DNA of 64,000 nt from assembly GCA_020532085.1 (NCBI GenBank), contig JAJBAV010000004.1, forward strand, positions 1 through 64,000. Reading direction: 5' to 3'. The stretch comes from Candidatus Cloacimonadota bacterium. GTDB taxonomy: Bacteria; Cloacimonadota; Cloacimonadia; Cloacimonadales; Cloacimonadaceae. The notes under the pieces were generated by a model. The model was not told the DNA's origin, made no database searches, and saw only the letters and a list, made by a program, of their open reading frames with translations. Positions 1-64,000 of this stretch are shown here, piece after piece (positions within the stretch are counted from its first letter, which is position 1; each line of letters starts with the position of its first letter). Both the position numbers and the translations under genes were made by a program.

Positions 1-91
1 CGGCGCCAGCGTGAGCACCGTGAAAAACGCCATCGACAACGGCTACCTGGACAAGGTCGGCACCTACGACGACCTCACCGAAGCCTACTAA
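1..91 (+). CDS. 3' end of an unidentified gene (partial)
   Basis: Only the last 29 codons lie in the window, in the frame that starts at base 2, and they end in TAA at 89-91. The visible tail, ending NGYLDKVGTYDDLTEAY, is acidic and shows no motif I can assign. The open frame runs to the window edge and third positions are mostly G or C, as in neighbouring real genes, so I take it as coding. A G/C-rich hairpin with a T-rich tail follows within 15 bases and probably ends the transcript. Function unknown. Confidence 0.6.
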   Translation, partial: GASVSTVKNAIDNGYLDKVGTYDDLTEAY

Positions 92-102
92 CCGGAGGGA
101 TG

Positions 103-130
103 AGGGGGCTGGGAGACCGGCCCCTTCTTT
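103..130 (+). terminator. Probable rho-independent terminator
   Basis: GGGGC at 105-109 pairs with GCCCC at 120-124, with a short GG/CC pair inside the loop, followed by TTCTTT. It sits 12 bases after the stop codon of the upstream gene. The stem is short and the T tract is interrupted. Confidence 0.5.
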
Positions 131-190
131 AATTCGTCGCGGAAAAGCGCGGAAAAAGGGAAAATGGGGTCAGAAAAAGAGGGGTTTTTG

Positions 191-292
191 AAAACAGAGG
201 GACAGAGGGACAGAGTTATGTACCATAAGCTTCAGCTTGTTGGGTGTCCGAGATTCATCTCGAGGCACAAGGATAAAAACAGAGGGACAGAG
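191..292. repeat. 17-nt direct repeat in the 92-392 gap
   Basis: AAAACAGAGGGACAGAG occurs exactly at 191-207 and 276-292, with GAGGGACAGAG partly reiterated after the first copy. Apart from this, the terminator and the AATCCGT tract, I see nothing in the gap between 92 and 392. Confidence 0.6.
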
Positions 293-329
293 AGAGGTTT
301 GAGGTGGTGGCGGGGGTGGGGGATGCTTG

Positions 330-363
330 AATCCGTATAATCCGTTTAATCAGTTGAATCCGT
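330..363. repeat. Four AATCCGT-type heptamers in tandem
   Basis: AATCCGT, AATCCGT, AATCAGT and AATCCGT follow one another with a period of 9 bases just upstream of a small gene. A similar tract with a period of 8-9 bases is found at 37537-37568, also between genes. Confidence 0.6.
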
Positions 364-392
364 AGGGAAAAAATAAAACAAAGGAGGGACAA

Positions 393-581
393 GTGAACGA
401 GAACCTGCTGAAAGAACTTGCCCGGGAACTGGCCACCAAGGTGAACAACCTGGTGGACATCCCCATCATCAAAGAAGAAGATGAACAGGCGTTCTTTGAA
501 CTGATCATCCTGCTGATGCTGGAACTGGTCTTCAACCGCCTGGGTTTCAAGAACGTTGTCGAAATCTCGCCGCGTGTGTGA
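393..581 (+). CDS. Small acidic protein, 62 aa, unknown function
   Basis: A GTG start at 393 is preceded by a strong ribosome binding site, AAAGGAGGG (380-388), which decides the start. The 62-residue product is helical and acidic in its first half (KEEDEQ around residues 27-32), then has a hydrophobic stretch AFFELIILLMLELVF, more like a buried amphipathic helix than a classical TM segment. No family is recognised. Its last codons overlap the GTG of a 14-codon frame (GTGA overlap), the first of three micro-ORFs downstream. It is convergent with the retron operon on the other strand. The ribosome binding site and composition make translation likely; the function is open. Confidence 0.6.
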   Translation: MNENLLKELARELATKVNNLVDIPIIKEEDEQAFFELIILLMLELVFNRLGFKNVVEISPRV

Positions 582-743
582 AACGCAAACTGCGCAAGAG
601 GCGCAAGGACAGTAACACGTGATGGATTCCGGGGCCACAGGGGTTAAAACCCCCTCCCTGGAATGATAAATCGGGGCCTGCACTTCGGTGTGGGCCCATT
701 ACATTGCCTTCTACAAGGAGGAAACAGATACCAGTTTGTCTAA
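578..743 (+). other. Chain of three overlapping micro-ORFs
   Basis: Three short frames follow the 62-aa gene, each starting inside the stop codon of the one before: 578-622 (14 aa, very basic, VKRKLRKRRKDSNT), 622-666 (14 aa) and 663-743 (26 aa, MINRGLHFGVG...). The junctions are GTGA, TGATG and ATGA, the kind of overlap used in translational coupling. None has its own ribosome binding site. This could be a coupled micro-operon, the remains of a longer gene broken by frameshifts, or chance. Confidence 0.25.
626..697 (+). other. Pair of RNA hairpins, one capped by a UUCG tetraloop
   Basis: GGGCCTGCAC (674-683) pairs over all ten bases (two G-T pairs) with GTGTGGGCCC (688-697) around the loop TTCG. 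The closing pair is C-G, the extra-stable cUUCGg arrangement, which argues that the + strand is the RNA. Just before it GGGG (640-643) and CCCC (650-653) close a TTAAAA loop, and ATTCC near 626 can pair with GGAAT near 661. No T tract follows, so this is not a standard terminator. Confidence 0.4.
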
Positions 744-797
744 ACTGAAACGCAACAAGTATGGACTTATGGCAAACAGGCAGTTAACTTCGTAAAA

Positions 798-1082
798 TCA
801 TCCTCCACCGATAATCTTGAACAAATAGCTAACAAGAAAAATTGATCCAAACACAATGAAGAGCCATTTGAAAAAGGTAACGATCTGCCCCAGACAGGAT
901 GATTCAAAATCCCTGTCTGAGCCTGATTTGTAACTTTGCCTGTTCGATGAGTCGCCAGAGTTGTCGTTTTCTTCAATGTAGATATAACCTGTCCCCTTGC
1001 AGTACATGCAAGGTTTCCGACCATAACCGGTCATAACAAATCCGTTGATACAATGCCCACACTTTCTCTGTACCAAAGACAT
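798..1082 (-). CDS. Retron-associated zinc-ribbon, single-TM protein (candidate effector)
   Basis: The 94-residue product has CGHC (residues 8-11) and CMYCKGTG (25-32), a CxxC...CxxCxGxG pair resembling the zinc repeats of DnaJ. A serine-rich linker follows, then one hydrophobic segment at about 66-90 (IVTFFKWLFIVFGSIFLVSYL) and a glycine tail. I start at the ATG at 1082 because GGAGGT lies 5 bases upstream. A longer frame opens with GTG at 1148 but has no ribosome binding site. It follows the retron reverse transcriptase in the same direction and should share its mRNA. Known retrons pair the RT and its RNA with an effector that harms the cell when released. A small membrane protein fits that role, but this is inferred from position and topology only. 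I know no named family for it. Confidence 0.7.
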   Translation of the reverse strand: MSLVQRKCGHCINGFVMTGYGRKPCMYCKGTGYIYIEENDNSGDSSNRQSYKSGSDRDFESSCLGQIVTFFKWLFIVFGSIFLVSYLFKIIGGG

Positions 1083-1158
1083 AATACCTCCATTAATTAC
1101 CTCGAATCGCTGTAGATGCAATAACCACTTCTGTGGGTCAACGTTCACTTCATATCAT

Positions 1159-2187
1159 CTATGTACTCCCCCTGAGGGTTTTCAGCATGGCAATGGCCCG
1201 GGCTGCCTCCCTGTCGGAGGGATCCAGAAAGCGAATGTAACCAGCCAAGCCGAGCAGGTGGTTGATCCATAAATGAGTTTTGGTGCCGTGTTTGGCAGCC
1301 TGGTCCGCCAGCCCGAAGCGGCTGAGGTAATACAGCTGCTGTCTGAGGTGCATGCGCCTGGACCGGGCCGCACGGAGGCCGTTGTTCACCATCACTCCCG
1401 TAACTTCCTGGCGGCGGTGCCTACGGATCACCCGGTTTTTTTCCGGATTGAGCCTTAGGCCCAGGGTTTCGATCACGGAGGCAACGCGTCTGATCACCAA
1501 GCCGGGCTTGAAATCGCCGGAAAAAGTTAAATCATCTGCATAGCGGGTGTAACGGATGTTGGCCTGACGGCAAAAATGAAAGATCCTTTGATCGGCCTCA
1601 CGAAAGATGAGGTTGGAGAGAGTGGGACTGGTGGGCGCACCCTGGGGCAGCGAACCGTTTAGGCAGGTGAGTTTGGCCAGCAAGGTGGCCACCTGGGGAT
1701 GGTAGCCGACGCCATGAAAGACCTGATAAACCTGATACTCGCGCAGAGAGCCGAAGAAATCGCTGACATCCAGCTTGAGCAGGAGGGGTTGGCGGGTGTG
1801 GAAATTGGCGTTGTCTTTCACGGACGAGCCTGGCTGATAAGCTTTGGCAGCTGGATCAACGGGCAAGCGGGCCAGGATGAGGTCGAGGATCACGCGCTGC
1901 ATTTCCTTGAGAGTGGGCAGGGGTTCGTGAAGTTCACGGAACCCACCGTTGCGCTTGGGGATCCGGAAACACCGGTAATACTTATGGGGGCGGTTGGCAA
2001 TGCACATCACCAAGGAGATGTCAAAGCCGAGAAACCAGGCAAGGTTCTTCTGATCGAGGATAACGGGCAGTTCCTGGTCGTAGAGCCGGCGCGCGCGCTC
2101 CAGCAGCAGCCGCGTTCTATCGGGCGGAATTCCGTGAATCTCACGGCAGGCGCGGCGGATGGCAGCTTCGTATTCTGACCAGTTCAT
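1159..2187 (-). CDS. Retron-type reverse transcriptase
   Basis: This 342-residue RNA-directed DNA polymerase carries the hallmarks of bacterial retron RTs: NANFH (126-130, the NAxxH motif), LDVSDFF (motif A, catalytic Asp near 140), QGAPTSP (182-188), YADD (216-219, the catalytic pair), a LNPEK motif and VTG (262-264, used in msr recognition). There is no maturase, endonuclease or group II intron domain. It would prime on the 2'-OH of a guanosine in its own RNA and copy the msd into msDNA. That RNA lies directly upstream at 2201-2367, with the a2 arm 14 bases before the ATG. No Shine-Dalgarno sequence is visible at the ATG, as is common when the ncRNA abuts the RT. The zinc-ribbon/TM gene follows. 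Confidence 0.95.
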   Translation of the reverse strand: MNWSEYEAAIRRACREIHGIPPDRTRLLLERARRLYDQELPVILDQKNLAWFLGFDISLVMCIANRPHKYYRCFRIPKRNGGFRELHEPLPTLKEMQRVILDLILARLPVDPAAKAYQPGSSVKDNANFHTRQPLLLKLDVSDFFGSLREYQVYQVFHGVGYHPQVATLLAKLTCLNGSLPQGAPTSPTLSNLIFREADQRIFHFCRQANIRYTRYADDLTFSGDFKPGLVIRRVASVIETLGLRLNPEKNRVIRRHRRQEVTGVMVNNGLRAARSRRMHLRQQLYYLSRFGLADQAAKHGTKTHLWINHLLGLAGYIRFLDPSDREAARAIAMLKTLRGST

Positions 2188-2200
2188 GGTATCAAAGTGG

Positions 2201-2367
2201 ACGGACGCGGTCTCGCATCACTCATGTTTTGTATCCCATGGCAGCGTCTAGTAAGCGCAGCGCACAGACGCTGCCATGGCAGCACGTAATGGGGTCCTTC
2301 CGGAAATGATGACTCATCATTCCTCCGCGTTTGCACACGGTTGCGCTGAAAACTCAACCGCGTCCGT
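2201..2367 (-). ncRNA. Retron msr-msd RNA
   Basis: On the minus strand, arm a1 (2367-2357, ACGGACGCGGT) is an exact 11-base complement of arm a2 (2211-2201, ACCGCGTCCGT). After a1 comes CAGCG, whose G at 2346 is the likely branching guanosine. Two msr-type hairpins follow: 2340-2325 (CCGTG/CGCGG, loop TGCAAA) and 2323-2302 (core ATGATGA/TCATCAT). The msd is a perfect 14-bp stem, 2279-2266 with 2249-2236 (CCATGGCAGCGTCT), with a 16-nt loop. Order, sizes and position directly 5' of the RT match known retrons. Arm a1 overlaps the last codons of the upstream gene. The exact 5' and 3' ends are not visible. Confidence 0.88.
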
Positions 2368-2686
2368 ACCAAAATTTCCTTCTCCGCGTGAGCGGAACAT
2401 AGACGGGCTCTTCGGCCAATCTGTTGCTGCGGCCGTTTTCGAGGGCGGGCAGCAAAAATGAGCTTCCTCTTTTGCCCAGTTTCCTGGCCAGCTTCCGCAA
2501 TTCGATGATGCCAGCAGAACTCAGCCGATAAGATCCACCGTTTTTCCGGAGCAGATCACGAGCCAGCAATTGTTCAAGATTAGAGCGTAGAGCCTGCTGA
2601 TCAAGACCCCAGCGCTCAAGCTGGCGCGGAGACATCCCCCGGCTGGCAAAGCCAAGCAGATAAAACTGGACCTCGCAATCTTGCAT
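2354..2686 (-). CDS. Winged-helix DNA-binding protein of the retron operon
   Basis: The 110-residue product looks like a small winged helix-turn-helix. A helical pair (MSPRQLERWGLDQQALRSNL) and a recognition-like helix (LEQLLARDLLRK) are followed by a beta-wing (GGSYRLSSAGI). The tail is basic (PLTRRRKFWYGRG). The gene precedes the msr-msd RNA in the same direction. Its last four codons and stop (YGRG-stop) lie in or beside the a1 arm, so coding and RNA-pairing constraints overlap. Winged-helix partners are known in several retron classes, where they act as regulator, antitoxin-like partner or part of the effector complex. Which applies here cannot be told. Repeated TTAGGCGG boxes just upstream suggest autoregulation. 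The ATG at 2686 has only a weak GGCGG site. Confidence 0.7.
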   Translation of the reverse strand: MQDCEVQFYLLGFASRGMSPRQLERWGLDQQALRSNLEQLLARDLLRKNGGSYRLSSAGIIELRKLARKLGKRGSSFLLPALENGRSNRLAEEPVYVPLTRRRKFWYGRG

Positions 2687-2692
2687 ATCTAA

Positions 2693-2717
2693 CCGCCTAA
2701 CCTGGCAACCCGCCTAA
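2693..2717 (-). promoter_or_regulatory. Direct-repeat operator candidate ahead of the retron operon
   Basis: TTAGGCGG (minus strand) occurs at 2717-2710 and 2700-2693, 17 bases apart, immediately upstream of the winged-helix start codon. The spacing puts the two boxes roughly on opposite faces of the helix. Autorepression by the winged-helix protein is inferred. Confidence 0.35.
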
Positions 2718-2748
2718 TGGCTATGTCGCCTCTGCTTATCTCTGGATT

Positions 2749-2777
2749 CAAGAAGTGTATCGGCAGTTTCTTGTCAA
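2749..2777 (-). promoter_or_regulatory. Probable promoter of the retron operon
   Basis: TTGACA (2777-2772) is followed after 17 bases by TTCTTG (2754-2749). It fits the TTGAC-N16/17-NNNNNTG pattern seen upstream of most genes here. The lipoprotein/TonB operon promoter has the same TTCTTG element. Confidence 0.45.
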
Positions 2778-2809
2778 CGTTTTTTTCGGTGTCCTTCTTG
2801 TCTTCGCGC

Positions 2810-2838
2810 TTGACAAATTTGACTTCCTGGAAATATTG
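2810..2838 (+). promoter_or_regulatory. Probable promoter of the secreted endonuclease gene
   Basis: TTGACA at 2810-2815 is followed after 17 bases by ATATTG. An overlapping alternative, TTGACT (2819-2824) with CATTAT at 2842-2847, is also possible. It is back to back with the retron promoter. Confidence 0.45.
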
Positions 2839-2885
2839 ACCCATTATACATTTACGCATCACGCCAGCCACCGTCAGGAGATCAG

Positions 2886-3014
2886 ATGAAACAAGAGATC
2901 CAGGCGCATTCTCCGGCTGGGGACCAGAGGCTGTTTTCCGCTTCGGAGCGGACCCTTCGCATTCTGCCAGAGGCAATTTATCCACAAGGAAAATACTCAT
3001 GCACAAAAGAGTGA
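2886..3014 (+). CDS. Possible 42-codon leader ORF before the endonuclease
   Basis: ATG at 2886 is preceded by AGGAG at a good distance, and the frame of 42 codons (MKQEIQAHSPAGD...) ends in TGA at 3012-3014, 14 bases past the endonuclease ATG at 2999. It occupies the whole leader between the likely promoter and the nuclease gene, so ribosomes terminating here could affect translation of the next gene. No recognisable peptide family. It may be fortuitous. Confidence 0.25.
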   Translation: MKQEIQAHSPAGDQRLFSASERTLRILPEAIYPQGKYSCTKE

Positions 3015-5455
3015 TGATATTCGCGATAGCCCTGCTGTCCGCGGCCCTGGCCTGGGCCCAGTACACTGTCGATTTTGAAGGCACGGGCGAAACCAAAACC
3101 GCCTATGCCAGCGGAACCGTCAACCTCAGCGGCCTGAACTGGGATCTGACCGAAGTGCTGATCGGCACTTCAGATACAGATTTCAAGAACGGCGCGCGCT
3201 CAGCGAGATTGCGTGGTTACGGGACCAGTTCCATGACCATGCTGGCCGACAAGAGCAACGGGCTGGGCACCATCTCTTTTCAGTACCGCCGCTACGGCAC
3301 CGACGCCCAGGTGGATTGGAAGGTGGAATACAGCACCAACCAAGGCAGCAACTGGACCCAGATCGGATCCAGCTTCACGGCTCCGGCTTCTGATGTTGTT
3401 CAGACCTTTACCGCCACGGTCAACGCCTCCGGCGGCGTGCGGATCAGGATCAAACGGGCCACGGAAACCGGCGCCAGCAACCAGAGGTTGAACATCGATG
3501 ACATCACTCTCACGGATCATACCGGCAGCGGCCCGGTCATCTATGCAAGCGGCAATCTGAGCGCTTTCTCAACCCCGGTGGGAACTCCCTCCGCCACTCA
3601 GTCCTACAGCCTTTCCGGCAGCAACCTTACAGAAGGCATCGGCATCAGCATCCCCGTAGGTTTCGAGATCTCCACCGATGGCGGCAGCAGCTACCATTCC
3701 GGAGCCTATAGCGTGGCCTCCAACTTCAACGGACAGGTTTTGGTACGTTTGACCGGAACGACAGCAGGATCCTACAGTGGAAATATTGTCCACAGCAGCG
3801 CCGGAGCCTCCAACGCTGATCTGGCCGTATCCGGAACGGTTGGCGCCGCGGGCAGCGGTTACTATGGCAGCATAAGCGGTTACGGAGAAACGCTGAAGGG
3901 ACTGCTGCATTCCTTGGTGAAAGAAAAACACACCACCGAATTTGTCTATTACAACACCACCGACCAACTCAAATACACCGACGAAAAACCTCTGAACACA
4001 GACAACGTGATCCTTTTCTACACCGGCTGGACTTATGCGAAAACCGATTATCCCGGCTTTTGGGACAAAGAGCACACCTGGAGCAAGAGCCACGGCGATT
4101 TTGGCGAAACCGCCCCTGCCGGCACCGACTTGCACAATCTAAGGCCCTGCGACTCCTCGGTCAATTCCTCCAAAAGCAACAAAGACTTCGCGGAAGGCGG
4201 CTCTGAATACATCGATACCAGCCTGCCCGGAGGAGGTTCGCTGGGCTCAGGATGCTATACCACAACAGATACCTGGGAGCCGCGCGATGAGGACAAAGGC
4301 GACACCGCGCGCATCATCATGTACATGGCGGTGCGTTACGAAGGCGATGACACCGGGACCCCGGTCGATCTCGAGATAGTTGACCACGTCTATACCGACG
4401 CGGGCCAGAACCTGCCGCTTTACGGAAAACTGGCCACCCTGCTGCAGTGGCACGTTCAGGACCCTCCGGACACATGGGAAGACCGGCGCAACGACCGCAT
4501 CGAGGAACGCCAGGGCAACCGCAACCCCTTCATCGACCGGCCTGACTTTGCCACCCGCATCTGGGCGCCCTGTCCCCTCTACGCCGACAATCTCTCCCAA
4601 AACAGCTTCACCGCCCACTGGAGCACGCCCATTGATGCCACCAGCTACTTTCTGCAAGTGGTCTCGGACACCCTGAGCCTGATCAATGTGAGCGGCTACG
4701 AAAACCTCGACGTGGATCTGGTTACCCAATATGATGTAACCGGGCTCGGCCCTGCCGGAACCTACTATTTCCGGCTGCGCTCCTTCTTTGAAGACGATTA
4801 CTCCATGTATTCGCCCTTTCTTGCAGTGAATCACGAAGATCCCCTGCCCGTGGAACTGGCCGGCTTCACCGCCACCATCTCCGCGGACAACTATGTCAAT
4901 CTGCTCTGGGTAACCCATTCCGAAACGGGAGTGCTGGGCTACTACGTGTTCCGCGGCTGTAATGACGATCCGGAAAACGCCGTTCTGGCCAGCCCGCTGA
5001 TCGCGGCCACCAACACCTCCCAGCAACAGAGCTACATCTTCACCGACACCGGTCTGGACGCGGAAGGAACCTATTGGTACTGGCTGCAAAACGTCGATCT
5101 GGACGGCTCCAGCGCCTGGCACGGCCCGGTCTCGATAGCTTACAGCCAAGGCCAGGATTCCACTCCCACGATCCCTCTGGCCACCTCGCTCGACCCCATC
5201 TACCCCAATCCCTTCAATCCTCAGGCCAGCCTGCCTTTCAGCCTGGCCCGCGGCGGCCTGGTGAGCATCAATGTGTATGATCTGAGGGGAAGGTTGGTGA
5301 AGGTTTTTGACCTGGGCGAACTTGCTGCCGGCAGACATCAGATCCAGTGGGACGGAGCGGACTCCGGCGGTTCCCCCTGCCCCACGGGATTGTATTTCTT
5401 CAGAATGAGCACCCCCGAAGGAACTTTTTCCCGCAAAGCCATGCTGGTCAAGTAA
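2999..5455 (+). CDS. Secreted endonuclease I family nuclease with C-terminal sorting domain
   Basis: An 818-residue exported protein. Residues 1-21 are a signal peptide (MHKRVMIFAIALLSAALAWAQ). A jelly-roll-like region (about 25-175) and a beta-rich domain (180-285) precede an endonuclease I (EndA/NucM-type) domain at about 290-520, recognised by EHTWSKSHGDFG near 359 and DLHNLRPCD. The family is a metal-dependent, non-specific DNA/RNA nuclease whose catalytic His lies in this motif. A fibronectin-III-like domain (525-610) and a FlgD-Ig-like sorting domain (about 730-818, YPNPFNP...YDLRGRLV) follow. The ATG at 2999 has AAGGA upstream. Likely role: surface or released degradation of extracellular nucleic acid. 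The gene is followed by palindromic element copy 1 rather than a classical terminator. Confidence 0.92.
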   Translation: MHKRVMIFAIALLSAALAWAQYTVDFEGTGETKTAYASGTVNLSGLNWDLTEVLIGTSDTDFKNGARSARLRGYGTSSMTMLADKSNGLGTISFQYRRYGTDAQVDWKVEYSTNQGSNWTQIGSSFTAPASDVVQTFTATVNASGGVRIRIKRATETGASNQRLNIDDITLTDHTGSGPVIYASGNLSAFSTPVGTPSATQSYSLSGSNLTEGIGISIPVGFEISTDGGSSYHSGAYSVASNFNGQVLVRLTGTTAGSYSGNIVHSSAGASNADLAVSGTVGAAGSGYYGSISGYGETLKGLLHSLVKEKHTTEFVYYNTTDQLKYTDEKPLNTDNVILFYTGWTYAKTDYPGFWDKEHTWSKSHGDFGETAPAGTDLHNLRPCDSSVNSSKSNKDFAEGGSEYIDTSLPGGGSLGSGCYTTTDTWEPRDEDKGDTARIIMYMAVRYEGDDTGTPVDLEIVDHVYTDAGQNLPLYGKLATLLQWHVQDPPDTWEDRRNDRIEERQGNRNPFIDRPDFATRIWAPCPLYADNLSQNSFTAHWSTPIDATSYFLQVVSDTLSLINVSGYENLDVDLVTQYDVTGLGPAGTYYFRLRSFFEDDYSMYSPFLAVNHEDPLPVELAGFTATISADNYVNLLWVTHSETGVLGYYVFRGCNDDPENAVLASPLIAATNTSQQQSYIFTDTGLDAEGTYWYWLQNVDLDGSSAWHGPVSIAYSQGQDSTPTIPLATSLDPIYPNPFNPQASLPFSLARGGLVSINVYDLRGRLVKVFDLGELAAGRHQIQWDGADSGGSPCPTGLYFFRMSTPEGTFSRKAMLVK

Positions 5456-5530
5456 TCCGGCCAATACCTTTCCGGACGAGGCTTGCGGGAGTTTTGGAGG
5501 AGACCCGGGATTTATCCGGATCCGGACTGG

Positions 5531-5617
5531 CTCCCAATATCAATACGGTATCAATACGGAATCAATACGGATTTCATCCGCAATGATTCCGTATTGATAC
5601 CGTATTGATATTGGGAG
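5531..5617. repeat. Interspersed palindromic element, copy 1
   Basis: A 34-bp perfect inverted repeat (5531-5564 and 5584-5617, starting CTCCCAATATCAATACGG) encloses a second small stem (TACGGAT / ATCCGCA, loop TTC). The whole 87 nt can fold as one long hairpin. The arms are built of ATCAATACGG-like units. Near-identical copies occur at 32951 and 42141. The rest of the 5456-5803 gap shows nothing else except the ribosome binding site of the next gene. Confidence 0.92.
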
Positions 5618-5803
5618 CGGAGCACGGAGGGCAAAAAATAGCTTTACAAAAATTTGGCCGTACATTTACTTGGTCCTTTGTGCTAACTGTGTGTTTTAGT
5701 TATGTAATCGGCAGTCCGCAAGCCGGGAACTCCGGCGGGGTTGCCGCAATAGATGAGATGATCAACCATAACACCAAAACAAAGGGAAAAAGGAGATGAT
5801 CGT

Positions 5804-8800
5804 ATGAACAGACGGATCGTCTTGCCAGTGCTCCTGGCAATTTTCGCCCTGGGAGTGTTCAGCGCCTTCGCGCAAACCTATGAATACTCCTTCAGCACCA
5901 CAACCGGGACCTATGAGCCCATCACCGGAGGCCTGCTCCTCGGCACCGAGACCAGCGACGACCAACGTTTCGTTGATCCCGCCACTCCCGCCGGAGGAAC
6001 CGTGCTCACCGGCCCGGGGCTGGACATAGGTTTCAACTTCACTTTCAACGGGGCCGTGTTCGACCGCCTGGCGATCAACAACAACGGCTGGATATCCTTG
6101 GGACAATCCGGCCTGACGCCATCGGTGAACATAGCCTCCACCTCAGGCTACACACCACTTTCCTCCACCACCGCCATCGATCCGCCGGTCCTCTACAACC
6201 GGATCGCCGGCATGGCCCGCGATCTGCAGGCCCAGGCGGGGGCCTCGCTGCGGCTGGAGACCATCGGCACGGCGCCAAACCGCGTCTGCGTGGTCCAGTT
6301 TGCCAACTACAAGAAATACGGAACCAGCGGAACCGGCGATCAGATCAACTTCCAGATCCGGCTCCACGAGACCAGCAACAACGTCCAGATCGTTTACGGA
6401 CAGGTGGTTTCCAACGCCACCGCCGGCAACATGCAGGTGGGCCTCAGAGGCCCGGACGTGGCGGACTTCAACGCCCGCCAGGGTGACGGCGCCTGGGATA
6501 ACACCACCGCCGCCACGGCCAACACCGAGTATGTGATCCTCAACGACGTGAACTATCCCGCCAACGGCCTCACTTTCAATTTCAACTTCCCGGTGGCCGA
6601 TCAGCCTCCGAACCCCGCCAACCTGGTTTCCCCGGCTGACGGCGCCATCCTGGTGAGCCCCACGGCCACCCTGAATTGGATGAGCGGCGGCGGCCTGCCC
6701 AACGGCTACAGGTTCTTCCTTGGAACCGATCCCGCGGCCACCAACATCGTGAACAACCAGGACCTGGGCGCGGTGAACAGCTACGATCCGACCCCGGACC
6801 TGAACCTGGACACCACCTACTACTGGAAGGTGGTTCCCTACAATGGATTCGGTGACGCCAGCAACTGCCCCATCTGGAGCTTCACCACCCACGGCGATCC
6901 CGAGATCGACGTGCTGCCCTACACCCAGAACTGGGACCTGGTGACCGCTCCGGCGCTGCCCTTCGACTGGACCAACATCATCCAATCCACCTCCACCACC
7001 GCGTTCGTGGGCACCTACGCTTCCACCACCTACGCCCACAGCCAGCCCAACACCGCGCGCCTCTACAATCCTTCCGACGCGGATGCCACGCTGCTGCTGG
7101 TGGGGCCGCCTTTGGCCGCCACCCTGCCGGTCAACGCGGTCCGGGTGAAGTTCTGGGCCCGCTCCAGCGGAGCCAACTATCCGCTTTCGCTGGGTGTGCT
7201 CAGCGATCCCACGGACGCCAGCACCTACACCGAAGTGCACGCCCTCACCATGACCACCACCCTCACGGAATACATCTACGACATGACCACCTATGCCGGC
7301 ACCGGCACTCACATCGCCTTCAAACACGGTTTGGGTGGAACCGGTCGCTCGCACTACATCGACGACATCAGCTTCGAGCAGATCGGCGCCGATGACCTGG
7401 GCTGCTACGCCCTCGTCGGCAGCACCACCCCTTCGGTTGGCGATGCCACCACCTACATCGCTGTGGTCCAAAACTGGGGCACGGCCGCGCAGGATACCTA
7501 CACCGTGAAACTGTTCGACGGCGCTAACGTTGAACTGGCCACGACCCCCGGCGTAAATGTAGCCCCGGGCACGACCATCGACATTCCGCTGACCTGGACC
7601 CCCACCGTTCAAGGTGAGGTGCAGCTCTACGCCAAGGTATTCCTCACCGGCGACATCAACCCCGCCAACGACCAGAGCCCGAACCTGACCGTGAGTGTAC
7701 AGCCGGCCGGCGCCACCATCGTCGGGATCGGCGACGGCACCAGCACCAACACCACCTCCGGCTCACCCACGCCATACGGTACCTATTACAAGAACTTCCA
7801 CCAGCAGTACCTCTACACCGCGGCGGAAATTCTGGCAGCCGGCGGCGCTCCGGGACTGATCACCGCGCTCAGCTTCAACGTGGCGAACCCCAACAACTGC
7901 TCGCCGATGCCGAACTACACCATCAAGCTGAAGCACACCGACCAGGCCGTTCTCACCACCACCTTCGAGGTGGGCGACTACAGCCAGGTCTGGTTCCAAA
8001 ACGATTTCGTACCCGTTGCCGGCTGGAACGTGCACACCCTCAGCACCCCCTTCTTCTGGAACGGCAACCAGAACCTGCTGGTGGACATCGTGACCACCCT
8101 GATCCCGGGCGCCTATACCCAGAACGCCTCGGTCTATTACACCCCCACCACCGGCACCAACACCTGCCTGCGCTATCAGAGCGACAGCGCAGACGCGGGT
8201 TCCTCCGCCACCGGCACCACCTCAGTGAACCGGGCGAACATCCGCATGAGCCTGAATGTGGTCGGAATGGCCGAGCTGGAAGGAAATGTGAGCTCCGCCG
8301 GCAACCCCGTCGCCGACGCGGCTGTTGTGATCGCCGGCACCACCCACGCCACAGTTACAGACGTCCTGGGCAACTACAACTTCCCCTATGTTGAGCCCGG
8401 CACCTATAACGTGACCGCCAGCAAGTTGGGCTTTGAAAGCCTTACCCTGCCGGTGACCCTGGTGGTGGATGAGACCACCACCCTGAACTTCGTGCTCACG
8501 CCCTCCTCCTCGGTGAACGTGACCGGATTCGTGGTCGGCAGCGACCAGCCCACAGTGGGACTGGCCGAAGCCACCGTATCCCTCACCGGGATCATGGATT
8601 ATTCCGCCACCACCGACGCCACCGGGCATTTCACCATCCCGGGCGTCCTCTCCGGCAACACCTACAATTACGTGATAGTAAAGGAAGGTTACCAAAACCT
8701 GACCGGCTCCATCACCGTGGGCGCTACAGCCTACGACATGGGCACCCTGATCCTGCCTGAGATCGCCTTCCCGCCTTCCCAGGTGGTGGCCACCGAAAAC

Positions 8801-11800
8801 ATTGCCCAGACCCAGGTTGACCTGATCTGGCACAGCCCCGTGGCCGCGCCGCCCTACGACGACTTCGAAATGAACGACGGCGGCTGGGTTTCCAGCGGTT
8901 TTGGCGACTGGGAATGGGACGATGACTACGATGTGACCAATTACACCGATATTGACACTTATGCCGACACACCACCTCCCACCGCCTACAGCGGAACCGG
9001 CATGTGGGGCACGGTGCTTGAAGGCGGATACAGCAATTGCGCTGCCTGGTCCTATCTGAGAAAGACATTCAACCTCTCGGGGATCAGCAATCCCGTCCTC
9101 AGCCTGTGGCACTACATGGACGGCTACAACACCTGGGATTACGGCTTGATCACCGTCAACGGCACCACTGTCTGGGGCGCCAGCAGCGCGGCTGAATTCA
9201 TTCCCTGGCAGGAACTCACCGTTGACCTCAGTGCCTATGGCAACCAGGCAAATGTGGAGATCGGCTTTGAATGGTATGCCACCTCCGTTGTTTCCTATGC
9301 CGGCTGGTACATCGACGACGTGTATGTGGGACCGCCTCAAACCAGGACTGAAACCTACGTCCAGGCAGTGGTTCCCAGCATCGCCACCGGCCTTTCCGAA
9401 ACCGAAGGCACGGCTCTGAAAGCCAAGCGTTCGCAGTCATCCAGCGCCGTCCCCCAAAACCATGTCCGCAATGACCGCGTCCTCACCGGTTACAAGGTCT
9501 GGCGTTTGCTGGCAGCCAACGAAGGCAACGAGACGCTGTGGACCCCGCTGACCCCCACCGCCATCACCGACACCACCTTTGTGGACACCGCCTGGGCCCC
9601 GCTGCCCTCCGGAGTCTACAAGTTCGCCGTGAAGGCCGTTTACACCAATGACGTGCTCTCCGCCGCGGCCTTCTCCAACGAGATCCACAAAGGCATGATG
9701 GGCACCCTGAGCGGAACCGTGACCGAATTCGGCACCAACGTTCCCATCGCCGGGGCCACCATCACCGCCGGAGATTACAACGGAACCTCAGGCCCCGACG
9801 GCAGCTACGCCTTCCTGGCCTATCAGGGCACCTACGACGTGACCTGCGCCAAGCAGGGCTACCAGTCCTCCACCATCACCGGTGTGAACATCGTGGGCAC
9901 CCAGACCACCACCCAGAACTTCGTGCTCACCGAGATCACCCTCCCGCCCGGAGGCGTGACCGCGGCTGTGGCCGGTCCTGCCGTGAACGTGACCTGGAGC
10001 GAGCCCGGCACCGCCGGAGGTGAATGGATCCAATACTCCACCGTGGATGCCAACAACAGCATCGGCCTCACCAGCGGCGGCGACTTCAGCGTGGCCATCC
10101 GCTTCCCGGCCACCGCGCTGCAAGACTACGCCGGCATGAGCCTCCAGGCCATCAAATTCTGGCCCGGCGATGCCGCCACCTACACCCTCAAGGCCTGGAC
10201 CGGCGGAGACGCCACCGCCCCCGCGGTGGAAGCCGCCAGCCAGCCGGTCACGGTTGACACCTACGACGCCTGGATGACGGTGAACTTCAACAATCCCGTC
10301 GGCATCACCGGCAGCGAGGAACTCTGGTTTGGCTACAACGTGGTCCACACCAGCGGCCTTTATCCCGCCGGCTGCGATCCCGGCCCCGCCCTCGACGGCT
10401 TCGGCAACATGATCTACAACAGCGGCGCCTGGACCACCCTGCTGGCCCTGTCCGCCACTCTCAACTACAACTGGAGCATCCAGGGCTACGTGGGCTATTC
10501 CTATCCCGACGTCGCTCCCCTGCTCTCACCGGTGGTGGCCACCACCTCCGGCCATCCCGTCAATGCCGGCCTCTTCAGCCTCAAGACCGACAGCCCGCGC
10601 CCGGTTACCCATACCGTGCCCGGCAAGGCGCTCAGCGCCGGCAAGCCGGCCGATCCCGGCAACCGCGTCCTCAACGGCTACAAGGTCTGGCGTCTGCAGC
10701 AGGGCCAGGAAAGCAACGAAGCTTCCTGGATCACCCTGACCACCGATGCCATCACCGCCACTGCCTTCACGGACAACGGCTGGAACGACCTTCCGGACGG
10801 AACCTACAAGTGGGCCGTGAAGGCCGTTTACACCGGCAACGCGATGTCGGTGCCCGCCTTCTCCAACCCGCTGGACATGATCACCCAGATCGGCACCATC
10901 GCCGGTATCGTCCGCACCACCACCAACGCCCCCATCATGGGCGCCACGGTCACCTGCGGCACCGCCACCGCCACCACCAACGCCTCCGGCGCCTACAGCA
11001 TGCAGGTGGAAGCCGGAACGCACGACGTGACGGCCTCGGCACCCGGCTACGCCCCCGGCACCCAGAGCGGAGTGATCGTTGTGGTGGGACAAACCACCAC
11101 CGTGAACTTCCAGCTGGAGGAAAGCTCTGAACTGCTGGTGGATGGCTTCGAAAGCTACGACAACTTCGCCCTGGCCTTCGCGCCCTGGACCTTGGTGGAC
11201 GTGGACATGAGCACCACCTACGGCATGACCGGGATCACCTGGCCAAACGCCTACGCGGCGATGGCCTACATGATCTTCGTGCCCAGCGCCACCACCCCCG
11301 CGGTCACCGACGCCGAACCCCACGGAGGCCTCAAACAGGCTGCCTGCTTCGCCAGCACCACGCCTCCCAACAACGACTGGCTGATCACCCCCGTGCTCAG
11401 CAACCCCGCCGAGATCAAGTTCTGGGCCCGCTCCTACACGGACGACTATGGCCTCGAGCGCTTCAAGGTGGGCGTGGGCACGGATACCAATCCCAACAAC
11501 TTCACCATCATCAGCGGTACCAACTACATCTCCGCCCCGATCGACTGGACCGAGTACACCTACTCGCTGGCCGGCTATCCCGGCAACGTGTATGTGGGCA
11601 TCCAGTGCCTCTCCAACGACGCCTTCATCTTCTTTGTGGATGACGTGCTCGTGATGGGCGGCACCGCGAATGAAGATCCGGGCGTGCCTGTGGTGGCCAC
11701 CGAGCTGCACGGCAACTTCCCGAACCCCTTCAATCCGGAGACCACCATCCGCTACAGCGTGAAGGAAGCCACTCCCGTAACCATCGGGATCTACAACGTC

Positions 11801-11971
11801 AAGGGCCAGCTGGTGAAGACCCTCGTGAACGAAAGCAAGGCCAGCGGAAACCACTCCGCCACCTGGAACGGCCGCGACAACAACAACCTGCCTGTCTCCA
11901 GCGGCGTCTATTTCTACAAGATGTTCGCCGGAACCTACAGCAGCACCAAAAAGATGATCCTGATGAAGTAA
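5804..11971 (+). CDS. Giant secreted multidomain surface protein with C-terminal sorting domain
   Basis: A 2055-residue exported protein with a signal peptide (1-24, ending FSAFAQ). Domains seen in order: a beta-sandwich (to about 250), an Ig/FnIII-like domain (267-362, YYWKVVPYNGFGDASN), an adhesin/MAM-like jelly roll (370-525), a CARDB-like domain (531-632), two carboxypeptidase-regulatory-like domains (822-899, 904-982), a second jelly roll (1019-1176), and two copies of an FnIII plus carboxypeptidase-regulatory pair (1226-1375 and 1621-1772; compare GYKVWRLLAANEGNE with GYKVWRLQQGQESNE). A last jelly roll (1779-1952) and a FlgD-Ig-like sorting domain (1969-2055) close it. No catalytic motif is seen, so adhesion or matrix binding is the best guess. 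AAAAGGAG lies ahead of the ATG and a strong terminator follows. Confidence 0.92.
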   Translation: MNRRIVLPVLLAIFALGVFSAFAQTYEYSFSTTTGTYEPITGGLLLGTETSDDQRFVDPATPAGGTVLTGPGLDIGFNFTFNGAVFDRLAINNNGWISLGQSGLTPSVNIASTSGYTPLSSTTAIDPPVLYNRIAGMARDLQAQAGASLRLETIGTAPNRVCVVQFANYKKYGTSGTGDQINFQIRLHETSNNVQIVYGQVVSNATAGNMQVGLRGPDVADFNARQGDGAWDNTTAATANTEYVILNDVNYPANGLTFNFNFPVADQPPNPANLVSPADGAILVSPTATLNWMSGGGLPNGYRFFLGTDPAATNIVNNQDLGAVNSYDPTPDLNLDTTYYWKVVPYNGFGDASNCPIWSFTTHGDPEIDVLPYTQNWDLVTAPALPFDWTNIIQSTSTTAFVGTYASTTYAHSQPNTARLYNPSDADATLLLVGPPLAATLPVNAVRVKFWARSSGANYPLSLGVLSDPTDASTYTEVHALTMTTTLTEYIYDMTTYAGTGTHIAFKHGLGGTGRSHYIDDISFEQIGADDLGCYALVGSTTPSVGDATTYIAVVQNWGTAAQDTYTVKLFDGANVELATTPGVNVAPGTTIDIPLTWTPTVQGEVQLYAKVFLTGDINPANDQSPNLTVSVQPAGATIVGIGDGTSTNTTSGSPTPYGTYYKNFHQQYLYTAAEILAAGGAPGLITALSFNVANPNNCSPMPNYTIKLKHTDQAVLTTTFEVGDYSQVWFQNDFVPVAGWNVHTLSTPFFWNGNQNLLVDIVTTLIPGAYTQNASVYYTPTTGTNTCLRYQSDSADAGSSATGTTSVNRANIRMSLNVVGMAELEGNVSSAGNPVADAAVVIAGTTHATVTDVLGNYNFPYVEPGTYNVTASKLGFESLTLPVTLVVDETTTLNFVLTPSSSVNVTGFVVGSDQPTVGLAEATVSLTGIMDYSATTDATGHFTIPGVLSGNTYNYVIVKEGYQNLTGSITVGATAYDMGTLILPEIAFPPSQVVATENIAQTQVDLIWHSPVAAPPYDDFEMNDGGWVSSGFGDWEWDDDYDVTNYTDIDTYADTPPPTAYSGTGMWGTVLEGGYSNCAAWSYLRKTFNLSGISNPVLSLWHYMDGYNTWDYGLITVNGTTVWGASSAAEFIPWQELTVDLSAYGNQANVEIGFEWYATSVVSYAGWYIDDVYVGPPQTRTETYVQAVVPSIATGLSETEGTALKAKRSQSSSAVPQNHVRNDRVLTGYKVWRLLAANEGNETLWTPLTPTAITDTTFVDTAWAPLPSGVYKFAVKAVYTNDVLSAAAFSNEIHKGMMGTLSGTVTEFGTNVPIAGATITAGDYNGTSGPDGSYAFLAYQGTYDVTCAKQGYQSSTITGVNIVGTQTTTQNFVLTEITLPPGGVTAAVAGPAVNVTWSEPGTAGGEWIQYSTVDANNSIGLTSGGDFSVAIRFPATALQDYAGMSLQAIKFWPGDAATYTLKAWTGGDATAPAVEAASQPVTVDTYDAWMTVNFNNPVGITGSEELWFGYNVVHTSGLYPAGCDPGPALDGFGNMIYNSGAWTTLLALSATLNYNWSIQGYVGYSYPDVAPLLSPVVATTSGHPVNAGLFSLKTDSPRPVTHTVPGKALSAGKPADPGNRVLNGYKVWRLQQGQESNEASWITLTTDAITATAFTDNGWNDLPDGTYKWAVKAVYTGNAMSVPAFSNPLDMITQIGTIAGIVRTTTNAPIMGATVTCGTATATTNASGAYSMQVEAGTHDVTASAPGYAPGTQSGVIVVVGQTTTVNFQLEESSELLVDGFESYDNFALAFAPWTLVDVDMSTTYGMTGITWPNAYAAMAYMIFVPSATTPAVTDAEPHGGLKQAACFASTTPPNNDWLITPVLSNPAEIKFWARSYTDDYGLERFKVGVGTDTNPNNFTIISGTNYISAPIDWTEYTYSLAGYPGNVYVGIQCLSNDAFIFFVDDVLVMGGTANEDPGVPVVATELHGNFPNPFNPETTIRYSVKEATPVTIGIYNVKGQLVKTLVNESKASGNHSATWNGRDNNNLPVSSGVYFYKMFAGTYSSTKKMILMK

Positions 11972-11995
11972 TTCGTCAGATCGATAAGATCCCAA

Positions 11996-12028
11996 CCCCG
12001 GAACGGTCCCCCGCTCCGGGGTTTTTTT
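11996..12028 (+). terminator. Rho-independent terminator
   Basis: CCCCGGA (11996-12002) pairs with TCCGGGG (12015-12021) and is followed directly by seven T. It ends the transcript of the 2055-residue protein, 24 bases after its stop. Confidence 0.9.
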
Positions 12029-12128
12029 GATTGGCGCTGGTTTTCCGGGAAAACGCCGCTCAAGGAGAAATATCTGAGCATAATAACGCAGAATGGCAAA
12101 CTTTATCATATTGGTCACAATAAATCGC

Positions 12129-12158
12129 TTGACTTTGCGCGAAGGGTTGATTTCCCTG
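12129..12158 (+). promoter_or_regulatory. Probable promoter of the S41-like peptidase gene
   Basis: TTGACT (12129-12134), 17 bases, then TTCCCTG (12152-12158). The -10 match is poor, but it keeps the TG found at this distance upstream of most genes in the window. Confidence 0.35.
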
Positions 12159-12226
12159 CAACGGACGGCAGAGTCAGTTTCGCCAAACATTCGGTCCGTT
12201 GCCGCCGGAACCAAGGAGTAGAGATC

Positions 12227-14488
12227 ATGTTAAGATCATTCTGGCTGGTTTTTTTGTGCCTCGCCGCGAGCCTCTGTTTCGCCTGGGAAGCTCCCGACAG
12301 CCTGCAGGTGAGAAATCTGACCGCGTTTACCAAACTTTGGGGCTACGCCAAGCATTTCTGTCCCGCGGATGAAGTTCAGGAAATCGATTGGGACCGCTTT
12401 TCGGTGTACGGCTCCGCCCAAGTGAGGAACGCCAAAGACCTCGAAGAGCTGCGGCAGATGCTCACGCAGTTGTTCAGTCCCATGGTTCCCGGCCTGGCGC
12501 TCTGGACCGACAGCAAGCCGGAACTCCCGGCGCTGCATCCGCTGCCTGGAATGATGAGCGCGTTCTGGCAATATGAGGGCTACAACAACGTTCAGGGACC
12601 TTCCATCTACAGATCGGTGCGGACCAACCGCCCTCACAGGATCATCAAGGATCCTGACAATCCTTACTCTTGGGGCAGCCTGCAACCGCAGGTGGCGCTG
12701 AACAGCGCGACGGATGCCAGGATCCGGGTATCCTTCCGCTTCCGCCAGGCGGTGGCGGACACTCTGCCCGTGCTTTTCTATCTGGGATGCGGGGACATCA
12801 GCGAGGGAGATTCTCTGCGCGGAGCGGACTGGAGCGACCGCAGCTACGAACTGGATATCCTCGGGAACACGGATGCCAGGTTGTGGCTGGCTTTCAGCAC
12901 CGAGGGCTGCCTATGGCTGGAACATCTGCGCCTGGAAAGCTGGAGGGATGAGGACTGGCGGGAGATCTTCTTCAGCGATTTCACGCGTGACGAGGCCGGA
13001 GCCATGCCGGCGGGATTCAGTGTGAACCTCGCCTATGAAAACGGTGGCATAGGCCAGAACATGGACGTGCTGGTGGAGGAAGTGGAGGGCCAAAAGCTGC
13101 TGGCGATCCGCAGATCAGTATCGGAGGGGGCCTTCACGCTTGGCTGCATCGACCGGATCTTCCCGGAGGAACCTGCTCCCGGCGAAAGGCTGGAAAAGGA
13201 CCTGGCGCCGGGGCTGCGCTGCAGTTTTCCGCTGATCCTCTCCTGCGATCAGCATCACACTTATCCCATGCCGGATCCAGAAGGACTGGAGGCATTGAAA
13301 GGGAAATACGCCGGGGTGGACCTGAAGGACCGGGCCGATCCCGGGACCTGGCTGGCTGGGATCATCCGCTACTGGAACGAACTCAACTTCTTCTACCCCT
13401 ACTTCGAGTACCATCTCTGCGATTGGAACAAAGAACTTGAGCGCTGCCTGGCCCGGGTGCTGCGCTGCCGGGATTTCGCGGAATATAAGCTGGCCTTGCG
13501 GCTGCTGATGTCCCAAACCCGGGATGGACACGCCTACCTGGTCGACGCGGAAGACAGCCGCAAAATGCCAGGCTTCGGAGTTTGGCCACTGCACGGCAAC
13601 TGGGTGGTGGACAAGGTTTTGGACGAAGATCTGGACATTCCGCTGGGCTCACGGGTCACCCACCTGAACGGAGAGGATTTCAGCCGGCTGATGCGGTCAA
13701 ACCGACCCCATTACACCCTCTCCAATCCGGCCACCACCGATCTGAGGCTGTTCGGTAACTATCTTAGAAGCTACCGCGATTCCCTGGCCACCTTCGGCTT
13801 TGTGACCCCCGCCGGTGAAACGATCGAGCGGGCCACACCTTTGAGCTCTGCCGGCATGCTGCAGTATTTTGTGCCGGAAGAAAAGTTTGTGCAGTATCCG
13901 GACAGCATCCTCTACGTGAACACCAATGCCATCACGGAAGATGAGTTGCAGGAAAGGATGCCTGAATTGCTGCAGGCTAAGGGCCTCATCCTGGACCTGC
14001 GCCTCTACCCCGGGATCCAGCTGGGCTTGCTCACGCAGCTGCTCACGCAGCGGGATTCATTATACAATTGCCTGATAAAGAGATACATCCGTCCGGGGGA
14101 AGAACTGCCCCGCCTGGGGGAAGGCGTGCCCACCTGGGGTTTGGAGCCCGCGGAACCGCATATCGGGGCCAGGGTCGTGGCCCTAAGCAGCCGTAACAGC
14201 CAAAGTTACTGCGAGATGTACCTGGCCGTGCTGAAACACAACCACCTGGCCACCCTTGTGGGACAGCCCACCGCCGGAGCTAACGGCAACGTGATCTACT
14301 CAGAATTGCCCGGCGATCTGGAAGTGATCTGGACAGGCATGCTGGTGCGCCAGGGCGACGGAGGCAGGTTCAGCGGCGTGGGGATAGTCCCGGATGTGTT
14401 TGTGGAAAAGACTTTGGACGACATCATGGCCGGGCGGGATCCGGAACTGGAGCAAGCGCTGGAGTTGCTGCGGAGGGATCTGAACTGA
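12227..14488 (+). CDS. Exported S41 (C-terminal processing/tricorn-type) peptidase-like protein
   Basis: A 753-residue product with a signal peptide (MLRSFWLVFLCLAASLCFA) and AAGGAG before the ATG at 12227. The N-terminal half contains an AKHFCPADE motif near residue 40 and a jelly-roll-like segment. The C-terminal third (about 560-745) resembles the S41 fold: LILDLRLYPG, VVALSSRNSQSYCE with the expected nucleophile Ser near 660, and GQPTAGANGNV. In classical CtpA enzymes the last motif carries the catalytic Lys. Here the position is Ala, so either a Ser-His (tricorn-like) arrangement applies or the protein is inactive. A PDZ-like region may lie around 455-530. There is no C-terminal sorting domain, so it is probably periplasmic. 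Confidence 0.8.
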   Translation: MLRSFWLVFLCLAASLCFAWEAPDSLQVRNLTAFTKLWGYAKHFCPADEVQEIDWDRFSVYGSAQVRNAKDLEELRQMLTQLFSPMVPGLALWTDSKPELPALHPLPGMMSAFWQYEGYNNVQGPSIYRSVRTNRPHRIIKDPDNPYSWGSLQPQVALNSATDARIRVSFRFRQAVADTLPVLFYLGCGDISEGDSLRGADWSDRSYELDILGNTDARLWLAFSTEGCLWLEHLRLESWRDEDWREIFFSDFTRDEAGAMPAGFSVNLAYENGGIGQNMDVLVEEVEGQKLLAIRRSVSEGAFTLGCIDRIFPEEPAPGERLEKDLAPGLRCSFPLILSCDQHHTYPMPDPEGLEALKGKYAGVDLKDRADPGTWLAGIIRYWNELNFFYPYFEYHLCDWNKELERCLARVLRCRDFAEYKLALRLLMSQTRDGHAYLVDAEDSRKMPGFGVWPLHGNWVVDKVLDEDLDIPLGSRVTHLNGEDFSRLMRSNRPHYTLSNPATTDLRLFGNYLRSYRDSLATFGFVTPAGETIERATPLSSAGMLQYFVPEEKFVQYPDSILYVNTNAITEDELQERMPELLQAKGLILDLRLYPGIQLGLLTQLLTQRDSLYNCLIKRYIRPGEELPRLGEGVPTWGLEPAEPHIGARVVALSSRNSQSYCEMYLAVLKHNHLATLVGQPTAGANGNVIYSELPGDLEVIWTGMLVRQGDGGRFSGVGIVPDVFVEKTLDDIMAGRDPELEQALELLRRDLN

Positions 14489-14661
14489 CCGGAACGCTCT
14501 GAAAGCTTCAGTATCCAGCATGTATTGGCGGTCAGATCACCGGTTGCCAATGCGTTTGCCTCTGCGAATCACCAGCCGGTTTGGCGTAACCCTGCATGCC
14601 TTTTCCCAAGAGGTTTACGCTTGTCTCCAACTTGGTTGCGCTAATTCCGGCGAAAAAGTGC

Positions 14662-14691
14662 TTGACGTTTCCCGGCTCTCGTCAGTTAATG
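14662..14691 (+). promoter_or_regulatory. Promoter of the C25 peptidase gene
   Basis: TTGACG (14662-14667), 17 bases, GTTAAT (14685-14690) followed by G. This is among the best -35/-10 pairs in the window, about 50 bases ahead of the start codon. The rest of the 14489-14740 gap shows nothing further. Confidence 0.55.
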
Positions 14692-14740
14692 GCTTTTATT
14701 GCCAAAATGTTGTAATTAATGTGACCCAAGGATGACAGAC

Positions 14741-17700
14741 ATGAAAAGAACGCTTTTACTGACAGGGCTTTTGGCCCTTTGCGGGCTGGCCTTCGGGCTG
14801 AGCCTGAACCTGGATGTTGACCCTGCCGCGTGGACCGGATCCACCCGTGGTGTTGAGACCGCGCCCATGCTGGAACCCGGCGTGCCGGCGCTGAACTATC
14901 TGCCGGTGCGGGTGCTGCTGCCCTTCGGCGAAAAAGTGCTGAACGTTAGTGTGAGCCTGGCCGAACCACAGCTGCAAAGCGAAAAGGCCGAGCCCGGTTT
15001 CGTTCACGCGCAGCAGAAGACCTCGCAACCCCAGCCCGACACCACCCAGCCGGACCCCGCGATCTGGAACGCAGATAAAGCCTGGCCCAGCGAGGATTTC
15101 AGCTATCTGGGCACCCAATCCATGCGCGGCTATCAGATCGCCGTGATCAACATCTACCCTTACAAATACAATCCCGTGAAGAAACAGGTCCTGGCCAGTT
15201 CCCAGGTCCAGATCGAGATCGAGACCACCTTTGACGCAGCCAAGGCACGCTCCGCGGCCAACTTTTTCGCCCCCGCCCGGGGCAGCGCCGATCTGCAGGA
15301 GTTTGTCCTGAATCCCGAGGCCGCGGGCAGCTATCAAAGTTCCTACAGCTACCGCGACCACGCTCCCCAGAGCCGGTTGATCGACCTCAGCGTGCCCAAA
15401 AAGATGATCATCATCACCAGCGCCGCCAGCGCCGCGAACTTCGCCAACTACATCCAGTGGCGCGACGCCCAGAGCGTGAGCACCGGCCTGTTCAGCACCG
15501 CGGACATCTACGCCGCCTATCCCGGAGAGGACAACGCGGAGAAGCTGCGCAACTTCATCAGCGATGCCTACCAAACCTGGTCCACCACCGCCACGCCTTT
15601 GGAATACGTGATCCTGGGCGGTGACGATGAGATCGTGCCCGAACGCGGCTGCTACGGCCAGGTTGGCAACACGGTGGACGCCAGAATGCCCACCGACATC
15701 TATTTCAGCAATCTGGATGGAACCTGGAACGCCGACGGAGACAACATCTGGGGCGAAACTACAGACAACGTCGACATGCTGCCGGAAGTGCACATCGGAC
15801 GTTTTCCGGCCGAAACGGCGGAGGAATTTGCCAACATCATCCGCAAGACCCAATACTACGTTAACTACAACACTTTCAGCAACAACATCGCCGTGATGTT
15901 CGGCGAAAACCTGAACAACAACCCCCTCACCTGGGGCGGTGATTACAAGGACGACGTGGCCAACCATATCCCGGAAAGTTATTTCCTGCGCACCATGTAC
16001 CAGCGCGATGGCACCTACAGCGATCAGGGCGTCTGGCATGCCATCAACCAGGGCGCTCACGTGATGAACCACATGGGCCACGCCAACGAGACCTTTTTAC
16101 TGGGGCAGGGCAACAACACCATTGAACAGCTGGAGAACACGGAATATGGATTCCTCTACACCCAGGGTTGCTATCCCGCCGCTTTTGACCAGCGCACCAG
16201 CGGCGACGGCGAATCCATCGCCGAGCATATGTCCACCACAGACGGCGGGGTTTTCGCCTTCATCGGCAACACGCGCTACGGCTGGTACGCCCCGGGCAGC
16301 ATCAACGGCGCTTCGCAGTTCTATGACCGCGAGTATTTCATCGGCCTCTATGAAACCCTGAACACCCGCTTCGGCCAGGCGCTCAGCTATTCCCGTCTGC
16401 AGAACCTGAACGCCGCGCTCAGCAACGACGTGATGCGCTGGTGCTATTACGAGGTGGTGCTGTTCGGCGATCCCTCCATCGAGCTCAAATATCCCGATCC
16501 CTCCCTGCCGCTGCTTACTTTGGAGGACTACAGCATCTCCGACATCGAAGGCGACGGCGACGGCAGCATCAACCCCGGCGAGATCCTGCGCATCCACCCC
16601 GTGATCCGCAACCATCAGGACTGGGCGACAGCCTACAACGTGAGCGTGACCCTGCAAAACGCTCCGGCAGGAGTGGAGTTGCTGAACGGCACCCAGACCA
16701 TCCCGCAGATCCTGCCCGGACAGACCAGCCCAGACCATTTTTTCATCCGCGTACAGCTTGACCCCGACATCAGCTACGGCATCTACCAGATGCAGCTGGC
16801 GCTGGATTCGGTGCATCCGGCCACCAATCTCAGCACCGGCCAGCGCAAATTTGACATCAGCTTCGAGATCACCATGGTGGACAACCGCTACCCCTGGGAT
16901 TGCCAGATCCAAACCAAATCCGCGCCCATGGTGCACGATTTCAACCGCGACGGCAGCCCCGACATCATGTATCTGGACGTGCAGGGCCGGGCCTATTACA
17001 TCAACAACTTGGGCGACGATTTCGGCGGCTGGTTCACCCCGCCGCAACAGGAGATCATGCGCAGCGCCGCCATGGGCGACATCACCGGCGACGGCGCTTC
17101 CGAAATCGTTTACACCAGCCGCGCAGGACGCGTTCTGGCCTCCACTTTGGCCGGCGTTCCGGTCTTTGATTACGACGCCGGCAGCCAGCTGCTGTTCAGC
17201 CCGGTGATCGCCACCCTCGACGCTTCCGGCACGGACAAGGTGCTGGCGCACGCCCTCAACGGCGATCTGCATGCCATCAACCCCGACGGCAGCCCAGTGG
17301 CGGGATTTCCCGTGAACCTCGGTTCCGCCTACTTCACAGAGATAGCGGCGGCAGACCTCGATGGCGACTGCGTGATGGAGATCATCGCCGGCACCACCGA
17401 TGGCAACCTGCACGTTCTGGACGGCACGGGCTCTCCCAAACCAGGATTTCCCGTGGCCACCAACGGCTCCATCACTGGCGCGCCGACCGTTCTGGACAAC
17501 GGCAGGATCGCGCTGGGAACAAACACCCGGCTGCTTCTGGTTGCGCCCACCGGAGAGATCCTGGTGAGCAAGGGGATCCCGGCCGCGATGGCTTCCAGCC
17601 CTGTGTTGGCGGACCTCAACGGTGACGAGGAACTGGAGATCGTTTTTGTGACCATCAGCGGGATCCTCTGCGCGGTGGACCAGAACGGCGACTACCTGAG

Positions 17701-18355
17701 CGGATTTCCCCTGAACGTTGGCGCTGTCTGCAACACCCCGCCCCTGATCGCGAACCTGGATGACGATCCCGCCCCGGAGATCCTCGTCTCCAGCAACATC
17801 AACTCCGTCTATGCCTACAACCCCGACGGATCCAGCCTGGACGGCTTCCCCTTCATCACTTCCTTCAACGGCACCACCCCCGGCACCATCTGCGATCTGG
17901 ACAACGACGGCATGCTAAAGCTGGTGAGCGGTTACTCCACCGGAGTGCTGGTGATGAATCTACGCCGCGCCGCCGGAGGCTGCCTGCCCTGGGCCACCTA
18001 CCGCGGTTCCCTCAAACGCCAGGGCAGCCACGCCGCGGCCTGCTATCTGCCGAATTCCGACCCCGCGGTGCCTGCTTTAACGAACAAGCTGGCGCAAAAC
18101 TATCCCAATCCCTTCAATCCCAGCACCACCATCAGTTTCCAGATCGCGCAGGAAAGCGAAGCCCGCCTGGCCGTGTTCAACCTCAAGGGCCAGCTGGTGC
18201 GCGAACTCAGCTCCGGCCAGCTTGCCAAAGGCGATCACAGCGTGCTTTGGGACGGACGCGACGCCAGCGGCAACGCCGTGGCCAGCGGTTTGTATTTCTA
18301 TCGCCTGCAAACCCGCGCAGCCTCACTCACCCGGCGCATGCTGCTGCTAAAATGA
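14741..18355 (+). CDS. Gingipain-like C25 cysteine peptidase with C-terminal sorting domain
   Basis: A 1204-residue secreted peptidase. I start at ATG 14741 (MKRTLLLTGLLALCGLAFG signal peptide), since AAGG lies 9 bases upstream. An ATG three codons earlier overlaps that site. A propeptide-like region (about 20-210) precedes a C25 domain (about 220-590): VILGGDDEIVPERG, NHMGHANE with the likely catalytic His447, and YTQGCYPAAFD with the likely nucleophile Cys477, the spacing expected for gingipains. An Ig-like domain (590-720), VCBS/FG-GAP-like repeats (about 720-1070, many DLDGD/DLNGDEE motifs) and a FlgD-Ig-like sorting domain (1107-1204, NYPNPFNPSTTISF) follow. Likely a cell-surface endopeptidase for protein utilisation or for processing other sorted proteins. 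Confidence 0.93.
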   Translation: MKRTLLLTGLLALCGLAFGLSLNLDVDPAAWTGSTRGVETAPMLEPGVPALNYLPVRVLLPFGEKVLNVSVSLAEPQLQSEKAEPGFVHAQQKTSQPQPDTTQPDPAIWNADKAWPSEDFSYLGTQSMRGYQIAVINIYPYKYNPVKKQVLASSQVQIEIETTFDAAKARSAANFFAPARGSADLQEFVLNPEAAGSYQSSYSYRDHAPQSRLIDLSVPKKMIIITSAASAANFANYIQWRDAQSVSTGLFSTADIYAAYPGEDNAEKLRNFISDAYQTWSTTATPLEYVILGGDDEIVPERGCYGQVGNTVDARMPTDIYFSNLDGTWNADGDNIWGETTDNVDMLPEVHIGRFPAETAEEFANIIRKTQYYVNYNTFSNNIAVMFGENLNNNPLTWGGDYKDDVANHIPESYFLRTMYQRDGTYSDQGVWHAINQGAHVMNHMGHANETFLLGQGNNTIEQLENTEYGFLYTQGCYPAAFDQRTSGDGESIAEHMSTTDGGVFAFIGNTRYGWYAPGSINGASQFYDREYFIGLYETLNTRFGQALSYSRLQNLNAALSNDVMRWCYYEVVLFGDPSIELKYPDPSLPLLTLEDYSISDIEGDGDGSINPGEILRIHPVIRNHQDWATAYNVSVTLQNAPAGVELLNGTQTIPQILPGQTSPDHFFIRVQLDPDISYGIYQMQLALDSVHPATNLSTGQRKFDISFEITMVDNRYPWDCQIQTKSAPMVHDFNRDGSPDIMYLDVQGRAYYINNLGDDFGGWFTPPQQEIMRSAAMGDITGDGASEIVYTSRAGRVLASTLAGVPVFDYDAGSQLLFSPVIATLDASGTDKVLAHALNGDLHAINPDGSPVAGFPVNLGSAYFTEIAAADLDGDCVMEIIAGTTDGNLHVLDGTGSPKPGFPVATNGSITGAPTVLDNGRIALGTNTRLLLVAPTGEILVSKGIPAAMASSPVLADLNGDEELEIVFVTISGILCAVDQNGDYLSGFPLNVGAVCNTPPLIANLDDDPAPEILVSSNINSVYAYNPDGSSLDGFPFITSFNGTTPGTICDLDNDGMLKLVSGYSTGVLVMNLRRAAGGCLPWATYRGSLKRQGSHAAACYLPNSDPAVPALTNKLAQNYPNPFNPSTTISFQIAQESEARLAVFNLKGQLVRELSSGQLAKGDHSVLWDGRDASGNAVASGLYFYRLQTRAASLTRRMLLLK

Positions 18356-18426
18356 AAAAGACTTGATGCCAAAACAACGATAAACAGAATACGAATAAAA
18401 AATAAATAAACACAAGGAGACCCAAA

Positions 18427-19347
18427 ATGCCCAAAGTACTGATCGCCACGGAAAAACCCTTCGCCGCCGAAGCCGTGCAAAAGATCAAGGCCGAGTTGGA
18501 CGCCGCCGGTTATCCCCACGTTTGGCTGGAAAACTACACCGATCCCCAAGACCTCCACACTGCCGCGACTGCTGCCGAAGCCCTCATCATTCGCAGCGAC
18601 AAGGTGGACGAAGCCGTTTTCGCGGCCGCCCCTCAGCTCAAGATCGTGGTGCGCGCCGGCGCCGGATACGACAATATCGACCTCGCCGCCGCCACCGCCC
18701 ACAACGTTGTGGCCATGAACACCCCCGGCCAGAATTCCAACGCCGTGGCCGAACTGGCCCTGGCCATGATGATCTTTATGGCGCGGGGCAAATTTAACGG
18801 CAAAAGCGGAAGTGAACTGGCCGGTAAAAAGCTGGTGCTCTACGGTTTCGGCTTCGTCGCCCGCTACCTGGCCAAGATGGCCAAAGGCGTCGGCATGGAA
18901 GTTTTCGCCTACGATCCCTACCTCAGCTCCGAGATCATGACCAAGGAAGGCGTGACCGCCCTGCACAAGGTGGAGGACATCTTCAGCACCGGCGACTTCA
19001 TCTCCCTGCACATTCCCGCCACCGCCGAGACCAAGAAATCCATCAACTGGGACCTGCTTTCCCTGATGAAGGACCACTGCATCCTGGTGAACACCGCGCG
19101 CAAAGAAGTGATCGACGAGGATGCCCTGCTGAAGGCCTTTGAAGAGAAAAAGAAATTCCGCTACGTGAGCGACGTCGAGCCCGAATGCTCCGCCCAGCTG
19201 GCCGAACTTTATGCCGACCGCAGTTACTGGACCCCCAAGAAAATGGGCGCCCAGACCGGAGAGGCCAACGTCAACGCCGGCGTGGCCGCCGCCAAACAGA
19301 TCATCGCCTTCTTTGAAAAAGGTGACAAGACCTACAAGGTGAATTAA
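18427..19347 (+). CDS. serA: D-3-phosphoglycerate dehydrogenase, short lysine type
   Basis: The 306-residue NAD-dependent enzyme makes 3-phosphohydroxypyruvate, the first step of serine synthesis. It shows VVRAGAGYDNIDLAAATAH, MNTPGQNSNAVAELAL, a Rossmann loop YGFGFVA, the catalytic Arg in NTARKEVID and a Glu in DVEPE. The usual catalytic His (TPHxG) is replaced by Lys in TPKKMGAQT, as in the short, ACT-free PGDHs of Bacteroidota. In the nucleotide loop the third Gly is Ala. AAGGAG precedes the ATG. It follows the C25 peptidase gene by 71 bases and is closed by a strong terminator. No phosphoserine aminotransferase gene is adjacent. Confidence 0.92.
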   Translation: MPKVLIATEKPFAAEAVQKIKAELDAAGYPHVWLENYTDPQDLHTAATAAEALIIRSDKVDEAVFAAAPQLKIVVRAGAGYDNIDLAAATAHNVVAMNTPGQNSNAVAELALAMMIFMARGKFNGKSGSELAGKKLVLYGFGFVARYLAKMAKGVGMEVFAYDPYLSSEIMTKEGVTALHKVEDIFSTGDFISLHIPATAETKKSINWDLLSLMKDHCILVNTARKEVIDEDALLKAFEEKKKFRYVSDVEPECSAQLAELYADRSYWTPKKMGAQTGEANVNAGVAAAKQIIAFFEKGDKTYKVN

Positions 19348-19383
19348 TTACGCCCCCGTACCCCGGTTCGTGGCGCAAACAAT

Positions 19384-19411
19384 AACCCCCGGTTTTTGGC
19401 CGGGGGTTTTT
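19384..19411 (+). terminator. Rho-independent terminator of serA
   Basis: AACCCCCGG (19384-19392) pairs with CCGGGGGTT (19400-19408), with T to 19411. The same 36-base sequence, including the hairpin, is repeated after the next gene. Confidence 0.92.
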
Positions 19412-19473
19412 GCTGGGGATCAGCTGCTTCCGGGTGAATCCAGCCCGTCTGGAATTGACCATTTGTACACACC

Positions 19474-19505
19474 AACCGGCAAATAGTACGGACTATTTGT
19501 CGGTT
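19474..19505 (+). promoter_or_regulatory. Imperfect 14-bp inverted repeat upstream of the ATPase
   Basis: AACCGGCAAATAGT (19474-19487) and ACTATTTGTCGGTT (19492-19505) match with one mismatch around a 4-base centre. It lies just before the TTGACG box, so it may be an operator or an RNA hairpin if transcription starts further up. Confidence 0.45.
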
Positions 19506-19522
19506 ATTACCGTAAAAAAGTC

Positions 19523-19551
19523 TTGACGGCGGGAGCCGGATTGCTTTGATG
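19523..19551 (+). promoter_or_regulatory. Probable promoter of the ATPase gene
   Basis: TTGACG (19523-19528) is followed after 16 bases by TTTGAT and G. The start codon is at 19566, so the leader would be very short. Confidence 0.35.
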
Positions 19552-19565
19552 GTTTTGAGGTCAAG

Positions 19566-20801
19566 ATGAACTACATTGAACGTGAACTCGAACGACAGAT
19601 TGTATCCAGGTTGGACAGCGGGAAAGCCCTGTTTATCCTGGGCGCCAGACAGGTCGGGAAAACAACACTACTGAAGAGGCTTATGGAACTTGTGGGAATC
19701 CCCAAATCGCTCTATTATGATTTGGAGATCCCCGCGAATCTGGAATTGTTTTCCGGAACTCATGAGAGAGTTGTGAACCGGTTGAGATTCGACCGCGGAG
19801 CACAAAGCGGTAAAACCTACGTGTTCATTGACGAGATCCAGTATCTGAGTGATTTTTCCAGGACGGTCAAGATCCTGGTGGATCACTACGGAGATGAGTT
19901 CAAGCTGGTGATGACCGGCTCTTCCTCTCTGCTCATCAAACACCAGTTCTCAGAATCCCTGGCCGGCCGCAAAGAGGTTATGGTATTGCGTTCACTAAGT
20001 TTTGCCGAATTCTGCCGTTTCAAGGGCGAAGAGAGGATCGCGGGCCAACTGGTCTCGGATTTAAACGAGGGAAACCATCCTTTGTTAACCCTGACTGCCA
20101 GGATGGAGGGGTTGCTGGAAGAATACGCCATTTTCGGAGGTTTTCCCGAAATTGTGCTCCTGAATGGACAGAAGGCCAAGATAGAGCTTCTCAATGACAT
20201 AGTGACCTCCTATATTCTCAAAGACATAAAGCATATCTTGCGCGTCGAAAAACTGCAGGAACTGAATCGTCTGATCAAGACCCTGGCCCTCAACATCGGC
20301 AAAGAGATCAACATCAGCGAACTGAGCAGAAACATTGGCCTGCACCGGGAAACTGTTCAGAAATATCTGGTTACTCTGGAGGAGTCATTCATCGTTAGCA
20401 CCATCCGGCCGTTTTATTCCAGCCTGGATAAAGAACTGCGCAAAATGCCCAAGGTCTATCTGCAGGACACCGGTATCAGAAATCTGCTAACGAATGATTT
20501 CAGTCCTCTAGACGAGCGCCGTGACAGGGGCGAATTGGTGGAGAACGTGTTTTTCCAAAGTCTGCTGCGCAAACAGGAACCCACCACCCGCATCGGTTAC
20601 TGGAAGACCAAACAGGGTTCCGAAGTGGATTTCGTGTTCACCGAGGGTGACAAGATCTTTGCCTATGAGGTCAAGTACGGATCAGACAGGTCAAATCATT
20701 TCTCCACTTTTCTCAAAGCCTACCCCCGGGCAAGATGTATCACTGTGCGGTATAAATATAAATATAAACAGGGCGAGCTGCCTTTGTGGCATCAGATTTA
20801 G
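19566..20801 (+). CDS. AAA ATPase with DUF4143 domain
   Basis: The 411-residue protein has an N-terminal AAA_14 NTPase core with Walker A GARQVGKTTLL (about 25-35), Walker B VFIDEIQYL and the sensor-like MTGSSSLLI. A helical region and a C-terminal DUF4143 domain follow, with a nuclease-fold-like end (GYWKTKQGSEVDFVF...AYEVKYG) that resembles PD-(D/E)xK elements. Proteins of this kind are common, sporadically distributed and of uncertain role; a defence or selfish function has been suggested for relatives, but is not shown. GAGG precedes the ATG. Base composition is more A+T rich than in serA, and exact 36-bp repeats bracket the gene. Both facts suggest recent acquisition. Confidence 0.88.
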   Translation: MNYIERELERQIVSRLDSGKALFILGARQVGKTTLLKRLMELVGIPKSLYYDLEIPANLELFSGTHERVVNRLRFDRGAQSGKTYVFIDEIQYLSDFSRTVKILVDHYGDEFKLVMTGSSSLLIKHQFSESLAGRKEVMVLRSLSFAEFCRFKGEERIAGQLVSDLNEGNHPLLTLTARMEGLLEEYAIFGGFPEIVLLNGQKAKIELLNDIVTSYILKDIKHILRVEKLQELNRLIKTLALNIGKEINISELSRNIGLHRETVQKYLVTLEESFIVSTIRPFYSSLDKELRKMPKVYLQDTGIRNLLTNDFSPLDERRDRGELVENVFFQSLLRKQEPTTRIGYWKTKQGSEVDFVFTEGDKIFAYEVKYGSDRSNHFSTFLKAYPRARCITVRYKYKYKQGELPLWHQI

Positions 20802-20810
20802 CCAAACAAT

Positions 20811-20838
20811 AACCCCCGGTTTTTGGCCGGGGGTTTTT
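20811..20838. terminator. Terminator between the ATPase gene and rpmA
   Basis: The hairpin is identical to that after serA (AACCCCCGG / CCGGGGGTT). It has T on the plus side and a T-rich TTATTGTTT on the minus side, so it can serve both the ATPase gene and the convergent rplU-rpmA transcript. Confidence 0.85.
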
Positions 20839-20858
20839 AATGCGGATGACAGCGCCGT

Positions 20859-21128
20859 TTAGGCTTCGGCGCTGATGGGGACCACGGAGACAAACTTGCG
20901 GTTGCTGGCTCCGCGGGTCTCAAACTTCACATGGCCTTCGATGAGGCTGAACAGGGTGAAATCCCTGCCCATGCCAACGTTGGCGCCGGGATGGAACTTG
21001 GTGCCTTTCTGGCGCACGATGATGTTTCCGGCCACCACGTATTCGCTGCCGTACTTCTTCACGCCGCGGTATTTGGGATTGCTGTCCCGTCCGTTGCGGC
21101 TGCTTCCGACTCCTTTCTTATGTGCCAT
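20859..21128 (-). CDS. rpmA: 50S ribosomal protein L27
   Basis: The 89-residue product is a clear L27 of normal length: [19 protein letters not shown] at the start, the [11 protein letters not shown] signature in the middle. It begins directly with MAHKK, without the cleaved N-terminal extension seen in Firmicutes. L27 sits by the peptidyl-transferase centre. The gene is 11 bases downstream of rplU, the usual L21-L27 pair, but no obg follows. It ends 20 bases from the shared bidirectional terminator. Confidence 0.97.
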
Positions 21129-21139
21129 TTCTCATCTCC

Positions 21140-21454
21140 TCAGATCCGGATCCCGGTGACTTTAATTTCGGTGTATTTCTCACGGTAACCTTTTTTAACC
21201 CGGTAACCTTTCCTGCGCTTGGCATGGTAGATCACCTTCTTTTTGCCTTTACCGTGGTCGATAACTTCGGCAAGTACTGCTGCGCCTTCTACTACGGGCT
21301 GGCCGACCATGATCTCGTCCTCATTGCGGACAAGCAACACCCGGTCAAATTCCAGGCTTTGGCCCGGCTCCGCCGTATTCAGCAGGGGAACGCGCAGGAT
21401 GGCGTTGGCTTCAGCCCTGAACTGAAATCCTTTGATATCAACGATGGCGTACAT
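21140..21454 (-). CDS. rplU: 50S ribosomal protein L21
   Basis: The 104-residue product is a full-length L21 ([15 protein letters not shown]..., the [23 protein letters not shown] region that binds 23S rRNA). AAGGAG precedes the ATG. It is the first gene of the rplU-rpmA operon. Its promoter is at 21483-21512, so the mRNA leader is only about 20-30 bases and no autoregulatory leader fold is expected. A large hairpin at 21561-21605 lies upstream of that promoter. Confidence 0.97.
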
Positions 21455-21482
21455 CTTGACTCCTTGTTTTTGTATGGAAGGT

Positions 21483-21512
21483 CATAGTTTTTCGCGGCCT
21501 GATATCCGTCAA
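21483..21512 (-). promoter_or_regulatory. Probable rplU-rpmA promoter
   Basis: TTGACG (21512-21507), 17 bases, AACTAT (21489-21484) and G, about 30 bases ahead of the rplU ATG. Confidence 0.5.
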
Positions 21513-21560
21513 GGGGAAATTTGCCCTCCGCTTATTCCCCAATCTTTCAGCTCACCCGTG

Positions 21561-21605
21561 CCTCCCGCCTGATCCCCGCATTTAGTGCGGCCATCAGGCG
21601 GGAGG
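21561..21605. other. Two-tier hairpin between divergent genes
   Basis: CCTCCCGCCTGAT (21561-21573) is perfectly inverted at 21593-21605, and inside it CCGCA (21576-21580) pairs with TGCGG (21586-21590). It lies upstream of both the rplU promoter and the secreted-protein gene at 21788, has no T tract and may be a dispersed palindrome or a cruciform element. The rest of the 21455-21787 gap holds only the rplU promoter and a weak TTGAAG box at about 21716. Confidence 0.6.
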
Positions 21606-21787
21606 CGCCGCGCGGGCGGAAGTGCGGGGAAAAGGCAGGCAGCGCTGTTCATGCCCCAAAGTGCTGTTATCATCAGGTCCACAGCCTCAGCCCCGGCAGC
21701 GGCGCCGGCTTTTGCTTGAAGATTGGAACGTTTTATGCAATTCTTGCACATTAGCAGAAATTCTTACAAGCAACACAGGGAGAAAGA

Positions 21788-24595
21788 ATGCGTAAAGCGA
21801 TGTTTCTGTTGGTATTGGCCTTGGGGATCGGAGCCCTGACGGCGCAGTTGGGCCCCCTGCAGATGGTGGGGGAGGGTCATTTTGCCGGCGAGGCCGGAGT
21901 GTATTCCGAGCCAGGGCTGCTGGCCCTGGCCTATTTCGCCAACCCCAGCACTGATCCCTCCGCTACTGGCTGGATCGTGTATAAAACCAGCACCGACGGC
22001 GGCGGCATCTGGACCTCGGTAAACGTTGCCCAGGCCACGAACTGCCTCACCCGGCCCACTTTGTATTACTCCCAGGCTGAGATCATCATCACCTACACCA
22101 GCGGCACGGACCGGCTGCTGGCCAGGTCCGTGGATGGCGGCGTGACCTGGCAGACCGCGGCGGACGACCCCAACTTCAACACCGGGCGCACTTTTGAGAG
22201 CAGTCCCATCACGGAACGGAGGGACGGCCAACTGAAGACCATCGATCTGCTGCTGCCCTATCCCGAGCACGCGCAGGCCACTTTCCAGCATCCGGACGAT
22301 CCGGAGGAGATGCAGGTGCCGCAATTGTTCACTGGCATCGAGTCTTCCCCCAACAGCACCAATGTCTATTATTACGGCCTGGATAACATCGATGGCATCG
22401 TCCGCGTCAATTCCGACCTCTGGATCAAGCAGGCCGGAGGCGGCGACAACAACGGCTGGCCCACTTTCCACGCCCCGGTGATCATCGGCGGCGAGGTTCA
22501 TCCGTATAACGGAGCCTACGATGAAAGCCAGGTCTTTCAGGGCGGACTGATCGAACACGCGCCGCCGCTGGAAATAGCATACGCCGGAAACGTTAACGGC
22601 AGTTTGGTCGGCCCGTCCTATTATGATCCCAACAACATCATGTACGTGGAAGTGGACGGCAGCAGTTACACCGCCTGGCTGGGACAGGTGCAGGACCCCC
22701 ATATTGAGTCTTCAGATGTGTATTCCACCTATCCTCCGGCAGACCCCAACAACTTTCTCTACACTAACACTTATGCTGTCTGCGACACCCTTTGGACCTT
22801 CTATAACAGCGGTTCCTGCCTCAACAGCACTAAATTTGTGAACGCCAAGCTCTGGATCAAGGGCACCTTCGGCTCCCACCAAACCTGGGCGGCGGCGGAC
22901 ACCATCTTCATCCTGGACGACATCCTGCTGGCCAACACCCCGGCGGGGACAAGCCCGGCGGCCAATCTGACCGATTCCGTGAACCTGATCTCGGAAAAAA
23001 GCATCGTGCTCAAATACGGTTACCGCAACCCGGTGGATTCCCTGCGTTACCATGGGCTCTGCGCGCCGGACCAGGAACCCCACCAGATCTATGCCAACCT
23101 ATTCGCGATGGGCAGAAGCACAGACGGCAACCCGCGCCGCGACGGGGTTTTCACCTTCGAATACCAGCATCCGCATCCTTCCGTGCCGGCGGTGTGGATC
23201 AACAACACCCTGTATGACAACATAGACCTGCATCGCTACCGCTATCCCCAAACCGACGACTATCCCTGGGCTTGCACCATTCCGGGCTTGCCAAACCCCA
23301 AGATCGACCTGCCCTGGTACAATCCCCTCTGGCCGGAACGCATGCCCTATCTGGAACGGGGCACCATTCAGCTCTGGGGCGGGGTGTATCAGCAGCGCCG
23401 CGGCTTCCTGCACCGTTCCTATTATGACACCGAATGGCCCAGCAACAATATCTGGGATATCGACCAGGACTTCTGCGGAGGCTCGAGTAACCCCAATGTG
23501 GTTCAACACCAGGACCCCGTTTTTGGACTTCCACTTCTCAATGTCAACTATCCCGGCGCCAGCGGAACCGGCGTGGGTTACAAAAAGCAGTATCACCACG
23601 ATCCCCGCCGCAAGCTGAGCGACGCGCCCCTGGCCGGCGACAGCGACCTGCACAGCATGTGGAAACTGGGACTGGCCCTGGGCACCATCAACGCTCCGGC
23701 CGGCGAACGCTATTTCCTGAAGCCCCAGCTGCGGGCCACCCGAGCCAAGGGCTTCAACAGGCTGGGTGACCAAGCCCTCTACAGCGTGAACGACCTGCTG
23801 CTCTTCGCCGTGGGCGACAGCGTGTCCGACTGGTCCGCCTCCACCCAGGGGCAGGGCCTGATCCGCAGCCTGGACCTGGATTCCGACGGCTCCGCGTTTT
23901 TGTTGCAGGACTCAACGGGACCGGGCACGCGCCAGCTTAAGGTCAGGGTCCTGGAGGCGGGCAGCGGCGATTTGGACTATGAGCTTGTCTATCAGGCGGA
24001 TACGGGCCTCAACGCCACCACCGTAATGTCCGCCGGACGCAGGATCTTTGCCCTGCACGAAGCCGGCAGCCTCAAGCTTTACCAGATCTACGCCGGGGCC
24101 GCGGTCTTGCTGGCCTCCTGGCCTCTGAACCTCAGCGACCCCGGCCAGTATGACCTGGCCAAATCCACGCTGGTCCTCGCACCGGCCAACGCTGAGATGT
24201 TGGATATCTATTTATGGCTGCGCGCCGCCGGAACCGACCCGAACCAGTCCGGCAAGGTATTCCACGCCAGAACCATCCTGACGGTTCCCAACAGCGATCC
24301 CGGCCTGCCGCCGGTGATCCAGCCCCGCCTGACAGCCTGGCCCAATCCTGCCTTCGGCAGCGTCAACATCAAGCTGGAATCCGCTTCCGGCAGCCAGCCC
24401 AGCTTGGAGGTTTACAACCTTCGCGGCCAGAAGGTCCGCGTGCTGCAAGCGGAAAAAGCGGCCTCCGGCAGCGGCTTCGAGTGCGTTTGGGATGGCCTGG
24501 ACGACAGCGGCCAGCCTGCCGCCCGGGGGATCTATTTCCTGCGGGCTGCACTGCCTGGCCAAAATGTCCCCGTGAAGAGGATTTGCCTTTTCTGA
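21788..24595 (+). CDS. Secreted protein with Asp-box repeats and C-terminal sorting domain
   Basis: A 935-residue exported protein with a signal peptide (MRKAMFLLVLALGIGALTAQ) and AGGGAG before the ATG. The first 150 residues contain BNR/Asp-box-like motifs (TDGGGIWTS, SVDGGVTWQ), pointing to a beta-propeller fold. The middle part is rich in Asn, Pro and aromatic residues (YNPLWPERMPYLERG) and unlike anything I can name. Residues about 840-935 form the FlgD-Ig-like sorting domain (AWPNPAFGSVNIKL...YNLRGQKVRVL). No catalytic residues for a sialidase could be established, so substrate and activity are unknown. It heads a run of four secreted-protein genes. Confidence 0.85.
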   Translation: MRKAMFLLVLALGIGALTAQLGPLQMVGEGHFAGEAGVYSEPGLLALAYFANPSTDPSATGWIVYKTSTDGGGIWTSVNVAQATNCLTRPTLYYSQAEIIITYTSGTDRLLARSVDGGVTWQTAADDPNFNTGRTFESSPITERRDGQLKTIDLLLPYPEHAQATFQHPDDPEEMQVPQLFTGIESSPNSTNVYYYGLDNIDGIVRVNSDLWIKQAGGGDNNGWPTFHAPVIIGGEVHPYNGAYDESQVFQGGLIEHAPPLEIAYAGNVNGSLVGPSYYDPNNIMYVEVDGSSYTAWLGQVQDPHIESSDVYSTYPPADPNNFLYTNTYAVCDTLWTFYNSGSCLNSTKFVNAKLWIKGTFGSHQTWAAADTIFILDDILLANTPAGTSPAANLTDSVNLISEKSIVLKYGYRNPVDSLRYHGLCAPDQEPHQIYANLFAMGRSTDGNPRRDGVFTFEYQHPHPSVPAVWINNTLYDNIDLHRYRYPQTDDYPWACTIPGLPNPKIDLPWYNPLWPERMPYLERGTIQLWGGVYQQRRGFLHRSYYDTEWPSNNIWDIDQDFCGGSSNPNVVQHQDPVFGLPLLNVNYPGASGTGVGYKKQYHHDPRRKLSDAPLAGDSDLHSMWKLGLALGTINAPAGERYFLKPQLRATRAKGFNRLGDQALYSVNDLLLFAVGDSVSDWSASTQGQGLIRSLDLDSDGSAFLLQDSTGPGTRQLKVRVLEAGSGDLDYELVYQADTGLNATTVMSAGRRIFALHEAGSLKLYQIYAGAAVLLASWPLNLSDPGQYDLAKSTLVLAPANAEMLDIYLWLRAAGTDPNQSGKVFHARTILTVPNSDPGLPPVIQPRLTAWPNPAFGSVNIKLESASGSQPSLEVYNLRGQKVRVLQAEKAASGSGFECVWDGLDDSGQPAARGIYFLRAALPGQNVPVKRICLF

Positions 24596-24627
24596 TCAAT
24601 GACTTAAGCTTTCTTAAGGAGGCGAAA

Positions 24628-25695
24628 TTGAGAAAGATGGTGCTCGCGACGGCCCTGCTGCTGGTTATCAGCGCTTTGGCCGCCAACGTTGTGATTCCCC
24701 GGGCGGTGGAGCGGGTCTGGTTCGACGATTCGGACAATTTCTGGGTGCGCTTCGGCCCCGAAGCCGACGCTTGGGAGATAGGCAGCCTCAGCTTCATAAA
24801 CTCTTCCGGCACTTACACTTTCCCCTCCGGCTACACCCTGCCGCCGGAACTTCCGTTCGAGCTGAACTTCAGCCAGGTCATTCCCGGCTTCAGCATCAAC
24901 CGTGCGGAAGACTTTTTCAGAGCGGATACGGACCCTTCCGGCTATGATTTTCTTGACGAAATCGTTAGCTGGGGACCCCAGACCGACACTAGCGTGGACA
25001 TCCATCCGCTCACGGCGGGCCAGTCCGTGGTGCAGTATAGTGTTGCTTACCAGATCTACATGGGGGAATGGGAATCGGCGCACGTCTGGGCCAAAGACAA
25101 CGGCACGGATTATGTGAATCCCTATTTTCCCGCCACGCTCTGCACCCTGAGCGTCCAGGTGTACCAGATTGCCGGCGGACCGGCACCCTGGGTGCCCATC
25201 CACCTGAACTACGGCACTGAGCCTGACACGGTCTGGCCGGACGCGCAAACCAACTCCCTCGGCTGGTGGCAGAAGCAGTTTTTCTACGCCCAGCGCACCC
25301 GTGTCATCATCACTGACCCCATCGACGGACACTGGGTGTACAACCAAATACACTTTCCCGAGCCCGGCGAACATATCCACATAGATGCCACTGTCTGGTA
25401 CAGTGGTGTTTCGCCCGAGGACCAGGTAACGGGAACTTTGCAGCTCAGCCCCTCCATTTTGGGAACGGCCTCCGGCCACACCCTGCACCTGGAATACAGA
25501 TCGGATAAGCCACTGTTCGATACCGCGCGGCTGGGCCTCTACGATCTGCGGGGCAGATGGCTGGCCGGCAAGGATATGCCCAGAGAGGGATACACGGACT
25601 GGGATCTGCCGGAGCTCGCCAACGGCGTTTACTTCATCCGGCTCAGCGGTGCCGGGGCCAATTTGGTGGGGGGCCGAATCACCGTGATAAAGTGA
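24628..25695 (+). CDS. Secreted protein with sorting-like C-terminus (paralogue A)
   Basis: I place the start at TTG 24628, because AAGGAGG (24616-24622) lies 5 bases upstream and the product then begins with a signal peptide (RKMVLATALLLVISALAANVV). The frame is open further up but reads there through the previous gene. The 355-residue product ends in a compact FlgD-Ig-like segment (LEYRSDKP...LGLYDLRGRWLAG...LANGVYFIRLSG...TVIK). The region before it is a likely beta-sandwich with a WxxDxxT-type regulatory fold. It aligns along its length with the next gene (PRAVERVWFD against PRSLARLWFD), so the two arose by tandem duplication. Function unknown; probably surface-attached. Confidence 0.8.
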   Translation: MRKMVLATALLLVISALAANVVIPRAVERVWFDDSDNFWVRFGPEADAWEIGSLSFINSSGTYTFPSGYTLPPELPFELNFSQVIPGFSINRAEDFFRADTDPSGYDFLDEIVSWGPQTDTSVDIHPLTAGQSVVQYSVAYQIYMGEWESAHVWAKDNGTDYVNPYFPATLCTLSVQVYQIAGGPAPWVPIHLNYGTEPDTVWPDAQTNSLGWWQKQFFYAQRTRVIITDPIDGHWVYNQIHFPEPGEHIHIDATVWYSGVSPEDQVTGTLQLSPSILGTASGHTLHLEYRSDKPLFDTARLGLYDLRGRWLAGKDMPREGYTDWDLPELANGVYFIRLSGAGANLVGGRITVIK

Positions 25696-25703
25696 GGTTT
25701 AGC

Positions 25704-26756
25704 ATGAAAAAATCCATAATGACCTGCGCGATTCTGCTGTTGGCGCTGAGCGCCTCAGCCAATCCCGTCACCCCCAGAAGCCTGGCCCGGCTTTGGTTTG
25801 ATTCCGGCGACCTCTATCTCCAGTTCGCCCAAGATTACATGGGCCCAGGCTATCTGGACCGCATTCCGGAACTTACCTTTGTCAATTCAGCCGGGACCTG
25901 GCAATTCCCCGACACTTTCGTTCCACCCACCTCCCTGCCCTGCACGGTGAACATCTCCGAGGCCATTCCCGGTTTCAGCTTTGATCCGCAAAACGATCAG
26001 CTGATTCTGCAGGACAGCCTTTCGTGGGCTCCACACTGGCAGGAATCGATCAGCTGGGGGCCGGGCGACACTGTGGCCCTGCATCCCCTGCTGGCCGGCC
26101 AATCCGCAGTGCAGGTGATGGTGGGTACCTACGAAGGCGAGGTTGCCGGCTGGGCCAAGGACATAGGCACCGAGGGCGGGTTTAACCCTGTTCACGGCTA
26201 CACCCTCAGCGTCCACACGCAAAACCAGTACGGAGTGCCGGTGTCTGGAGTTCCTGTCTATGTAAGCTTTATCAACTATATTTCCACCTATTACACTCCA
26301 TTTTCCACCGATGCCGATGGAAACTGGCAATCCAACTTTTACTCCGTGCCCACCTGGGTGCGGGTCCTGGACCCGCTCACCCAGGACCCGGTGCTGGATA
26401 CCAGGTTCTACCCCGAACCGGAGGAAACCGTTGCGCTCTCCGCCGTGATCACCAGCGTGGACGCCAACGATCCGGTCCAGCCCTCAGCCAGCCAGGTTCT
26501 GCGGATCAGCCCCTCCGTGCTCAACTCCGCCACGGGCAACACCGTTTCCCTCAAATACGGCCAGGATGATACCTTCGCCGGAGCTGCCGAACTCCGCCTC
26601 TTCGATCTGCGCGGCCGCGTTTTGGCCACATCTGGGATGCCGGCCGGCGGTGAGACTCAGTGGCGTTTGCCGGATCTGCCCAGCGGGATCTATTTCATCG
26701 CTCTGGAGCAGGGCTCGCGCCAGTTGGGACGGGGCCGCATCACCGTCATTAGATGA
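25704..26756 (+). CDS. Secreted protein with sorting-like C-terminus (paralogue B)
   Basis: The start is the ATG at 25704, preceded by GAGGT, 8 bases after the previous stop. The 350-residue product has a signal peptide (MKKSIMTCAILLLALSASA) and the same plan as its upstream neighbour: PRSLARLWFDSGDLYLQF at the N-terminus, SISWGPGDTVALHPLLAGQSAVQV in the middle (compare EIVSWGPQTDTSVDIHPL), and a C-terminal LFDLRGRVLATS...LPSGIYFIAL...RITVIR. The conserved SWGP and HPL...AGQSxVQ blocks are the strongest common features. Same operon. Function unknown. Confidence 0.82.
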   Translation: MKKSIMTCAILLLALSASANPVTPRSLARLWFDSGDLYLQFAQDYMGPGYLDRIPELTFVNSAGTWQFPDTFVPPTSLPCTVNISEAIPGFSFDPQNDQLILQDSLSWAPHWQESISWGPGDTVALHPLLAGQSAVQVMVGTYEGEVAGWAKDIGTEGGFNPVHGYTLSVHTQNQYGVPVSGVPVYVSFINYISTYYTPFSTDADGNWQSNFYSVPTWVRVLDPLTQDPVLDTRFYPEPEETVALSAVITSVDANDPVQPSASQVLRISPSVLNSATGNTVSLKYGQDDTFAGAAELRLFDLRGRVLATSGMPAGGETQWRLPDLPSGIYFIALEQGSRQLGRGRITVIR

Positions 26757-27358
26757 GCCCCAAAGCCTTTCTGTTGCTGCTTTTGCTGCTGCCGGGGCTG
26801 CTGCTGGCCCAGCCGCAGTTCGCCTTTGAGGGCGAGGTGTTGGATCTCTCTTTGGAGAGGATCTCCGCGGAACATGACACCCTGCTCTGGACGGTGTCCG
26901 GCCGGTTTTTCCTCTCCAACCTCCATCATGAAGCCCTCAGCCGCCTGATCTGGTTTCCCGTGCCCGCCTCCGACAGCGTCGGGGTCGCTGAGGACGTCTT
27001 GGTATCGCTCATCGAACCGGCCGACAGCATGGAGGTGGAGCTGCTCTACCAAAACCCGCGCGGCTTCGGTTTCCGGCTGGATCTGCCCGCGCGCAGTTTC
27101 GCTGAGCTGAAGATCGGCTACCGGCAAAGGATCAGCGGTTCCGAAGCGCGCTACGTGCTGCTCACCGCCAACGCCTGGGGCCGTCCGCTGCCCTCTTCGG
27201 AGATTTATCTGGCACTTGGACAGGGACTTAAGCTCACCGATCTGCCCTACCCGGAGCCGGTCGTTGACCTTGGGGCTTTAGCTTCAAACTACCGCTGGAC
27301 CTTTCTGAACTTCGTGCCGGACAAGGACTTTGTGCTCCGCTTCCAGCGCCAGCGCTGA
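26753..27358 (+). CDS. Small exported protein, unknown function
   Basis: The ATG overlaps the stop of the preceding gene (ATGA), which implies translational coupling. The 201-residue product has a leucine-rich signal peptide (SPKAFLLLLLLLPGLLLAQ) and then an all-beta domain with WFPVPASDSVGVAEDV and a conserved-looking LTANAWGRPLPSSEIYLAL. There is no C-terminal sorting domain, so it may stay in the periplasm or be a partner of the two proteins encoded just before it. It is the last gene of this operon. No family recognised. Confidence 0.75.
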   Translation: MSPKAFLLLLLLLPGLLLAQPQFAFEGEVLDLSLERISAEHDTLLWTVSGRFFLSNLHHEALSRLIWFPVPASDSVGVAEDVLVSLIEPADSMEVELLYQNPRGFGFRLDLPARSFAELKIGYRQRISGSEARYVLLTANAWGRPLPSSEIYLALGQGLKLTDLPYPEPVVDLGALASNYRWTFLNFVPDKDFVLRFQRQR

Positions 27359-27392
27359 TTCCCTGGCAAATCCAGCTTTGCCTTCTCCCATC

Positions 27393-27461
27393 CACATCCC
27401 AACCACTTCCCGCTCACTTCCCAAGGCTTCATTGGGAACTTAGGGGGAGGCGGACAAGGGG
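27393..27461. repeat. Dispersed repeat family 2, copy A
   Basis: About 68 bases, starting CACATCCC and containing CACTTCCCGCT, ACTTCCCAA, TGGGAACT and GGGGGAGGCGG, match 61464-61531 with scattered mismatches. TTCCCAA...TTGGGAA forms an internal stem. Apart from this repeat and the hairpin at 27725-27746, I see nothing in the gap 27359-27777 between convergent genes. Confidence 0.75.
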
Positions 27462-27724
27462 TGAACAGGCCGAACCTCAGGGCGGAACACCCTCCATCCC
27501 CTCTGTTCGCGCGGGCTGAGCGGATTTATCACACGCTCTTTACGCTGGCTATATACCTAGTGGGTAACAAAACGGAGGGGAGGCAAGGTTTTTGGCGCAA
27601 GCTCAATTTAAGAGGGTAAAGCCCGGAGGGCGGACTTGACTGGCAAGTCCCTTCTGGGGCAACACATTGCTGACCTCCGGTTTCCCACCTCGTGCCTCTA
27701 AAAGAAACAAGTTTCTGCGGAACT

Positions 27725-27746
27725 TCGCAAACGGGGACGTTTGCGA
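27725..27746. other. Nine-bp hairpin with GGGA loop
   Basis: TCGCAAACG (27725-27733) and CGTTTGCGA (27738-27746) enclose GGGA. It lies 32 bases downstream of the stop of the minus-strand gene at 27778. A smaller AGAAAC...GTTTCT stem with T-rich tail follows on that strand, so a terminator role is possible. Confidence 0.45.
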
Positions 27747-27777
27747 CTCCAACTCAAGGCTGAACTCAGGAAATTAA

Positions 27778-29904
27778 CTACTTGACCAGCGCCATTTTGC
27801 GGCTGCTGCTGGTTCCTCCCGCGCTGAGGCGATAGAGATAGACTCCGCTGGCCACCGGGGCGCCGTTCGCGTCCGTGCCTTCCCAATCCAGGCTGTGCGT
27901 TCCGGTTCCCAGTTCCTTGTCCAGCAGGGTGGTCACCAATCTGCCTCTGAGGTCATAAACATCCAGCCGGGCCGGGCCGGCTTTGAGCAGCTCGAAACTG
28001 ATGCTGGTGCTGGGATTGAAGGGATTGGGCCAATTCTGGGCCAGAATGGCCGGAGCGGGGGTCTGGCCGGGATCGTCCGCGTCCCAGCCATAGCCGATCT
28101 GCAGTTCCATGAACATCACCCGGCCACCGTCTGGGTTGGGATGGTAGGGCGGATTCAAAGCATTGGCGCCCCAGGTGAAATCATCGTAGAACATCAAGCC
28201 CAGTTTTCCCACTTTACCCCCGTTGCTGTAGCCCGTGAACAGCATCTGGTCAGAGGGATAGACCCACATCGGCTTGATTCCTGCCAGTTCGGGGATTTCC
28301 ACGTTGTTGAGCACGATCGGGTCGTGCCACCAGCTGCCGCCATAATCCGAATAGGCGATATAGACGTCCGTGGCGTGTTGCCAAACTTCATAACCCGGAG
28401 CTTGGTACACGCACCAGTCAACGGCGCGTTTGGAATCCTGCCAGACCACGGCCATCTGGCCCTGGGGGTTGGCGCGGGTGACCTTGATGTTGTTGTAGTG
28501 GAACATCATGGCGCCGTCGTGCGCGGTCTGGTCCCAGTGGGGGAAGGGCCAATCCTTGAACATGAGAGGGTAGTATTCTCCGGAATCCGGATCGTAGACG
28601 AATTCGTCCACCACGCCGAAAGGATGTTCCATATCCCAGGGAGTGAAACAGGCGTTGTAAGTATCTGCATAGTTCTGTTGGGGCCAGATGTCAACGATCT
28701 CGAGATAGCCCCCAACCGGGCGGTAAACAGCTTCCTTCACGTATTGGAGAAACGGGTAGAATCCACCATCAGAATTGGCCAGGCCCCAAAGCCCCACGAT
28801 GTGCAGCCTGCCGACTCTGTCCAGGGCGGCGTTCAGATGGCCGGAGTTCATCAGTTTCCAGTGCAGTTCGTCATCCGCGTAGGGAAGGCCCTGGTCGTCG
28901 GTGAAATAGTCGCCGGGATTCCAGCTGGGCATTTCACTGCTGAAGCTGTGGCGCGTCCAGTCGCCCTGCCCGAAGTTGCCGCCGACGAAGATGTCGATAT
29001 CATTCTCAACCGAGTCGCTGTCGTGATAGCCGGCCAGGATGACGTTGCCGGCGGGGTCCGCCTCCAGGGTCAGGTGGGTCCTGCGCGGCTCGGGGTCCTG
29101 CGCCCAGGCGTTGAGCTCCGGAACGCTGTTGTACTGCCAGCTGAGGGGGGTCCCGAGTTCGATGTCATCGCCGTTAAAATCCGCCATGGCCAGATAGACA
29201 TTGCAGCTCTGCCGGCCCAGCAGATAGAGCCTGCGCTTGTTCGCCACCGGGGAGGGCCCGATGGCCAAGCTGGGCGAGAGGAAAACGTTGTCCGTGGTCA
29301 CCGTCCCGTCCGGAGCGGTGATGGTGATGGGATTGTCGATCACGATCTGGTGATAGTTGAACAATCCGGCAATGCCGGCTATGAAGGCATCGGAGGTCAG
29401 CACAATCTCGGCTTCCGGGTCCGCGTCCTTATTCTGGGTCCAGGCGTAAAAAGGCTTGCCTGAAACGGGATCCACCGCGATCGCGGGCCAGCCTTGCACA
29501 CCGGCGCTATAAGGACCGATCTGGTTGGTGTTGATCATATTTCCCGCTGGGTCCAGATAGCCATAATAGGTCCTGCGGTCGCTGGCGGGCGCGGTTCTGC
29601 CCTGCCAGGTGAGGAAATAGCCGCCGCCGGCGCTGGAGGGGATGAGGTTCAGGGGCAGGTTGTTGTAGCTGCCGATCATGTAGTCGTAATAGCTGTTCAT
29701 GAGCGCGGTGGGCATTTTGCTAAAGTTCCAGGCAGGAGTGGTCTTCTGCTCCGGGGCGGCTTTTTCTGGCGCCGGCATCGGCTTGGCCGCGCGCGAAAGT
29801 GCTTCGGGAAGGGCCTCCGGCACGTCTGGTCCGGCCGCATCGGCCCCCAGGCTAACAACCGCCAGCCCCAGGCAGGCCAGCGCCAAAACAAAGCTCTTGC
29901 TCAT
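27778..29904 (-). CDS. Secreted protein with C-terminal sorting domain
   Basis: A 708-residue exported protein with signal peptide (MSKSFVLALACLGLAVVSLGADA) and AAGGAG before the ATG. After a low-complexity Pro/Ala segment (30-55) the body shows repeated blades rich in Trp, Asp and Gly (GGYFLTWQGRT, PAIAVDPVSGKPFYAW, MAVVWQDSKRAVDWC) that suggest a beta-propeller. The last 90 residues are a FlgD-Ig-like sorting domain (NWPNPFNPSTSISF...YDLRGRLVTTLL...SGVYLYRLS). No catalytic motif. It stands alone between a convergent gap and the TonB-receptor operon. A run of nine G lies in its leader, between the likely promoter and the ribosome binding site. Confidence 0.85.
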   Translation of the reverse strand: MSKSFVLALACLGLAVVSLGADAAGPDVPEALPEALSRAAKPMPAPEKAAPEQKTTPAWNFSKMPTALMNSYYDYMIGSYNNLPLNLIPSSAGGGYFLTWQGRTAPASDRRTYYGYLDPAGNMINTNQIGPYSAGVQGWPAIAVDPVSGKPFYAWTQNKDADPEAEIVLTSDAFIAGIAGLFNYHQIVIDNPITITAPDGTVTTDNVFLSPSLAIGPSPVANKRRLYLLGRQSCNVYLAMADFNGDDIELGTPLSWQYNSVPELNAWAQDPEPRRTHLTLEADPAGNVILAGYHDSDSVENDIDIFVGGNFGQGDWTRHSFSSEMPSWNPGDYFTDDQGLPYADDELHWKLMNSGHLNAALDRVGRLHIVGLWGLANSDGGFYPFLQYVKEAVYRPVGGYLEIVDIWPQQNYADTYNACFTPWDMEHPFGVVDEFVYDPDSGEYYPLMFKDWPFPHWDQTAHDGAMMFHYNNIKVTRANPQGQMAVVWQDSKRAVDWCVYQAPGYEVWQHATDVYIAYSDYGGSWWHDPIVLNNVEIPELAGIKPMWVYPSDQMLFTGYSNGGKVGKLGLMFYDDFTWGANALNPPYHPNPDGGRVMFMELQIGYGWDADDPGQTPAPAILAQNWPNPFNPSTSISFELLKAGPARLDVYDLRGRLVTTLLDKELGTGTHSLDWEGTDANGAPVASGVYLYRLSAGGTSSSRKMALVK

Positions 29905-29928
29905 CTTTCCAGCTCCTTTACTCTTTTA

Positions 29929-29937
29929 CCCCCCCCC
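29929..29937 (-). repeat. G9 homopolymer in the leader of the 708-aa protein gene
   Basis: Nine consecutive C on the plus strand (G on the coding strand), a few bases past the -10 element and about 25 bases ahead of the start codon. Confidence 0.9.
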
Positions 29938-29940
29938 ATG

Positions 29941-29970
29941 CAAAGTTTTGTAGTTTCATATCTTTGTCAA
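29941..29970 (-). promoter_or_regulatory. Probable promoter of the 708-aa protein gene
   Basis: TTGACA (29970-29965), 17 bases, AACTTTG (29947-29941). It fits the TTGAC-N16/17-NNNNNTG pattern. The G9 tract starts 3 bases further on, at the expected transcription start. Confidence 0.45.
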
Positions 29971-30025
29971 GCGTTTATTTACATCTCATCTGGATCGAGA
30001 AGGTAACCCGGCTTGAAAGGGAGTT

Positions 30026-31933
30026 TTATATCTTCACACCCAGCTTCAGGAAGAAGTTGATGCCCGGCCCCGGATAGCCGAATTCTGTCTCATAGTAGGT
30101 GTCGAGGATGTTTTCCAGGCCCAGCCGCACCGAGAAGCGCCTGAATTCCCGGGACAAGGCCAGATCGTGCAGCCAATAGGGATCCAGGGTGTGGTAAACT
30201 TCTGAGGCGTCCTGGCTGAAGCGGCTGCCGGCGTAGGTGCTGGATTGGCGCAGCTGCAGCTCCCAGGGGAGTGACCACTGCTGATGCAGGGAAGCCTGGT
30301 CGCGTGGAGTTTCCGTAAGCCGGTAAGGCTCTTCCGCCCGCCAGAAGAGGATGGCGCAGCCCAGTTCGCTTTGCCACCAGGGCAGGGGATTGAAAAGCAA
30401 CTGGTATTCCGCGCCCCAGGAACTGAGCTGATGGACGTTCTGGTATTGTTCCCCCACCCGGTCGATGAGGTCGCGCACAGCGTTGTAAAAAACGCCCAGC
30501 CGATTGTTCAGCAACACCTTTCCCAAGCGCAGATCCTGCCTGTGTTCCAGCTCGAATTTATGCGCGTGTTGGGGACGCAAATCCGGATTGCCGTTTTCTG
30601 CGGAGAAGAGCTGGCGCATGGTGGGAAAAGAGCTGTTCCGGCCCCAGGCCAGGGAGCTCACGCTCTGCGCGGACCAGTTGAAGGACAGGCTCGCGGATGG
30701 CTCGGCCTGGAGGCTGAGCGCGTGGTTCTGGTCGCTGTGATGGCTGGAAAGGCCCAGCCCGGCTGATAATCCGAGCAGGCCATGGGGACGGAATTTCCAC
30801 ATTGCGAAGGCGTTGTAGATGTTCAGCCAGTGCGGGGTCCAGTCAGGATAATTGCCGTTGTCCTTTCTGGTGCTGTGCATGGATTCGGCCCTCAGCCCCA
30901 GGTCCAGTGTCTGGCCCCCCAGGTCCCACTGCAGGCGGGGATTGAACCCAAGCGTAAAGTAGCGCATCTCGCTGTCCGTTGTCAGCTGTTGCTGGGCCAG
31001 GTCGTTGAACTGCTGATACCTGTCCTGCCCACCGTCATAATACAGGTGGGATGAGAGTTTGAAAAACTCGTTCAGCACCTCTTCATATTCCAGGGTGGCC
31101 CAGTGATGCATCCAATCCAGGTAGCGCCGCACATCCAGGGCGTAGATCGAAGAGGGGATCAGCTTTTCGGGCACATAGCTCAGGCCCGCGGAAAAGCCGG
31201 TTTGGCGAAAATCGGTGGGACTGAAGCCCAGCCGGGCCTGAACGTCATACTGGGTTTTGCCGCTGTGGTTGCGCACGAAACCGTTCTCGAAAGGGGTGGG
31301 AATGAAATCCCGCGGCAGCACGATTCCCGCGTTGTGTTCCCGCGCCAGGCTGAGGCGATAGCTGAAATCCTGGAAACCGCGGGCGGAGGAAAGGGTGAAG
31401 CGGTTGTTGTTGTTGCGTTTGGCCAGCGCTTCCAGCGTCAGCCAGCTGGAGTTGTCGGGGTCCCTGGTTACGATGTTCACCACCCCGCCCAGGGTGCCGG
31501 GCCCGAATACAGCCGAGCCTGGCCCTTTCACGATCTGGATCTCGCCAATGTCCTCCACGGCCATCTGGTGCAGGTCCACGTTGCCGAAATAACCACCGTT
31601 CAGAGGCCTTCCATCCACCATCACGCGCACTTCGTTTTTGCGGAAGCCCCGCAGCCGCAGATTGCTTTCGTCGCGCGAGCCACTGGTGTTGGTGAGCCCG
31701 GTTTGCCCCTGCAGTGCTTCATGGAGGTTCAGCGGGGCCGAGGAACGTTGGGCGGGGTCCAGCAGCTGCACCGCCCCGATCGCGTCTCCGGGTTTTCCGG
31801 CCACAACCCTCACCGTGCCAAGGTAATAGACCCTCTGGCCGAGGGTATCGGCGGGGGCTGTTGCCGGCTTGATCTCCGCCCGGGCCGAACAGGCCAGGCA
31901 GAGCAGCGACAGCCCCAGTAAAAACCGGCGCAA
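30026..31933 (-). CDS. TonB-dependent outer-membrane receptor
   Basis: The 635-residue product has a signal peptide (RRFLLGLSLLCLACSARA), a TonB-box-like segment near 35-45 (YYLGTVRVVAG), a plug domain (about 50-160: LRLRGFRKNEVRVMVDGRPLN, IQIVKGPGSAVFGPGTLGGVVN) and a beta-barrel that ends in aromatic strands (FFLKLGVKI). It opens with TTG at 31933, 4 bases after the stop of the lipoprotein gene, so translation is probably coupled. It imports a ligand across the outer membrane using TonB energy. The size is like that of BtuB- or siderophore-type receptors, but the sequence does not show the ligand. The paired lipoprotein is probably a surface or periplasmic partner. Confidence 0.9.
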   Translation of the reverse strand: MRRFLLGLSLLCLACSARAEIKPATAPADTLGQRVYYLGTVRVVAGKPGDAIGAVQLLDPAQRSSAPLNLHEALQGQTGLTNTSGSRDESNLRLRGFRKNEVRVMVDGRPLNGGYFGNVDLHQMAVEDIGEIQIVKGPGSAVFGPGTLGGVVNIVTRDPDNSSWLTLEALAKRNNNNRFTLSSARGFQDFSYRLSLAREHNAGIVLPRDFIPTPFENGFVRNHSGKTQYDVQARLGFSPTDFRQTGFSAGLSYVPEKLIPSSIYALDVRRYLDWMHHWATLEYEEVLNEFFKLSSHLYYDGGQDRYQQFNDLAQQQLTTDSEMRYFTLGFNPRLQWDLGGQTLDLGLRAESMHSTRKDNGNYPDWTPHWLNIYNAFAMWKFRPHGLLGLSAGLGLSSHHSDQNHALSLQAEPSASLSFNWSAQSVSSLAWGRNSSFPTMRQLFSAENGNPDLRPQHAHKFELEHRQDLRLGKVLLNNRLGVFYNAVRDLIDRVGEQYQNVHQLSSWGAEYQLLFNPLPWWQSELGCAILFWRAEEPYRLTETPRDQASLHQQWSLPWELQLRQSSTYAGSRFSQDASEVYHTLDPYWLHDLALSREFRRFSVRLGLENILDTYYETEFGYPGPGINFFLKLGVKI

Positions 31934-31937
31934 GGTT

Positions 31938-32750
31938 CTAACGGGTGGGCATCACCGTGCTGGTGTAGCCGCTCAGGTCCGTGGGAATGTTGAAGACCAG
32001 GTCCGCCCCGGCCTGCGGGGTCAGTTCGAAGGTGTGGTTTTGGGCGGTGGCGCTGCCGTAAACTTCCATCCGGGCGAGTTTTTTGAATTTTTTCACGCTG
32101 CCGGGCAGGTCGTCGTTGAAAGTGGGAAAAGTGGTGACCTCGGATCCCAGGAAGTAATAGCCGTCCGCGATCAGTTCCGGAGGATAGGTTTTGCTGTAGC
32201 CGTCGGCGGCGAACAGCGCCAGCGAATCGTAGGCCGCGATGCCCTGCAGCAGGTCGCTCAGCTTGATGGCGGTTTCCTGCCCGCCGTCCCAGTTTGCCAC
32301 CTGATGGGTGGGCAGGGCCCCCAGTTCAGCCGTTTTGCTGCCGCTCACGCCGGTGCTGATGTCCACCTTCCGGTAAAGCCTGAACAGGCCCGCGTCGCGC
32401 ACCTTGAAGGCTCCGGGCAGGCTGGCGCTGGGGAACCAGGTGCGGTGATCGTCGCTGGGAACGAAATATCCGCCGGCAAAGGTTTCCCAGGGCAGGTCAT
32501 ACCCGGCGTTGTCGCTGTCGCGGGGACTGTAACCATCCACTCCGCTCACGATCTCGTAGGCGAACAGAGTCCGGAATTCTTCATCCGGCTCGGCTTCCGG
32601 GTCAACCGCGACCCGCACGCTGTCTGCGGGGATGAACTGGTCCAGGCTGTAGCCCAGCACATCCTCGCCGGTGGGCGGATCGTCCTCGCTGCAGGCCGCG
32701 AGGCCAAAAAGCAGCGCCAATAACAATGTCAAGTAGGTCAGCTTCTTCAT
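31938..32750 (-). CDS. Lipoprotein partner of the TonB receptor
   Basis: The 270-residue product has a type II signal (MKKLTYLTLLLALLFGLAAC, lipobox LAAC) with AAGGAGG before the ATG. Two segments resemble each other: FAYEIVSGVDGYSPRDSD and ALFAADGYSKTYPPELI. AADGYS followed by a PPEL-type stretch recalls the molybdopterin-binding fold of sulfite-oxidase-like proteins, but the ligand Cys is absent, so I take it only as a fold hint. It is the first gene of an operon with the TonB receptor and has a long structured leader. Likely role: ligand capture or presentation for the receptor. Ligand unknown. Confidence 0.75.
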   Translation of the reverse strand: MKKLTYLTLLLALLFGLAACSEDDPPTGEDVLGYSLDQFIPADSVRVAVDPEAEPDEEFRTLFAYEIVSGVDGYSPRDSDNAGYDLPWETFAGGYFVPSDDHRTWFPSASLPGAFKVRDAGLFRLYRKVDISTGVSGSKTAELGALPTHQVANWDGGQETAIKLSDLLQGIAAYDSLALFAADGYSKTYPPELIADGYYFLGSEVTTFPTFNDDLPGSVKKFKKLARMEVYGSATAQNHTFELTPQAGADLVFNIPTDLSGYTSTVMPTR

Positions 32751-32889
32751 TTTTCCTCCTTAAAGCTGCTCAAGAGGGGAGACGCTTTTCCGCTCTCCCG
32801 CCTTTCCAAAAGGGAGGCAGGGCCGTTTCCAGCCATACCCTGTCGGTGTTTGCTCTTGCCTGAACAGGTTTAGACACAAACACTCGGCG
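32751..32889 (-). promoter_or_regulatory. Structured leader of the lipoprotein/TonB operon, riboswitch-like
   Basis: The transcript would start near 32889. GTGTTTG (32883-32877) pairs with CAAACAC (32852-32846), enclosing a small CCTG/CAGG stem. Nearer the gene, one strand (32795-32799) can pair either with 32812-32816 (CTCCC/GGGAG) or with 32777-32781 as part of a 6-bp GGGAGA/TCTCCC stem, so the two folds exclude each other shortly before the ribosome binding site. I do not see the consensus of cobalamin, TPP, SAM or c-di-GMP riboswitches. Confidence 0.35.
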
Positions 32890-32896
32890 TGGTTTC

Positions 32897-32925
32897 CAAG
32901 AACTCGCCGGCCCCTTTTTCGTCAA
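32897..32925 (-). promoter_or_regulatory. Probable promoter of the lipoprotein/TonB operon
   Basis: TTGACG (32925-32920), 17 bases, TTCTTG (32902-32897). The arrangement is the same as that of the retron promoter. Confidence 0.45.
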
Positions 32926-32950
32926 GCTGATTTCGGAGTTTCCCCTGCCG

Positions 32951-33039
32951 GCCCCCAATATCAATACGGTATCAATACGGAATCAATACGGATTTCATCC
33001 GTAATGATTCCGTATTGATACCGTATTGATATTGGGGGC
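32951..33039. repeat. Interspersed palindromic element, copy 2
   Basis: GCCCCCAATATC (32951-32962) to GATATTGGGGGC (33028-33039) is the same element as at 5531, with all internal units identical and the inner stem perfect (TACGGAT / ATCCGTA). Only the outer flank (CCCCC instead of CTCCC) differs. It sits between two minus-strand genes. Confidence 0.92.
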
Positions 33040-33048
33040 GAAAGGGGG

Positions 33049-33636
33049 TCAGGCCTGCTTTTTAGCCAGAAAGTGGGAAGCGGTGAAGAGGATGGCGCAA
33101 AGAAGGGGGATGCCGAAGAAAACGGTCAAAGCCATCCAGTCCCGTTCATACAGCCCGAAGAAGAGGGCCATGGCCACGCCCAGGGCCAGGGCGTACCAGC
33201 GTTCAAATTCCACCTGGTCCTGTTTCAGCGCCATCACGCGGGCCAGGGCCTCATAGCAGTAGGCCAGGTCCCAATCCGTGGGCTGGATCTCGTCTTGGAG
33301 GCGCAGAATATTGTTGGCGTGGTAAAGCGCGGCTTCCGGATGTTCCAGCAGGGTATAGACGTGGCAGATCATCCATTCCCCGCGCAGGATGTTGATGGGC
33401 TGGCCGATCTGGCGCCAGTGCCAAAGCGAGGCGTGGGCCTGGTTGATGAGGGTGTTTTCCTCCTCCGGGCTGCGGTCCTGCTTCATCAGGAGGTCCCAGC
33501 TCTGGTTGAAGAGGTCTGCGGCAAGCTGTTGATGAATGTCTTTCATGCTGAGCTCCTTGGTGTCGGCGTTTTGGGCTACGAGGCCCCCGATCAGAAGCAG
33601 GGCCATGCCCAGGACGATCGCTATATGTTTGCTCAT
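33049..33636 (-). CDS. Membrane protein with helical repeat-like domain, unknown function
   Basis: The 195-residue product has an N-terminal signal or anchor (MSKHIAIVLGMALLLIGGLVAQ), a helical, TPR-like middle (about 30-140, QAHASLWHWRQIGQPINILRG; EALARVMALKQDQ) and two closely spaced TM helices at about 147-190 (YALALGVAMALFFGLY; LTVFFGIPLLCAILFTASHF). GGGAG lies 8 bases before the ATG. It follows nifJ but is separated from it by a strong terminator, so it needs its own promoter, which I could not identify. Palindromic element copy 2 begins 10 bases after its stop. Confidence 0.75.
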   Translation of the reverse strand: MSKHIAIVLGMALLLIGGLVAQNADTKELSMKDIHQQLAADLFNQSWDLLMKQDRSPEEENTLINQAHASLWHWRQIGQPINILRGEWMICHVYTLLEHPEAALYHANNILRLQDEIQPTDWDLAYCYEALARVMALKQDQVEFERWYALALGVAMALFFGLYERDWMALTVFFGIPLLCAILFTASHFLAKKQA

Positions 33637-33687
33637 GGTTTGTACTCCCGGGAACCAAGCTGAGCTTCAGCCTCAAAAAGGGCAATG

Positions 33688-33718
33688 AAAAAAAACCGGC
33701 GGAAGTGGTTTCCGCCGG
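33688..33718 (-). terminator. Rho-independent terminator of nifJ
   Basis: On the minus strand CCGGCGGAA (33718-33710) pairs with TTCCGCCGG (33704-33696) and is followed by eight T (33695-33688). It lies 25 bases past the nifJ stop. Confidence 0.92.
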
Positions 33719-33742
33719 CCATGTCCTTATCTGGTGAGGTGT

Positions 33743-36700
33743 TTATCCCTCGGTGAGTTTTTTGTACTGGAGGTATCTTTCCTTGAAGAAATCCCCGACC
33801 TCGGTCTGGAATCTATCGGAGCGCTCGGGGAAGATATCGTGCAGCGCGGCGTAGCGGCGTTCGCCCTTGAGAAATTCCTGCACCGGCAGGGTGGGTTCCT
33901 TGCTGTCGAGGGTGAGGGGATGCTTGCCGCTGGCCACGTTGAGCGGATTGTAGCGGTAGAGCAGCCAGTAACCGGTGTCCACGGCCAGTTTCTGGCGTTT
34001 CTGGCTCATCGACATGTCGATGCCGTGATTGATGCAGGGGGCATAGGCAATGATGATCGAAGGGCCGGGATAGGCTTCGGCCTCGAGGATGGCGTTCAGG
34101 GCCTGGGCTTTGTTCGCGCCCATGGCGATGGCGGCCACATAGACGTAGCCGTAGCTCATCATCATCATGCCGAGGTCTTTTTTGTTGGTGTTCTTGCCGG
34201 CCTCGGCGAAGCGGGCAATAGAGCCCAGGGGCGTGGATTTTGAGGCCTGGCCGCCGGTGTTGGAATAGACCTCGGTGTCCAGAACGAAGATGTTCACGTT
34301 CTGGTTCGAGGCCATCACATGATCGAGCCCGCCGTAGCCGATGTCGTAGGCCCAGCCGTCACCACCGATCGCCCACACGGAGCGTTCCACAAGGTAGTCC
34401 TGCAGTTCGGAGACCTGTTTCAGCATGGGTTTGCAGCCTTCGCAAGCCTTGTCCAGCGCGGCCGGCAGCAGGGCTTTGATCTTGTCCGCGTTGCCCTTGG
34501 CAGCGGCGTCCACGTCCGCCCAGTGTTCCAGGGCGTAGCCGAAAGCCTCTTTCAGGGCGGGATCGATGGCTTTTTCACGCAGCTGTTCCAGATAGTGGCG
34601 CAGCAGCTTGCGGTGGGAATTCACGGCCAGGCGCATGCCAAAGCCGTATTCGGCGTTGTCCTCAAAGAGGCTGTTCGCCCAAGCGGGGCCTTTTCCATCC
34701 TTGTTTTTGGCATAGGGGATGGTGGGGAAGGTGCCGCCCCAGATGGAGGAGCAGCCGGTGGCGTTGGCAATGATCATGCGGTCGCCGAAAAGCTGGGTGA
34801 GCAGCTTGATGTAGGGGGTTTCGCCGCAGCCCGCGCAGGCGCCGGAGAATTCCAGCAGGGGTTGTTTGAACTGCGAGCCCTTGACGTTGGTTTCCTTGAA
34901 GGTGGCCAGCACGTCGGAGGGCAGGGCGTCGAAATATTCATAGTTGGCCTGTTCGCCGGCGGCGCGTTCGTCCTCGATGGGGCGCATTTCCAAAGCGGCT
35001 TTGGGGCATTCGTTCACGCAGACGCGGCAGCTCTGGCAGTCGTCGATATAGATCTGAACCTTGTACTGGTAGCCTTCGGCGCCGGTGGCCTTGAGGGTTT
35101 TGAAGCTGGCCGGAGCGCCGGCGAGATCTTCATCCTTGGCCAGTTTGGCGCGGATGGCGGCGTGGGGGCACACGAAGGAACACTGGTTGCACTGGATGCA
35201 GTTTTCAGCTATCCAATGCGGCACGGCGGGGGCGACGCGGCGTTTTTCCAGTTTGGCGGTGCCGCTGGGCACATAGCCATCGATGGGCATCTGGGAAACC
35301 TTGATCTGGTCGCCCTCTTCGCGCATGATGGGTTCGATCACGCCAGTGGTGAAGGCGTCCGAGCCGTCCGGGACCAGTTTTTTCTGCGGAGTGCACTGGT
35401 CCGGAATGGTGGCGGGGATCTCCACTTCCTTGAGGGCTTCGTTCACGTGGTCGATGGCGTTGAGGTTCATCTGCACCACTTCCTCGCCCTTGCGGCCGTA
35501 GGTCTTTTTCACGGATTCCTTGATCAGCTGGATGGCCTCGCCGCGCTCCAGGATGCCGGAGATGAGGAAAAAGGCCGTCTGCATCACGGTGTTCACGCGT
35601 CCGCCAAGTCCCACCGCTTCGGCGATCTTGAGGCCGTCGATGTTGTAGAACTTGATCTTGCGGTCGATGATGGTCTGCTGCATTTCACAGGTGAGGTGGT
35701 TGAAGGCTTCGTCGCGGTCCCAATTTGAATTGAGGAGGAAAACGCCGTTTTCCTTGATGCCGCCCAGGAGGTCGAACCGGCCGATGAAAGCCTGGTTGTG
35801 GCAGGCCACAAAGTCTTCCTTGGTTACGAAGTACTGGCTCTGGATGGGCTGTTTGCCGAAGCGGAGATGGCTGCGGGTGATGCCGCCGCTCTTTTTGGAA
35901 TCATACTGGAAATAGCCCTGCACATAGAGGTCGGTGTGGTCGCCGATGATCTTGATGCTGTTCTTGTTGGCGCCCACGGTGCCGTCGGAGCCAAGGCCCC
36001 AGAACTTGCAGTTGATGGTTCCCTCGGGGCTGGGGTCGATGTATTCGTCCAGCGGCAGGCTGAGCTTCGTCACGTCGTCCTCGATGCCCACCGTGAAGCC
36101 GTGGAAGCCTTTGGCCATCAGATGTTTATAGACGGCCAGAACCATCGTGGGGGTGAAATCCTTGCTGGAAAGGCCGTAGCGGCCGCCGATGATGAAGAGG
36201 CCGGGGCGGTCCTTGAGGGCGGAAACCACGTCCAGATAGAGCGGTTCACCGATCGAGCCGGGTTCCTTGGTGCGGTCGAGCACGGCCACGTTCTTCACGC
36301 TGGCCGGCAGAACGCTGAGAAAATGCTCCACGCTGAAGGGACGGTACACGCGGACCTTGACCAGGCCCAGCTTCATGCCGCGCTTCGCGTTCAGATGGTT
36401 GATGGTCTCTTCGATAGCTTCGCAGCCGCTGCCCATGGCCACGATCACGTGTTCAGCCTCGGGATGGCCGACGTAGTCGAAAAGTTTGTAGGCGCGGCCG
36501 ATCTTCGCGGCCACTTCTTCCATGGTGGCGGCGATGGTGGCGGGGGCATCCATATACTGCTGGTTGGTGGTTTCCCGGCCTTGGAAATAAACGTCCGGGG
36601 CCTGCTGGCCGACCTTCACCCGGGGATTCTCAGGGTTCAGCGCGCGCAGGCGGAAAGCTTCCACCAGAGCGGGATCGTTGAGCTCGGCCATGGTCTCGTA

Positions 36701-37264
36701 ATCGATCACATCGACCTTTTGCAGTTCGTGAGAGGTGCGGAAGCCGTCGAAGAAGACCAGGAAGGGGATGGAGGTCTTCATCGTGGCCAACTGCGCCACC
36801 ACACCGAGGTCCATCACTTCCTGCACGCTGTTGGCGGCGATCAGCGCCCAGCCTGTGTTGCGGGCACTCATCACGTCCGAATGGTCACCAAAAATGGAGA
36901 GGGACTGCGCGGCGAGGGAACGCGCGGTGACGTAGAATACTGTGGGCAGCATTTCGCCGGCTATTTTGTGCATGTTCGGCAGCATCAGCATCAGGCCCTG
37001 GGAGGCGGTGAACGTGGTGGTGACGGCACCGGCGGAAAGCGCTCCGTGCACCGCTCCGGCGGCACCGGCTTCGGATTGAAGTTCGACCACGTCGACCGTG
37101 GTGCCGTTGATGTTTTTGCGGCCGTCCGCGGCCCAGGCGTCGGCAAGCTCACCCATCGTGGAAGACGGGGTGATCGGGTAGATGGCAGCCACTTCGGCGA
37201 ACGCGTAGGCCACGTGCGCCGCGGCGGTGTTGCCGTCCATGGTGGCTTTGATATTCTTGGCCAT
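33743..37264 (-). CDS. nifJ: Pyruvate:ferredoxin (flavodoxin) oxidoreductase
   Basis: The 1173-residue single-chain enzyme oxidatively decarboxylates pyruvate to acetyl-CoA and CO2 and reduces ferredoxin. All domains are present in order: the pyruvate-site domain I (AEVAAIYPITPSSTMGELAD), domain III, two [4Fe-4S] clusters (CIQCNQCSFVCP and CQSCRVCVNECP, about 690-760) and the TPP domain (SGACAGCGETPY, GCSSIWGGTFP, GDGWAYDIGYGGLDH, YSNTGGQ). Length and order match homodimeric PFORs. AAGGAG precedes the ATG. A TTGACA box at 37345-37340 is the best promoter candidate but lacks a clear -10. This is the core fermentative reaction of anaerobes and the best metabolic marker in the window. Confidence 0.98.
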   Translation of the reverse strand: MAKNIKATMDGNTAAAHVAYAFAEVAAIYPITPSSTMGELADAWAADGRKNINGTTVDVVELQSEAGAAGAVHGALSAGAVTTTFTASQGLMLMLPNMHKIAGEMLPTVFYVTARSLAAQSLSIFGDHSDVMSARNTGWALIAANSVQEVMDLGVVAQLATMKTSIPFLVFFDGFRTSHELQKVDVIDYETMAELNDPALVEAFRLRALNPENPRVKVGQQAPDVYFQGRETTNQQYMDAPATIAATMEEVAAKIGRAYKLFDYVGHPEAEHVIVAMGSGCEAIEETINHLNAKRGMKLGLVKVRVYRPFSVEHFLSVLPASVKNVAVLDRTKEPGSIGEPLYLDVVSALKDRPGLFIIGGRYGLSSKDFTPTMVLAVYKHLMAKGFHGFTVGIEDDVTKLSLPLDEYIDPSPEGTINCKFWGLGSDGTVGANKNSIKIIGDHTDLYVQGYFQYDSKKSGGITRSHLRFGKQPIQSQYFVTKEDFVACHNQAFIGRFDLLGGIKENGVFLLNSNWDRDEAFNHLTCEMQQTIIDRKIKFYNIDGLKIAEAVGLGGRVNTVMQTAFFLISGILERGEAIQLIKESVKKTYGRKGEEVVQMNLNAIDHVNEALKEVEIPATIPDQCTPQKKLVPDGSDAFTTGVIEPIMREEGDQIKVSQMPIDGYVPSGTAKLEKRRVAPAVPHWIAENCIQCNQCSFVCPHAAIRAKLAKDEDLAGAPASFKTLKATGAEGYQYKVQIYIDDCQSCRVCVNECPKAALEMRPIEDERAAGEQANYEYFDALPSDVLATFKETNVKGSQFKQPLLEFSGACAGCGETPYIKLLTQLFGDRMIIANATGCSSIWGGTFPTIPYAKNKDGKGPAWANSLFEDNAEYGFGMRLAVNSHRKLLRHYLEQLREKAIDPALKEAFGYALEHWADVDAAAKGNADKIKALLPAALDKACEGCKPMLKQVSELQDYLVERSVWAIGGDGWAYDIGYGGLDHVMASNQNVNIFVLDTEVYSNTGGQASKSTPLGSIARFAEAGKNTNKKDLGMMMMSYGYVYVAAIAMGANKAQALNAILEAEAYPGPSIIIAYAPCINHGIDMSMSQKRQKLAVDTGYWLLYRYNPLNVASGKHPLTLDSKEPTLPVQEFLKGERRYAALHDIFPERSDRFQTEVGDFFKERYLQYKKLTEG

Positions 37265-37536
37265 GGATAATACTCCTTATCTATCTGTTTTTATATTTAA
37301 TTAGCTGTGTATGAACCCTAGTTTTCGGAGGCAGGTTTGTGTCAATCTATTTCACTTGGGAGGCTTGGTCGCGGTGGCGCCGAGGCACGGAGTTTTTGAG
37401 TTTTAGCGTGGCGCAGCAGCAGAGTTTTTTATTGTTCGCAGAAGCCCTGCGGTGTTGACATTGAAGGAACGGCGTATTCGGCGTTGGGTGGGAAACCCCG
37501 GAGTGACAGGCAACAGATTATCATCATCCCCGGCTC

Positions 37537-37568
37537 AATCCGTTAATCCGTGCAATCCGTTAATCCGT
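37537..37568. repeat. Four AATCCGT heptamers in tandem
   Basis: AATCCGT is repeated at 37537, 37545, 37554 and 37562. A related tract lies at 330-363. In the rest of the 37265-37631 gap I see only the TTGACA box of nifJ at 37340-37345. Confidence 0.7.
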
Positions 37569-37631
37569 ATTGAATTACGAATACTCAGTTCCTGAGTTTT
37601 CGGGATCACGGTCTTGATACGGACTCTTGCC

Positions 37632-40451
37632 TTACCGTTGCTCGATTTCCGGCAGCATGATCACGCTGAGCTTGTTCACATCGGTGTTCAGATAGGTTTT
37701 GGCAGCGGCGAGGACACGTTCGCGGCTCAGGCTTTCGTAGTAGCCGGGAAGTTCCAGCCAATCTCCCAGGGGACGGTTCAGCCAGACGCTGGAGTGCAGT
37801 TGCCCCAGCCAGAAGCGGTTGGAGCGGATATCTTCCTGGTATTGCTGCTTCATGGTTTCGCGGGCGGCTGTGATGTACTTTTCCTCCAGCCGGCCGGCCT
37901 TGAGGCTGTCCAGAGTGGCGAAGATGGCGGTGTTAAGCTCGTCCACCCGCGCCGGCGAGCAACCCATGAAAGTGCCCAGAACGCTGTAGGGACGTGGAAA
38001 TTCGGAGGCCATGGTGAAAGCTTGTATGAAGTACACGCCGCTGAGGTCCTCGCGGATGTTCTCGCGCAGTTTTTCGTTCAGCACATACTCCAGGCCGCTC
38101 AGATCCACTTGGTTTTGCAGGCTGTATGCGTATTCCCCGTTGGTAAAATGTGCCACAAAAGCGCGGTCGCTGGAGCCTTTGCGGAAGCGGATCTCGTGGA
38201 TGCCGTCGCGCGGATCCAGGCCTGGATCGACCGGAGTGTCCTGACGCCTGAGCACGGGCAGGTTGCCCAGATAGGCCTGGCAATACTGTTTTAGCTGTTC
38301 TTCGTCGAAAGCACCCACGATGATGAAGCTGAAGTCCGAAAAATCGGCAAAGCGGTCACGGAACACGGCTTCCAGATCGGCCAGTTCCACCGCGTCGAGG
38401 TCCGCGTCGGCCAGATCTGTCTGATAAGGATGGTTGGCGTAAAGTTCCTTGTACATCCTGCTCATAAAGACATTCATCGGGTCCAGGTTGCGGTTTTGGT
38501 AGTATGTTTTCATCCGCTGCACGTGGGAGGCGAAATCCTGCTCATCGAAGCGCGGGGCGGTGGCGTACTGGTAAAGCAGCTGGAACATCAGTTCCATGTC
38601 CTGCGGCGAGCAGGAGGCGTTCACGCTTTCGCTGTAATTGCTCACGCCCAGGCTGGCATTCGCCACTTTGCCGGCGGTGGCTTTGCGCAGCGAGATGGAG
38701 TCAAAGTTGCCGAAGCCAGATTCCTCGATGTAGCCGGATAGCAGTTGGGAAGCGGGAAGCGCGTCCGCGGGATAGCGCGTGTAGCCGCCGGGGCTGACGG
38801 CACGCAACAGCACCTGGTCGTTCTTGAAATCCGTTTTCTTGGCGTAAACTTTCACCCCGTTGGCCAGGGTCCAGATCTTGGTTTGGGTTGCGGTGTCGGT
38901 CTCTTCACTCACGATAGCGGCGAGTGATGGAAAGTCTTTCATGATCGGCTCGTTCACGGTTTTATCTTCGTAAGGAGCGATCTCCAGGCTGTTCACACCG
39001 CGGGCGATCTCCAGCAGGCGTTCCTGCGTGGGATAGGCCAATTCCTCTTTCTGGGGGCCGCTCAGGCCAATGAACATGTTCTTGTCCTGGATCAGCTCCG
39101 CCACCATGGCGTTCACCTCGTCCAGGGATACCAGGTCGATCAGCTCCTGGGTGAGCAGCTGCCGGAATTCCGCGCTGGTAAAGACGTTCTGGTTCGAAAG
39201 GGCGTCCACGATCCCCCAGGCGATGTCGCCGGATTCACGGGTGCCTTGCTCCGCCACCTGACGCTCGGCATCGCGCAGGACGTCGATCTTGGCGCGTTCG
39301 AACTCGCTGGGCATAAAGCCAAAGCGCTGCACCCGTTCCGCTTCGGTGAGAATGGTGCTCAAAGCCTCTTCAGACTTGCCCTGGGTGTACATCGCGAACA
39401 TCATGGAAGCGGACATCGTGCGCAACAGCGGATATTCCGTGGCGGCGGCAAAGGAATAGGGCGGATTGGGTTTTTTGCTGTTTTCCTCCAGACGGTGGTT
39501 GAGCATGGTATAGAACAGCGTGCCTTTCAGGTTGTTGTAATATTCGCCGAAATTGTTGACCCGCTGGACGTCCTTTTTCCACATCACCTGCAGCATGTTG
39601 CTCGGATATTCGGGATCGGTGGTCACGATGGCCTGGGGCGCGAGGTTGGCGGGAACGCTGAAATCCTCTCTGGGGCGGGGATCGACCCGGGCCGGGATGG
39701 CACCAAAGTATTGTTTCACCAGATCCAGCATGGCGTCAGGCTCAAAATCGCCCACGATCACCACGCTTTGGAGGTCTGGACGGTACCAGTCACGGTAAAA
39801 ACGTTTGATGGTGTCATGCCCGAAGCCGCTGATCACCTCGTAAGTGCCGATGGGAGAGCGTTCCGCGTAGCGCGAACCGGCCAGAAACACGGCGTTCTGG
39901 GCATCCCGGACGCGTGAGCCGGCATCCTGCCCGAGCCGCCATTCCTCGATGATCACACCGCGCTCGCGTTCGATCTCGGAAGCCTCGAAACTAAGCTGGT
40001 GGGCCATGTCCGAAAGGATCAGCAGGCCCTGGTTCAGCTTGGCGCTGTCGTCGGTGGGGATCTTCAGTTGATAAACTGTGTAGTCGTAGCTGGTCATGGC
40101 GTTGAGGCCGTTGTAATAGCCCATGCCGATGGAGGAAAGGTAGTTCACCACCTCACTTTTGGCAAAGTTTTTGGTGCCGTTGAAGGCCATGTGTTCCGTG
40201 AAATGTGCCAGTCCGCGCTGATCCTCGTCCTCGTTCACGGAGCCCACATCCACGTAGAGCCGCAGTTCAGCGAGGTTGGCGGGTTTGGGGTTGCGCATGA
40301 TGTAGTACGAGAGTCCATTGTCAAGTTGGCCGGACAGCACGGCGGGGTCCTGCTGCAGGGGGATCTGCATCAGTTCAGCGGGCTGAGCGGCAAGCCCGGC
40401 CAGCAGAGCCGTCAGGATGATGGTTGCGTAAAGCTTTGCGGTGATTTTCAT
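37632..40451 (-). CDS. M16 family (pitrilysin/insulinase) zinc peptidase
   Basis: The 939-residue exported peptidase has a signal peptide (MKITAKLYATIILTALLAGLAAQ) and two M16 halves. The N-terminal half carries the inverted zinc motif HFTEH (83-87) and a downstream Glu in ERERGVIIEEW. The C-terminal half (from about 500) lacks it, as usual, and has the typical YQNRNLDPMNVF and FIIVGAFDEEQLKQY segments. Such two-domain M16B enzymes degrade peptides in the periplasm. It is 16 bases downstream of a lipoprotein gene, so the two probably form an operon. Ribosome binding: AAAGGA, slightly far from the ATG. Confidence 0.93.
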   Translation of the reverse strand: MKITAKLYATIILTALLAGLAAQPAELMQIPLQQDPAVLSGQLDNGLSYYIMRNPKPANLAELRLYVDVGSVNEDEDQRGLAHFTEHMAFNGTKNFAKSEVVNYLSSIGMGYYNGLNAMTSYDYTVYQLKIPTDDSAKLNQGLLILSDMAHQLSFEASEIERERGVIIEEWRLGQDAGSRVRDAQNAVFLAGSRYAERSPIGTYEVISGFGHDTIKRFYRDWYRPDLQSVVIVGDFEPDAMLDLVKQYFGAIPARVDPRPREDFSVPANLAPQAIVTTDPEYPSNMLQVMWKKDVQRVNNFGEYYNNLKGTLFYTMLNHRLEENSKKPNPPYSFAAATEYPLLRTMSASMMFAMYTQGKSEEALSTILTEAERVQRFGFMPSEFERAKIDVLRDAERQVAEQGTRESGDIAWGIVDALSNQNVFTSAEFRQLLTQELIDLVSLDEVNAMVAELIQDKNMFIGLSGPQKEELAYPTQERLLEIARGVNSLEIAPYEDKTVNEPIMKDFPSLAAIVSEETDTATQTKIWTLANGVKVYAKKTDFKNDQVLLRAVSPGGYTRYPADALPASQLLSGYIEESGFGNFDSISLRKATAGKVANASLGVSNYSESVNASCSPQDMELMFQLLYQYATAPRFDEQDFASHVQRMKTYYQNRNLDPMNVFMSRMYKELYANHPYQTDLADADLDAVELADLEAVFRDRFADFSDFSFIIVGAFDEEQLKQYCQAYLGNLPVLRRQDTPVDPGLDPRDGIHEIRFRKGSSDRAFVAHFTNGEYAYSLQNQVDLSGLEYVLNEKLRENIREDLSGVYFIQAFTMASEFPRPYSVLGTFMGCSPARVDELNTAIFATLDSLKAGRLEEKYITAARETMKQQYQEDIRSNRFWLGQLHSSVWLNRPLGDWLELPGYYESLSRERVLAAAKTYLNTDVNKLSVIMLPEIEQR

Positions 40452-40467
40452 GGTTCGGATGTGTCCT

Positions 40468-41088
40468 TTATTCTGGATCGCTGAGGGTGATCAGGAACTG
40501 CTGGTCCACCTGCAGGATGTTGGTGGGGTCTCCGTAGGTGTAGGTGGTGCCATCCACCATGCGCACGGTGGCATAATAGTAGAAGTTGTTGCTGTTGGTG
40601 GCATATTCCACAGGCAGATAGGCGAATCTTCCGGAATCTATGGCCCCCAGGTCGTGGGAGGCGACCACGCCCACGAAATTGTGTTTGTAGAGGGTGGCCT
40701 GGGCCACAGCCTGGCTGCTGTTGTTCACCACTTTGAAGCTGGCCCGGTTGGGGTTGATGTAGGCTGTCAGGGTCTCACCGGCGCGGATCTCCACCCGGGT
40801 GGTGTCGGTGAAGGTCTCGTTTTCCTCGTCGTAGATCTGGTAGGTTTCGCCCACCAGGCGCACTGGCACTTCCACCCTCACGTCCGGGTTGAGGATGTGC
40901 TGGTTGCCGGTTGCCACGGCGAAAATGTGTTCCGCGCCGGCCGGGATGGCCAGTTCATCCTCTTCGCCCAGGGTAACATAGACCGGATATGAGGTCTGGT
41001 TGAGCACGCGGAAACTGCCGCCTGATTCACAGGCGGTGAGGAACAGGATCGCCAGCAGCGGCAAGAGCAGCAGATAAGCTCGCTTCAT
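40468..41088 (-). CDS. Lipoprotein upstream of the M16 peptidase
   Basis: The 206-residue product has a type II signal (MKRAYLLLLPLLAILFLTAC, lipobox LTAC) and GAGGTG before the ATG. The mature part is all-beta, with two short Ig-like units (FRVLNQTSYPVYVTLGEEDEL and FKVVNNSSQAVAQATLY) whose NQTSYPV/NNSSQAV strands suggest an internal duplication. It is the first gene of the operon with the M16 peptidase and has a TTGAC promoter box at 41184. It may hold or regulate the peptidase, but nothing in the sequence proves it. Confidence 0.8.
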   Translation of the reverse strand: MKRAYLLLLPLLAILFLTACESGGSFRVLNQTSYPVYVTLGEEDELAIPAGAEHIFAVATGNQHILNPDVRVEVPVRLVGETYQIYDEENETFTDTTRVEIRAGETLTAYINPNRASFKVVNNSSQAVAQATLYKHNFVGVVASHDLGAIDSGRFAYLPVEYATNSNNFYYYATVRMVDGTTYTYGDPTNILQVDQQFLITLSDPE

Positions 41089-41160
41089 GATAACACCTCT
41101 TTGTCGTTAAAGTCGTTGCCAGTCCATATCATCAGGCTGGTTTAAAAACCTTTTCCGGCC

Positions 41161-41189
41161 CAGCTTTTACCCCGCTGTCCTGATGTCAA
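41161..41189 (-). promoter_or_regulatory. Probable promoter of the lipoprotein/M16 operon
   Basis: TTGACA (41189-41184), 17 bases, AAGCTG (41166-41161). The -10 hexamer is poor but the TG is at the usual distance. Confidence 0.4.
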
Positions 41190-41275
41190 GGATTATCTTG
41201 GCCCTCGCGCCGGAGGCCGAAACGGCCCTGAATCCGTTCAGGGTGCCGCTCGCGCTGCCGAGACCCAGGTTTTGC

Positions 41276-41305
41276 TTGACATTCCTGGCCGGAAGATCCG
41301 CTTTG
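41276..41305 (+). promoter_or_regulatory. Probable promoter of the methyltransferase gene
   Basis: TTGACA (41276-41281), 17 bases, CGCTTTG (41299-41305). It is divergent from the lipoprotein promoter. The two together account for what I can see in the 41089-41389 gap. Confidence 0.4.
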
Positions 41306-41389
41306 GCGCGGGGATCGATGCCCGCCAGCAAGCGTTTCCCTGCTGTCCATGATGTTTGAAACCCAACGCGGCGGGAAAAGGAGCGCCTG

Positions 41390-42136
41390 ATGACAAATGA
41401 CTCCAGCAACCGGCTCTATGCCGATCTGGCCTGGCTCTGGCCACTCTGGGGAGATCCGGCCACAGAATACGCCGCCTATTGCGAATTCATGGTGAAAGGC
41501 CTGCGCCGCCACGCCCGGAGGGAATTGAAAACCCTGCTGAACGCCGGTTGCGGCGGCGGCAAGAACCTCTTCACCCTGCGCAAACACTTCCAGGTGACCG
41601 GGCTGGACCTCAGCGAACAGATGCTGGCCCTGGCGGCGGAGCTCAATCCCTGCTGCGAACTGCTCCGGGGCGATCTGCGCGATTATGGGCTGGACCGCGA
41701 GTTTGACGCCGTCTTCCTCGACGACGCCATCTCCTATCTGCTCACCGAGGATGACTTGGAACGCTCTTTCCGCCAGGCTTTCAAACATTTGGCCCCGGGC
41801 GGGGTGCTGGCCTTTAGCATCGACGCCACCTCCGAGAATTTCCAAAACCGGCGCACCCAGGTCTTCCAATCCATCCCCTCAGAGAAATATCCGGACACCG
41901 AAGTCACCTATATCACAAACGATTACCTGCAGGCTGACGGCAGCGTGTCCAACACCTTCATCTACCTGATCCGCCGGAACGGAGAACTGCGGATCGAGAC
42001 CGACCAGCACGTCTGCGGCCTGTTTCCACTTGAAACCTGGCGGTACTTGCTGGAGCGAACAGGTTTTCAAATCGCGCGGGATGATTACGAAGAAAACGGA
42101 GACCAATACCCCAGCTTTTTCTGCCTGAAACCCTGA
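41390..42136 (+). CDS. Class I SAM-dependent methyltransferase
   Basis: The 248-residue protein has the Rossmann motifs of class I methyltransferases: motif I LLNAGCGGGKNLF (about 45-57), motif II VTGLDLSEQML with the ribose-binding Asp, the acidic loop GDLRDYGLDREFDAVFLDDAISYL and motif IV HLAPGGVLAFSID. AAGGAG lies before the ATG. Motifs match the small-molecule (Methyltransf_25/11) type. The target cannot be told. It is a single-gene unit: divergent from the lipoprotein/M16 operon and convergent with the gene at 42246, with palindromic element copy 3 filling the gap between stops. Confidence 0.88.
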   Translation: MTNDSSNRLYADLAWLWPLWGDPATEYAAYCEFMVKGLRRHARRELKTLLNAGCGGGKNLFTLRKHFQVTGLDLSEQMLALAAELNPCCELLRGDLRDYGLDREFDAVFLDDAISYLLTEDDLERSFRQAFKHLAPGGVLAFSIDATSENFQNRRTQVFQSIPSEKYPDTEVTYITNDYLQADGSVSNTFIYLIRRNGELRIETDQHVCGLFPLETWRYLLERTGFQIARDDYEENGDQYPSFFCLKP

Positions 42137-42140
42137 CCGG

Positions 42141-42227
42141 CTCTAAATATCAATACGGTATCAATACGGAATCAATACGGATTTCATCCGTAATGATTCC
42201 GTATTGATACCGTATTGATATTGGGAG
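42141..42227. repeat. Interspersed palindromic element, copy 3
   Basis: It starts 5 bases after the methyltransferase stop and ends 18 bases before the stop of the convergent gene. It is identical to copy 2 from AATATC (42146) to GATATT (42222). Only the outer left flank differs (CTCTA against CTCCC in copy 1). Its place between convergent stops would suit a bidirectional terminator, but no T tract follows. Confidence 0.92.
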
Positions 42228-42245
42228 CGACCCGGGATTTGGCTG

Positions 42246-45200
42246 TCATTTGACGATGACGAACTTGCCCACTTTGATCCTGTTGTCGGCCTTGTTTTGC
42301 ACGGAGAAGAGATAGACGCCGGGGGCAATGATCTGGTTGTGGCGGGAAAGCAGGTCCCAGGCGTGGATGCCGCTGGCGGAAAGGCCGTGTTCGGTGGCTT
42401 TGGAGACCGAGATCACGTCTTCCTGACAGGCTCCGTCGTGATCGATCTCGCGCACGAGGTCGCCAGCCAGGGTATAAACGCGGATCACGCAGCGCGCGGG
42501 CAGGTTCACGAACCACATCCTGCGGCTTTTGTCGCCGTTGGGGTCGTTGGGCCTGCGGCCGTCGAAGGCGCAGCTGCCCAGATAGGGATTGGGAACCACG
42601 TAGATGTTTTCCATGTCCTCGCGGGCCAGGGCGCCGGGAAAGAAGACCAGCATGTTGGCGTCGGGATCGCGTCCGGTTTCCAGAAAATTGAGCTCGTGCA
42701 CGGGAATGCCGCGATCGAAGGCAGTTACGGCCACGTAGCATTCCCTGCCCTTGGGCGGGTGCGGGATCGAAGCGTGGTAATACCTGCGGGACAAGCGTTT
42801 CTGCCTTAAAAGTGACAAGGCCGAATCATCCCCGCCTGAGCCCGGGATGGAGTTTTGGCCACCGTGCCCGGGCAGGGGGATGAGTTTTGTATCCAGGAGG
42901 GCGTCGTAGATCTCGGCGCGCATCTGGGGATGCTTGAACAACCGGGCCTGCAGGGCCAGGACCAGATCCGCCGGCGCGCCGGGATAAAGAAGGGCGATGC
43001 GCCGGGCCTCCAGTTCCAGTTCCCGGCTCCATTCCACCTCCGGCGCGTAGATGGGCCAGCCGTAAAACAGATCGTCCGGATTGGTCGCGTAGGCGTAGTT
43101 TTCGTCCAGGCAGGTGTAGAGGCCGTAAGCGTCCGAATCCTGCCAGGCATTGGGGTTGGGCAGGCCTTTGTCCACGCCGAGATAGCCGCCGTAATCCACG
43201 AAGAGCGAGTCCGCGCCGGGGCAGCTGCTGTTCACCGCGTAATCTGAAAGGTCGCGCGGGGTTTCGGCCTTGTCCCAGCGTTCAACAAGCACCCAGTCTT
43301 CCTGCGAGCCGCTGCCGCTGCGGCTCCAGAGGCCGTAGCCCTGGAAATCGTGGCGCAGCCTGAAAGCGGTGTAGGGATTCACCCTGGCCTCGGGGTTGAA
43401 GACGAAGGTGGGATCGTTCAGCCGGGGCTGAAACTCCTCGGGAAAGCCGCTCCAGTCCACCCAGAGGGGATCGCTGTCCAGGCCGGGCCGGAAATTCGGA
43501 CCGGAGGGGTCCTGCCAGCCGATGTCATCACTGCCCACGGTCATGGGATCGTAGCTGAATTCGCCGCGGTTATCCCAGTAAAGGTCGATGCTGTTGCCGT
43601 TGTCCGCCAGTTCGGCAAAGAGTTTGGGGATGGCCGGCGGTTCGGGTGGGCTGTAGTGGGGAAAAGTGTCCGGAAGCACCACCGTAACAAGGGTTTGGGC
43701 GCGTCCGTAGATCTCCATGGCCCAGCGCGCCGTGCGTTTCAGTTCCTCCATCGTCTCGCCGGGAAACAGCGCCACCACGATCTTCATGGTCTTGCCCGGA
43801 GCCAGGTCCCAGCGTTTGTGGTAAACGCCCCCTTCGATCTCGTTGAAGTCCGAGCTGCCGGGTTGCGCGCCGTAAAAAGCAAAGAGGAAGCGGGTGTCCG
43901 TGGGGGTGGGCTGCACGAATTCCATCTGCTCCAGCGCTTCCGGGCGCAGGGGCTGGAAGTTCGTGGGATTGGGATTGCGGCCCGTGAGCAGCCAGTATTT
44001 TTCGTTGGCGGTGAGCCGGGGGGCATAGTTGAAGGAAAGGGGATCGGCGTCGTGCGGTCCGTTCACGCCGCTCCAATACCAGCAGTGAAAGCGGAGCAGA
44101 TCGGGGTCCGGAGTGCAAACCCGGGCGCCCATGATGCCGCAGGTGAGTCCGCCATCGAAATCGGCGTCGCGCGTGAAGGCAAATTCGTAGCCCACACCCT
44201 TCACATAGCCGGAAATGTCGTCGCTGGCCTTTTCCCCGCCCATCACCTGCGGCCCGCAGTCCGAATCCACGTAGATGCCCATACAGCAGTCGAACAGCGT
44301 GTCCCGGGTGGCGAGGTTCATGTTGGTGATGTCAAACTCGATGTAAACCAAGTTCTTGATGTAGTCGTAGCTCCACTGGTAGGACATCTGCCGCACCCGG
44401 ATATTCAGGGGATAATGCCGGTTTTGGCCGCGGCTGATGCCCAGATCCCTGTCTCCGGGTGTGCCAAAGGGACAGTAGTCGTAATAGTAAGAGATGAAAT
44501 CCTGCTCGGAAACCGGGGCCCCGTCTTCATCCACCTGGCCGTCGGAATCGTCGTCGCAGGGCTGGGCGAAGTTGTAGGAGGCGTTGCTGAGGTCGCTCAG
44601 GTCCATAAAGCCCAGGGGAAACCAGATCTCGGAATTGAAGCCGGAGGTGATGGCTTCGTAGTTATCCGTCTGATGGATGCGCAAACCGCCGAAAGCGCTG
44701 AACTGGCGGGGAAGTTCGTCCGCGCCGCGCAGGGGAAAGCTGTAGCCGATGAAATCTTCATCGATGACGCCGTCGCCGTCGTCATCCTCCCCGCGTTTGT
44801 GATAGCGGCTGCTGGCGGTGATGATCTGGTCGGTGGAGTTGCAGGCCAGATAGAGGTCCTGAACGTCCGGGTTGCCAGCCACCAGAGGGTTGTAAGCCGG
44901 CAGGAGTTCATGCACGTTGAGCACGCTGTCCTCGCCGATCGTGACCAGGGTGTCCACCACCGGCACCATCCAGGGTTGCCAGTCCGGGCTTCCTTCCGCC
45001 ACCGTGCCGGAGCTGTCCGCGCTGGGATGCAGCGACTGCCAGTACAGTCTGCGCCCGGCTTCGTCCCGGCGGTATTTTTTGGCCCCAAACCACAAGCTGC
45101 CCTGAAAGAGATAATCCACTCCGCTGCCGCCAGGGTATTCCAGGGATGGATACTGCTCGCCAGTGGCCCCGCCACTGCCGAAATAGCCGAAATTGCTCAC

Positions 45201-45347
45201 CCGCAGCCAGATGTTGCCCACATTGTGATACCGGGATGTGTCCAGCCTCTTCACGCTGTCCGCGCGCTCCTTACCCAAACCTGCCAAACGGCCAAAAGCC
45301 AGCAGCAGGGCCAGGATGAGCATCAGAGTGGCTGTGCGTGGGCGCAT
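42246..45347 (-). CDS. Large exported protein with sorting-like C-terminus
   Basis: I choose ATG 45347: GGGGAG lies 5 bases upstream and the product then opens with a signal peptide (MRPRTATLMLILALLLAFGRLAGLG). The frame is open 58 codons further up, without signal or ribosome binding site. The 1033-residue protein has several D-x-D-x-D-G motifs (DDDGDGVIDEDF, DDDSDGQVDEDG) typical of calcium-binding thrombospondin-3/dockerin-like turns, and a C-terminal domain (VVPNPYLG...RVYTLAGDLVREI...GVYLFSV...KFVIVK) of the FlgD-Ig-like sorting type. Proteins of this plan are frequent in FCB genomes, but none I know has a described function. It is a single gene, divergent from purA. Confidence 0.85.
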   Translation of the reverse strand: MRPRTATLMLILALLLAFGRLAGLGKERADSVKRLDTSRYHNVGNIWLRVSNFGYFGSGGATGEQYPSLEYPGGSGVDYLFQGSLWFGAKKYRRDEAGRRLYWQSLHPSADSSGTVAEGSPDWQPWMVPVVDTLVTIGEDSVLNVHELLPAYNPLVAGNPDVQDLYLACNSTDQIITASSRYHKRGEDDDGDGVIDEDFIGYSFPLRGADELPRQFSAFGGLRIHQTDNYEAITSGFNSEIWFPLGFMDLSDLSNASYNFAQPCDDDSDGQVDEDGAPVSEQDFISYYYDYCPFGTPGDRDLGISRGQNRHYPLNIRVRQMSYQWSYDYIKNLVYIEFDITNMNLATRDTLFDCCMGIYVDSDCGPQVMGGEKASDDISGYVKGVGYEFAFTRDADFDGGLTCGIMGARVCTPDPDLLRFHCWYWSGVNGPHDADPLSFNYAPRLTANEKYWLLTGRNPNPTNFQPLRPEALEQMEFVQPTPTDTRFLFAFYGAQPGSSDFNEIEGGVYHKRWDLAPGKTMKIVVALFPGETMEELKRTARWAMEIYGRAQTLVTVVLPDTFPHYSPPEPPAIPKLFAELADNGNSIDLYWDNRGEFSYDPMTVGSDDIGWQDPSGPNFRPGLDSDPLWVDWSGFPEEFQPRLNDPTFVFNPEARVNPYTAFRLRHDFQGYGLWSRSGSGSQEDWVLVERWDKAETPRDLSDYAVNSSCPGADSLFVDYGGYLGVDKGLPNPNAWQDSDAYGLYTCLDENYAYATNPDDLFYGWPIYAPEVEWSRELELEARRIALLYPGAPADLVLALQARLFKHPQMRAEIYDALLDTKLIPLPGHGGQNSIPGSGGDDSALSLLRQKRLSRRYYHASIPHPPKGRECYVAVTAFDRGIPVHELNFLETGRDPDANMLVFFPGALAREDMENIYVVPNPYLGSCAFDGRRPNDPNGDKSRRMWFVNLPARCVIRVYTLAGDLVREIDHDGACQEDVISVSKATEHGLSASGIHAWDLLSRHNQIIAPGVYLFSVQNKADNRIKVGKFVIVK

Positions 45348-45374
45348 CATTCTCCCCATGGCCAATGTTTGGTT

Positions 45375-45404
45375 CACATTTGAGAAATATCCAATATATG
45401 TCAA
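45375..45404 (-). promoter_or_regulatory. Probable promoter of the 1033-aa exported protein
   Basis: TTGACA (45404-45399), 17 bases, AAATGT (45381-45376), G. It lies 28 bases ahead of the chosen ATG, which supports that start over the longer frame. Confidence 0.45.
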
Positions 45405-45506
45405 GGTAAATCCCGGCCCTGCCAAATCCGGTACGGGATCCCAGTCCGTAAAACGAATCCGGGGTTGTGGTTGGCCGGGACACGCGCATCGGGGCCAAGA
45501 AATAAT

Positions 45507-45536
45507 TTGACAGAAAAACATCCGGGTAAAATAATG
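45507..45536 (+). promoter_or_regulatory. purA promoter
   Basis: TTGACA (45507-45512), 17 bases, AATAAT (45530-45535), then G. This is the best match to a consensus promoter in the window and would start RNA about 20 bases ahead of purA. Confidence 0.65.
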
Positions 45537-45562
45537 CCTTTACGAACGCAAGGGAGCGATAA

Positions 45563-46816
45563 ATGAGTTCATTAACGGTGCTGGGCTGCATGTGGGGTGA
45601 CGAGGGCAAAGCGAAGATCGTCGATTTTTTGGGCGCGGACGCCGATGTGGTGGCGCGTTTTCAGGGCGGGGCGAATGCCGGACACACGATAGTTTTGAAC
45701 GAAGCCAAATATGTATTTCACACGGTGCCTTCGGGCATCCTCTATCCCAAGGCCAGATGCGTGATCGGCGCCGGCACGGTGATCGATCCCCACGGCCTGC
45801 GCGAAGAGATGAAGGCGCTGATGAGCCAGGGCATAGATTTTGGCGGCCGGATGTTCATCGATGTCCGCGCCGGGCTGGTGCTGCCGCTGCACAAAGAACT
45901 GGACGGCAGCACGGAAGAGGAATTGGGCGCCAGCAAGATCGGCACCACAGGCAAGGGGATCGGCCCCGCCTACGCGGATCAGGCGGCCCGCAGCGGCCTG
46001 CGCTTCGGAGACCTGGGCCATCCTGACTGGCTGAAGCAGCGCCTGATCAGCCTTTACGCCTTTCATGACCTTGAGCCCCGCGATCTGGCAGGCGAGCTGA
46101 AGCAGCTTGCAGACGTGTGGGATTTTCTCAAGCCCTATGCCGCCCAGGCGGATGAACTGGTGCGCGCTTCTTACCTGGCCGGCGCATCCGTCCTGTTCGA
46201 GGGCGCCCAGGGCACGCTGCTGGACCTCACTTACGGCACCTATCCCTATGTAACGTCGTCACATACCACCACCGGTGGGGCCAGCACGGGCATCGGTTTT
46301 CCCCCGCGCTGGCTGGACAAGATCCTGGGAGTTTACAAAGCCTACGCCACCCGGGTGGGGGAAGGGCCTTTTCCCACCGAACTTTTCGACGCCACCGCCG
46401 AGCGCATCCGCACAGTGGGCAACGAGTTCGGCGCCACCACCGGCCGGCCCAGAAGAATAGGCTGGTTCGATGCCGTGGCCGCCAAATACACCGCCGCCCT
46501 GAACGGCCTGGACGCAATGGCCCTGACACTTTTGGACGTGCTGAGCGGCTTGCCGGAACTTAAGATCTGCACCGGTTACTGGCTGGACGGCAAGAAACTG
46601 CCCGGTTACGCGCCCCATCCGCTGGACCTGGAACGGCTGGAGCCAGAATACCTCAGCTTGCCGGGTTGGGAAGCCGATCTTGGCAAAATCCGCAGCCTCT
46701 CCCGCCTGCCCAGGGCGGCCAAGGATTATCTGGAGGCGGTCCAGGACCTCGTGGAAGTTCCCATCAAGCTGGTATCGGTGGGCAAGGACCGCACTCAAAC
46801 CATTGTTGTAAAGTGA
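45563..46816 (+). CDS. purA: Adenylosuccinate synthetase
   Basis: The 417-residue GTP-dependent enzyme joins IMP and aspartate in AMP synthesis. Motifs: the phosphate loop CMWGDEGKAK (usually WGDEGKGK, one Gly is Ala), QGGANAGHTI, the GTTGKGIGPAYADQAARSGLR signature with catalytic residues, EGAQGTLLD and YPYVTSSHTT. Length is normal. GGGAG before the ATG. It starts a long plus-strand run. The next gene is 17 bases downstream, with its own ribosome binding site. Confidence 0.97.
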   Translation: MSSLTVLGCMWGDEGKAKIVDFLGADADVVARFQGGANAGHTIVLNEAKYVFHTVPSGILYPKARCVIGAGTVIDPHGLREEMKALMSQGIDFGGRMFIDVRAGLVLPLHKELDGSTEEELGASKIGTTGKGIGPAYADQAARSGLRFGDLGHPDWLKQRLISLYAFHDLEPRDLAGELKQLADVWDFLKPYAAQADELVRASYLAGASVLFEGAQGTLLDLTYGTYPYVTSSHTTTGGASTGIGFPPRWLDKILGVYKAYATRVGEGPFPTELFDATAERIRTVGNEFGATTGRPRRIGWFDAVAAKYTAALNGLDAMALTLLDVLSGLPELKICTGYWLDGKKLPGYAPHPLDLERLEPEYLSLPGWEADLGKIRSLSRLPRAAKDYLEAVQDLVEVPIKLVSVGKDRTQTIVVK

Positions 46817-46833
46817 TATAAGGAGATTATGCC

Positions 46834-48033
46834 ATGTGCAGGAACCTGATCTTTCTGCTTGTGCTGGGATTGCTGGGCACGGCCCTTGGCGCCCAGGCCC
46901 CGGATACTTTGACCTTTCCCCAGCCCCAATATGTGAACCCCATCTTCGACAGTTTTACGCGCAACTACATCTCCACCAGCGCGATGGGCCGCGGTCACAC
47001 CGGCCTGGCCATCCCCGGAGGAGTGGACAACGTGCTCAAAAACCCCGCTGGCTACCGTCCGGACAAGGCATCCCTGCATCTGGAACTGCTGGTGAAGCCG
47101 CCGGTGGACAGCGATATCTATGCCATGGCGGACACTTCCGTTTACTACCAGATGACCAATGAGACCATGAACTCGCCCGTGCCCGTGGGGATCATCGGCG
47201 GAGGTGGCAGGATCGGCCCCAATTTCACTTACGGCCTGCTTTACAGCCTGCCCAAGACCATCAAGGTGGACAATTTCGGCGTGGAGATCAACATGGGCTA
47301 CGGCCTCATCCAGCGCTATCCCAGCTTTTACCTGAACCAGATCACAGCCAACGCCGCCTGGCACAAGGACGATTTCCACGTGGGACTGAATCTGCACAAC
47401 CAGATCTATCATCTGGGCGATGTGACCTTCCTGCGTTCCTTCGAGCGCATCAGAGACACCAAGTATGTGCTGAGGCCCCAGCTGGGGCTGCTTTACAGCG
47501 GCGAGACCCTCAGCGCCGGACTCAGCGTGGTGCCGCAGCAGAATGTGGACTGGGACCTCAAATTCGCCAGTTACGAGACCCGCCTGCCCCTCAATCTGGC
47601 CATCGGCATGGCTTACGGCAAAAACGACGCCTTCCTCACCGCCGAACTCGACTTTGAGCAATGCAGCGCCATCAGCCCCGCCTTCAGGGATCGCTACACC
47701 ATTCACGTGGGCGCGGAAAAGACCATCCGCCGCTACACCTACCGGGCAGGATACATGTACCATCCGCAGGTGTGGGTCGGGGATTTTCTGATCCCCGACG
47801 CCGCTTCGGACACCCTCTCCATCTGGTGGAACGCCGTGTTGCCCCAGGGCCAGGTGGGCAAAAACAACCAGCATATCCTCACGCTGGGCAGTTCCTGGAG
47901 CCATCCGGACGTGAGGGTGAACCTCGCCGGCCTGATCGACGTGGCCGGACAGGCCCCCGTAGCCCAGGTGAGCTTTTCCGTGGACCTCTTTTTCAGCGCC
48001 TTCAAGCGCAAGAACTTCCTCTACTTCGACTGA
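46834..48033 (+). CDS. PorV/FadL-like outer-membrane beta-barrel protein
   Basis: The 399-residue product has a signal peptide (MCRNLIFLLVLGLLGTALGAQ) and, near 50-75, SAMGRGHTGLAIPGG...LKNPAGY, the small-residue plus NPAG pattern of PorV/PorQ and FadL-type barrels. Alternating beta strands continue to an aromatic end (NFLYFD). AAGGAG stands before the ATG. In Bacteroidota PorV-like proteins serve type IX secretion, so a role with the many sorted proteins here is possible but not shown. FadL-type uptake is the alternative. The stop overlaps the next start (TGATG). Confidence 0.75.
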   Translation: MCRNLIFLLVLGLLGTALGAQAPDTLTFPQPQYVNPIFDSFTRNYISTSAMGRGHTGLAIPGGVDNVLKNPAGYRPDKASLHLELLVKPPVDSDIYAMADTSVYYQMTNETMNSPVPVGIIGGGGRIGPNFTYGLLYSLPKTIKVDNFGVEINMGYGLIQRYPSFYLNQITANAAWHKDDFHVGLNLHNQIYHLGDVTFLRSFERIRDTKYVLRPQLGLLYSGETLSAGLSVVPQQNVDWDLKFASYETRLPLNLAIGMAYGKNDAFLTAELDFEQCSAISPAFRDRYTIHVGAEKTIRRYTYRAGYMYHPQVWVGDFLIPDAASDTLSIWWNAVLPQGQVGKNNQHILTLGSSWSHPDVRVNLAGLIDVAGQAPVAQVSFSVDLFFSAFKRKNFLYFD

Positions 48034-49157
48034 TGCCCAAAGTTCAGATCCGCAAGATAGAAACCTACGACCTACCGCAGCTTGAGGCCGCGGTGGGAGA
48101 TTTTCTGGGCCAGGCGAACCGCCTGAGGATCAAGCGCAGCAAGCGGGTGTTGCTGAAACCCAATCTGCTGGGCGCTTTTCCACCCGAGCGGGCCGTTACC
48201 ACCCATCCCGTGCTGCTGGAAGCCCTGATCCACCACTTTCTGGAACTGGGCAAAGAGGTGTGGATCGGCGACAGTCCCGGCGGCACGGCCAATGTGGAGC
48301 AGGTCTGGAAAGTCTGCGGACTCAGCGATCTGGCCCAGCGCTACCCCGTGAAACTGGTCAATCTTTCCACCGCCGGCTACCGCGAACTCCAGTGGGAGGG
48401 AATCCCCGTGAAGATCTCCGAGGTCTTCTGGCAATGCGGGATCGTGATCAACATCGCCAAATACAAGACTCACGGCCTGGTGGGCTTCACCGGCGCTCTG
48501 AAGAATCTCTATGGCCTGGTGCCAGGCCTCGTGAAATCTGATTATCATGGCCGCTATCCCAACTCAGTGGATTTCTCCCATCTGCTGCTGGCGCTCTACG
48601 GACTCACGCGCGCCCGGCTTTCCTACAGCTTCATCGACGGGATCCTGGGCATGAACGGCATCGGCCCCTCTGGTGGACGGGCCAGGAATTTCGGCCTGCT
48701 GCTGGGTTCGCGCTCCGTATCCTCCCTGGATTTTGCCGCCGCGAGGATGATGGGCTTCCGCCTCGACGACGTTCCCTACCTCAGCGAAGCGCTGCAGATG
48801 GACGGAGTGCTGCCCTCCCGGGTGCACGTGCCCACCAGTTTCCGCGATTTCACGCTGCCGGACGTGGACATCCGGGCCGTGAAATACAGCTACCGCGTGC
48901 TCCGCCGCGTGCCCCGCTTCGCCCACCATCTGGTGCAGCGTTATTACGGCAAAAGGCCCGTGATCAGCAATCGCTGCCAGAAATGCGGCATCTGCGTGAA
49001 AAGCTGCCCCGTGCAGGCCATTTCTGCCCCCAGCAAATTCACCCTGCCCGCCATCGACCCCCGCAAGTGCATCAAATGCATGTGCTGCCACGAGATGTGT
49101 CCCCATGGCGCGGTAGACATCCACAAAACCTTTCTCACCAGGATCATTGAAAAATGA
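48033..49157 (+). CDS. DUF362 protein with two [4Fe-4S] ferredoxin clusters
   Basis: The ATG at 48033 overlaps the stop of the previous gene. The 374-residue protein has a DUF362 domain (about 1-300: VLLKPNLLG, AVTTHP, VWIGDSPGG, NIAKYKTHGL, GALKNLYG) and a C-terminal ferredoxin domain with CQKCGICVKSCP and CIKCMCCHEMCP (about 320-360), enough for two [4Fe-4S] clusters. There is no signal peptide, so it is cytoplasmic. DUF362-ferredoxin proteins are widespread in anaerobes and their reaction is not established. Coupled on both sides to unrelated genes. Confidence 0.9.
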   Translation: MPKVQIRKIETYDLPQLEAAVGDFLGQANRLRIKRSKRVLLKPNLLGAFPPERAVTTHPVLLEALIHHFLELGKEVWIGDSPGGTANVEQVWKVCGLSDLAQRYPVKLVNLSTAGYRELQWEGIPVKISEVFWQCGIVINIAKYKTHGLVGFTGALKNLYGLVPGLVKSDYHGRYPNSVDFSHLLLALYGLTRARLSYSFIDGILGMNGIGPSGGRARNFGLLLGSRSVSSLDFAAARMMGFRLDDVPYLSEALQMDGVLPSRVHVPTSFRDFTLPDVDIRAVKYSYRVLRRVPRFAHHLVQRYYGKRPVISNRCQKCGICVKSCPVQAISAPSKFTLPAIDPRKCIKCMCCHEMCPHGAVDIHKTFLTRIIEK

Positions 49158-49498
49158 AAAAACAACAGCCCAAGCACAAAGCCCTGTTCAACCTCATCTA
49201 CCTGGTCCTGTTCCTATTCATCCTCAGTTGGATCGTGTTCTGGGGTAGCAACAGCTTTTACCAGAAATGGCGCCTGCAGCAAAGCGCCAGCAAAAAAGAG
49301 AAGCTGGTGGAGGCCCTGGAGGCGCAGAACGACAGCCTGAAGCAGGAAAACCAACGGCTTAAGACCGATCCGGAGGAGCGCAAACGCGCCATCCGTGCCG
49401 CGCAGGGCATCTACGCAGAAGACGAAACCGCCTATATTTTCAAACCGGCCCAGGGCGACAGCATGGCCAGGCCGGGCAAAAAAGCCGGAGACAAGTGA
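49154..49498 (+). CDS. FtsB/DivIC-like septum protein
   Basis: The ATG overlaps the preceding stop (ATGA). The 114-residue product has a short basic N-terminus, one TM helix at about 12-31 (FNLIYLVLFLFILSWIVFWG) and a coiled coil (about 40-75, KKEKLVEALEAQNDSLKQEN), then a RKRAIRAAQGIYAEDETAYIF segment, which corresponds to the conserved ARe..gm...gE.vi element of FtsB/DivIC. Such proteins scaffold FtsL and FtsQ at the division site. Topology and length fit. Confidence 0.8.
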   Translation: MKKQQPKHKALFNLIYLVLFLFILSWIVFWGSNSFYQKWRLQQSASKKEKLVEALEAQNDSLKQENQRLKTDPEERKRAIRAAQGIYAEDETAYIFKPAQGDSMARPGKKAGDK

Positions 49499-49552
49499 AG
49501 CCGTGCCTGGATCTTGCCGGATAGCTGAACCGCGCCGCCACTGGGAGACTGG

Positions 49553-51211
49553 ATGACCGACGGGACTGACGGCCACGCGCCCGCTCCGGTGAGCCGGCGA
49601 CGCAAAAAAAGCCTGCGCGAGATGCTGGCCCTGCTGCTGGATTCCAGCGGACCCCAGCGCGAATATCTGATCAACATAATCCTGGCCCAAAGCTCCGGTG
49701 AACCCGGCCGCGAACCTTCCCTGCGCGAAAACCGCGCCCGCTGCGCCAACATCCAGGAACAACTGGTGGGGCTCCTGCGCGCCGAAGCGGATGCCGGACC
49801 GGGACAGTTACTGCCCTTTTTCAAGCATCTGGACAACTTTCCCCTCGACCCGGAACATGAGCTCCCCGCCGCCCTGAGCCAGATCTTTCCCCTTGGCCCC
49901 GGAGAAACCGAGAAAAAGCTCTTCCACCGCCTGGAACTCTTTTGGCTGCTTACCCTGATGGGCGACCTGGACAGCGCCCGTCCCCTGCGCAAAGAGCTGG
50001 AGCCCCAGGTCTCGCTTCAGCAGCCGCGCCTCTACATCATCTGGCTGCTTTCCCTGGCCCGCATTCTCCAGAAACGGGGAAAACGCCTCAGCTTCAGTTC
50101 CCTGTGGCTGAACCTGATCTGTGAATACCACCGCCTGGACGGGCCCGCCACCGCCCTCTACCTGATCCTCAGATGGGTTAGGATGCTCAGTTGGGGCCGC
50201 GACACCGCCCTCCGCAAGCAGGTGCTACAGAAGTTTGGCGCCCGGCTGCGCCAGAGGAATGACCTCCTCTCCGCCACCCTGCTCTACGAACTTTTCAACC
50301 AGGAACACCGCCACGCCAACCCCGGCGAAAAGATGCTCTACACCAGGCTTTTACTTCACCACCCCTCCTCCCTGCTGAGCGTGCAGCAGCTGCTGTATCT
50401 CCACTTCTTTGCCGGAAACTACCTCTCCGCAGTGAAAGCCAGCATTCCCCAGTCCATTCGCGAATTTCAGCACTCGAACTACTATCTGCACAAAAGCTGG
50501 TCCTACCTGCAAAACCTTTCCTTCTTCCTGCGCGCCAACCTCCACGACGAACAGTACGCCCGCGCCATGACCTATCTCCAGCAGCGAGTGGTGGAACTGG
50601 GCAGCCAGATCAGCCTGCAAAACAACGCCTACGTGGAAACCCTGCACGAAAACTACAGCACCATCAAAACCCTGCTGCGCCAGGTGGAGGAACTCTCGAT
50701 CACGGACAACCTCACCGGCCTGAAAAACCGCCGCTACCTGGCCAACAACCTCTACCACGCCTTTCAGCTGGCCGCCCGCCACAAGGTGCCTGTCTGCCTG
50801 GCCATCCTCGACATCGATTTTTTCAAGAGCGTGAACGACCGCCTGGGCCATCCCGCCGGCGACCAGGTGCTGAAAAGCCTGGCCCGGTTGCTGCTTTCCT
50901 CCTTCCGCAAGAGCGATGCCGTGATCCGCTACGGCGGCGAGGAATTCCTGCTCGTGCTCTTCGACGTTAGCCAGGAACGCATGGAAGCCCTGATGAACGA
51001 ATTGCGCCACAAAGTGGCGAGCCACCGTTTCAGCTGGCAGGGCAACCCCATCCGCATCAGCGTGAGCATCGGCTGGGCCACCACCAATCAAGCCTGCCTC
51101 AGCCAGAGTGATCTGGATGAACAGATCGCCCGCATTGACGCCGCGCTCTACACCGCCAAAAACACCGGTCGCGACCAGGTGGTCCGCGCCCCGGACCGAT
51201 TTCCTGCTTGA
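49553..51211 (+). CDS. Diguanylate cyclase with helical-repeat sensor domain
   Basis: The 552-residue protein has no TM helix. The first 350 residues are helical and TPR-like (repeated LLxxLxxLxxL), followed by a short coiled coil and a GGDEF domain (about 375-545): DNLTGLKNRR, DIDFFKSVNDRLGH, and the active site GGEEF near 461-465. RKSD five residues before it is an intact inhibitory I-site (RxxD). It should make c-di-GMP from two GTP with product feedback. Only a weak GGGAG is seen before the ATG. No EAL or PilZ protein is encoded in the window. Confidence 0.93.
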   Translation: MTDGTDGHAPAPVSRRRKKSLREMLALLLDSSGPQREYLINIILAQSSGEPGREPSLRENRARCANIQEQLVGLLRAEADAGPGQLLPFFKHLDNFPLDPEHELPAALSQIFPLGPGETEKKLFHRLELFWLLTLMGDLDSARPLRKELEPQVSLQQPRLYIIWLLSLARILQKRGKRLSFSSLWLNLICEYHRLDGPATALYLILRWVRMLSWGRDTALRKQVLQKFGARLRQRNDLLSATLLYELFNQEHRHANPGEKMLYTRLLLHHPSSLLSVQQLLYLHFFAGNYLSAVKASIPQSIREFQHSNYYLHKSWSYLQNLSFFLRANLHDEQYARAMTYLQQRVVELGSQISLQNNAYVETLHENYSTIKTLLRQVEELSITDNLTGLKNRRYLANNLYHAFQLAARHKVPVCLAILDIDFFKSVNDRLGHPAGDQVLKSLARLLLSSFRKSDAVIRYGGEEFLLVLFDVSQERMEALMNELRHKVASHRFSWQGNPIRISVSIGWATTNQACLSQSDLDEQIARIDAALYTAKNTGRDQVVRAPDRFPA

Positions 51212-51256
51212 CAGCTTTGCCCACCGCATTTTTTGTTTGCCCAAAGGAGTATTCAG

Positions 51257-52360
51257 ATGGCCAAGATCGTGGTTAAAGACCTCAACAAGATATACGACAA
51301 CACTGTACATGCCGTTATAGACGCCAATTTCGAAGCTGAGGATAAGGAATTCGTTGTTCTCGTTGGCCCCTCCGGCTGCGGAAAAAGCACCGTGCTAAGA
51401 ATGATCGCCGGGCTGGAAGAGATCTCCAGCGGCGAGATCTGGATCGGGGACACCCTGGTCAACAACGTTCCCCCCAAAGACCGCGACATCGCCATGGTCT
51501 TCCAGAATTACGCCCTCTACCCCCACATGAGCGTTTACGACAACATGGCCTTCGCCCTGAAGCTGCGCGGCGAGGACAAGGAAAGCATCCGCGGAAAAGT
51601 GCAGCATGCCGCCGAACTCCTTGGCATCCAGGACATGCTGAAACGCAAGCCGGCCCAGCTTTCCGGCGGCCAGCGCCAGAGGGTGGCCCTCGGCCGCGCC
51701 ATCGTGCGCAACCCCAAGGTCTTTCTCTTTGACGAACCCCTTTCCAACCTCGACGCCAAGCTCCGCGTGGCCATGCGCGCCGAGATCGTGAAACTCCAGC
51801 GCCAGCTGGCCAACACCATGATCTACGTTACCCACGACCAGGTGGAGGCCATGACCATGGCCGACCGCATCGTGGTGATGAAAGACGGCGTGATCCAGCA
51901 GATCGACACACCCCTCAAGATCTACAACGACCCCGCCAACGTCTTTGTGGCCGGATTCATTGGCTCCCCCGCCATCAACATGGTGCAGGGCAGCGTGCAA
52001 ACCAAAGGCGGCGAGTTGATCTTCGACAGCGGAGATTTCCAGCTGGACATCTTCCCCGCCCACCGCGCGGCCTTGCAGAAATACACCGGAAAGCCGGTGA
52101 TCATGGGCATTCGCCCCGAAGACATCTATGACGCCCGCTACGATTCCATGGCCGATTTCCCCCGCAAGCTTTCCACCACCTGCGACATCGTGGAGCCCCT
52201 CGGCAACGAATATCACGTGGTGCTGCGCACGGCCAAAAACGAATTCACGGCACGCTTTGACCCCAAGGAACTGCCTGTTTCCGGCGCTCCGCTGGAGGTA
52301 AGCCTGAACCTAGCCAAAGCCCACTACTTCGATCCCGCCACCGAACTAAGCCTGGTCTGA
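51257..52360 (+). CDS. ABC transporter ATP-binding protein, UgpC/MalK type
   Basis: I start at ATG 51257 (MAKIVVKDLNKIYDN), preceded by AAAGGAG; an in-frame TTG eight codons earlier lacks support. The 367-residue protein has Walker A GPSGCGKST, Q-loop FQNYALYPHM, signature LSGGQRQR, Walker B VFLFDEPLS with LDAKLR, and switch His in YVTHD. A C-terminal OB/TOBE regulatory domain follows (from about 235, IGIRPEDIY-like MGIRPEDIYDA). This is the carbohydrate-importer MalK/UgpC/MsmK architecture. No permease or binding-protein gene is adjacent, so it may energise several importers encoded elsewhere. A TTGACA at 51208 is a weak promoter candidate. Confidence 0.93.
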   Translation: MAKIVVKDLNKIYDNTVHAVIDANFEAEDKEFVVLVGPSGCGKSTVLRMIAGLEEISSGEIWIGDTLVNNVPPKDRDIAMVFQNYALYPHMSVYDNMAFALKLRGEDKESIRGKVQHAAELLGIQDMLKRKPAQLSGGQRQRVALGRAIVRNPKVFLFDEPLSNLDAKLRVAMRAEIVKLQRQLANTMIYVTHDQVEAMTMADRIVVMKDGVIQQIDTPLKIYNDPANVFVAGFIGSPAINMVQGSVQTKGGELIFDSGDFQLDIFPAHRAALQKYTGKPVIMGIRPEDIYDARYDSMADFPRKLSTTCDIVEPLGNEYHVVLRTAKNEFTARFDPKELPVSGAPLEVSLNLAKAHYFDPATELSLV

Positions 52361-52377
52361 ATCCATCCGGGGTTTCC

Positions 52378-53127
52378 ATGCGCGGCTTGATCCTGGCCTG
52401 CATCTGCCTTGTAGCTTTGCCTCTGGGCGCGCTCATTCCCCAGAACACCGCTTCGGCCAACGCCCTGGCGGGGATCACCCTGCTGTCACAGTCCGTGGCC
52501 GATTTCCAGCTTTCGCCCGCCCTGCCCTTCACCGGGATCGCCGCCTCTGGCCATCTGCCCTTCAGCGCTCCCGAGGCCGGCACCTTCTCCCTTTCCGCGG
52601 CCCACAAACTCTCGTTTCTGGTGCTCAATGCCGGGGCCTCCCACAGCGGAGACGCGGATTACAGCCTGCAGGATTTCCGCCTGGGGCTGGGGATCAACCT
52701 GGGCGGCCTGAGCGCAGGCTATGCCCAGCATCTGATCCTGGAAAGCGCCTCCACCGGCAGCTACCAAAGCTGGTGCGGCGATGCCGCCCTGGCCTACCGC
52801 AGCCCCGGCTACGGCTATGAAGCCCGCCTGCTGAGGATCGGGCGCGAAGACACGGAACTCCATCTCAGCGTGAGCACCGCGATCGTGCAGGGCATCGAGG
52901 CCGCCACCAGCTACGTTTATACCCCAGCCGGACCCGACGGCTACCGCCTCGCCACCTCCATCGAGGTAACCGACAACCTTCTGCTGCAAAGCTCCTGGCA
53001 AAGCTCCCCCAACCGCTTCGGCGCCGGCCTCAGATTCCAGCTGAAAGGTTGGGACCTGATGTACGCCGTCCGCACCCATCCCGACCTTCGTCTCTCCCAC
53101 AGCCTCGATCTTGGCTATTCCTGGTGA
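52378..53127 (+). CDS. Probable outer-membrane beta-barrel protein, 249 aa
   Basis: ATG at 52378 gives a signal peptide (MRGLILACICLVALPLGALI) followed by about ten alternating amphipathic strands ending in an aromatic residue (LDLGYSW), the hallmark of a small outer-membrane barrel. The early ASANALAGITLL segment resembles the start of PorV/FadL-like proteins. It follows the ABC ATPase by 17 bases and overlaps the next barrel gene (GTGA). Function unknown. The pair probably works together. Confidence 0.7.
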   Translation: MRGLILACICLVALPLGALIPQNTASANALAGITLLSQSVADFQLSPALPFTGIAASGHLPFSAPEAGTFSLSAAHKLSFLVLNAGASHSGDADYSLQDFRLGLGINLGGLSAGYAQHLILESASTGSYQSWCGDAALAYRSPGYGYEARLLRIGREDTELHLSVSTAIVQGIEAATSYVYTPAGPDGYRLATSIEVTDNLLLQSSWQSSPNRFGAGLRFQLKGWDLMYAVRTHPDLRLSHSLDLGYSW

Positions 53128-54650
53128 AATCCGGCCTTGTTGCCTGCCTGCTATTCTCCCTTGCCTGCCTCGCGGCTCAGATCCCTGAAGAACTGACCGA
53201 ACTGGACTACGCCGCCCAGGCAGAAGCCGCCTGGGAGCAGATCTACCAGGAACTGCGCGGCCAGCCCTTTTCCATCGATGCCCGCGCCACCCTGGCCCCG
53301 GCCAACACCCAGTTTCAGGCCAGCGCCGCCTGCCGGATCGACCGGGCGGAGTTGCAGCTGAACTACAATCACCGCCTCCATGACGCCCTGAGCGCCGGCT
53401 CCTTCCGGCTACACACCTCTTCACCCCGCTGGGATCTGGTCCTCGGCAGCTACAGGTTCAGCTTCGGGCGCGGCCTCGTGAGCGGTTCCAACTCCCGGGC
53501 CCAGCCAGACAGCCTCTTCAGCCTGCCCAATCCACTTTCCCCCAGAAACTACAGCCCCCAAGGCGCCGTTCTCACCCACCGTTACCGCTTTCTGCGCGGA
53601 GCTGTCTTCGCCTCGGTGCAATACCGCGAGGCGAAAACTGATACTGAAGGGCAGATCCGGAGCCTGCCAAAAACCCGCTCCGGCGGGCTTACCACCACCC
53701 GGGAAGACATTCTGGGCCTGGCCGCCGGAGTGGCGTTGCCCCGGTTGCGGGCAGGCGGATTGCTCTACTGGCGGCAGTACGACCGGGATTTCGCCGAAAC
53801 CGGCACCAACCGCTCGCTCTGGGCGGCAAGCCTCTACGCCGCTTTCAGCCACAACAACCTGCGCCTGGATGGAGAAGCAGCCTTGGCGGAGGGAATTCCC
53901 AGCGCTCTGCTCACCTGCAGCTACAAGCTCAAGGATTTCAGCCAAAGCATCAGCTATGGGCGCAACGGCCTGAAGGACAGGCTCCCCTACGCTCTCTCGC
54001 CCGGAGTGTTGTCAACAGCCGCCTCCAGAGACGAAATCAACGGCGATTTGAGCCTCGGACTGCCACTGCATGTGACGCTGAAACTACGCTACACCATTAG
54101 CGGCGGCTCCGGCTTCGACGGCGGCGCCCTCTCCCGCTTCACGGGCTCGCTGGGCTACAGCGACAGGGGCAGCCATCTGAAACTGCTGTTTCACAACTAC
54201 GACCGCGAGATCATCAGCCTCGTGGATTCCAACTACGTGTCCTCCGAGCCGCGAAACTGGCGCATTCAGCTGAGCGGGCAACTCCGCTTTCAAACCAACT
54301 TTTACCAGCGGCTGGACTTCAGCTACACCCTGCAGGACAAATTCAACTTCAGCCGCAACACCCACCGGGTGCGTTTCGGTTTTGCCTGGGAGCACAAGGA
54401 CTGGGAACTCGGCTTGGATTATCTGGCCTGGCAGAGCGCGGAGGAGATCTGGCTGGTGGATGAACTGGACCCCTACACATTGCTGCCGGAAAGCGCGGAG
54501 GACAAGCTCCTGGTGGCCGATCTGGCCTGGCGCAGGGGGTCCTGGCGGCTGGGATTCCAGGGCCGCAAGTCTTTTCTGTACGAGGATTCATACCGCCTGT
54601 GGCTGCGCTGGGGCTGGAGCTGGCCGGGCCGGGCCGCGGATTCCGCTTGA
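53124..54650 (+). CDS. Probable outer-membrane beta-barrel protein, 508 aa
   Basis: The GTG at 53124 overlaps the previous stop (GTGA) and gives a signal peptide at once (KSGLVACLLFSLACLAAQ). A longer frame begins upstream but only reads through the preceding gene. The N-terminus has a helical PEELTELDYAAQAEAAWEQI segment. The remainder is a series of amphipathic strands (WDLVLGSYRFSFGRGLV, YRLWLRWGWSW), which suggests a 16-20-stranded barrel. The helical start plus barrel resembles ComEA-/helix-hairpin-helix-associated FCB barrels, but no HhH motif is visible. Function unknown. Confidence 0.7.
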   Translation: MKSGLVACLLFSLACLAAQIPEELTELDYAAQAEAAWEQIYQELRGQPFSIDARATLAPANTQFQASAACRIDRAELQLNYNHRLHDALSAGSFRLHTSSPRWDLVLGSYRFSFGRGLVSGSNSRAQPDSLFSLPNPLSPRNYSPQGAVLTHRYRFLRGAVFASVQYREAKTDTEGQIRSLPKTRSGGLTTTREDILGLAAGVALPRLRAGGLLYWRQYDRDFAETGTNRSLWAASLYAAFSHNNLRLDGEAALAEGIPSALLTCSYKLKDFSQSISYGRNGLKDRLPYALSPGVLSTAASRDEINGDLSLGLPLHVTLKLRYTISGGSGFDGGALSRFTGSLGYSDRGSHLKLLFHNYDREIISLVDSNYVSSEPRNWRIQLSGQLRFQTNFYQRLDFSYTLQDKFNFSRNTHRVRFGFAWEHKDWELGLDYLAWQSAEEIWLVDELDPYTLLPESAEDKLLVADLAWRRGSWRLGFQGRKSFLYEDSYRLWLRWGWSWPGRAADSA

Positions 54651-54676
54651 CAGAAATTTGCCCCACCGGGATGATG
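54647..54676 (+). promoter_or_regulatory. Probable promoter of the 557-aa membrane protein
   Basis: TTGACA (54647-54652, overlapping the stop codon of the upstream gene), 17 bases, GATGAT (54670-54675), then G. Confidence 0.5.
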
Positions 54677-54708
54677 AAATCAAAATCCCGCCTTAAAAAG
54701 GAGGAACA

Positions 54709-56382
54709 ATGTTACGTCCCAAAGTAAAGATGTCTCCCGCCTTCAAATTTCCGCAGAAGAAGCTGCGGTTTTGGGTTGCCCTGCTCTGGTTCGCGGTGAT
54801 CGCGGGCCTCATTTTATACTTCGCCCTGCCGGTGCTGAATTTCCGCTTCGTTGGCTGGATCGTGCCTTTGGTGATCTGCCTGGTCCCCTTGCTGGGCTGG
54901 GCAAAGATCCGCAAGGTGGTGGCGATCGCCATTCCCCTGCTGCTGATCTGGCTGGTGCTGGTCCCCTTCTTTTCCAGCGGGATGTTCAACCCGCGCAAGC
55001 ACCGCAACCTGATCGGCGAGGTGCAGAAGACCGAGTTTTCCGAGCTGGTCTCCCCCGTGAACCTGGACCAGGTGCCGATCATCGATTCCTCTTTCGCGGC
55101 CAGCCTGGCCGAAAAGAAACTGGGTGACGATTTTGCCCTGGGCAGCCGGGTGGTGCTGGGAAAGCCCACCATTCAGATGGTGGAGGGCAAACTCTATTGG
55201 GTGGTGCCCCTCCTCCACAGCGGTTTCTTCAAATGGCTCACCAATCTGAAAGACGGAACCCCCGGCTACATCAAAGTTTCAGCCACCGATCCCCAGGATA
55301 TCACCTTTATCCGCCAGCTCAGCGGCCAGCCCATCAAGATCCGCTATCAGCGCAATTCCTTTTTCGGCCAGGACCTCTACCGCCACCTCTACTTCCACGG
55401 TTTCATGGGCAAAGGCCTCGCCGGGGATACCTTTGAGCTGGACGACAAAGGCGAACCTTACTGGACCATCACCACCTACACCCACGCCATCGGCGTGAAC
55501 GCCTCCGAGGCCACCGGACTGGCCACCGTGCACGCTGTGAGCGGAAAGATCGACTTTTATCCCCTCACCAAGCTGGCCGACGGCAGTTTCGACGATTCCA
55601 AGCTTCCGGCCTGGGTGGACCGGGTGCAGCCCTCCTATTTCGTGATACCCCAGCTCTCCTGGTGGGGCCGCTACGTGAACGGTTTCTGGAACACCCTCTT
55701 CGGCAAGCGCGACATGCTGGAGGTTACCGATGGCTACAACGTGATCTACGGCCGCGACCAGCGCAGCTATTTCTACACCGGACTCTCCAGCGTGGGCTCG
55801 GATGAAGGCACCGTGGGCTTTTCTCTCACCGACACCCGCAACAAAAAGAGCCACCTCTACCTGCTCTCCGGCGCCACCGAAACCGCGGCCATGCGCTCCG
55901 CCGAGGGCAAGGTGCAGAACTTCCGCTACCGCGCCACCTTTCCCATTCTGGTGAACATGGGCGGCAAACCCATCTATTTCATGACTCTCAAGGACGGCTC
56001 CGGCCTGGTGAAGATGTTCAGTTTCGTCTCCGTGAGCGATTTTTCCCTGGTGGGCGTGGGCGAGACCCTGCGTGAGGCGCGGGACAACTTCCAGCTGGCC
56101 ATGGCGGACAGCCGGGTGGGCAGGATAGCCGAAAAACTGGAGGGCGACGTAACCCTGGAAGGAACAGTGACCCGCTTCGGCAGTGACATCAAGGACGGCC
56201 GCGCCTACTACTATTTCCGCCTCGACAGCGCTCCGGACAAGGTCTTCATCGCCACCAGCAGCCTCAGTAACCTGCTGCCCCTCACCAGCACCGGCGACCG
56301 CCTCCGCGTTACCTACCTGCAGGCCTCGGACAGAGAGATCAGCCTCACTGCCTTCAGTAACCTGAGCCTGGGCACAGAATAG
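54709..56382 (+). CDS. Integral membrane protein with large soluble domain, unknown function
   Basis: The 557-residue product has AAGGAGG before the ATG, a basic N-terminus and three TM helices (about 24-44, 48-64, 68-88; WVALLWFAVIAGLILYF). A soluble domain of 460 residues follows, with YWVVPLLHSGFFKW, WTITTYTHAIGVNASEA and PAWVDRVQPSYF. Its last 90 residues (EGDVTLEGTVTRFG...VFIATSSLSNLLPL) look like an OB-type barrel. No catalytic motif is recognised. The stop lies 3 bases from that of the convergent lipoprotein gene. Likely a cytoplasmic-membrane protein with its bulk outside; role open. Confidence 0.8.
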   Translation: MLRPKVKMSPAFKFPQKKLRFWVALLWFAVIAGLILYFALPVLNFRFVGWIVPLVICLVPLLGWAKIRKVVAIAIPLLLIWLVLVPFFSSGMFNPRKHRNLIGEVQKTEFSELVSPVNLDQVPIIDSSFAASLAEKKLGDDFALGSRVVLGKPTIQMVEGKLYWVVPLLHSGFFKWLTNLKDGTPGYIKVSATDPQDITFIRQLSGQPIKIRYQRNSFFGQDLYRHLYFHGFMGKGLAGDTFELDDKGEPYWTITTYTHAIGVNASEATGLATVHAVSGKIDFYPLTKLADGSFDDSKLPAWVDRVQPSYFVIPQLSWWGRYVNGFWNTLFGKRDMLEVTDGYNVIYGRDQRSYFYTGLSSVGSDEGTVGFSLTDTRNKKSHLYLLSGATETAAMRSAEGKVQNFRYRATFPILVNMGGKPIYFMTLKDGSGLVKMFSFVSVSDFSLVGVGETLREARDNFQLAMADSRVGRIAEKLEGDVTLEGTVTRFGSDIKDGRAYYYFRLDSAPDKVFIATSSLSNLLPLTSTGDRLRVTYLQASDREISLTAFSNLSLGTE

Positions 56383-56385
56383 CGG

Positions 56386-57249
56386 CTAGTTTTTACGCCT
56401 GTTGCCATCCGTGGTCAGATCGCTTTCCTTCACGATCTGCCAGCGGCCGGCTTGCTTTTCCAGGATCAGATAGGCCTGGTAGCTTTTGCTTTTGCCTGCC
56501 TGATAGACCACCTTCGTAAAATCCGCGCGGACCTGACCGTTCGCAAGAATGATCAGGCTGGGTTCCGTGCTCTCCTGATAAAAATCAGGATGCTTGACGG
56601 TGAGCAATTCTTGCTTCACTCCAACGCAGTGGGCGCGGGGATAGGTTTGCAAATAGAATTCCACCCGGGGGGCATAGAGGGATTGAAAGGCCTCCATATC
56701 CTTCTCGTTGTGGGCGCGGCTCCAGATTTCCACCAAAGCGGAGATGGCGGCGCGTTCGGCGCTGCCGATCACCGGAGGCACAAGGCTGGGCGCTTCTTCC
56801 TGCGCGGGCTTGGCTCCGGTCGCTTGGCCAACCCCGGACTTGACCTCCAGATCCAGCGCGCAGTTGGACAGCCGCAGCCCGTATTTGGCGTTGTAGCTCA
56901 TCACTTTGCCGATCACGGTAACCTCCTGCCCGGCCCGCAGGCCGGCCAGCGCTTGCATGGCTTTGTTGCCGGAAAACATGCAGGATACCTGTTCCGGCGT
57001 GACTCCCAGCCCCACCAGCCGCAGGATCGCCCGCCCCTGGTCCCGGGGTTCCAGCGACCCCACCCGGCCGGCAACCTTGCCGCTTGTATCCAGGTATTTG
57101 GCTTCCGCAGCCACCTGGTTCACGCGGTATTCGCCTAAAATATCGTCCGCTGTCACCGCGAAGCTCAGCTCGTCCCGCCCGCAGGCGCTCAGGCCGATCA
57201 GCAAAATCAAGAGCAGAGCCGCTCCACCAGGCTGCAACATTCTCTTCAT
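56386..57249 (-). CDS. Lipoprotein with OB-fold and NTF2-like domains (paralogue 1)
   Basis: I start at ATG 57249 (KRMLQPGGAALLLILLIGLSAC, lipobox LSAC). The frame opens seven codons earlier with TTG. The 287-residue product has an OB-fold of the tRNA_anti-like type (about 30-135: ADDILGEYRVNQVAAEAKY, VSCMFSGNKAM, GQEVTVIGKV, YGLRLSNCALD) and a C-terminal NTF2/SnoaL-like domain (about 165-275: IWSRAHNEKDMEAFQSLY, WQIVKESD). It is closely similar over its whole length to the gene upstream. Membrane-anchored; function unknown. Confidence 0.85.
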   Translation of the reverse strand: MKRMLQPGGAALLLILLIGLSACGRDELSFAVTADDILGEYRVNQVAAEAKYLDTSGKVAGRVGSLEPRDQGRAILRLVGLGVTPEQVSCMFSGNKAMQALAGLRAGQEVTVIGKVMSYNAKYGLRLSNCALDLEVKSGVGQATGAKPAQEEAPSLVPPVIGSAERAAISALVEIWSRAHNEKDMEAFQSLYAPRVEFYLQTYPRAHCVGVKQELLTVKHPDFYQESTEPSLIILANGQVRADFTKVVYQAGKSKSYQAYLILEKQAGRWQIVKESDLTTDGNRRKN

Positions 57250-57283
57250 CTCTCGTTTCTCCAGTTCCAAGATCCGGTTTTGC

Positions 57284-58240
57284 CTACTTTTCCTTCACGA
57301 TCTGCCAGCGACCGCTTTGGTTGTCCAGCACCAACCAAGATTCGTAAGTGCTTGAGACTCCCTCCGAATAAGTCACCTTGAGAAAATCAGCCCGCACCTG
57401 GCTTGGATTGATCTGGCTGAGGCTGAGATCGTAGGTTTCCTGATAAAAATCAGCGTATTTGGTGCTTAGCAGTTGCTGTTTAACCTTCACGCACTCCGCC
57501 CGGGACTGTTTCGCTGTGTAAAAATCCACCCTGTCCGCATAGAGCGAACTGAACAGGCGCATGTCCTTGTCGTTGTGGGCACGGGTCCAGGCATCGATCA
57601 CGGCGGCGATCTCCTGGTAGGTCTCGCCCTGCTCTTCGTCGCCCTCTTCTTCATCCCAGAAAGATGTGACGTACGGTGGCTCAGGTTCCGGTTCCGGTTC
57701 CAGCCTGCGTTGCGGCAGGACCACCACCTCCGGTTCACGCTCCGGCAAGGATTCCAGCCTGTTTTCCATCTCCGGGTCGGTTTCCTTTTGCTCATCCGCC
57801 TTGCCGGCTATCTCCAGGTCCAGCGTGCAATCGGCCAACCGCACCCCGTATCTGGTGTCGTAGGTGAGCACTTTGCCGATCACGATGACCTCCTGTCCTG
57901 CGCTAAGCCCGGAAAGGGTGGCCAGGGCCTCTTCGCCGGTGAACATGCAGGAAACGAATTCCCCCAGTGTTTCCCTGCCCGTGAGGCGCAGGATCGCCCG
58001 GCCCCGTTCCCGGGGTTCCAGGTAACCCAGTTGACCAGCGATCTTGCCGGTCTGGTCCAGATATTTCGCTTCCGCCGCCGCGCGGTTGTCGCGGTATTCG
58101 CCCAAAATCCCGTCCGCAGTCACCGCGAAACTTAGGCCGCCCCGCCCTTTGCCGCAGGCGCTTAAAACCAGCAGCAGCGCCAGCAACACCGCCAATGTCC
58201 AAGTAACCCGCCGGGTCCACATCATCCTGGCTGACATCAT
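57284..58240 (-). CDS. Lipoprotein with OB-fold and NTF2-like domains (paralogue 2)
   Basis: The ATG at 58240 is chosen because GAGGG lies 7 bases upstream. The 318-residue product begins with a long type II signal (TWTLAVLLALLLVLSAC). It has the same OB-fold (ADGILGEYRDNRAAAEAKY, FVSCMFTGEEAL, GQEVIVIGKV, YGVRLADCTLD) and NTF2-like domain (AWTRAHNDKDMRLFSSLY, WQIVKEK) as the next gene. A longer acidic linker (about 150-215, PEPEPEPPYV, EEEGDEEQG) accounts for the size difference. A tandem duplication is evident. A TTGACA box lies at 58323-58328. Confidence 0.85.
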   Translation of the reverse strand: MMSARMMWTRRVTWTLAVLLALLLVLSACGKGRGGLSFAVTADGILGEYRDNRAAAEAKYLDQTGKIAGQLGYLEPRERGRAILRLTGRETLGEFVSCMFTGEEALATLSGLSAGQEVIVIGKVLTYDTRYGVRLADCTLDLEIAGKADEQKETDPEMENRLESLPEREPEVVVLPQRRLEPEPEPEPPYVTSFWDEEEGDEEQGETYQEIAAVIDAWTRAHNDKDMRLFSSLYADRVDFYTAKQSRAECVKVKQQLLSTKYADFYQETYDLSLSQINPSQVRADFLKVTYSEGVSSTYESWLVLDNQSGRWQIVKEK

Positions 58241-58299
58241 CGTTCTTCCCTCGTATCTTTGTGGCAAAACGCTCCCGGATGGGAACGCCCGCCCAAATT

Positions 58300-58328
58300 C
58301 AGGCTGCGCGTGGGTGATTTTTTGTCAA
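58300..58328 (-). promoter_or_regulatory. Probable promoter of the lipoprotein pair
   Basis: TTGACA (58328-58323), 17 bases, AGCCTG (58305-58300). Weak -10, usual TG position. Confidence 0.35.
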
Positions 58329-58479
58329 TCTCTTTGTTGCCGTTCTGAACCTGTGCCGGGTACATTTGCCGGGGTTCAGCACCCTCAAAGCGTTATGGGG
58401 CAACGCTTGCGAACAAAGCATCACCTGAAAGGAATTTGAAGCGTCCATTCCCTCCCTGGGTGAGAGGCAAGCTGATTAT

Positions 58480-58501
58480 GGTGTGGAAAGATTTCCACAC
58501 C
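58480..58501. promoter_or_regulatory. 22-bp palindrome in the 58241-58821 gap
   Basis: GGTGTGGAAA (58480-58489) and TTTCCACACC (58492-58501) form a perfect dyad with a 2-base centre, more like an operator than a hairpin. The gap is A+T richer than its surroundings. It also holds TTGACA at 58610 ahead of ridA and short open frames that I judge non-coding. Confidence 0.45.
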
Positions 58502-58821
58502 TTCTTAAAAAGCTTCAGAAATGACGCTAGTCCTGTAATGATGAGGACTCGATCGCATCCCCGGCCTTTGCATAAAAAGGAGATGGATGAAAATGCTTGG
58601 ATTTTTTTATTGACATAAAAATTGGGATATATAAATCTAGATTGCGTAGCTAAGAGGTTCAAAATGAAAATTGTATCTAATTTGACATATTCATATTCTG
58701 TTTTGGCGTCAGCGGGAAGAAGCAACCGGAGACTTTTCCTTTTGGAACCAAGCCAGGCCGCAAGGTCTTTGTTCCGATCGGCCGGATACAACCGCCACGT
58801 TTACAGAAGTTAGGAGGTATC

Positions 58822-59192
58822 GTGCAATCGATCCATACCAACAAAGCACCGGCAGCCATCGGGCCCTATTCCCAGGCTGTGCTGCGTAACGATTTACTGT
58901 TTGTATCCGGGCAGATAGGCATCGACCCCAACACCGGGCAATTGCCGGGAGGTTTTGAACACAGACGCATCTGGTCTTCGCCAATCTGAAGGCCATCCTG
59001 GATGCCGCCGGCAGCAGCTTCACCCATGTGGTGCAAGTGACCGTCTACCTTAAAGATGTCAACGATTTTGCCGCTCTGAACCAGATCTATGCCCGGAACT
59101 TCTGTGAGCCTTACCCGGCCCGGGAAACAATTCAGGCGGCCCGCATCTCCAAGGATGCCCTGATCGAAATCTCCCTCATCGCCATGAAATGA
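58822..59192 (+). pseudogene. ridA: ridA-like enamine/imine deaminase, frameshifted
   Basis: AGGAGGT precedes a GTG at 58822. The first frame gives QSIHTNKAPAAIGPYSQAV...LFVSGQIGIDPNTGQLPGGFE, the N-terminal half of RidA, then stops at 58987-58989. From CAG at 58962 the next frame continues as THLVFANLKAILDAAGSS...VTVYLKDVNDFAALN...PARETIQAARISKDALIEISLIAMK to 59192, the C-terminal half including the catalytic Arg region. A single missing base near 58957-58962 accounts for the break. RidA hydrolyses reactive 2-aminoacrylate-type enamines. Either a recent pseudogene or a sequencing error. Confidence 0.88.
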
Positions 59193-59431
59193 GCCACGCG
59201 CGAAATCAGCCACCTTGGTCCGGGGCGCAAATTCACCTTGACAGCCGGAGGCGTAAGCACCAAGTGGTGGCGTCCGGGTGTTCCGGCGGAGAACACCTGC
59301 CCCCGGAGGCCAAGGCGAAAACATGGCCGGAATTTGCCGGGGGCGGCTACCCACTGCCGTTCCAAAGCGGTTTGAGCCAGGTCATGAACAACGGCGGCCC
59401 GGAACCTCAACTACACCAAATGGAGAAACAT

Positions 59432-61281
59432 ATGCGTAAACTGGGAGTTTTGCTGCTTTGCCTGCTGCCCCTGTTGCTGGCGGTGCAATCTGTAGGCCTC
59501 CACACGGTTCAGAAAGGGGACACGCTTTACAGCATCAGCAAGGAACACGGCGTGACCGTGGAACAGATACGAATGCTTAACGATCTACCGGACAATGATA
59601 TAAGGGTAGGACAGAAGTTGCTGATACACGAGCTCAGGGCAGGGGACGAAGAGGATGGCTTGGAGATTACGGAGTATCGAGAGGAAGAATCCTTCGGACC
59701 CCGCCGAACTGTCACCCCCGGGCAAGGCAACGCCATCTGGAAAATCGAGTATCATGTGCCCTACGGGTATGAACTTGGCGAAACGGATTTCACTGCTCCG
59801 GTTTATATCAACGGTAAACTTGTCACCGACCAGATCCGCAATCGGTTGGATTATTTCACCGCGGAGTATCTGTTCGAGGTACGGGAAGGCGATGTGGTGG
59901 AGTATCGGATCGCTGATCCCTGGGAAGCTAACTTGACTTTTGTGCTTCGCGACCATCACGACCGCGTGCTGGCCCAGCGCAACCCCTGTTCTTCCTTCGC
60001 GGGAACCTCTCCGGCACCGCAGGTGGTGAGGCTCAACCCTGGCGACCTGCCCGGCCCTGCCCATTACTCCCTTCCGGTAAACGGCGGCACCGCTCATCCC
60101 GTATCGGGCCGGCTGGAATGGCTTCAGCCCGCGGGTAAAGTGAACGGATACAGGGTCTGGTGGGGAAAAACCGGCCACCTGGACTCGTGGCCGACCAGAC
60201 CCAGATGTTTTGGGCCCCACCGCAGCCGCAGGAATACAATACCGGTTACGAATGGCGGATCGTGCCCTACAATGAATACGGCGAGGCAACTGACTGCCCC
60301 GTATGGCGTTACCGTACCGCCCTGTTCACGTTTGCAGCCGCAACTGCCAGCCTTGGCGGGATCGCGGATTTCGATGACGACGGCACTCCCGACTTCCTCA
60401 ATGTCGATCTGGACCAGGATTCGGATGACGGCCTGTATCCGCTTACGCTGTTCCGTGGTTTCTCCGGAATCCAAACGCCCCTTGGGATGAGGTCGGACGG
60501 CTATCCGGACTCTGGACCCTGCTGGCTGGATTGCGACCGCGACGGCGACCTGGATATCGTGCTGCTATCATTTGAGGATGAGGAATTCAGCCATCGGGTG
60601 TTTCTCAACACCGGGGGAAAGTTCTCCTCCCAACCGCTGCCGCGCAATCTTGGACCCCAACTGCCGCAAACCGAAACGGAGCGCAGGATATGGGCTTCCG
60701 AGCCTTCTTACGCCTACTTTCTGGACTCGTCCGGAGAGCCAGCGGCCTGGCTTGTGTTGGACGCCGACGGAGACGGAGACACGGACCTGCTGCCCAGCCC
60801 GCCAGCCTGGAAGCTCGATTTTATGCCGAAAACTGCCCCGAACCTGCCCGAGAATTATTCCCCGTATCCTTTGGAAATGGAGAACTCAGCCCTGACTGTG
60901 ATGCTGCGCGACGGCAGCAGCTTCCCGCCAGCAACCAATGATCTTCCCAGCTACGATCATTCCGGCCTTCTGGGCTATTACTGGTGCGATTTCGATCTGG
61001 ACGGGGACGCCGACCTCCTGAAAACCCTCGAAATGGGCAATTATGGCGTTGGCCTGGCAGAGATCTTCCGCAACGATTCCGGAAAACTCGTTCCCACCGG
61101 ACAGGCCTTGAACGGATACCAGCCGGGCAAGCCTGAATCCGCTTTTTGGGTGGGGTCTTACCTGGATGAAGTCTGGTGGCACGACATCGATGCCGACGGC
61201 GACCCCGACCTGTTGGCCAGGCCTTATTCTGAAGGACCCAGCAACTTCAGGGTATATCTGAACCAGACCATACACAACTAA
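59432..61281 (+). pseudogene. Secreted LysM protein with Ig-like and VCBS-type repeats, frameshifted
   Basis: ATG 59432 (GGAG 7 bases upstream) opens a signal peptide (RKLGVLLLCLLPLLLAVQS) and a LysM domain (about 22-70: LHTVQKGDTLYSISKEHG, DIRVGQKLLIHEL), which binds peptidoglycan or related glycans. A beta-rich region follows, then an Ig-like domain beginning NGYRVWWGK at about 240. The frame must shift by -1 near 60160-60170, at GGGGAAAAAC, to continue as LVADQTQMFWAPPQPQ...YEWRIVPYNEYGEATDCPVW, which matches the Ig domain of the 2055-aa protein. VCBS/FG-GAP-like DxDxDGD repeats then run to 61281. There is no sorting domain. Adding one A to the A run restores a single frame of about 616 codons. 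Confidence 0.82.
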
Positions 61282-61463
61282 TTACTGCAGACCCAGGTCC
61301 ATGCATGGGCAAGATTTAGCGGAGTCATGCTCAAGCTGCCAGTTCGTGGCTTTCCTGCAAATCCCTGGCAACAGGTGCGCCCCCAAACTGATTCCTGCTG
61401 GCCTGGTTGTATCAATCCTGTCTGGAGGATTTGGCCGTACCCCTCCCTAAGCCGCCTCCCCTT

Positions 61464-61531
61464 CACATCCCCTTCACTTCCCGCTGACTTCCCAATGGTT
61501 CCATGGGAACTCTGGGGGAGGCGGGCAGGGG
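61464..61531. repeat. Dispersed repeat family 2, copy B
   Basis: The second copy of the element at 27393. Here an outer stem is also present: CCGCCTCCCC (61452-61461) pairs with GGGGAGGCGG (61515-61524), with TTCCCA (61489-61494) and TGGGAA (61504-61509) inside. It lies between convergent genes, as does copy A. Confidence 0.75.
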
Positions 61532-61557
61532 GCGGATAGGCTGGGAGAAAGGGCGGA

Positions 61558-63165
61558 TCAGGTTTTTTTGCGGGTCTTGAGGATGCCGTTCGCGGCCAGT
61601 TTTCCTGTGAGGATGGACATGGGTACGCCAGCGGGGCTGTAGGCCCACTGGCCGGCCTGGTAAACATCCGGCAGGGGGGTGAAGACGGAACGGTCGGCGC
61701 GCTGGATCTGGTTGATCACGGGCAGATCCGGCGAAAATTCCCAGCCCACGATGGCTCCTTCGGAGCTGGCAATGCGGTTGTGGATGCTGAGCGGGGTAAA
61801 GGAAAAGCGGCCCAGCAGCTTGTCTTTCAGCATGGGATAGACCGAATCGGCCAGCACTTTGATCACCCGCTCCTCGATGGCGGCGACGAATTCCTCCAGC
61901 CAACCTGCCTCCTCCACCTTGTGGAACAGCTCGTATTCAGCCAGGAAGCTTACAATGAGCCCGGTTTTGCCTGGCGGGGCGGTGCTTGGGTCCTTGAGGC
62001 CGGGGATGGAGATCTCGAAGGTGTTGAGGGCGATGAAGCGGTCCAGCCAGGCCAGGATTTCAGCCTTGCCCAGCCGGTCGAAGTCGCGCAGCAAGTCCCG
62101 TAGTTCGCCGCGGTGCGTTTCGCCCAGGCCCCGGCGTGAGGGGGTGTGGAAAAAGTGGCCGTGGGCAACGCGGCCAAAACTTTCCAGGGGCGCGTCCACT
62201 TTCAGGAACAGCGTGAAGACCGATTCGCCCCCCCTGTGGCTCAGCATCTTTTCTTTCGCGGCGGAGAATCCCGCTTGCGCGGAGGGTTCCAGGCCTTGGA
62301 TGTCAGCCAGCCGGTAGAGGGTTTTCAGATCGGCGGCCCAAATGAGGCTGGCATAGCGGTAGCTGAGTTCATGGCTGTCGGTGAGGGTTTTGGCTGCTGG
62401 CGCCACGCCGGTGACGGTGGTGTCCGTTCTGATCTCGCCGCCAAGCGCCAGGATCTTGTCGCGCAGGGCCTCCGCCAGCCTGCCCACGCCGCCTTTGGGG
62501 TAAAAGTAGTCCAGATAGAGCGAAAAATAGCTCAGGGCAAAGAAGGTGGGCGTGCCCTTGAAAAAGTGCTGAGAGATGATGTCGCGGAGGGCGGGATCGC
62601 TCACGCTGGCGTTCAGATGGTCCTCCACAGGATAGCCCATGCGGTTGATCCTGCCGATGGTGAGCAGAAAGCGGGGCAGCCAGGGCAGCAGCTTTTTGAA
62701 GATGAATTTTCTGTCGCGCCGGAGGTCCTTGAACACGGGATTTTCCACTCCGTAGAGCACGTCCATGTACTTCATGATCTGCCCGATGGTGCGCAGCAGC
62801 GTGTCTATCTCGGCCGCGCTGGCGGGATAGAGCTTTTTCAAAAAATCGCTGTAGCGGGGCAGGCTGTCCGGTCCGTCGAGATGCAGCACCTGGTCCTCGA
62901 TGCCCAGCGAGACGGGGCTGGACACGACCTCGAGGCGGATGTTCAGGTCCTCCAGCATGGGCAGGATGATCCCCGCGCTTTCCAGGGCCCGCACGCCGGC
63001 GTCGAACAGGAAGCCGTCGCTGGTAAAAGAGTTCACCAGTCCGCCCAGTTCGCTGTTCTTTTCCAGCAGCAGCACTTTTTGCCCGGCGCGGGCCAGATAG
63101 GCGGTGGCGGTGAGTCCGGCCATGCCTCCGCCCACCACGATGGTGTCGTAGCTGTTCTCAGTCAT
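61558..63165 (-). CDS. NAD(P)/FAD-dependent oxidoreductase, phytoene-desaturase/CrtISO family
   Basis: The 535-residue flavoprotein opens with the dinucleotide-binding motif TIVVGGGMAGLTATAYLARAG and the following acidic VLLLEKNSELGG, then DAGVRALES. The C-terminal FAD motif is degenerate but present (VFTPLPDVYQAGQWAYSPAGVPMSILTGKLAA). The family includes carotenoid desaturases, isomerases and all-trans-retinol saturase-like enzymes. No other carotenoid gene is nearby, so the substrate is open. GGGAA lies upstream of the ATG. The short-chain dehydrogenase gene upstream runs the same way, 37 bases away. Confidence 0.88.
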   Translation of the reverse strand: MTENSYDTIVVGGGMAGLTATAYLARAGQKVLLLEKNSELGGLVNSFTSDGFLFDAGVRALESAGIILPMLEDLNIRLEVVSSPVSLGIEDQVLHLDGPDSLPRYSDFLKKLYPASAAEIDTLLRTIGQIMKYMDVLYGVENPVFKDLRRDRKFIFKKLLPWLPRFLLTIGRINRMGYPVEDHLNASVSDPALRDIISQHFFKGTPTFFALSYFSLYLDYFYPKGGVGRLAEALRDKILALGGEIRTDTTVTGVAPAAKTLTDSHELSYRYASLIWAADLKTLYRLADIQGLEPSAQAGFSAAKEKMLSHRGGESVFTLFLKVDAPLESFGRVAHGHFFHTPSRRGLGETHRGELRDLLRDFDRLGKAEILAWLDRFIALNTFEISIPGLKDPSTAPPGKTGLIVSFLAEYELFHKVEEAGWLEEFVAAIEERVIKVLADSVYPMLKDKLLGRFSFTPLSIHNRIASSEGAIVGWEFSPDLPVINQIQRADRSVFTPLPDVYQAGQWAYSPAGVPMSILTGKLAANGILKTRKKT

Positions 63166-63202
63166 GTTTCAATTCCCGAAAATATAATTGCTCAAAAGCG
63201 GC

Positions 63203-64000
63203 TTACTCCTTGATCCCGCTCAGGCGCAGCGATTCCGCCCACAATTGGCGGGCCGCTTCGCGGTCCAGGGCCGGCGGCGCGGGCACTTCCGCGGTGGTCA
63301 GGTTGAAAAATTTCCCGCTCACCCCCTCCAGGTCCCGGGTCACGCCCAAGGTGTAAAGCGCTTCCGCCGATACTTCGGCCGATTTCAGGGTCTTATCGAA
63401 AAAATTCCGCTTGAACCAACGGTAGAAGGCCCCGTTTTCCTGGCCCGTATCGCTTTTCACCGCCCCCGGATGCATGGTGTTGATGGTTACGCCGGTGCCT
63501 TGGAAGCGTTCCGCGAAAACCAGCATGGCCAGCATTTGGGCCAGTTTGGCAGCGCCGTAGCTTTTGAGGCCGGTGTAGCGGCGGCGGGACCAGTTCAGAT
63601 CGTCCAGCCTGAGTCCCCAGGCGGCGAAACGGTGACCCTCTGAACCCACCAAAATGATCCGCGCGCGGGCTTGCGCCCTCAGCTTATCCTGTAAAACATG
63701 GTTGATGATGAAGGGAGCCAGATGATGCACCACCAGCACCTTGTCCAGGCCCTCGGCGGTAAGTTCCCTGTGGGTGAGATAGACACCCGCGTTGTGGATC
63801 AGCAGGTCGATGGGAGTTTCCAGCCGCGCCAGTTCGCCGGCCACGCGAAAGATGTCCGGCAGCACGCTCAGGTCGGCTATCCGGTGGTCACAGCGCACGC
63901 CGAACTCACCTTCGATCTCGCGGCGCAGGTCTTCGGACTTGGCGGCGTTCCTGTTCACGCAGAGGAGGTTGGCCCCCCGGGAGGCGAATTTGCGGGCGGT
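63203..64000 (-). CDS. Short-chain dehydrogenase/reductase (5' end beyond the window)
   Basis: The frame is open to the window edge (TARKFASRGANLLCVNRNAAK at 64000-63938), so the gene starts outside. The Val of CVNRN has been read as a GTG start, but the upstream residues are clearly homologous to SDRs. Visible: LIHNAG (the NNAG motif), LVGSEGHR with the catalytic Ser and YGAAK with catalytic Tyr and Lys. The pattern is closest to retinol-dehydrogenase/WW-oxidoreductase-like SDRs. The glycine-rich cofactor loop lies outside the window. It probably forms an operon with the FAD oxidoreductase downstream. Confidence 0.9.
   Translation of the reverse strand, partial: TARKFASRGANLLCVNRNAAKSEDLRREIEGEFGVRCDHRIADLSVLPDIFRVAGELARLETPIDLLIHNAGVYLTHRELTAEGLDKVLVVHHLAPFIINHVLQDKLRAQARARIILVGSEGHRFAAWGLRLDDLNWSRRRYTGLKSYGAAKLAQMLAMLVFAERFQGTGVTINTMHPGAVKSDTGQENGAFYRWFKRNFFDKTLKSAEVSAEALYTLGVTRDLEGVSGKFFNLTTAEVPAPPALDREAARQLWAESLRLSGIKE

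What the first reader, a model, noticed from the sequence alone, without database searches (positions are those of the whole stretch)
19376..20838. ATPase gene bracketed by exact 36-bp terminator repeats
The serA terminator region is repeated without a mismatch after the ATPase gene, so gene plus repeat looks like a cassette inserted at a terminator, with lower G+C. AAA/DUF4143 genes are patchily distributed. Transfer by homologous recombination at repeated terminators would be a simple route to explain that.
Basis: partly seen in the sequence, partly recalled or inferred. Interest (0 to 1): 0.6.

Follow-up and report, generated by a model that had tools for sequence, protein, structure and literature searches.

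The report
Old one-gene insertion with private operator
A candidate anti-phage gene sits between two identical 36-base terminators; comparison with relatives shows it is an old insertion that can be lost cleanly, and that genes of its family across bacteria and archaea often carry a private 33-base repeat array in front and sometimes sit between duplicated pieces of the target DNA.

Summary
In detail: CAAACAATAACCCCCGGTTTTTGGCCGGGGGTTTTT occurs at 19376-19411 and 20803-20838 and nowhere else in the genome. The gene between is an intact AAA_14/wHTH/PD-(D/E)XK (DUF4143) protein, PADLOC candidate PDC-S01. The predicted one-terminator site exists: in G019, the sister species on rpoB, serA and rpmA are joined by one terminator.

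Recent transfer is not supported. G024 (82% identical) and G021 (67%) carry the orthologue at the same site with diverged terminators, and G020 keeps a remnant. So the gene is old here and was lost in G019 and G020. The 36-bp identity is best read as later homogenisation.

Two wider patterns emerged. (1) Genes of this family are often preceded by tandem arrays of 31-34 bp period: 60/197 against 2/309 other ORFs, 23/57 in a fresh sample. Here it is two 33-bp units next to the -35 box, which suggests autoregulation. (2) Some are flanked by direct repeats of host DNA: 23/197 against 3/309. The clearest is a helicase gene with its first 83 bp duplicated around the ATPase. This resembles restriction-modification genes that insert with long target duplication. 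The array is not reported in the papers I could search. No wet-lab function is known.

The parts
18427..19347 (+). serA-like D-2-hydroxyacid dehydrogenase (306 aa), left neighbour
   Evidence: Pfam 2-Hacid_dh and 2-Hacid_dh_C; nearest NCBIfam model is PGDH but below its cut-off
19376..19411 (.). terminator copy T1 (exact 36-bp repeat, hairpin plus T run)
19412..19456 (.). spacer between T1 and the operator; alignable with G024
19457..19489 (+). operator unit 1 (33 bp): GACCATTTGTACACACCAACCGGCAAATAGTAC
   Evidence: coordinates; tandem/palindrome scan; conserved in G024
19490..19522 (+). operator unit 2 (33 bp): GGACTATTTGTCGGTTATTACCGTAAAAAAGTC; three tandem copies in G021, two in the G020 remnant; a single match in this genome
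19523..19550 (+). proposed promoter TTGACG-16 bp-TTTGAT (G024: TTGACA-16-TAAACT), directly abutting operator unit 2
   Evidence: read from sequence; not picked up by the consensus scan, so inferred
19566..20801 (+). ATPase gene, 411 aa: AAA_14 (Walker A GARQVGKTT, Walker B VFIDE), winged helix-turn-helix, DUF4143 with PD-(D/E)XK-like motif; PADLOC PDC-S01
20803..20838 (.). terminator copy T2 (exact 36-bp repeat), starts 1 bp after the ATPase stop codon
20859..21128 (-). rpmA (ribosomal protein L27), right neighbour
   Evidence: Pfam Ribosomal_L27
21140..21454 (-). rplU (ribosomal protein L21)
   Evidence: Pfam Ribosomal_L21p

Best explanation
19457-20801 is a self-contained one-gene unit: a tandem 33-bp palindromic operator, a promoter, and a DUF4143 ATPase-nuclease gene of the PDC-S01 type. 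It inserted into the serA/rpmA convergent intergenic region before the split of G000, G019, G024, G021 and G020, most likely duplicating the terminator found there, and has been inherited vertically since. In the lineage of this genome the two terminators were made identical again (T1 copied onto T2) by short-tract conversion or template switching between the hairpins. In the sister species G019 recombination between the two terminators removed the unit and left one terminator; in G020 an internal deletion removed most of it. The operator is proposed to be bound by the protein's own winged helix, so that the gene regulates itself. Shown: sequence, synteny, empty sites, remnant, phylogeny, the arrays and flanking repeats in the wider family. 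Inferred: target duplication at this particular site, direction of conversion, autoregulation, defence function.
For: Same-site orthologues in G024 and G021 with different terminators, remnant in G020, one-terminator site in G019, G023, G016, G017, G027. rpoB tree ((G000,G019),G024),(G021,G020) with strong support, so presence in the common ancestor needs two losses. ATPase tree: the three same-site copies are a 100/100 clade. The G019 terminator has T1's left flank and T2's right flank and shares the GGTTTTTG loop with both copies here, while G024's T1 and T2 have other loops. Operator: upstream 31-34-bp arrays in 60/197 DUF4143 genes against 2/309 other ORFs (Fisher 4e-25), 23/57 in a sample fetched after the pattern was noticed. 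Upstream similarity tracks protein similarity at unrelated loci while downstream does so only weakly (Spearman 0.27 against 0.05; Mantel 0/500 for upstream). Flanking direct repeats score >=27 in 23/197 against 3/309 (p 1e-7), fresh sample 5/57 (p 0.003). Clear target duplications: L222, where a UvrD/RecB-like helicase gene (identified by eye) has its first 83 bp duplicated and the full ORF resumes at the ATPase stop codon; L206; L150. Model of 411 aa at pLDDT 94 matches STAND, RuvB and Cdc6/Orc1-origin structures in the PDB.
Against: Target duplication at this site is only indirectly supported: in G021 the two terminators do not resemble each other, and in G024 they match over 25 bp only, which shared terminator design could explain. 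Several genes around the site are closer to G024 than to G019, so local recombination could confuse the history. The right-edge-at-stop pattern is 12/197 against 0/309 overall but 1/57 in the fresh sample (p 0.29). Several flanking repeats (L108, L185, L186) look like dispersed repeats rather than target duplications. No binding or expression data. The operator here has only two units, and its direct-repeat score alone is not significant (p 0.13); its palindrome is (p 0.016).
Confidence: 0.62

Rival explanations
1. Recent transfer: a circle or fragment carrying operator, ATPase and one terminator integrated into the serA terminator of this lineage by homologous recombination, giving two identical terminators. 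G019 is then the original empty state.
For: Exact 36-bp repeat, one-copy site in the sister species, exact junctions; flanking direct repeats recur in the family.
Against: Orthologues at the same site in G024 and G021 and a remnant in G020; three-copy clade; the spacer between T1 and the operator is homologous with G024 at the same place; synonymous divergence at background level. Needs loss followed by regain at the same base.
Confidence: 0.15
2. Plain vertical gene with two independently maintained strong terminators; similarity reflects selection for a strong hairpin plus chance, and there was never a cassette or target duplication.
For: G021 terminators are unlike each other; G024 copies share mainly the G+C-rich stem.
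Against: In this genome the identity covers the loop and the 8-10 bp A-rich leader before the stem, which are less constrained, and no other terminator in the genome resembles it; G019 fuses T1 left with T2 right.
Confidence: 0.18
3. Assembly artefact: a 36-bp repeat created or collapsed in a metagenome assembly.
For: The genome is in 98 contigs and the relatives are draft assemblies.
Against: 36 bp is shorter than usual sequencing reads; G024 has the same gene order with two terminators, and the flanks of both copies are unique and consistent with relatives.
Confidence: 0.03

Closest known systems
PDC-S01 (PADLOC phage defence candidate; AAA ATPase fused to a PD-(D/E)XK domain; COG1373/DUF4143)
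   Same: Best PADLOC match over residues 1-394 (E 3.5e-95); single gene; same domain order; said to be the fourth most common defence across prokaryotes with many transfers between domains (PMC12988326).
   Different: The papers read do not describe the tandem operator or the flanking duplications; antiviral activity is untested there and here.
Insertion with long target duplication of restriction-modification genes (Nobusato et al. 2000, as described in PMC1643837 and PMC3031569)
   Same: A nuclease-type defence-like gene with its own promoter flanked by long, variable direct repeats of host DNA; one-copy sites in relatives; no transposase.
   Different: One gene rather than a modification-restriction pair; at this locus the duplicate is short (36 bp), is a terminator, and the insertion is old.
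Orc1/Cdc6 initiators with origin repeats, and iteron-binding Rep proteins
   Same: AAA+ plus winged helix (PDB 2qby among the structural matches), with inverted or tandem sites next to the protein's own gene (recalled).
   Different: No sign of a replication origin; an added nuclease-like domain; the likeness to iterons is recalled, not tested.
PF01637 (ATPase_2) ATPases
   Same: Another ATPase family whose upstream regions also show tandem repeats.
   Different: Period 15-16 bp, not 31-34, and only one of 26 has a flanking repeat at the same threshold.

Membership tests
DUF4143 / AAA_14 ATPases | Match to PF13635 and PF13173 above the gathering score | tested here: met
   135 bits (cut-off 28.1) and 103 bits (cut-off 27)
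DUF4143 / AAA_14 ATPases | Walker A/B and PD-(D/E)XK-like residues kept | tested here: met
   G26, G31, K32, T33, D89, E90 and E353, D355, E368, K370 invariant or nearly so in 86 sequences
PDC-S01 (PADLOC) | Profile match over the whole protein | tested here: met
   E 3.5e-95, residues 1-394
PDC-S01 (PADLOC) | Antiviral activity | not testable with these tools
   Not validated in PMC12988326 either
PDC-S01 (PADLOC) | Location among other defence genes | tested here: inconclusive
   Here it lies alone between serA and rpmA; the rest of the window was not searched for defence genes
Insertion with long target duplication | Unit flanked by direct repeats | tested here: met
   36-bp exact repeat; family-wide 23/197 vs 3/309
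Insertion with long target duplication | Relative with one copy at the unoccupied site | tested here: met
   G019, overlap of exactly 36 bp
Insertion with long target duplication | Insertion is the derived state in the carrier | tested here: inconclusive
   Derived relative to G023, G016, G017, G027, but older than the G000/G019 split; in that pair loss in G019 is more likely
Insertion with long target duplication | Duplicated sequence is demonstrably target DNA | tested here: inconclusive
   At this site a terminator that relatives also have singly; clear in L222, L206 and L150
Autoregulated gene with tandem operator | Repeated sites adjacent to the gene's own promoter, tracking the protein | tested here: met
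Autoregulated gene with tandem operator | The protein binds the sites and changes expression | not testable with these tools
   needs a binding and a reporter assay

The most novel reading that the evidence does not exclude
DUF4143 ATPase-nucleases are one-gene mobile elements: the protein binds its own 31-34-bp array as the left end, and its nuclease makes widely staggered nicks so that the unit (array to stop codon) inserts with target duplications of tens to about 180 bp, without any transposase or recombinase.
Probability: 0.13. Interest if true: 0.92.

Novelty: new variant of a known kind. Interest (0 to 1): 0.62.

Why it matters
PDC-S01/DUF4143 ATPases are said to be the fourth most common defence in prokaryotes, yet how they are controlled and how they spread is unknown. 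A sequence-specific array in front of these genes gives an immediate, testable handle: a candidate DNA ligand for each protein, and a way to find its regulation or trigger. Flanking duplications, some with edges at the stop codon, offer a route by which single defence-like genes move without a transposase, as proposed for restriction-modification genes. For the finding itself, the comparison shows how an identical terminator pair can be a mark of old insertion, conversion and clean loss rather than of recent arrival.

Tried and rejected
(1) The same 36-mer beside other genes: none. (3) Structure from six sequences: unusable, pLDDT 42; replaced by 86 sequences, pLDDT 94. (4) PDB by sequence: nothing. 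(5) A first regular-expression scan for the 33-bp motif used a wrong spacer length and found nothing; repeated correctly. (6) 'Every DUF4143 gene has the array': rejected, many genes lack it and the rate varies by subfamily. (7) The array always abuts TTGAC: 12 of 60 arrays have TTGA[CT] within -8..+12 bp of their end, against 15% expected at random positions, so that holds by eye in the genus but not as a family-wide statistic. (8) Unoccupied sites for L222 and L216 in relatives: relatives lacked comparable left flanks, no verdict. (9) Literature: one paper with DUF4143, seven with COG1373, three with PDC-S01 in the held library; none found on upstream arrays. Furuta et al. 2010 is not held.

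Full report
Observation. The 36-bp repeat is exact, at 19376-19411 and 20803-20838, and no third copy of its 25-bp core exists in the genome at up to 3 mismatches. Each copy folds as a terminator hairpin. The gene between, 19566-20801, encodes 411 aa with AAA_14 and DUF4143, and is the only DUF4143 gene in this genome. PADLOC files it as PDC-S01. The organism is probably a member of Cloacimonadota: the loci of G051 and G047, in the same phylum, have the same upstream sequence and match as named Cloacimonadota contigs.

Same site in relatives. G019 has serA facing rpmA with one terminator; BLASTN breaks exactly at 19411 and 20803, and the two alignments overlap by 36 bp in G019. However G024 and G021 carry the orthologous ATPase (82% and 67% identity) at the same place with diverged terminators. 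G020 has lost the gene but keeps two copies of the upstream element and the ATPase C-terminal tail. G023, G016, G017 and G027 have serA-terminator-rpmA with no trace. The rpoB tree is ((G000,G019),G024),(G021,G020), then G023/G018 and G027/G017. The three same-site ATPases are a 100/100 clade among 25 relatives from the phylum. The simplest history is one insertion before the five-species split and two losses, G019 cleanly and G020 with a scar. The ATPase is low in G+C in all three carriers (0.487, 0.500, 0.445), so low G+C is a lasting property rather than a sign of recent arrival.

Why are the two terminators identical? The divergence between G000 and G024 is too large for an untouched duplicate to be expected to stay identical in its loop and leader. 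The leader CGCAAA..ATAACC is shared by T1 and by the G019 terminator, which points to T1 as the original and T2 as the copy. Short-tract conversion, or template switching between hairpins, is the likely cause; this step is inferred. Whether T2 began as a target duplication at the insertion is open: G024's two copies still match over 25 bp at 92% with the right copy 8 bp after the stop codon, but G021's do not match.

The operator. Two 33-bp units, 19457-19489 and 19490-19522, abut the proposed -35 box. They contain the palindrome AACCGGCAAATAGTACGGACTATTTGTCGGTT. G021 has three tandem copies. Relatives of the ATPase at unrelated loci have related elements in front although everything else around them differs: for the G051 copy, upstream score 38.5 and downstream 8.5 at 55% protein identity. 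In the wider family the sequence of the unit changes but the period hardly does. Among 98 non-redundant homologues, 31 of 33 clear tandem repeats had period 32-34; the control hits with period 33 included an upstream region shared with an ATPase and another ATPase gene. Over 197 DUF4143 genes, 60 have arrays of period 31-34 against 2 of 309 other ORFs (p 4e-25). In 57 genes fetched after the pattern was noticed, 23 have it. Examples span Bacteroidota, Patescibacteria, Flavobacterium and a Methanosarcinales archaeon. PF01637 ATPases, used as a comparison, have none with this period but repeats of 15-16 bp. The protein model (pLDDT 94) resembles STAND proteins, RuvB and Cdc6/Orc1 on origin DNA, and residues 218-289 match Csa3/CARF-HTH profiles weakly. 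Autoregulation by the winged helix is the most economical reading; binding is not shown.

Flanking duplications. Aligning 450 bp before the ATG with 250 bp after the stop codon gave a repeat scoring 27 or more in 23 of 197 DUF4143 genes against 3 of 309 other ORFs (p 1e-7), and 5 of 57 in the fresh sample (p 0.003). In 12 of 197 against 0 of 309 the right copy starts within -5..+15 bp of the stop codon; the fresh sample alone gives 1 of 57, not significant. The clearest is L222: a promoter-to-stop unit sits after an 83-bp copy of the 5' end of a UvrD/RecB-like helicase gene, and the complete helicase ORF starts at the ATPase stop codon. In L206 the last 78 bp of the upstream gene are repeated; in L150 the last 50 bp. 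Some other cases look like dispersed repeats and should not be counted as proof. The pattern resembles insertion with long target duplication described for restriction-modification genes (PMC1643837, PMC3031569).

Verdict. Observation confirmed. Transfer by recombination at repeated terminators is not supported as a recent event here, but the cassette idea has merit at the family level. The association of the arrays with DUF4143 genes is strong and, as far as the held literature shows, unreported. Function, binding and mobility remain untested.

Noticed in passing
window 21053-21471 (rplU-rpmA): 419 bp are identical between this genome and G024 although the surrounding DNA is only about 80-90% identical; a second exact run of 365 bp lies at 25824-26188. 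Suggests recent homologous recombination between species.
   Followed up: partly
G025 contig C174 30994-39684 (L115); G026: In G025 about 8.7 kb separate serA and rpmA, and in G026 they are on different contigs: the serA/rpmA interval is variable in this genus.
   Followed up: no
L240-L269 (PF01637 ATPases): Upstream regions of PF01637 ATPase genes show tandem repeats of 15-16 bp, about half the DUF4143 period, for example around CATAATGTTTGACAAA.
   Followed up: partly
L222 (G069 C556): The DUF4143 gene inserted at a helicase gene lies just after an ORF that looks by eye like a tyrosine recombinase of the integron-integrase type.
   Followed up: no
L068 (G022 C77): A DUF4143 gene with about 3.5 nearly perfect 33-bp copies directly before TTGACA, and a second DUF4143 gene close by with a different array.
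   Followed up: no
L199: A divergent gene that looks by eye like a MarR/GbsR-type regulator shares the array region with a Flavobacterium DUF4143 gene; the array might control both.
   Followed up: no
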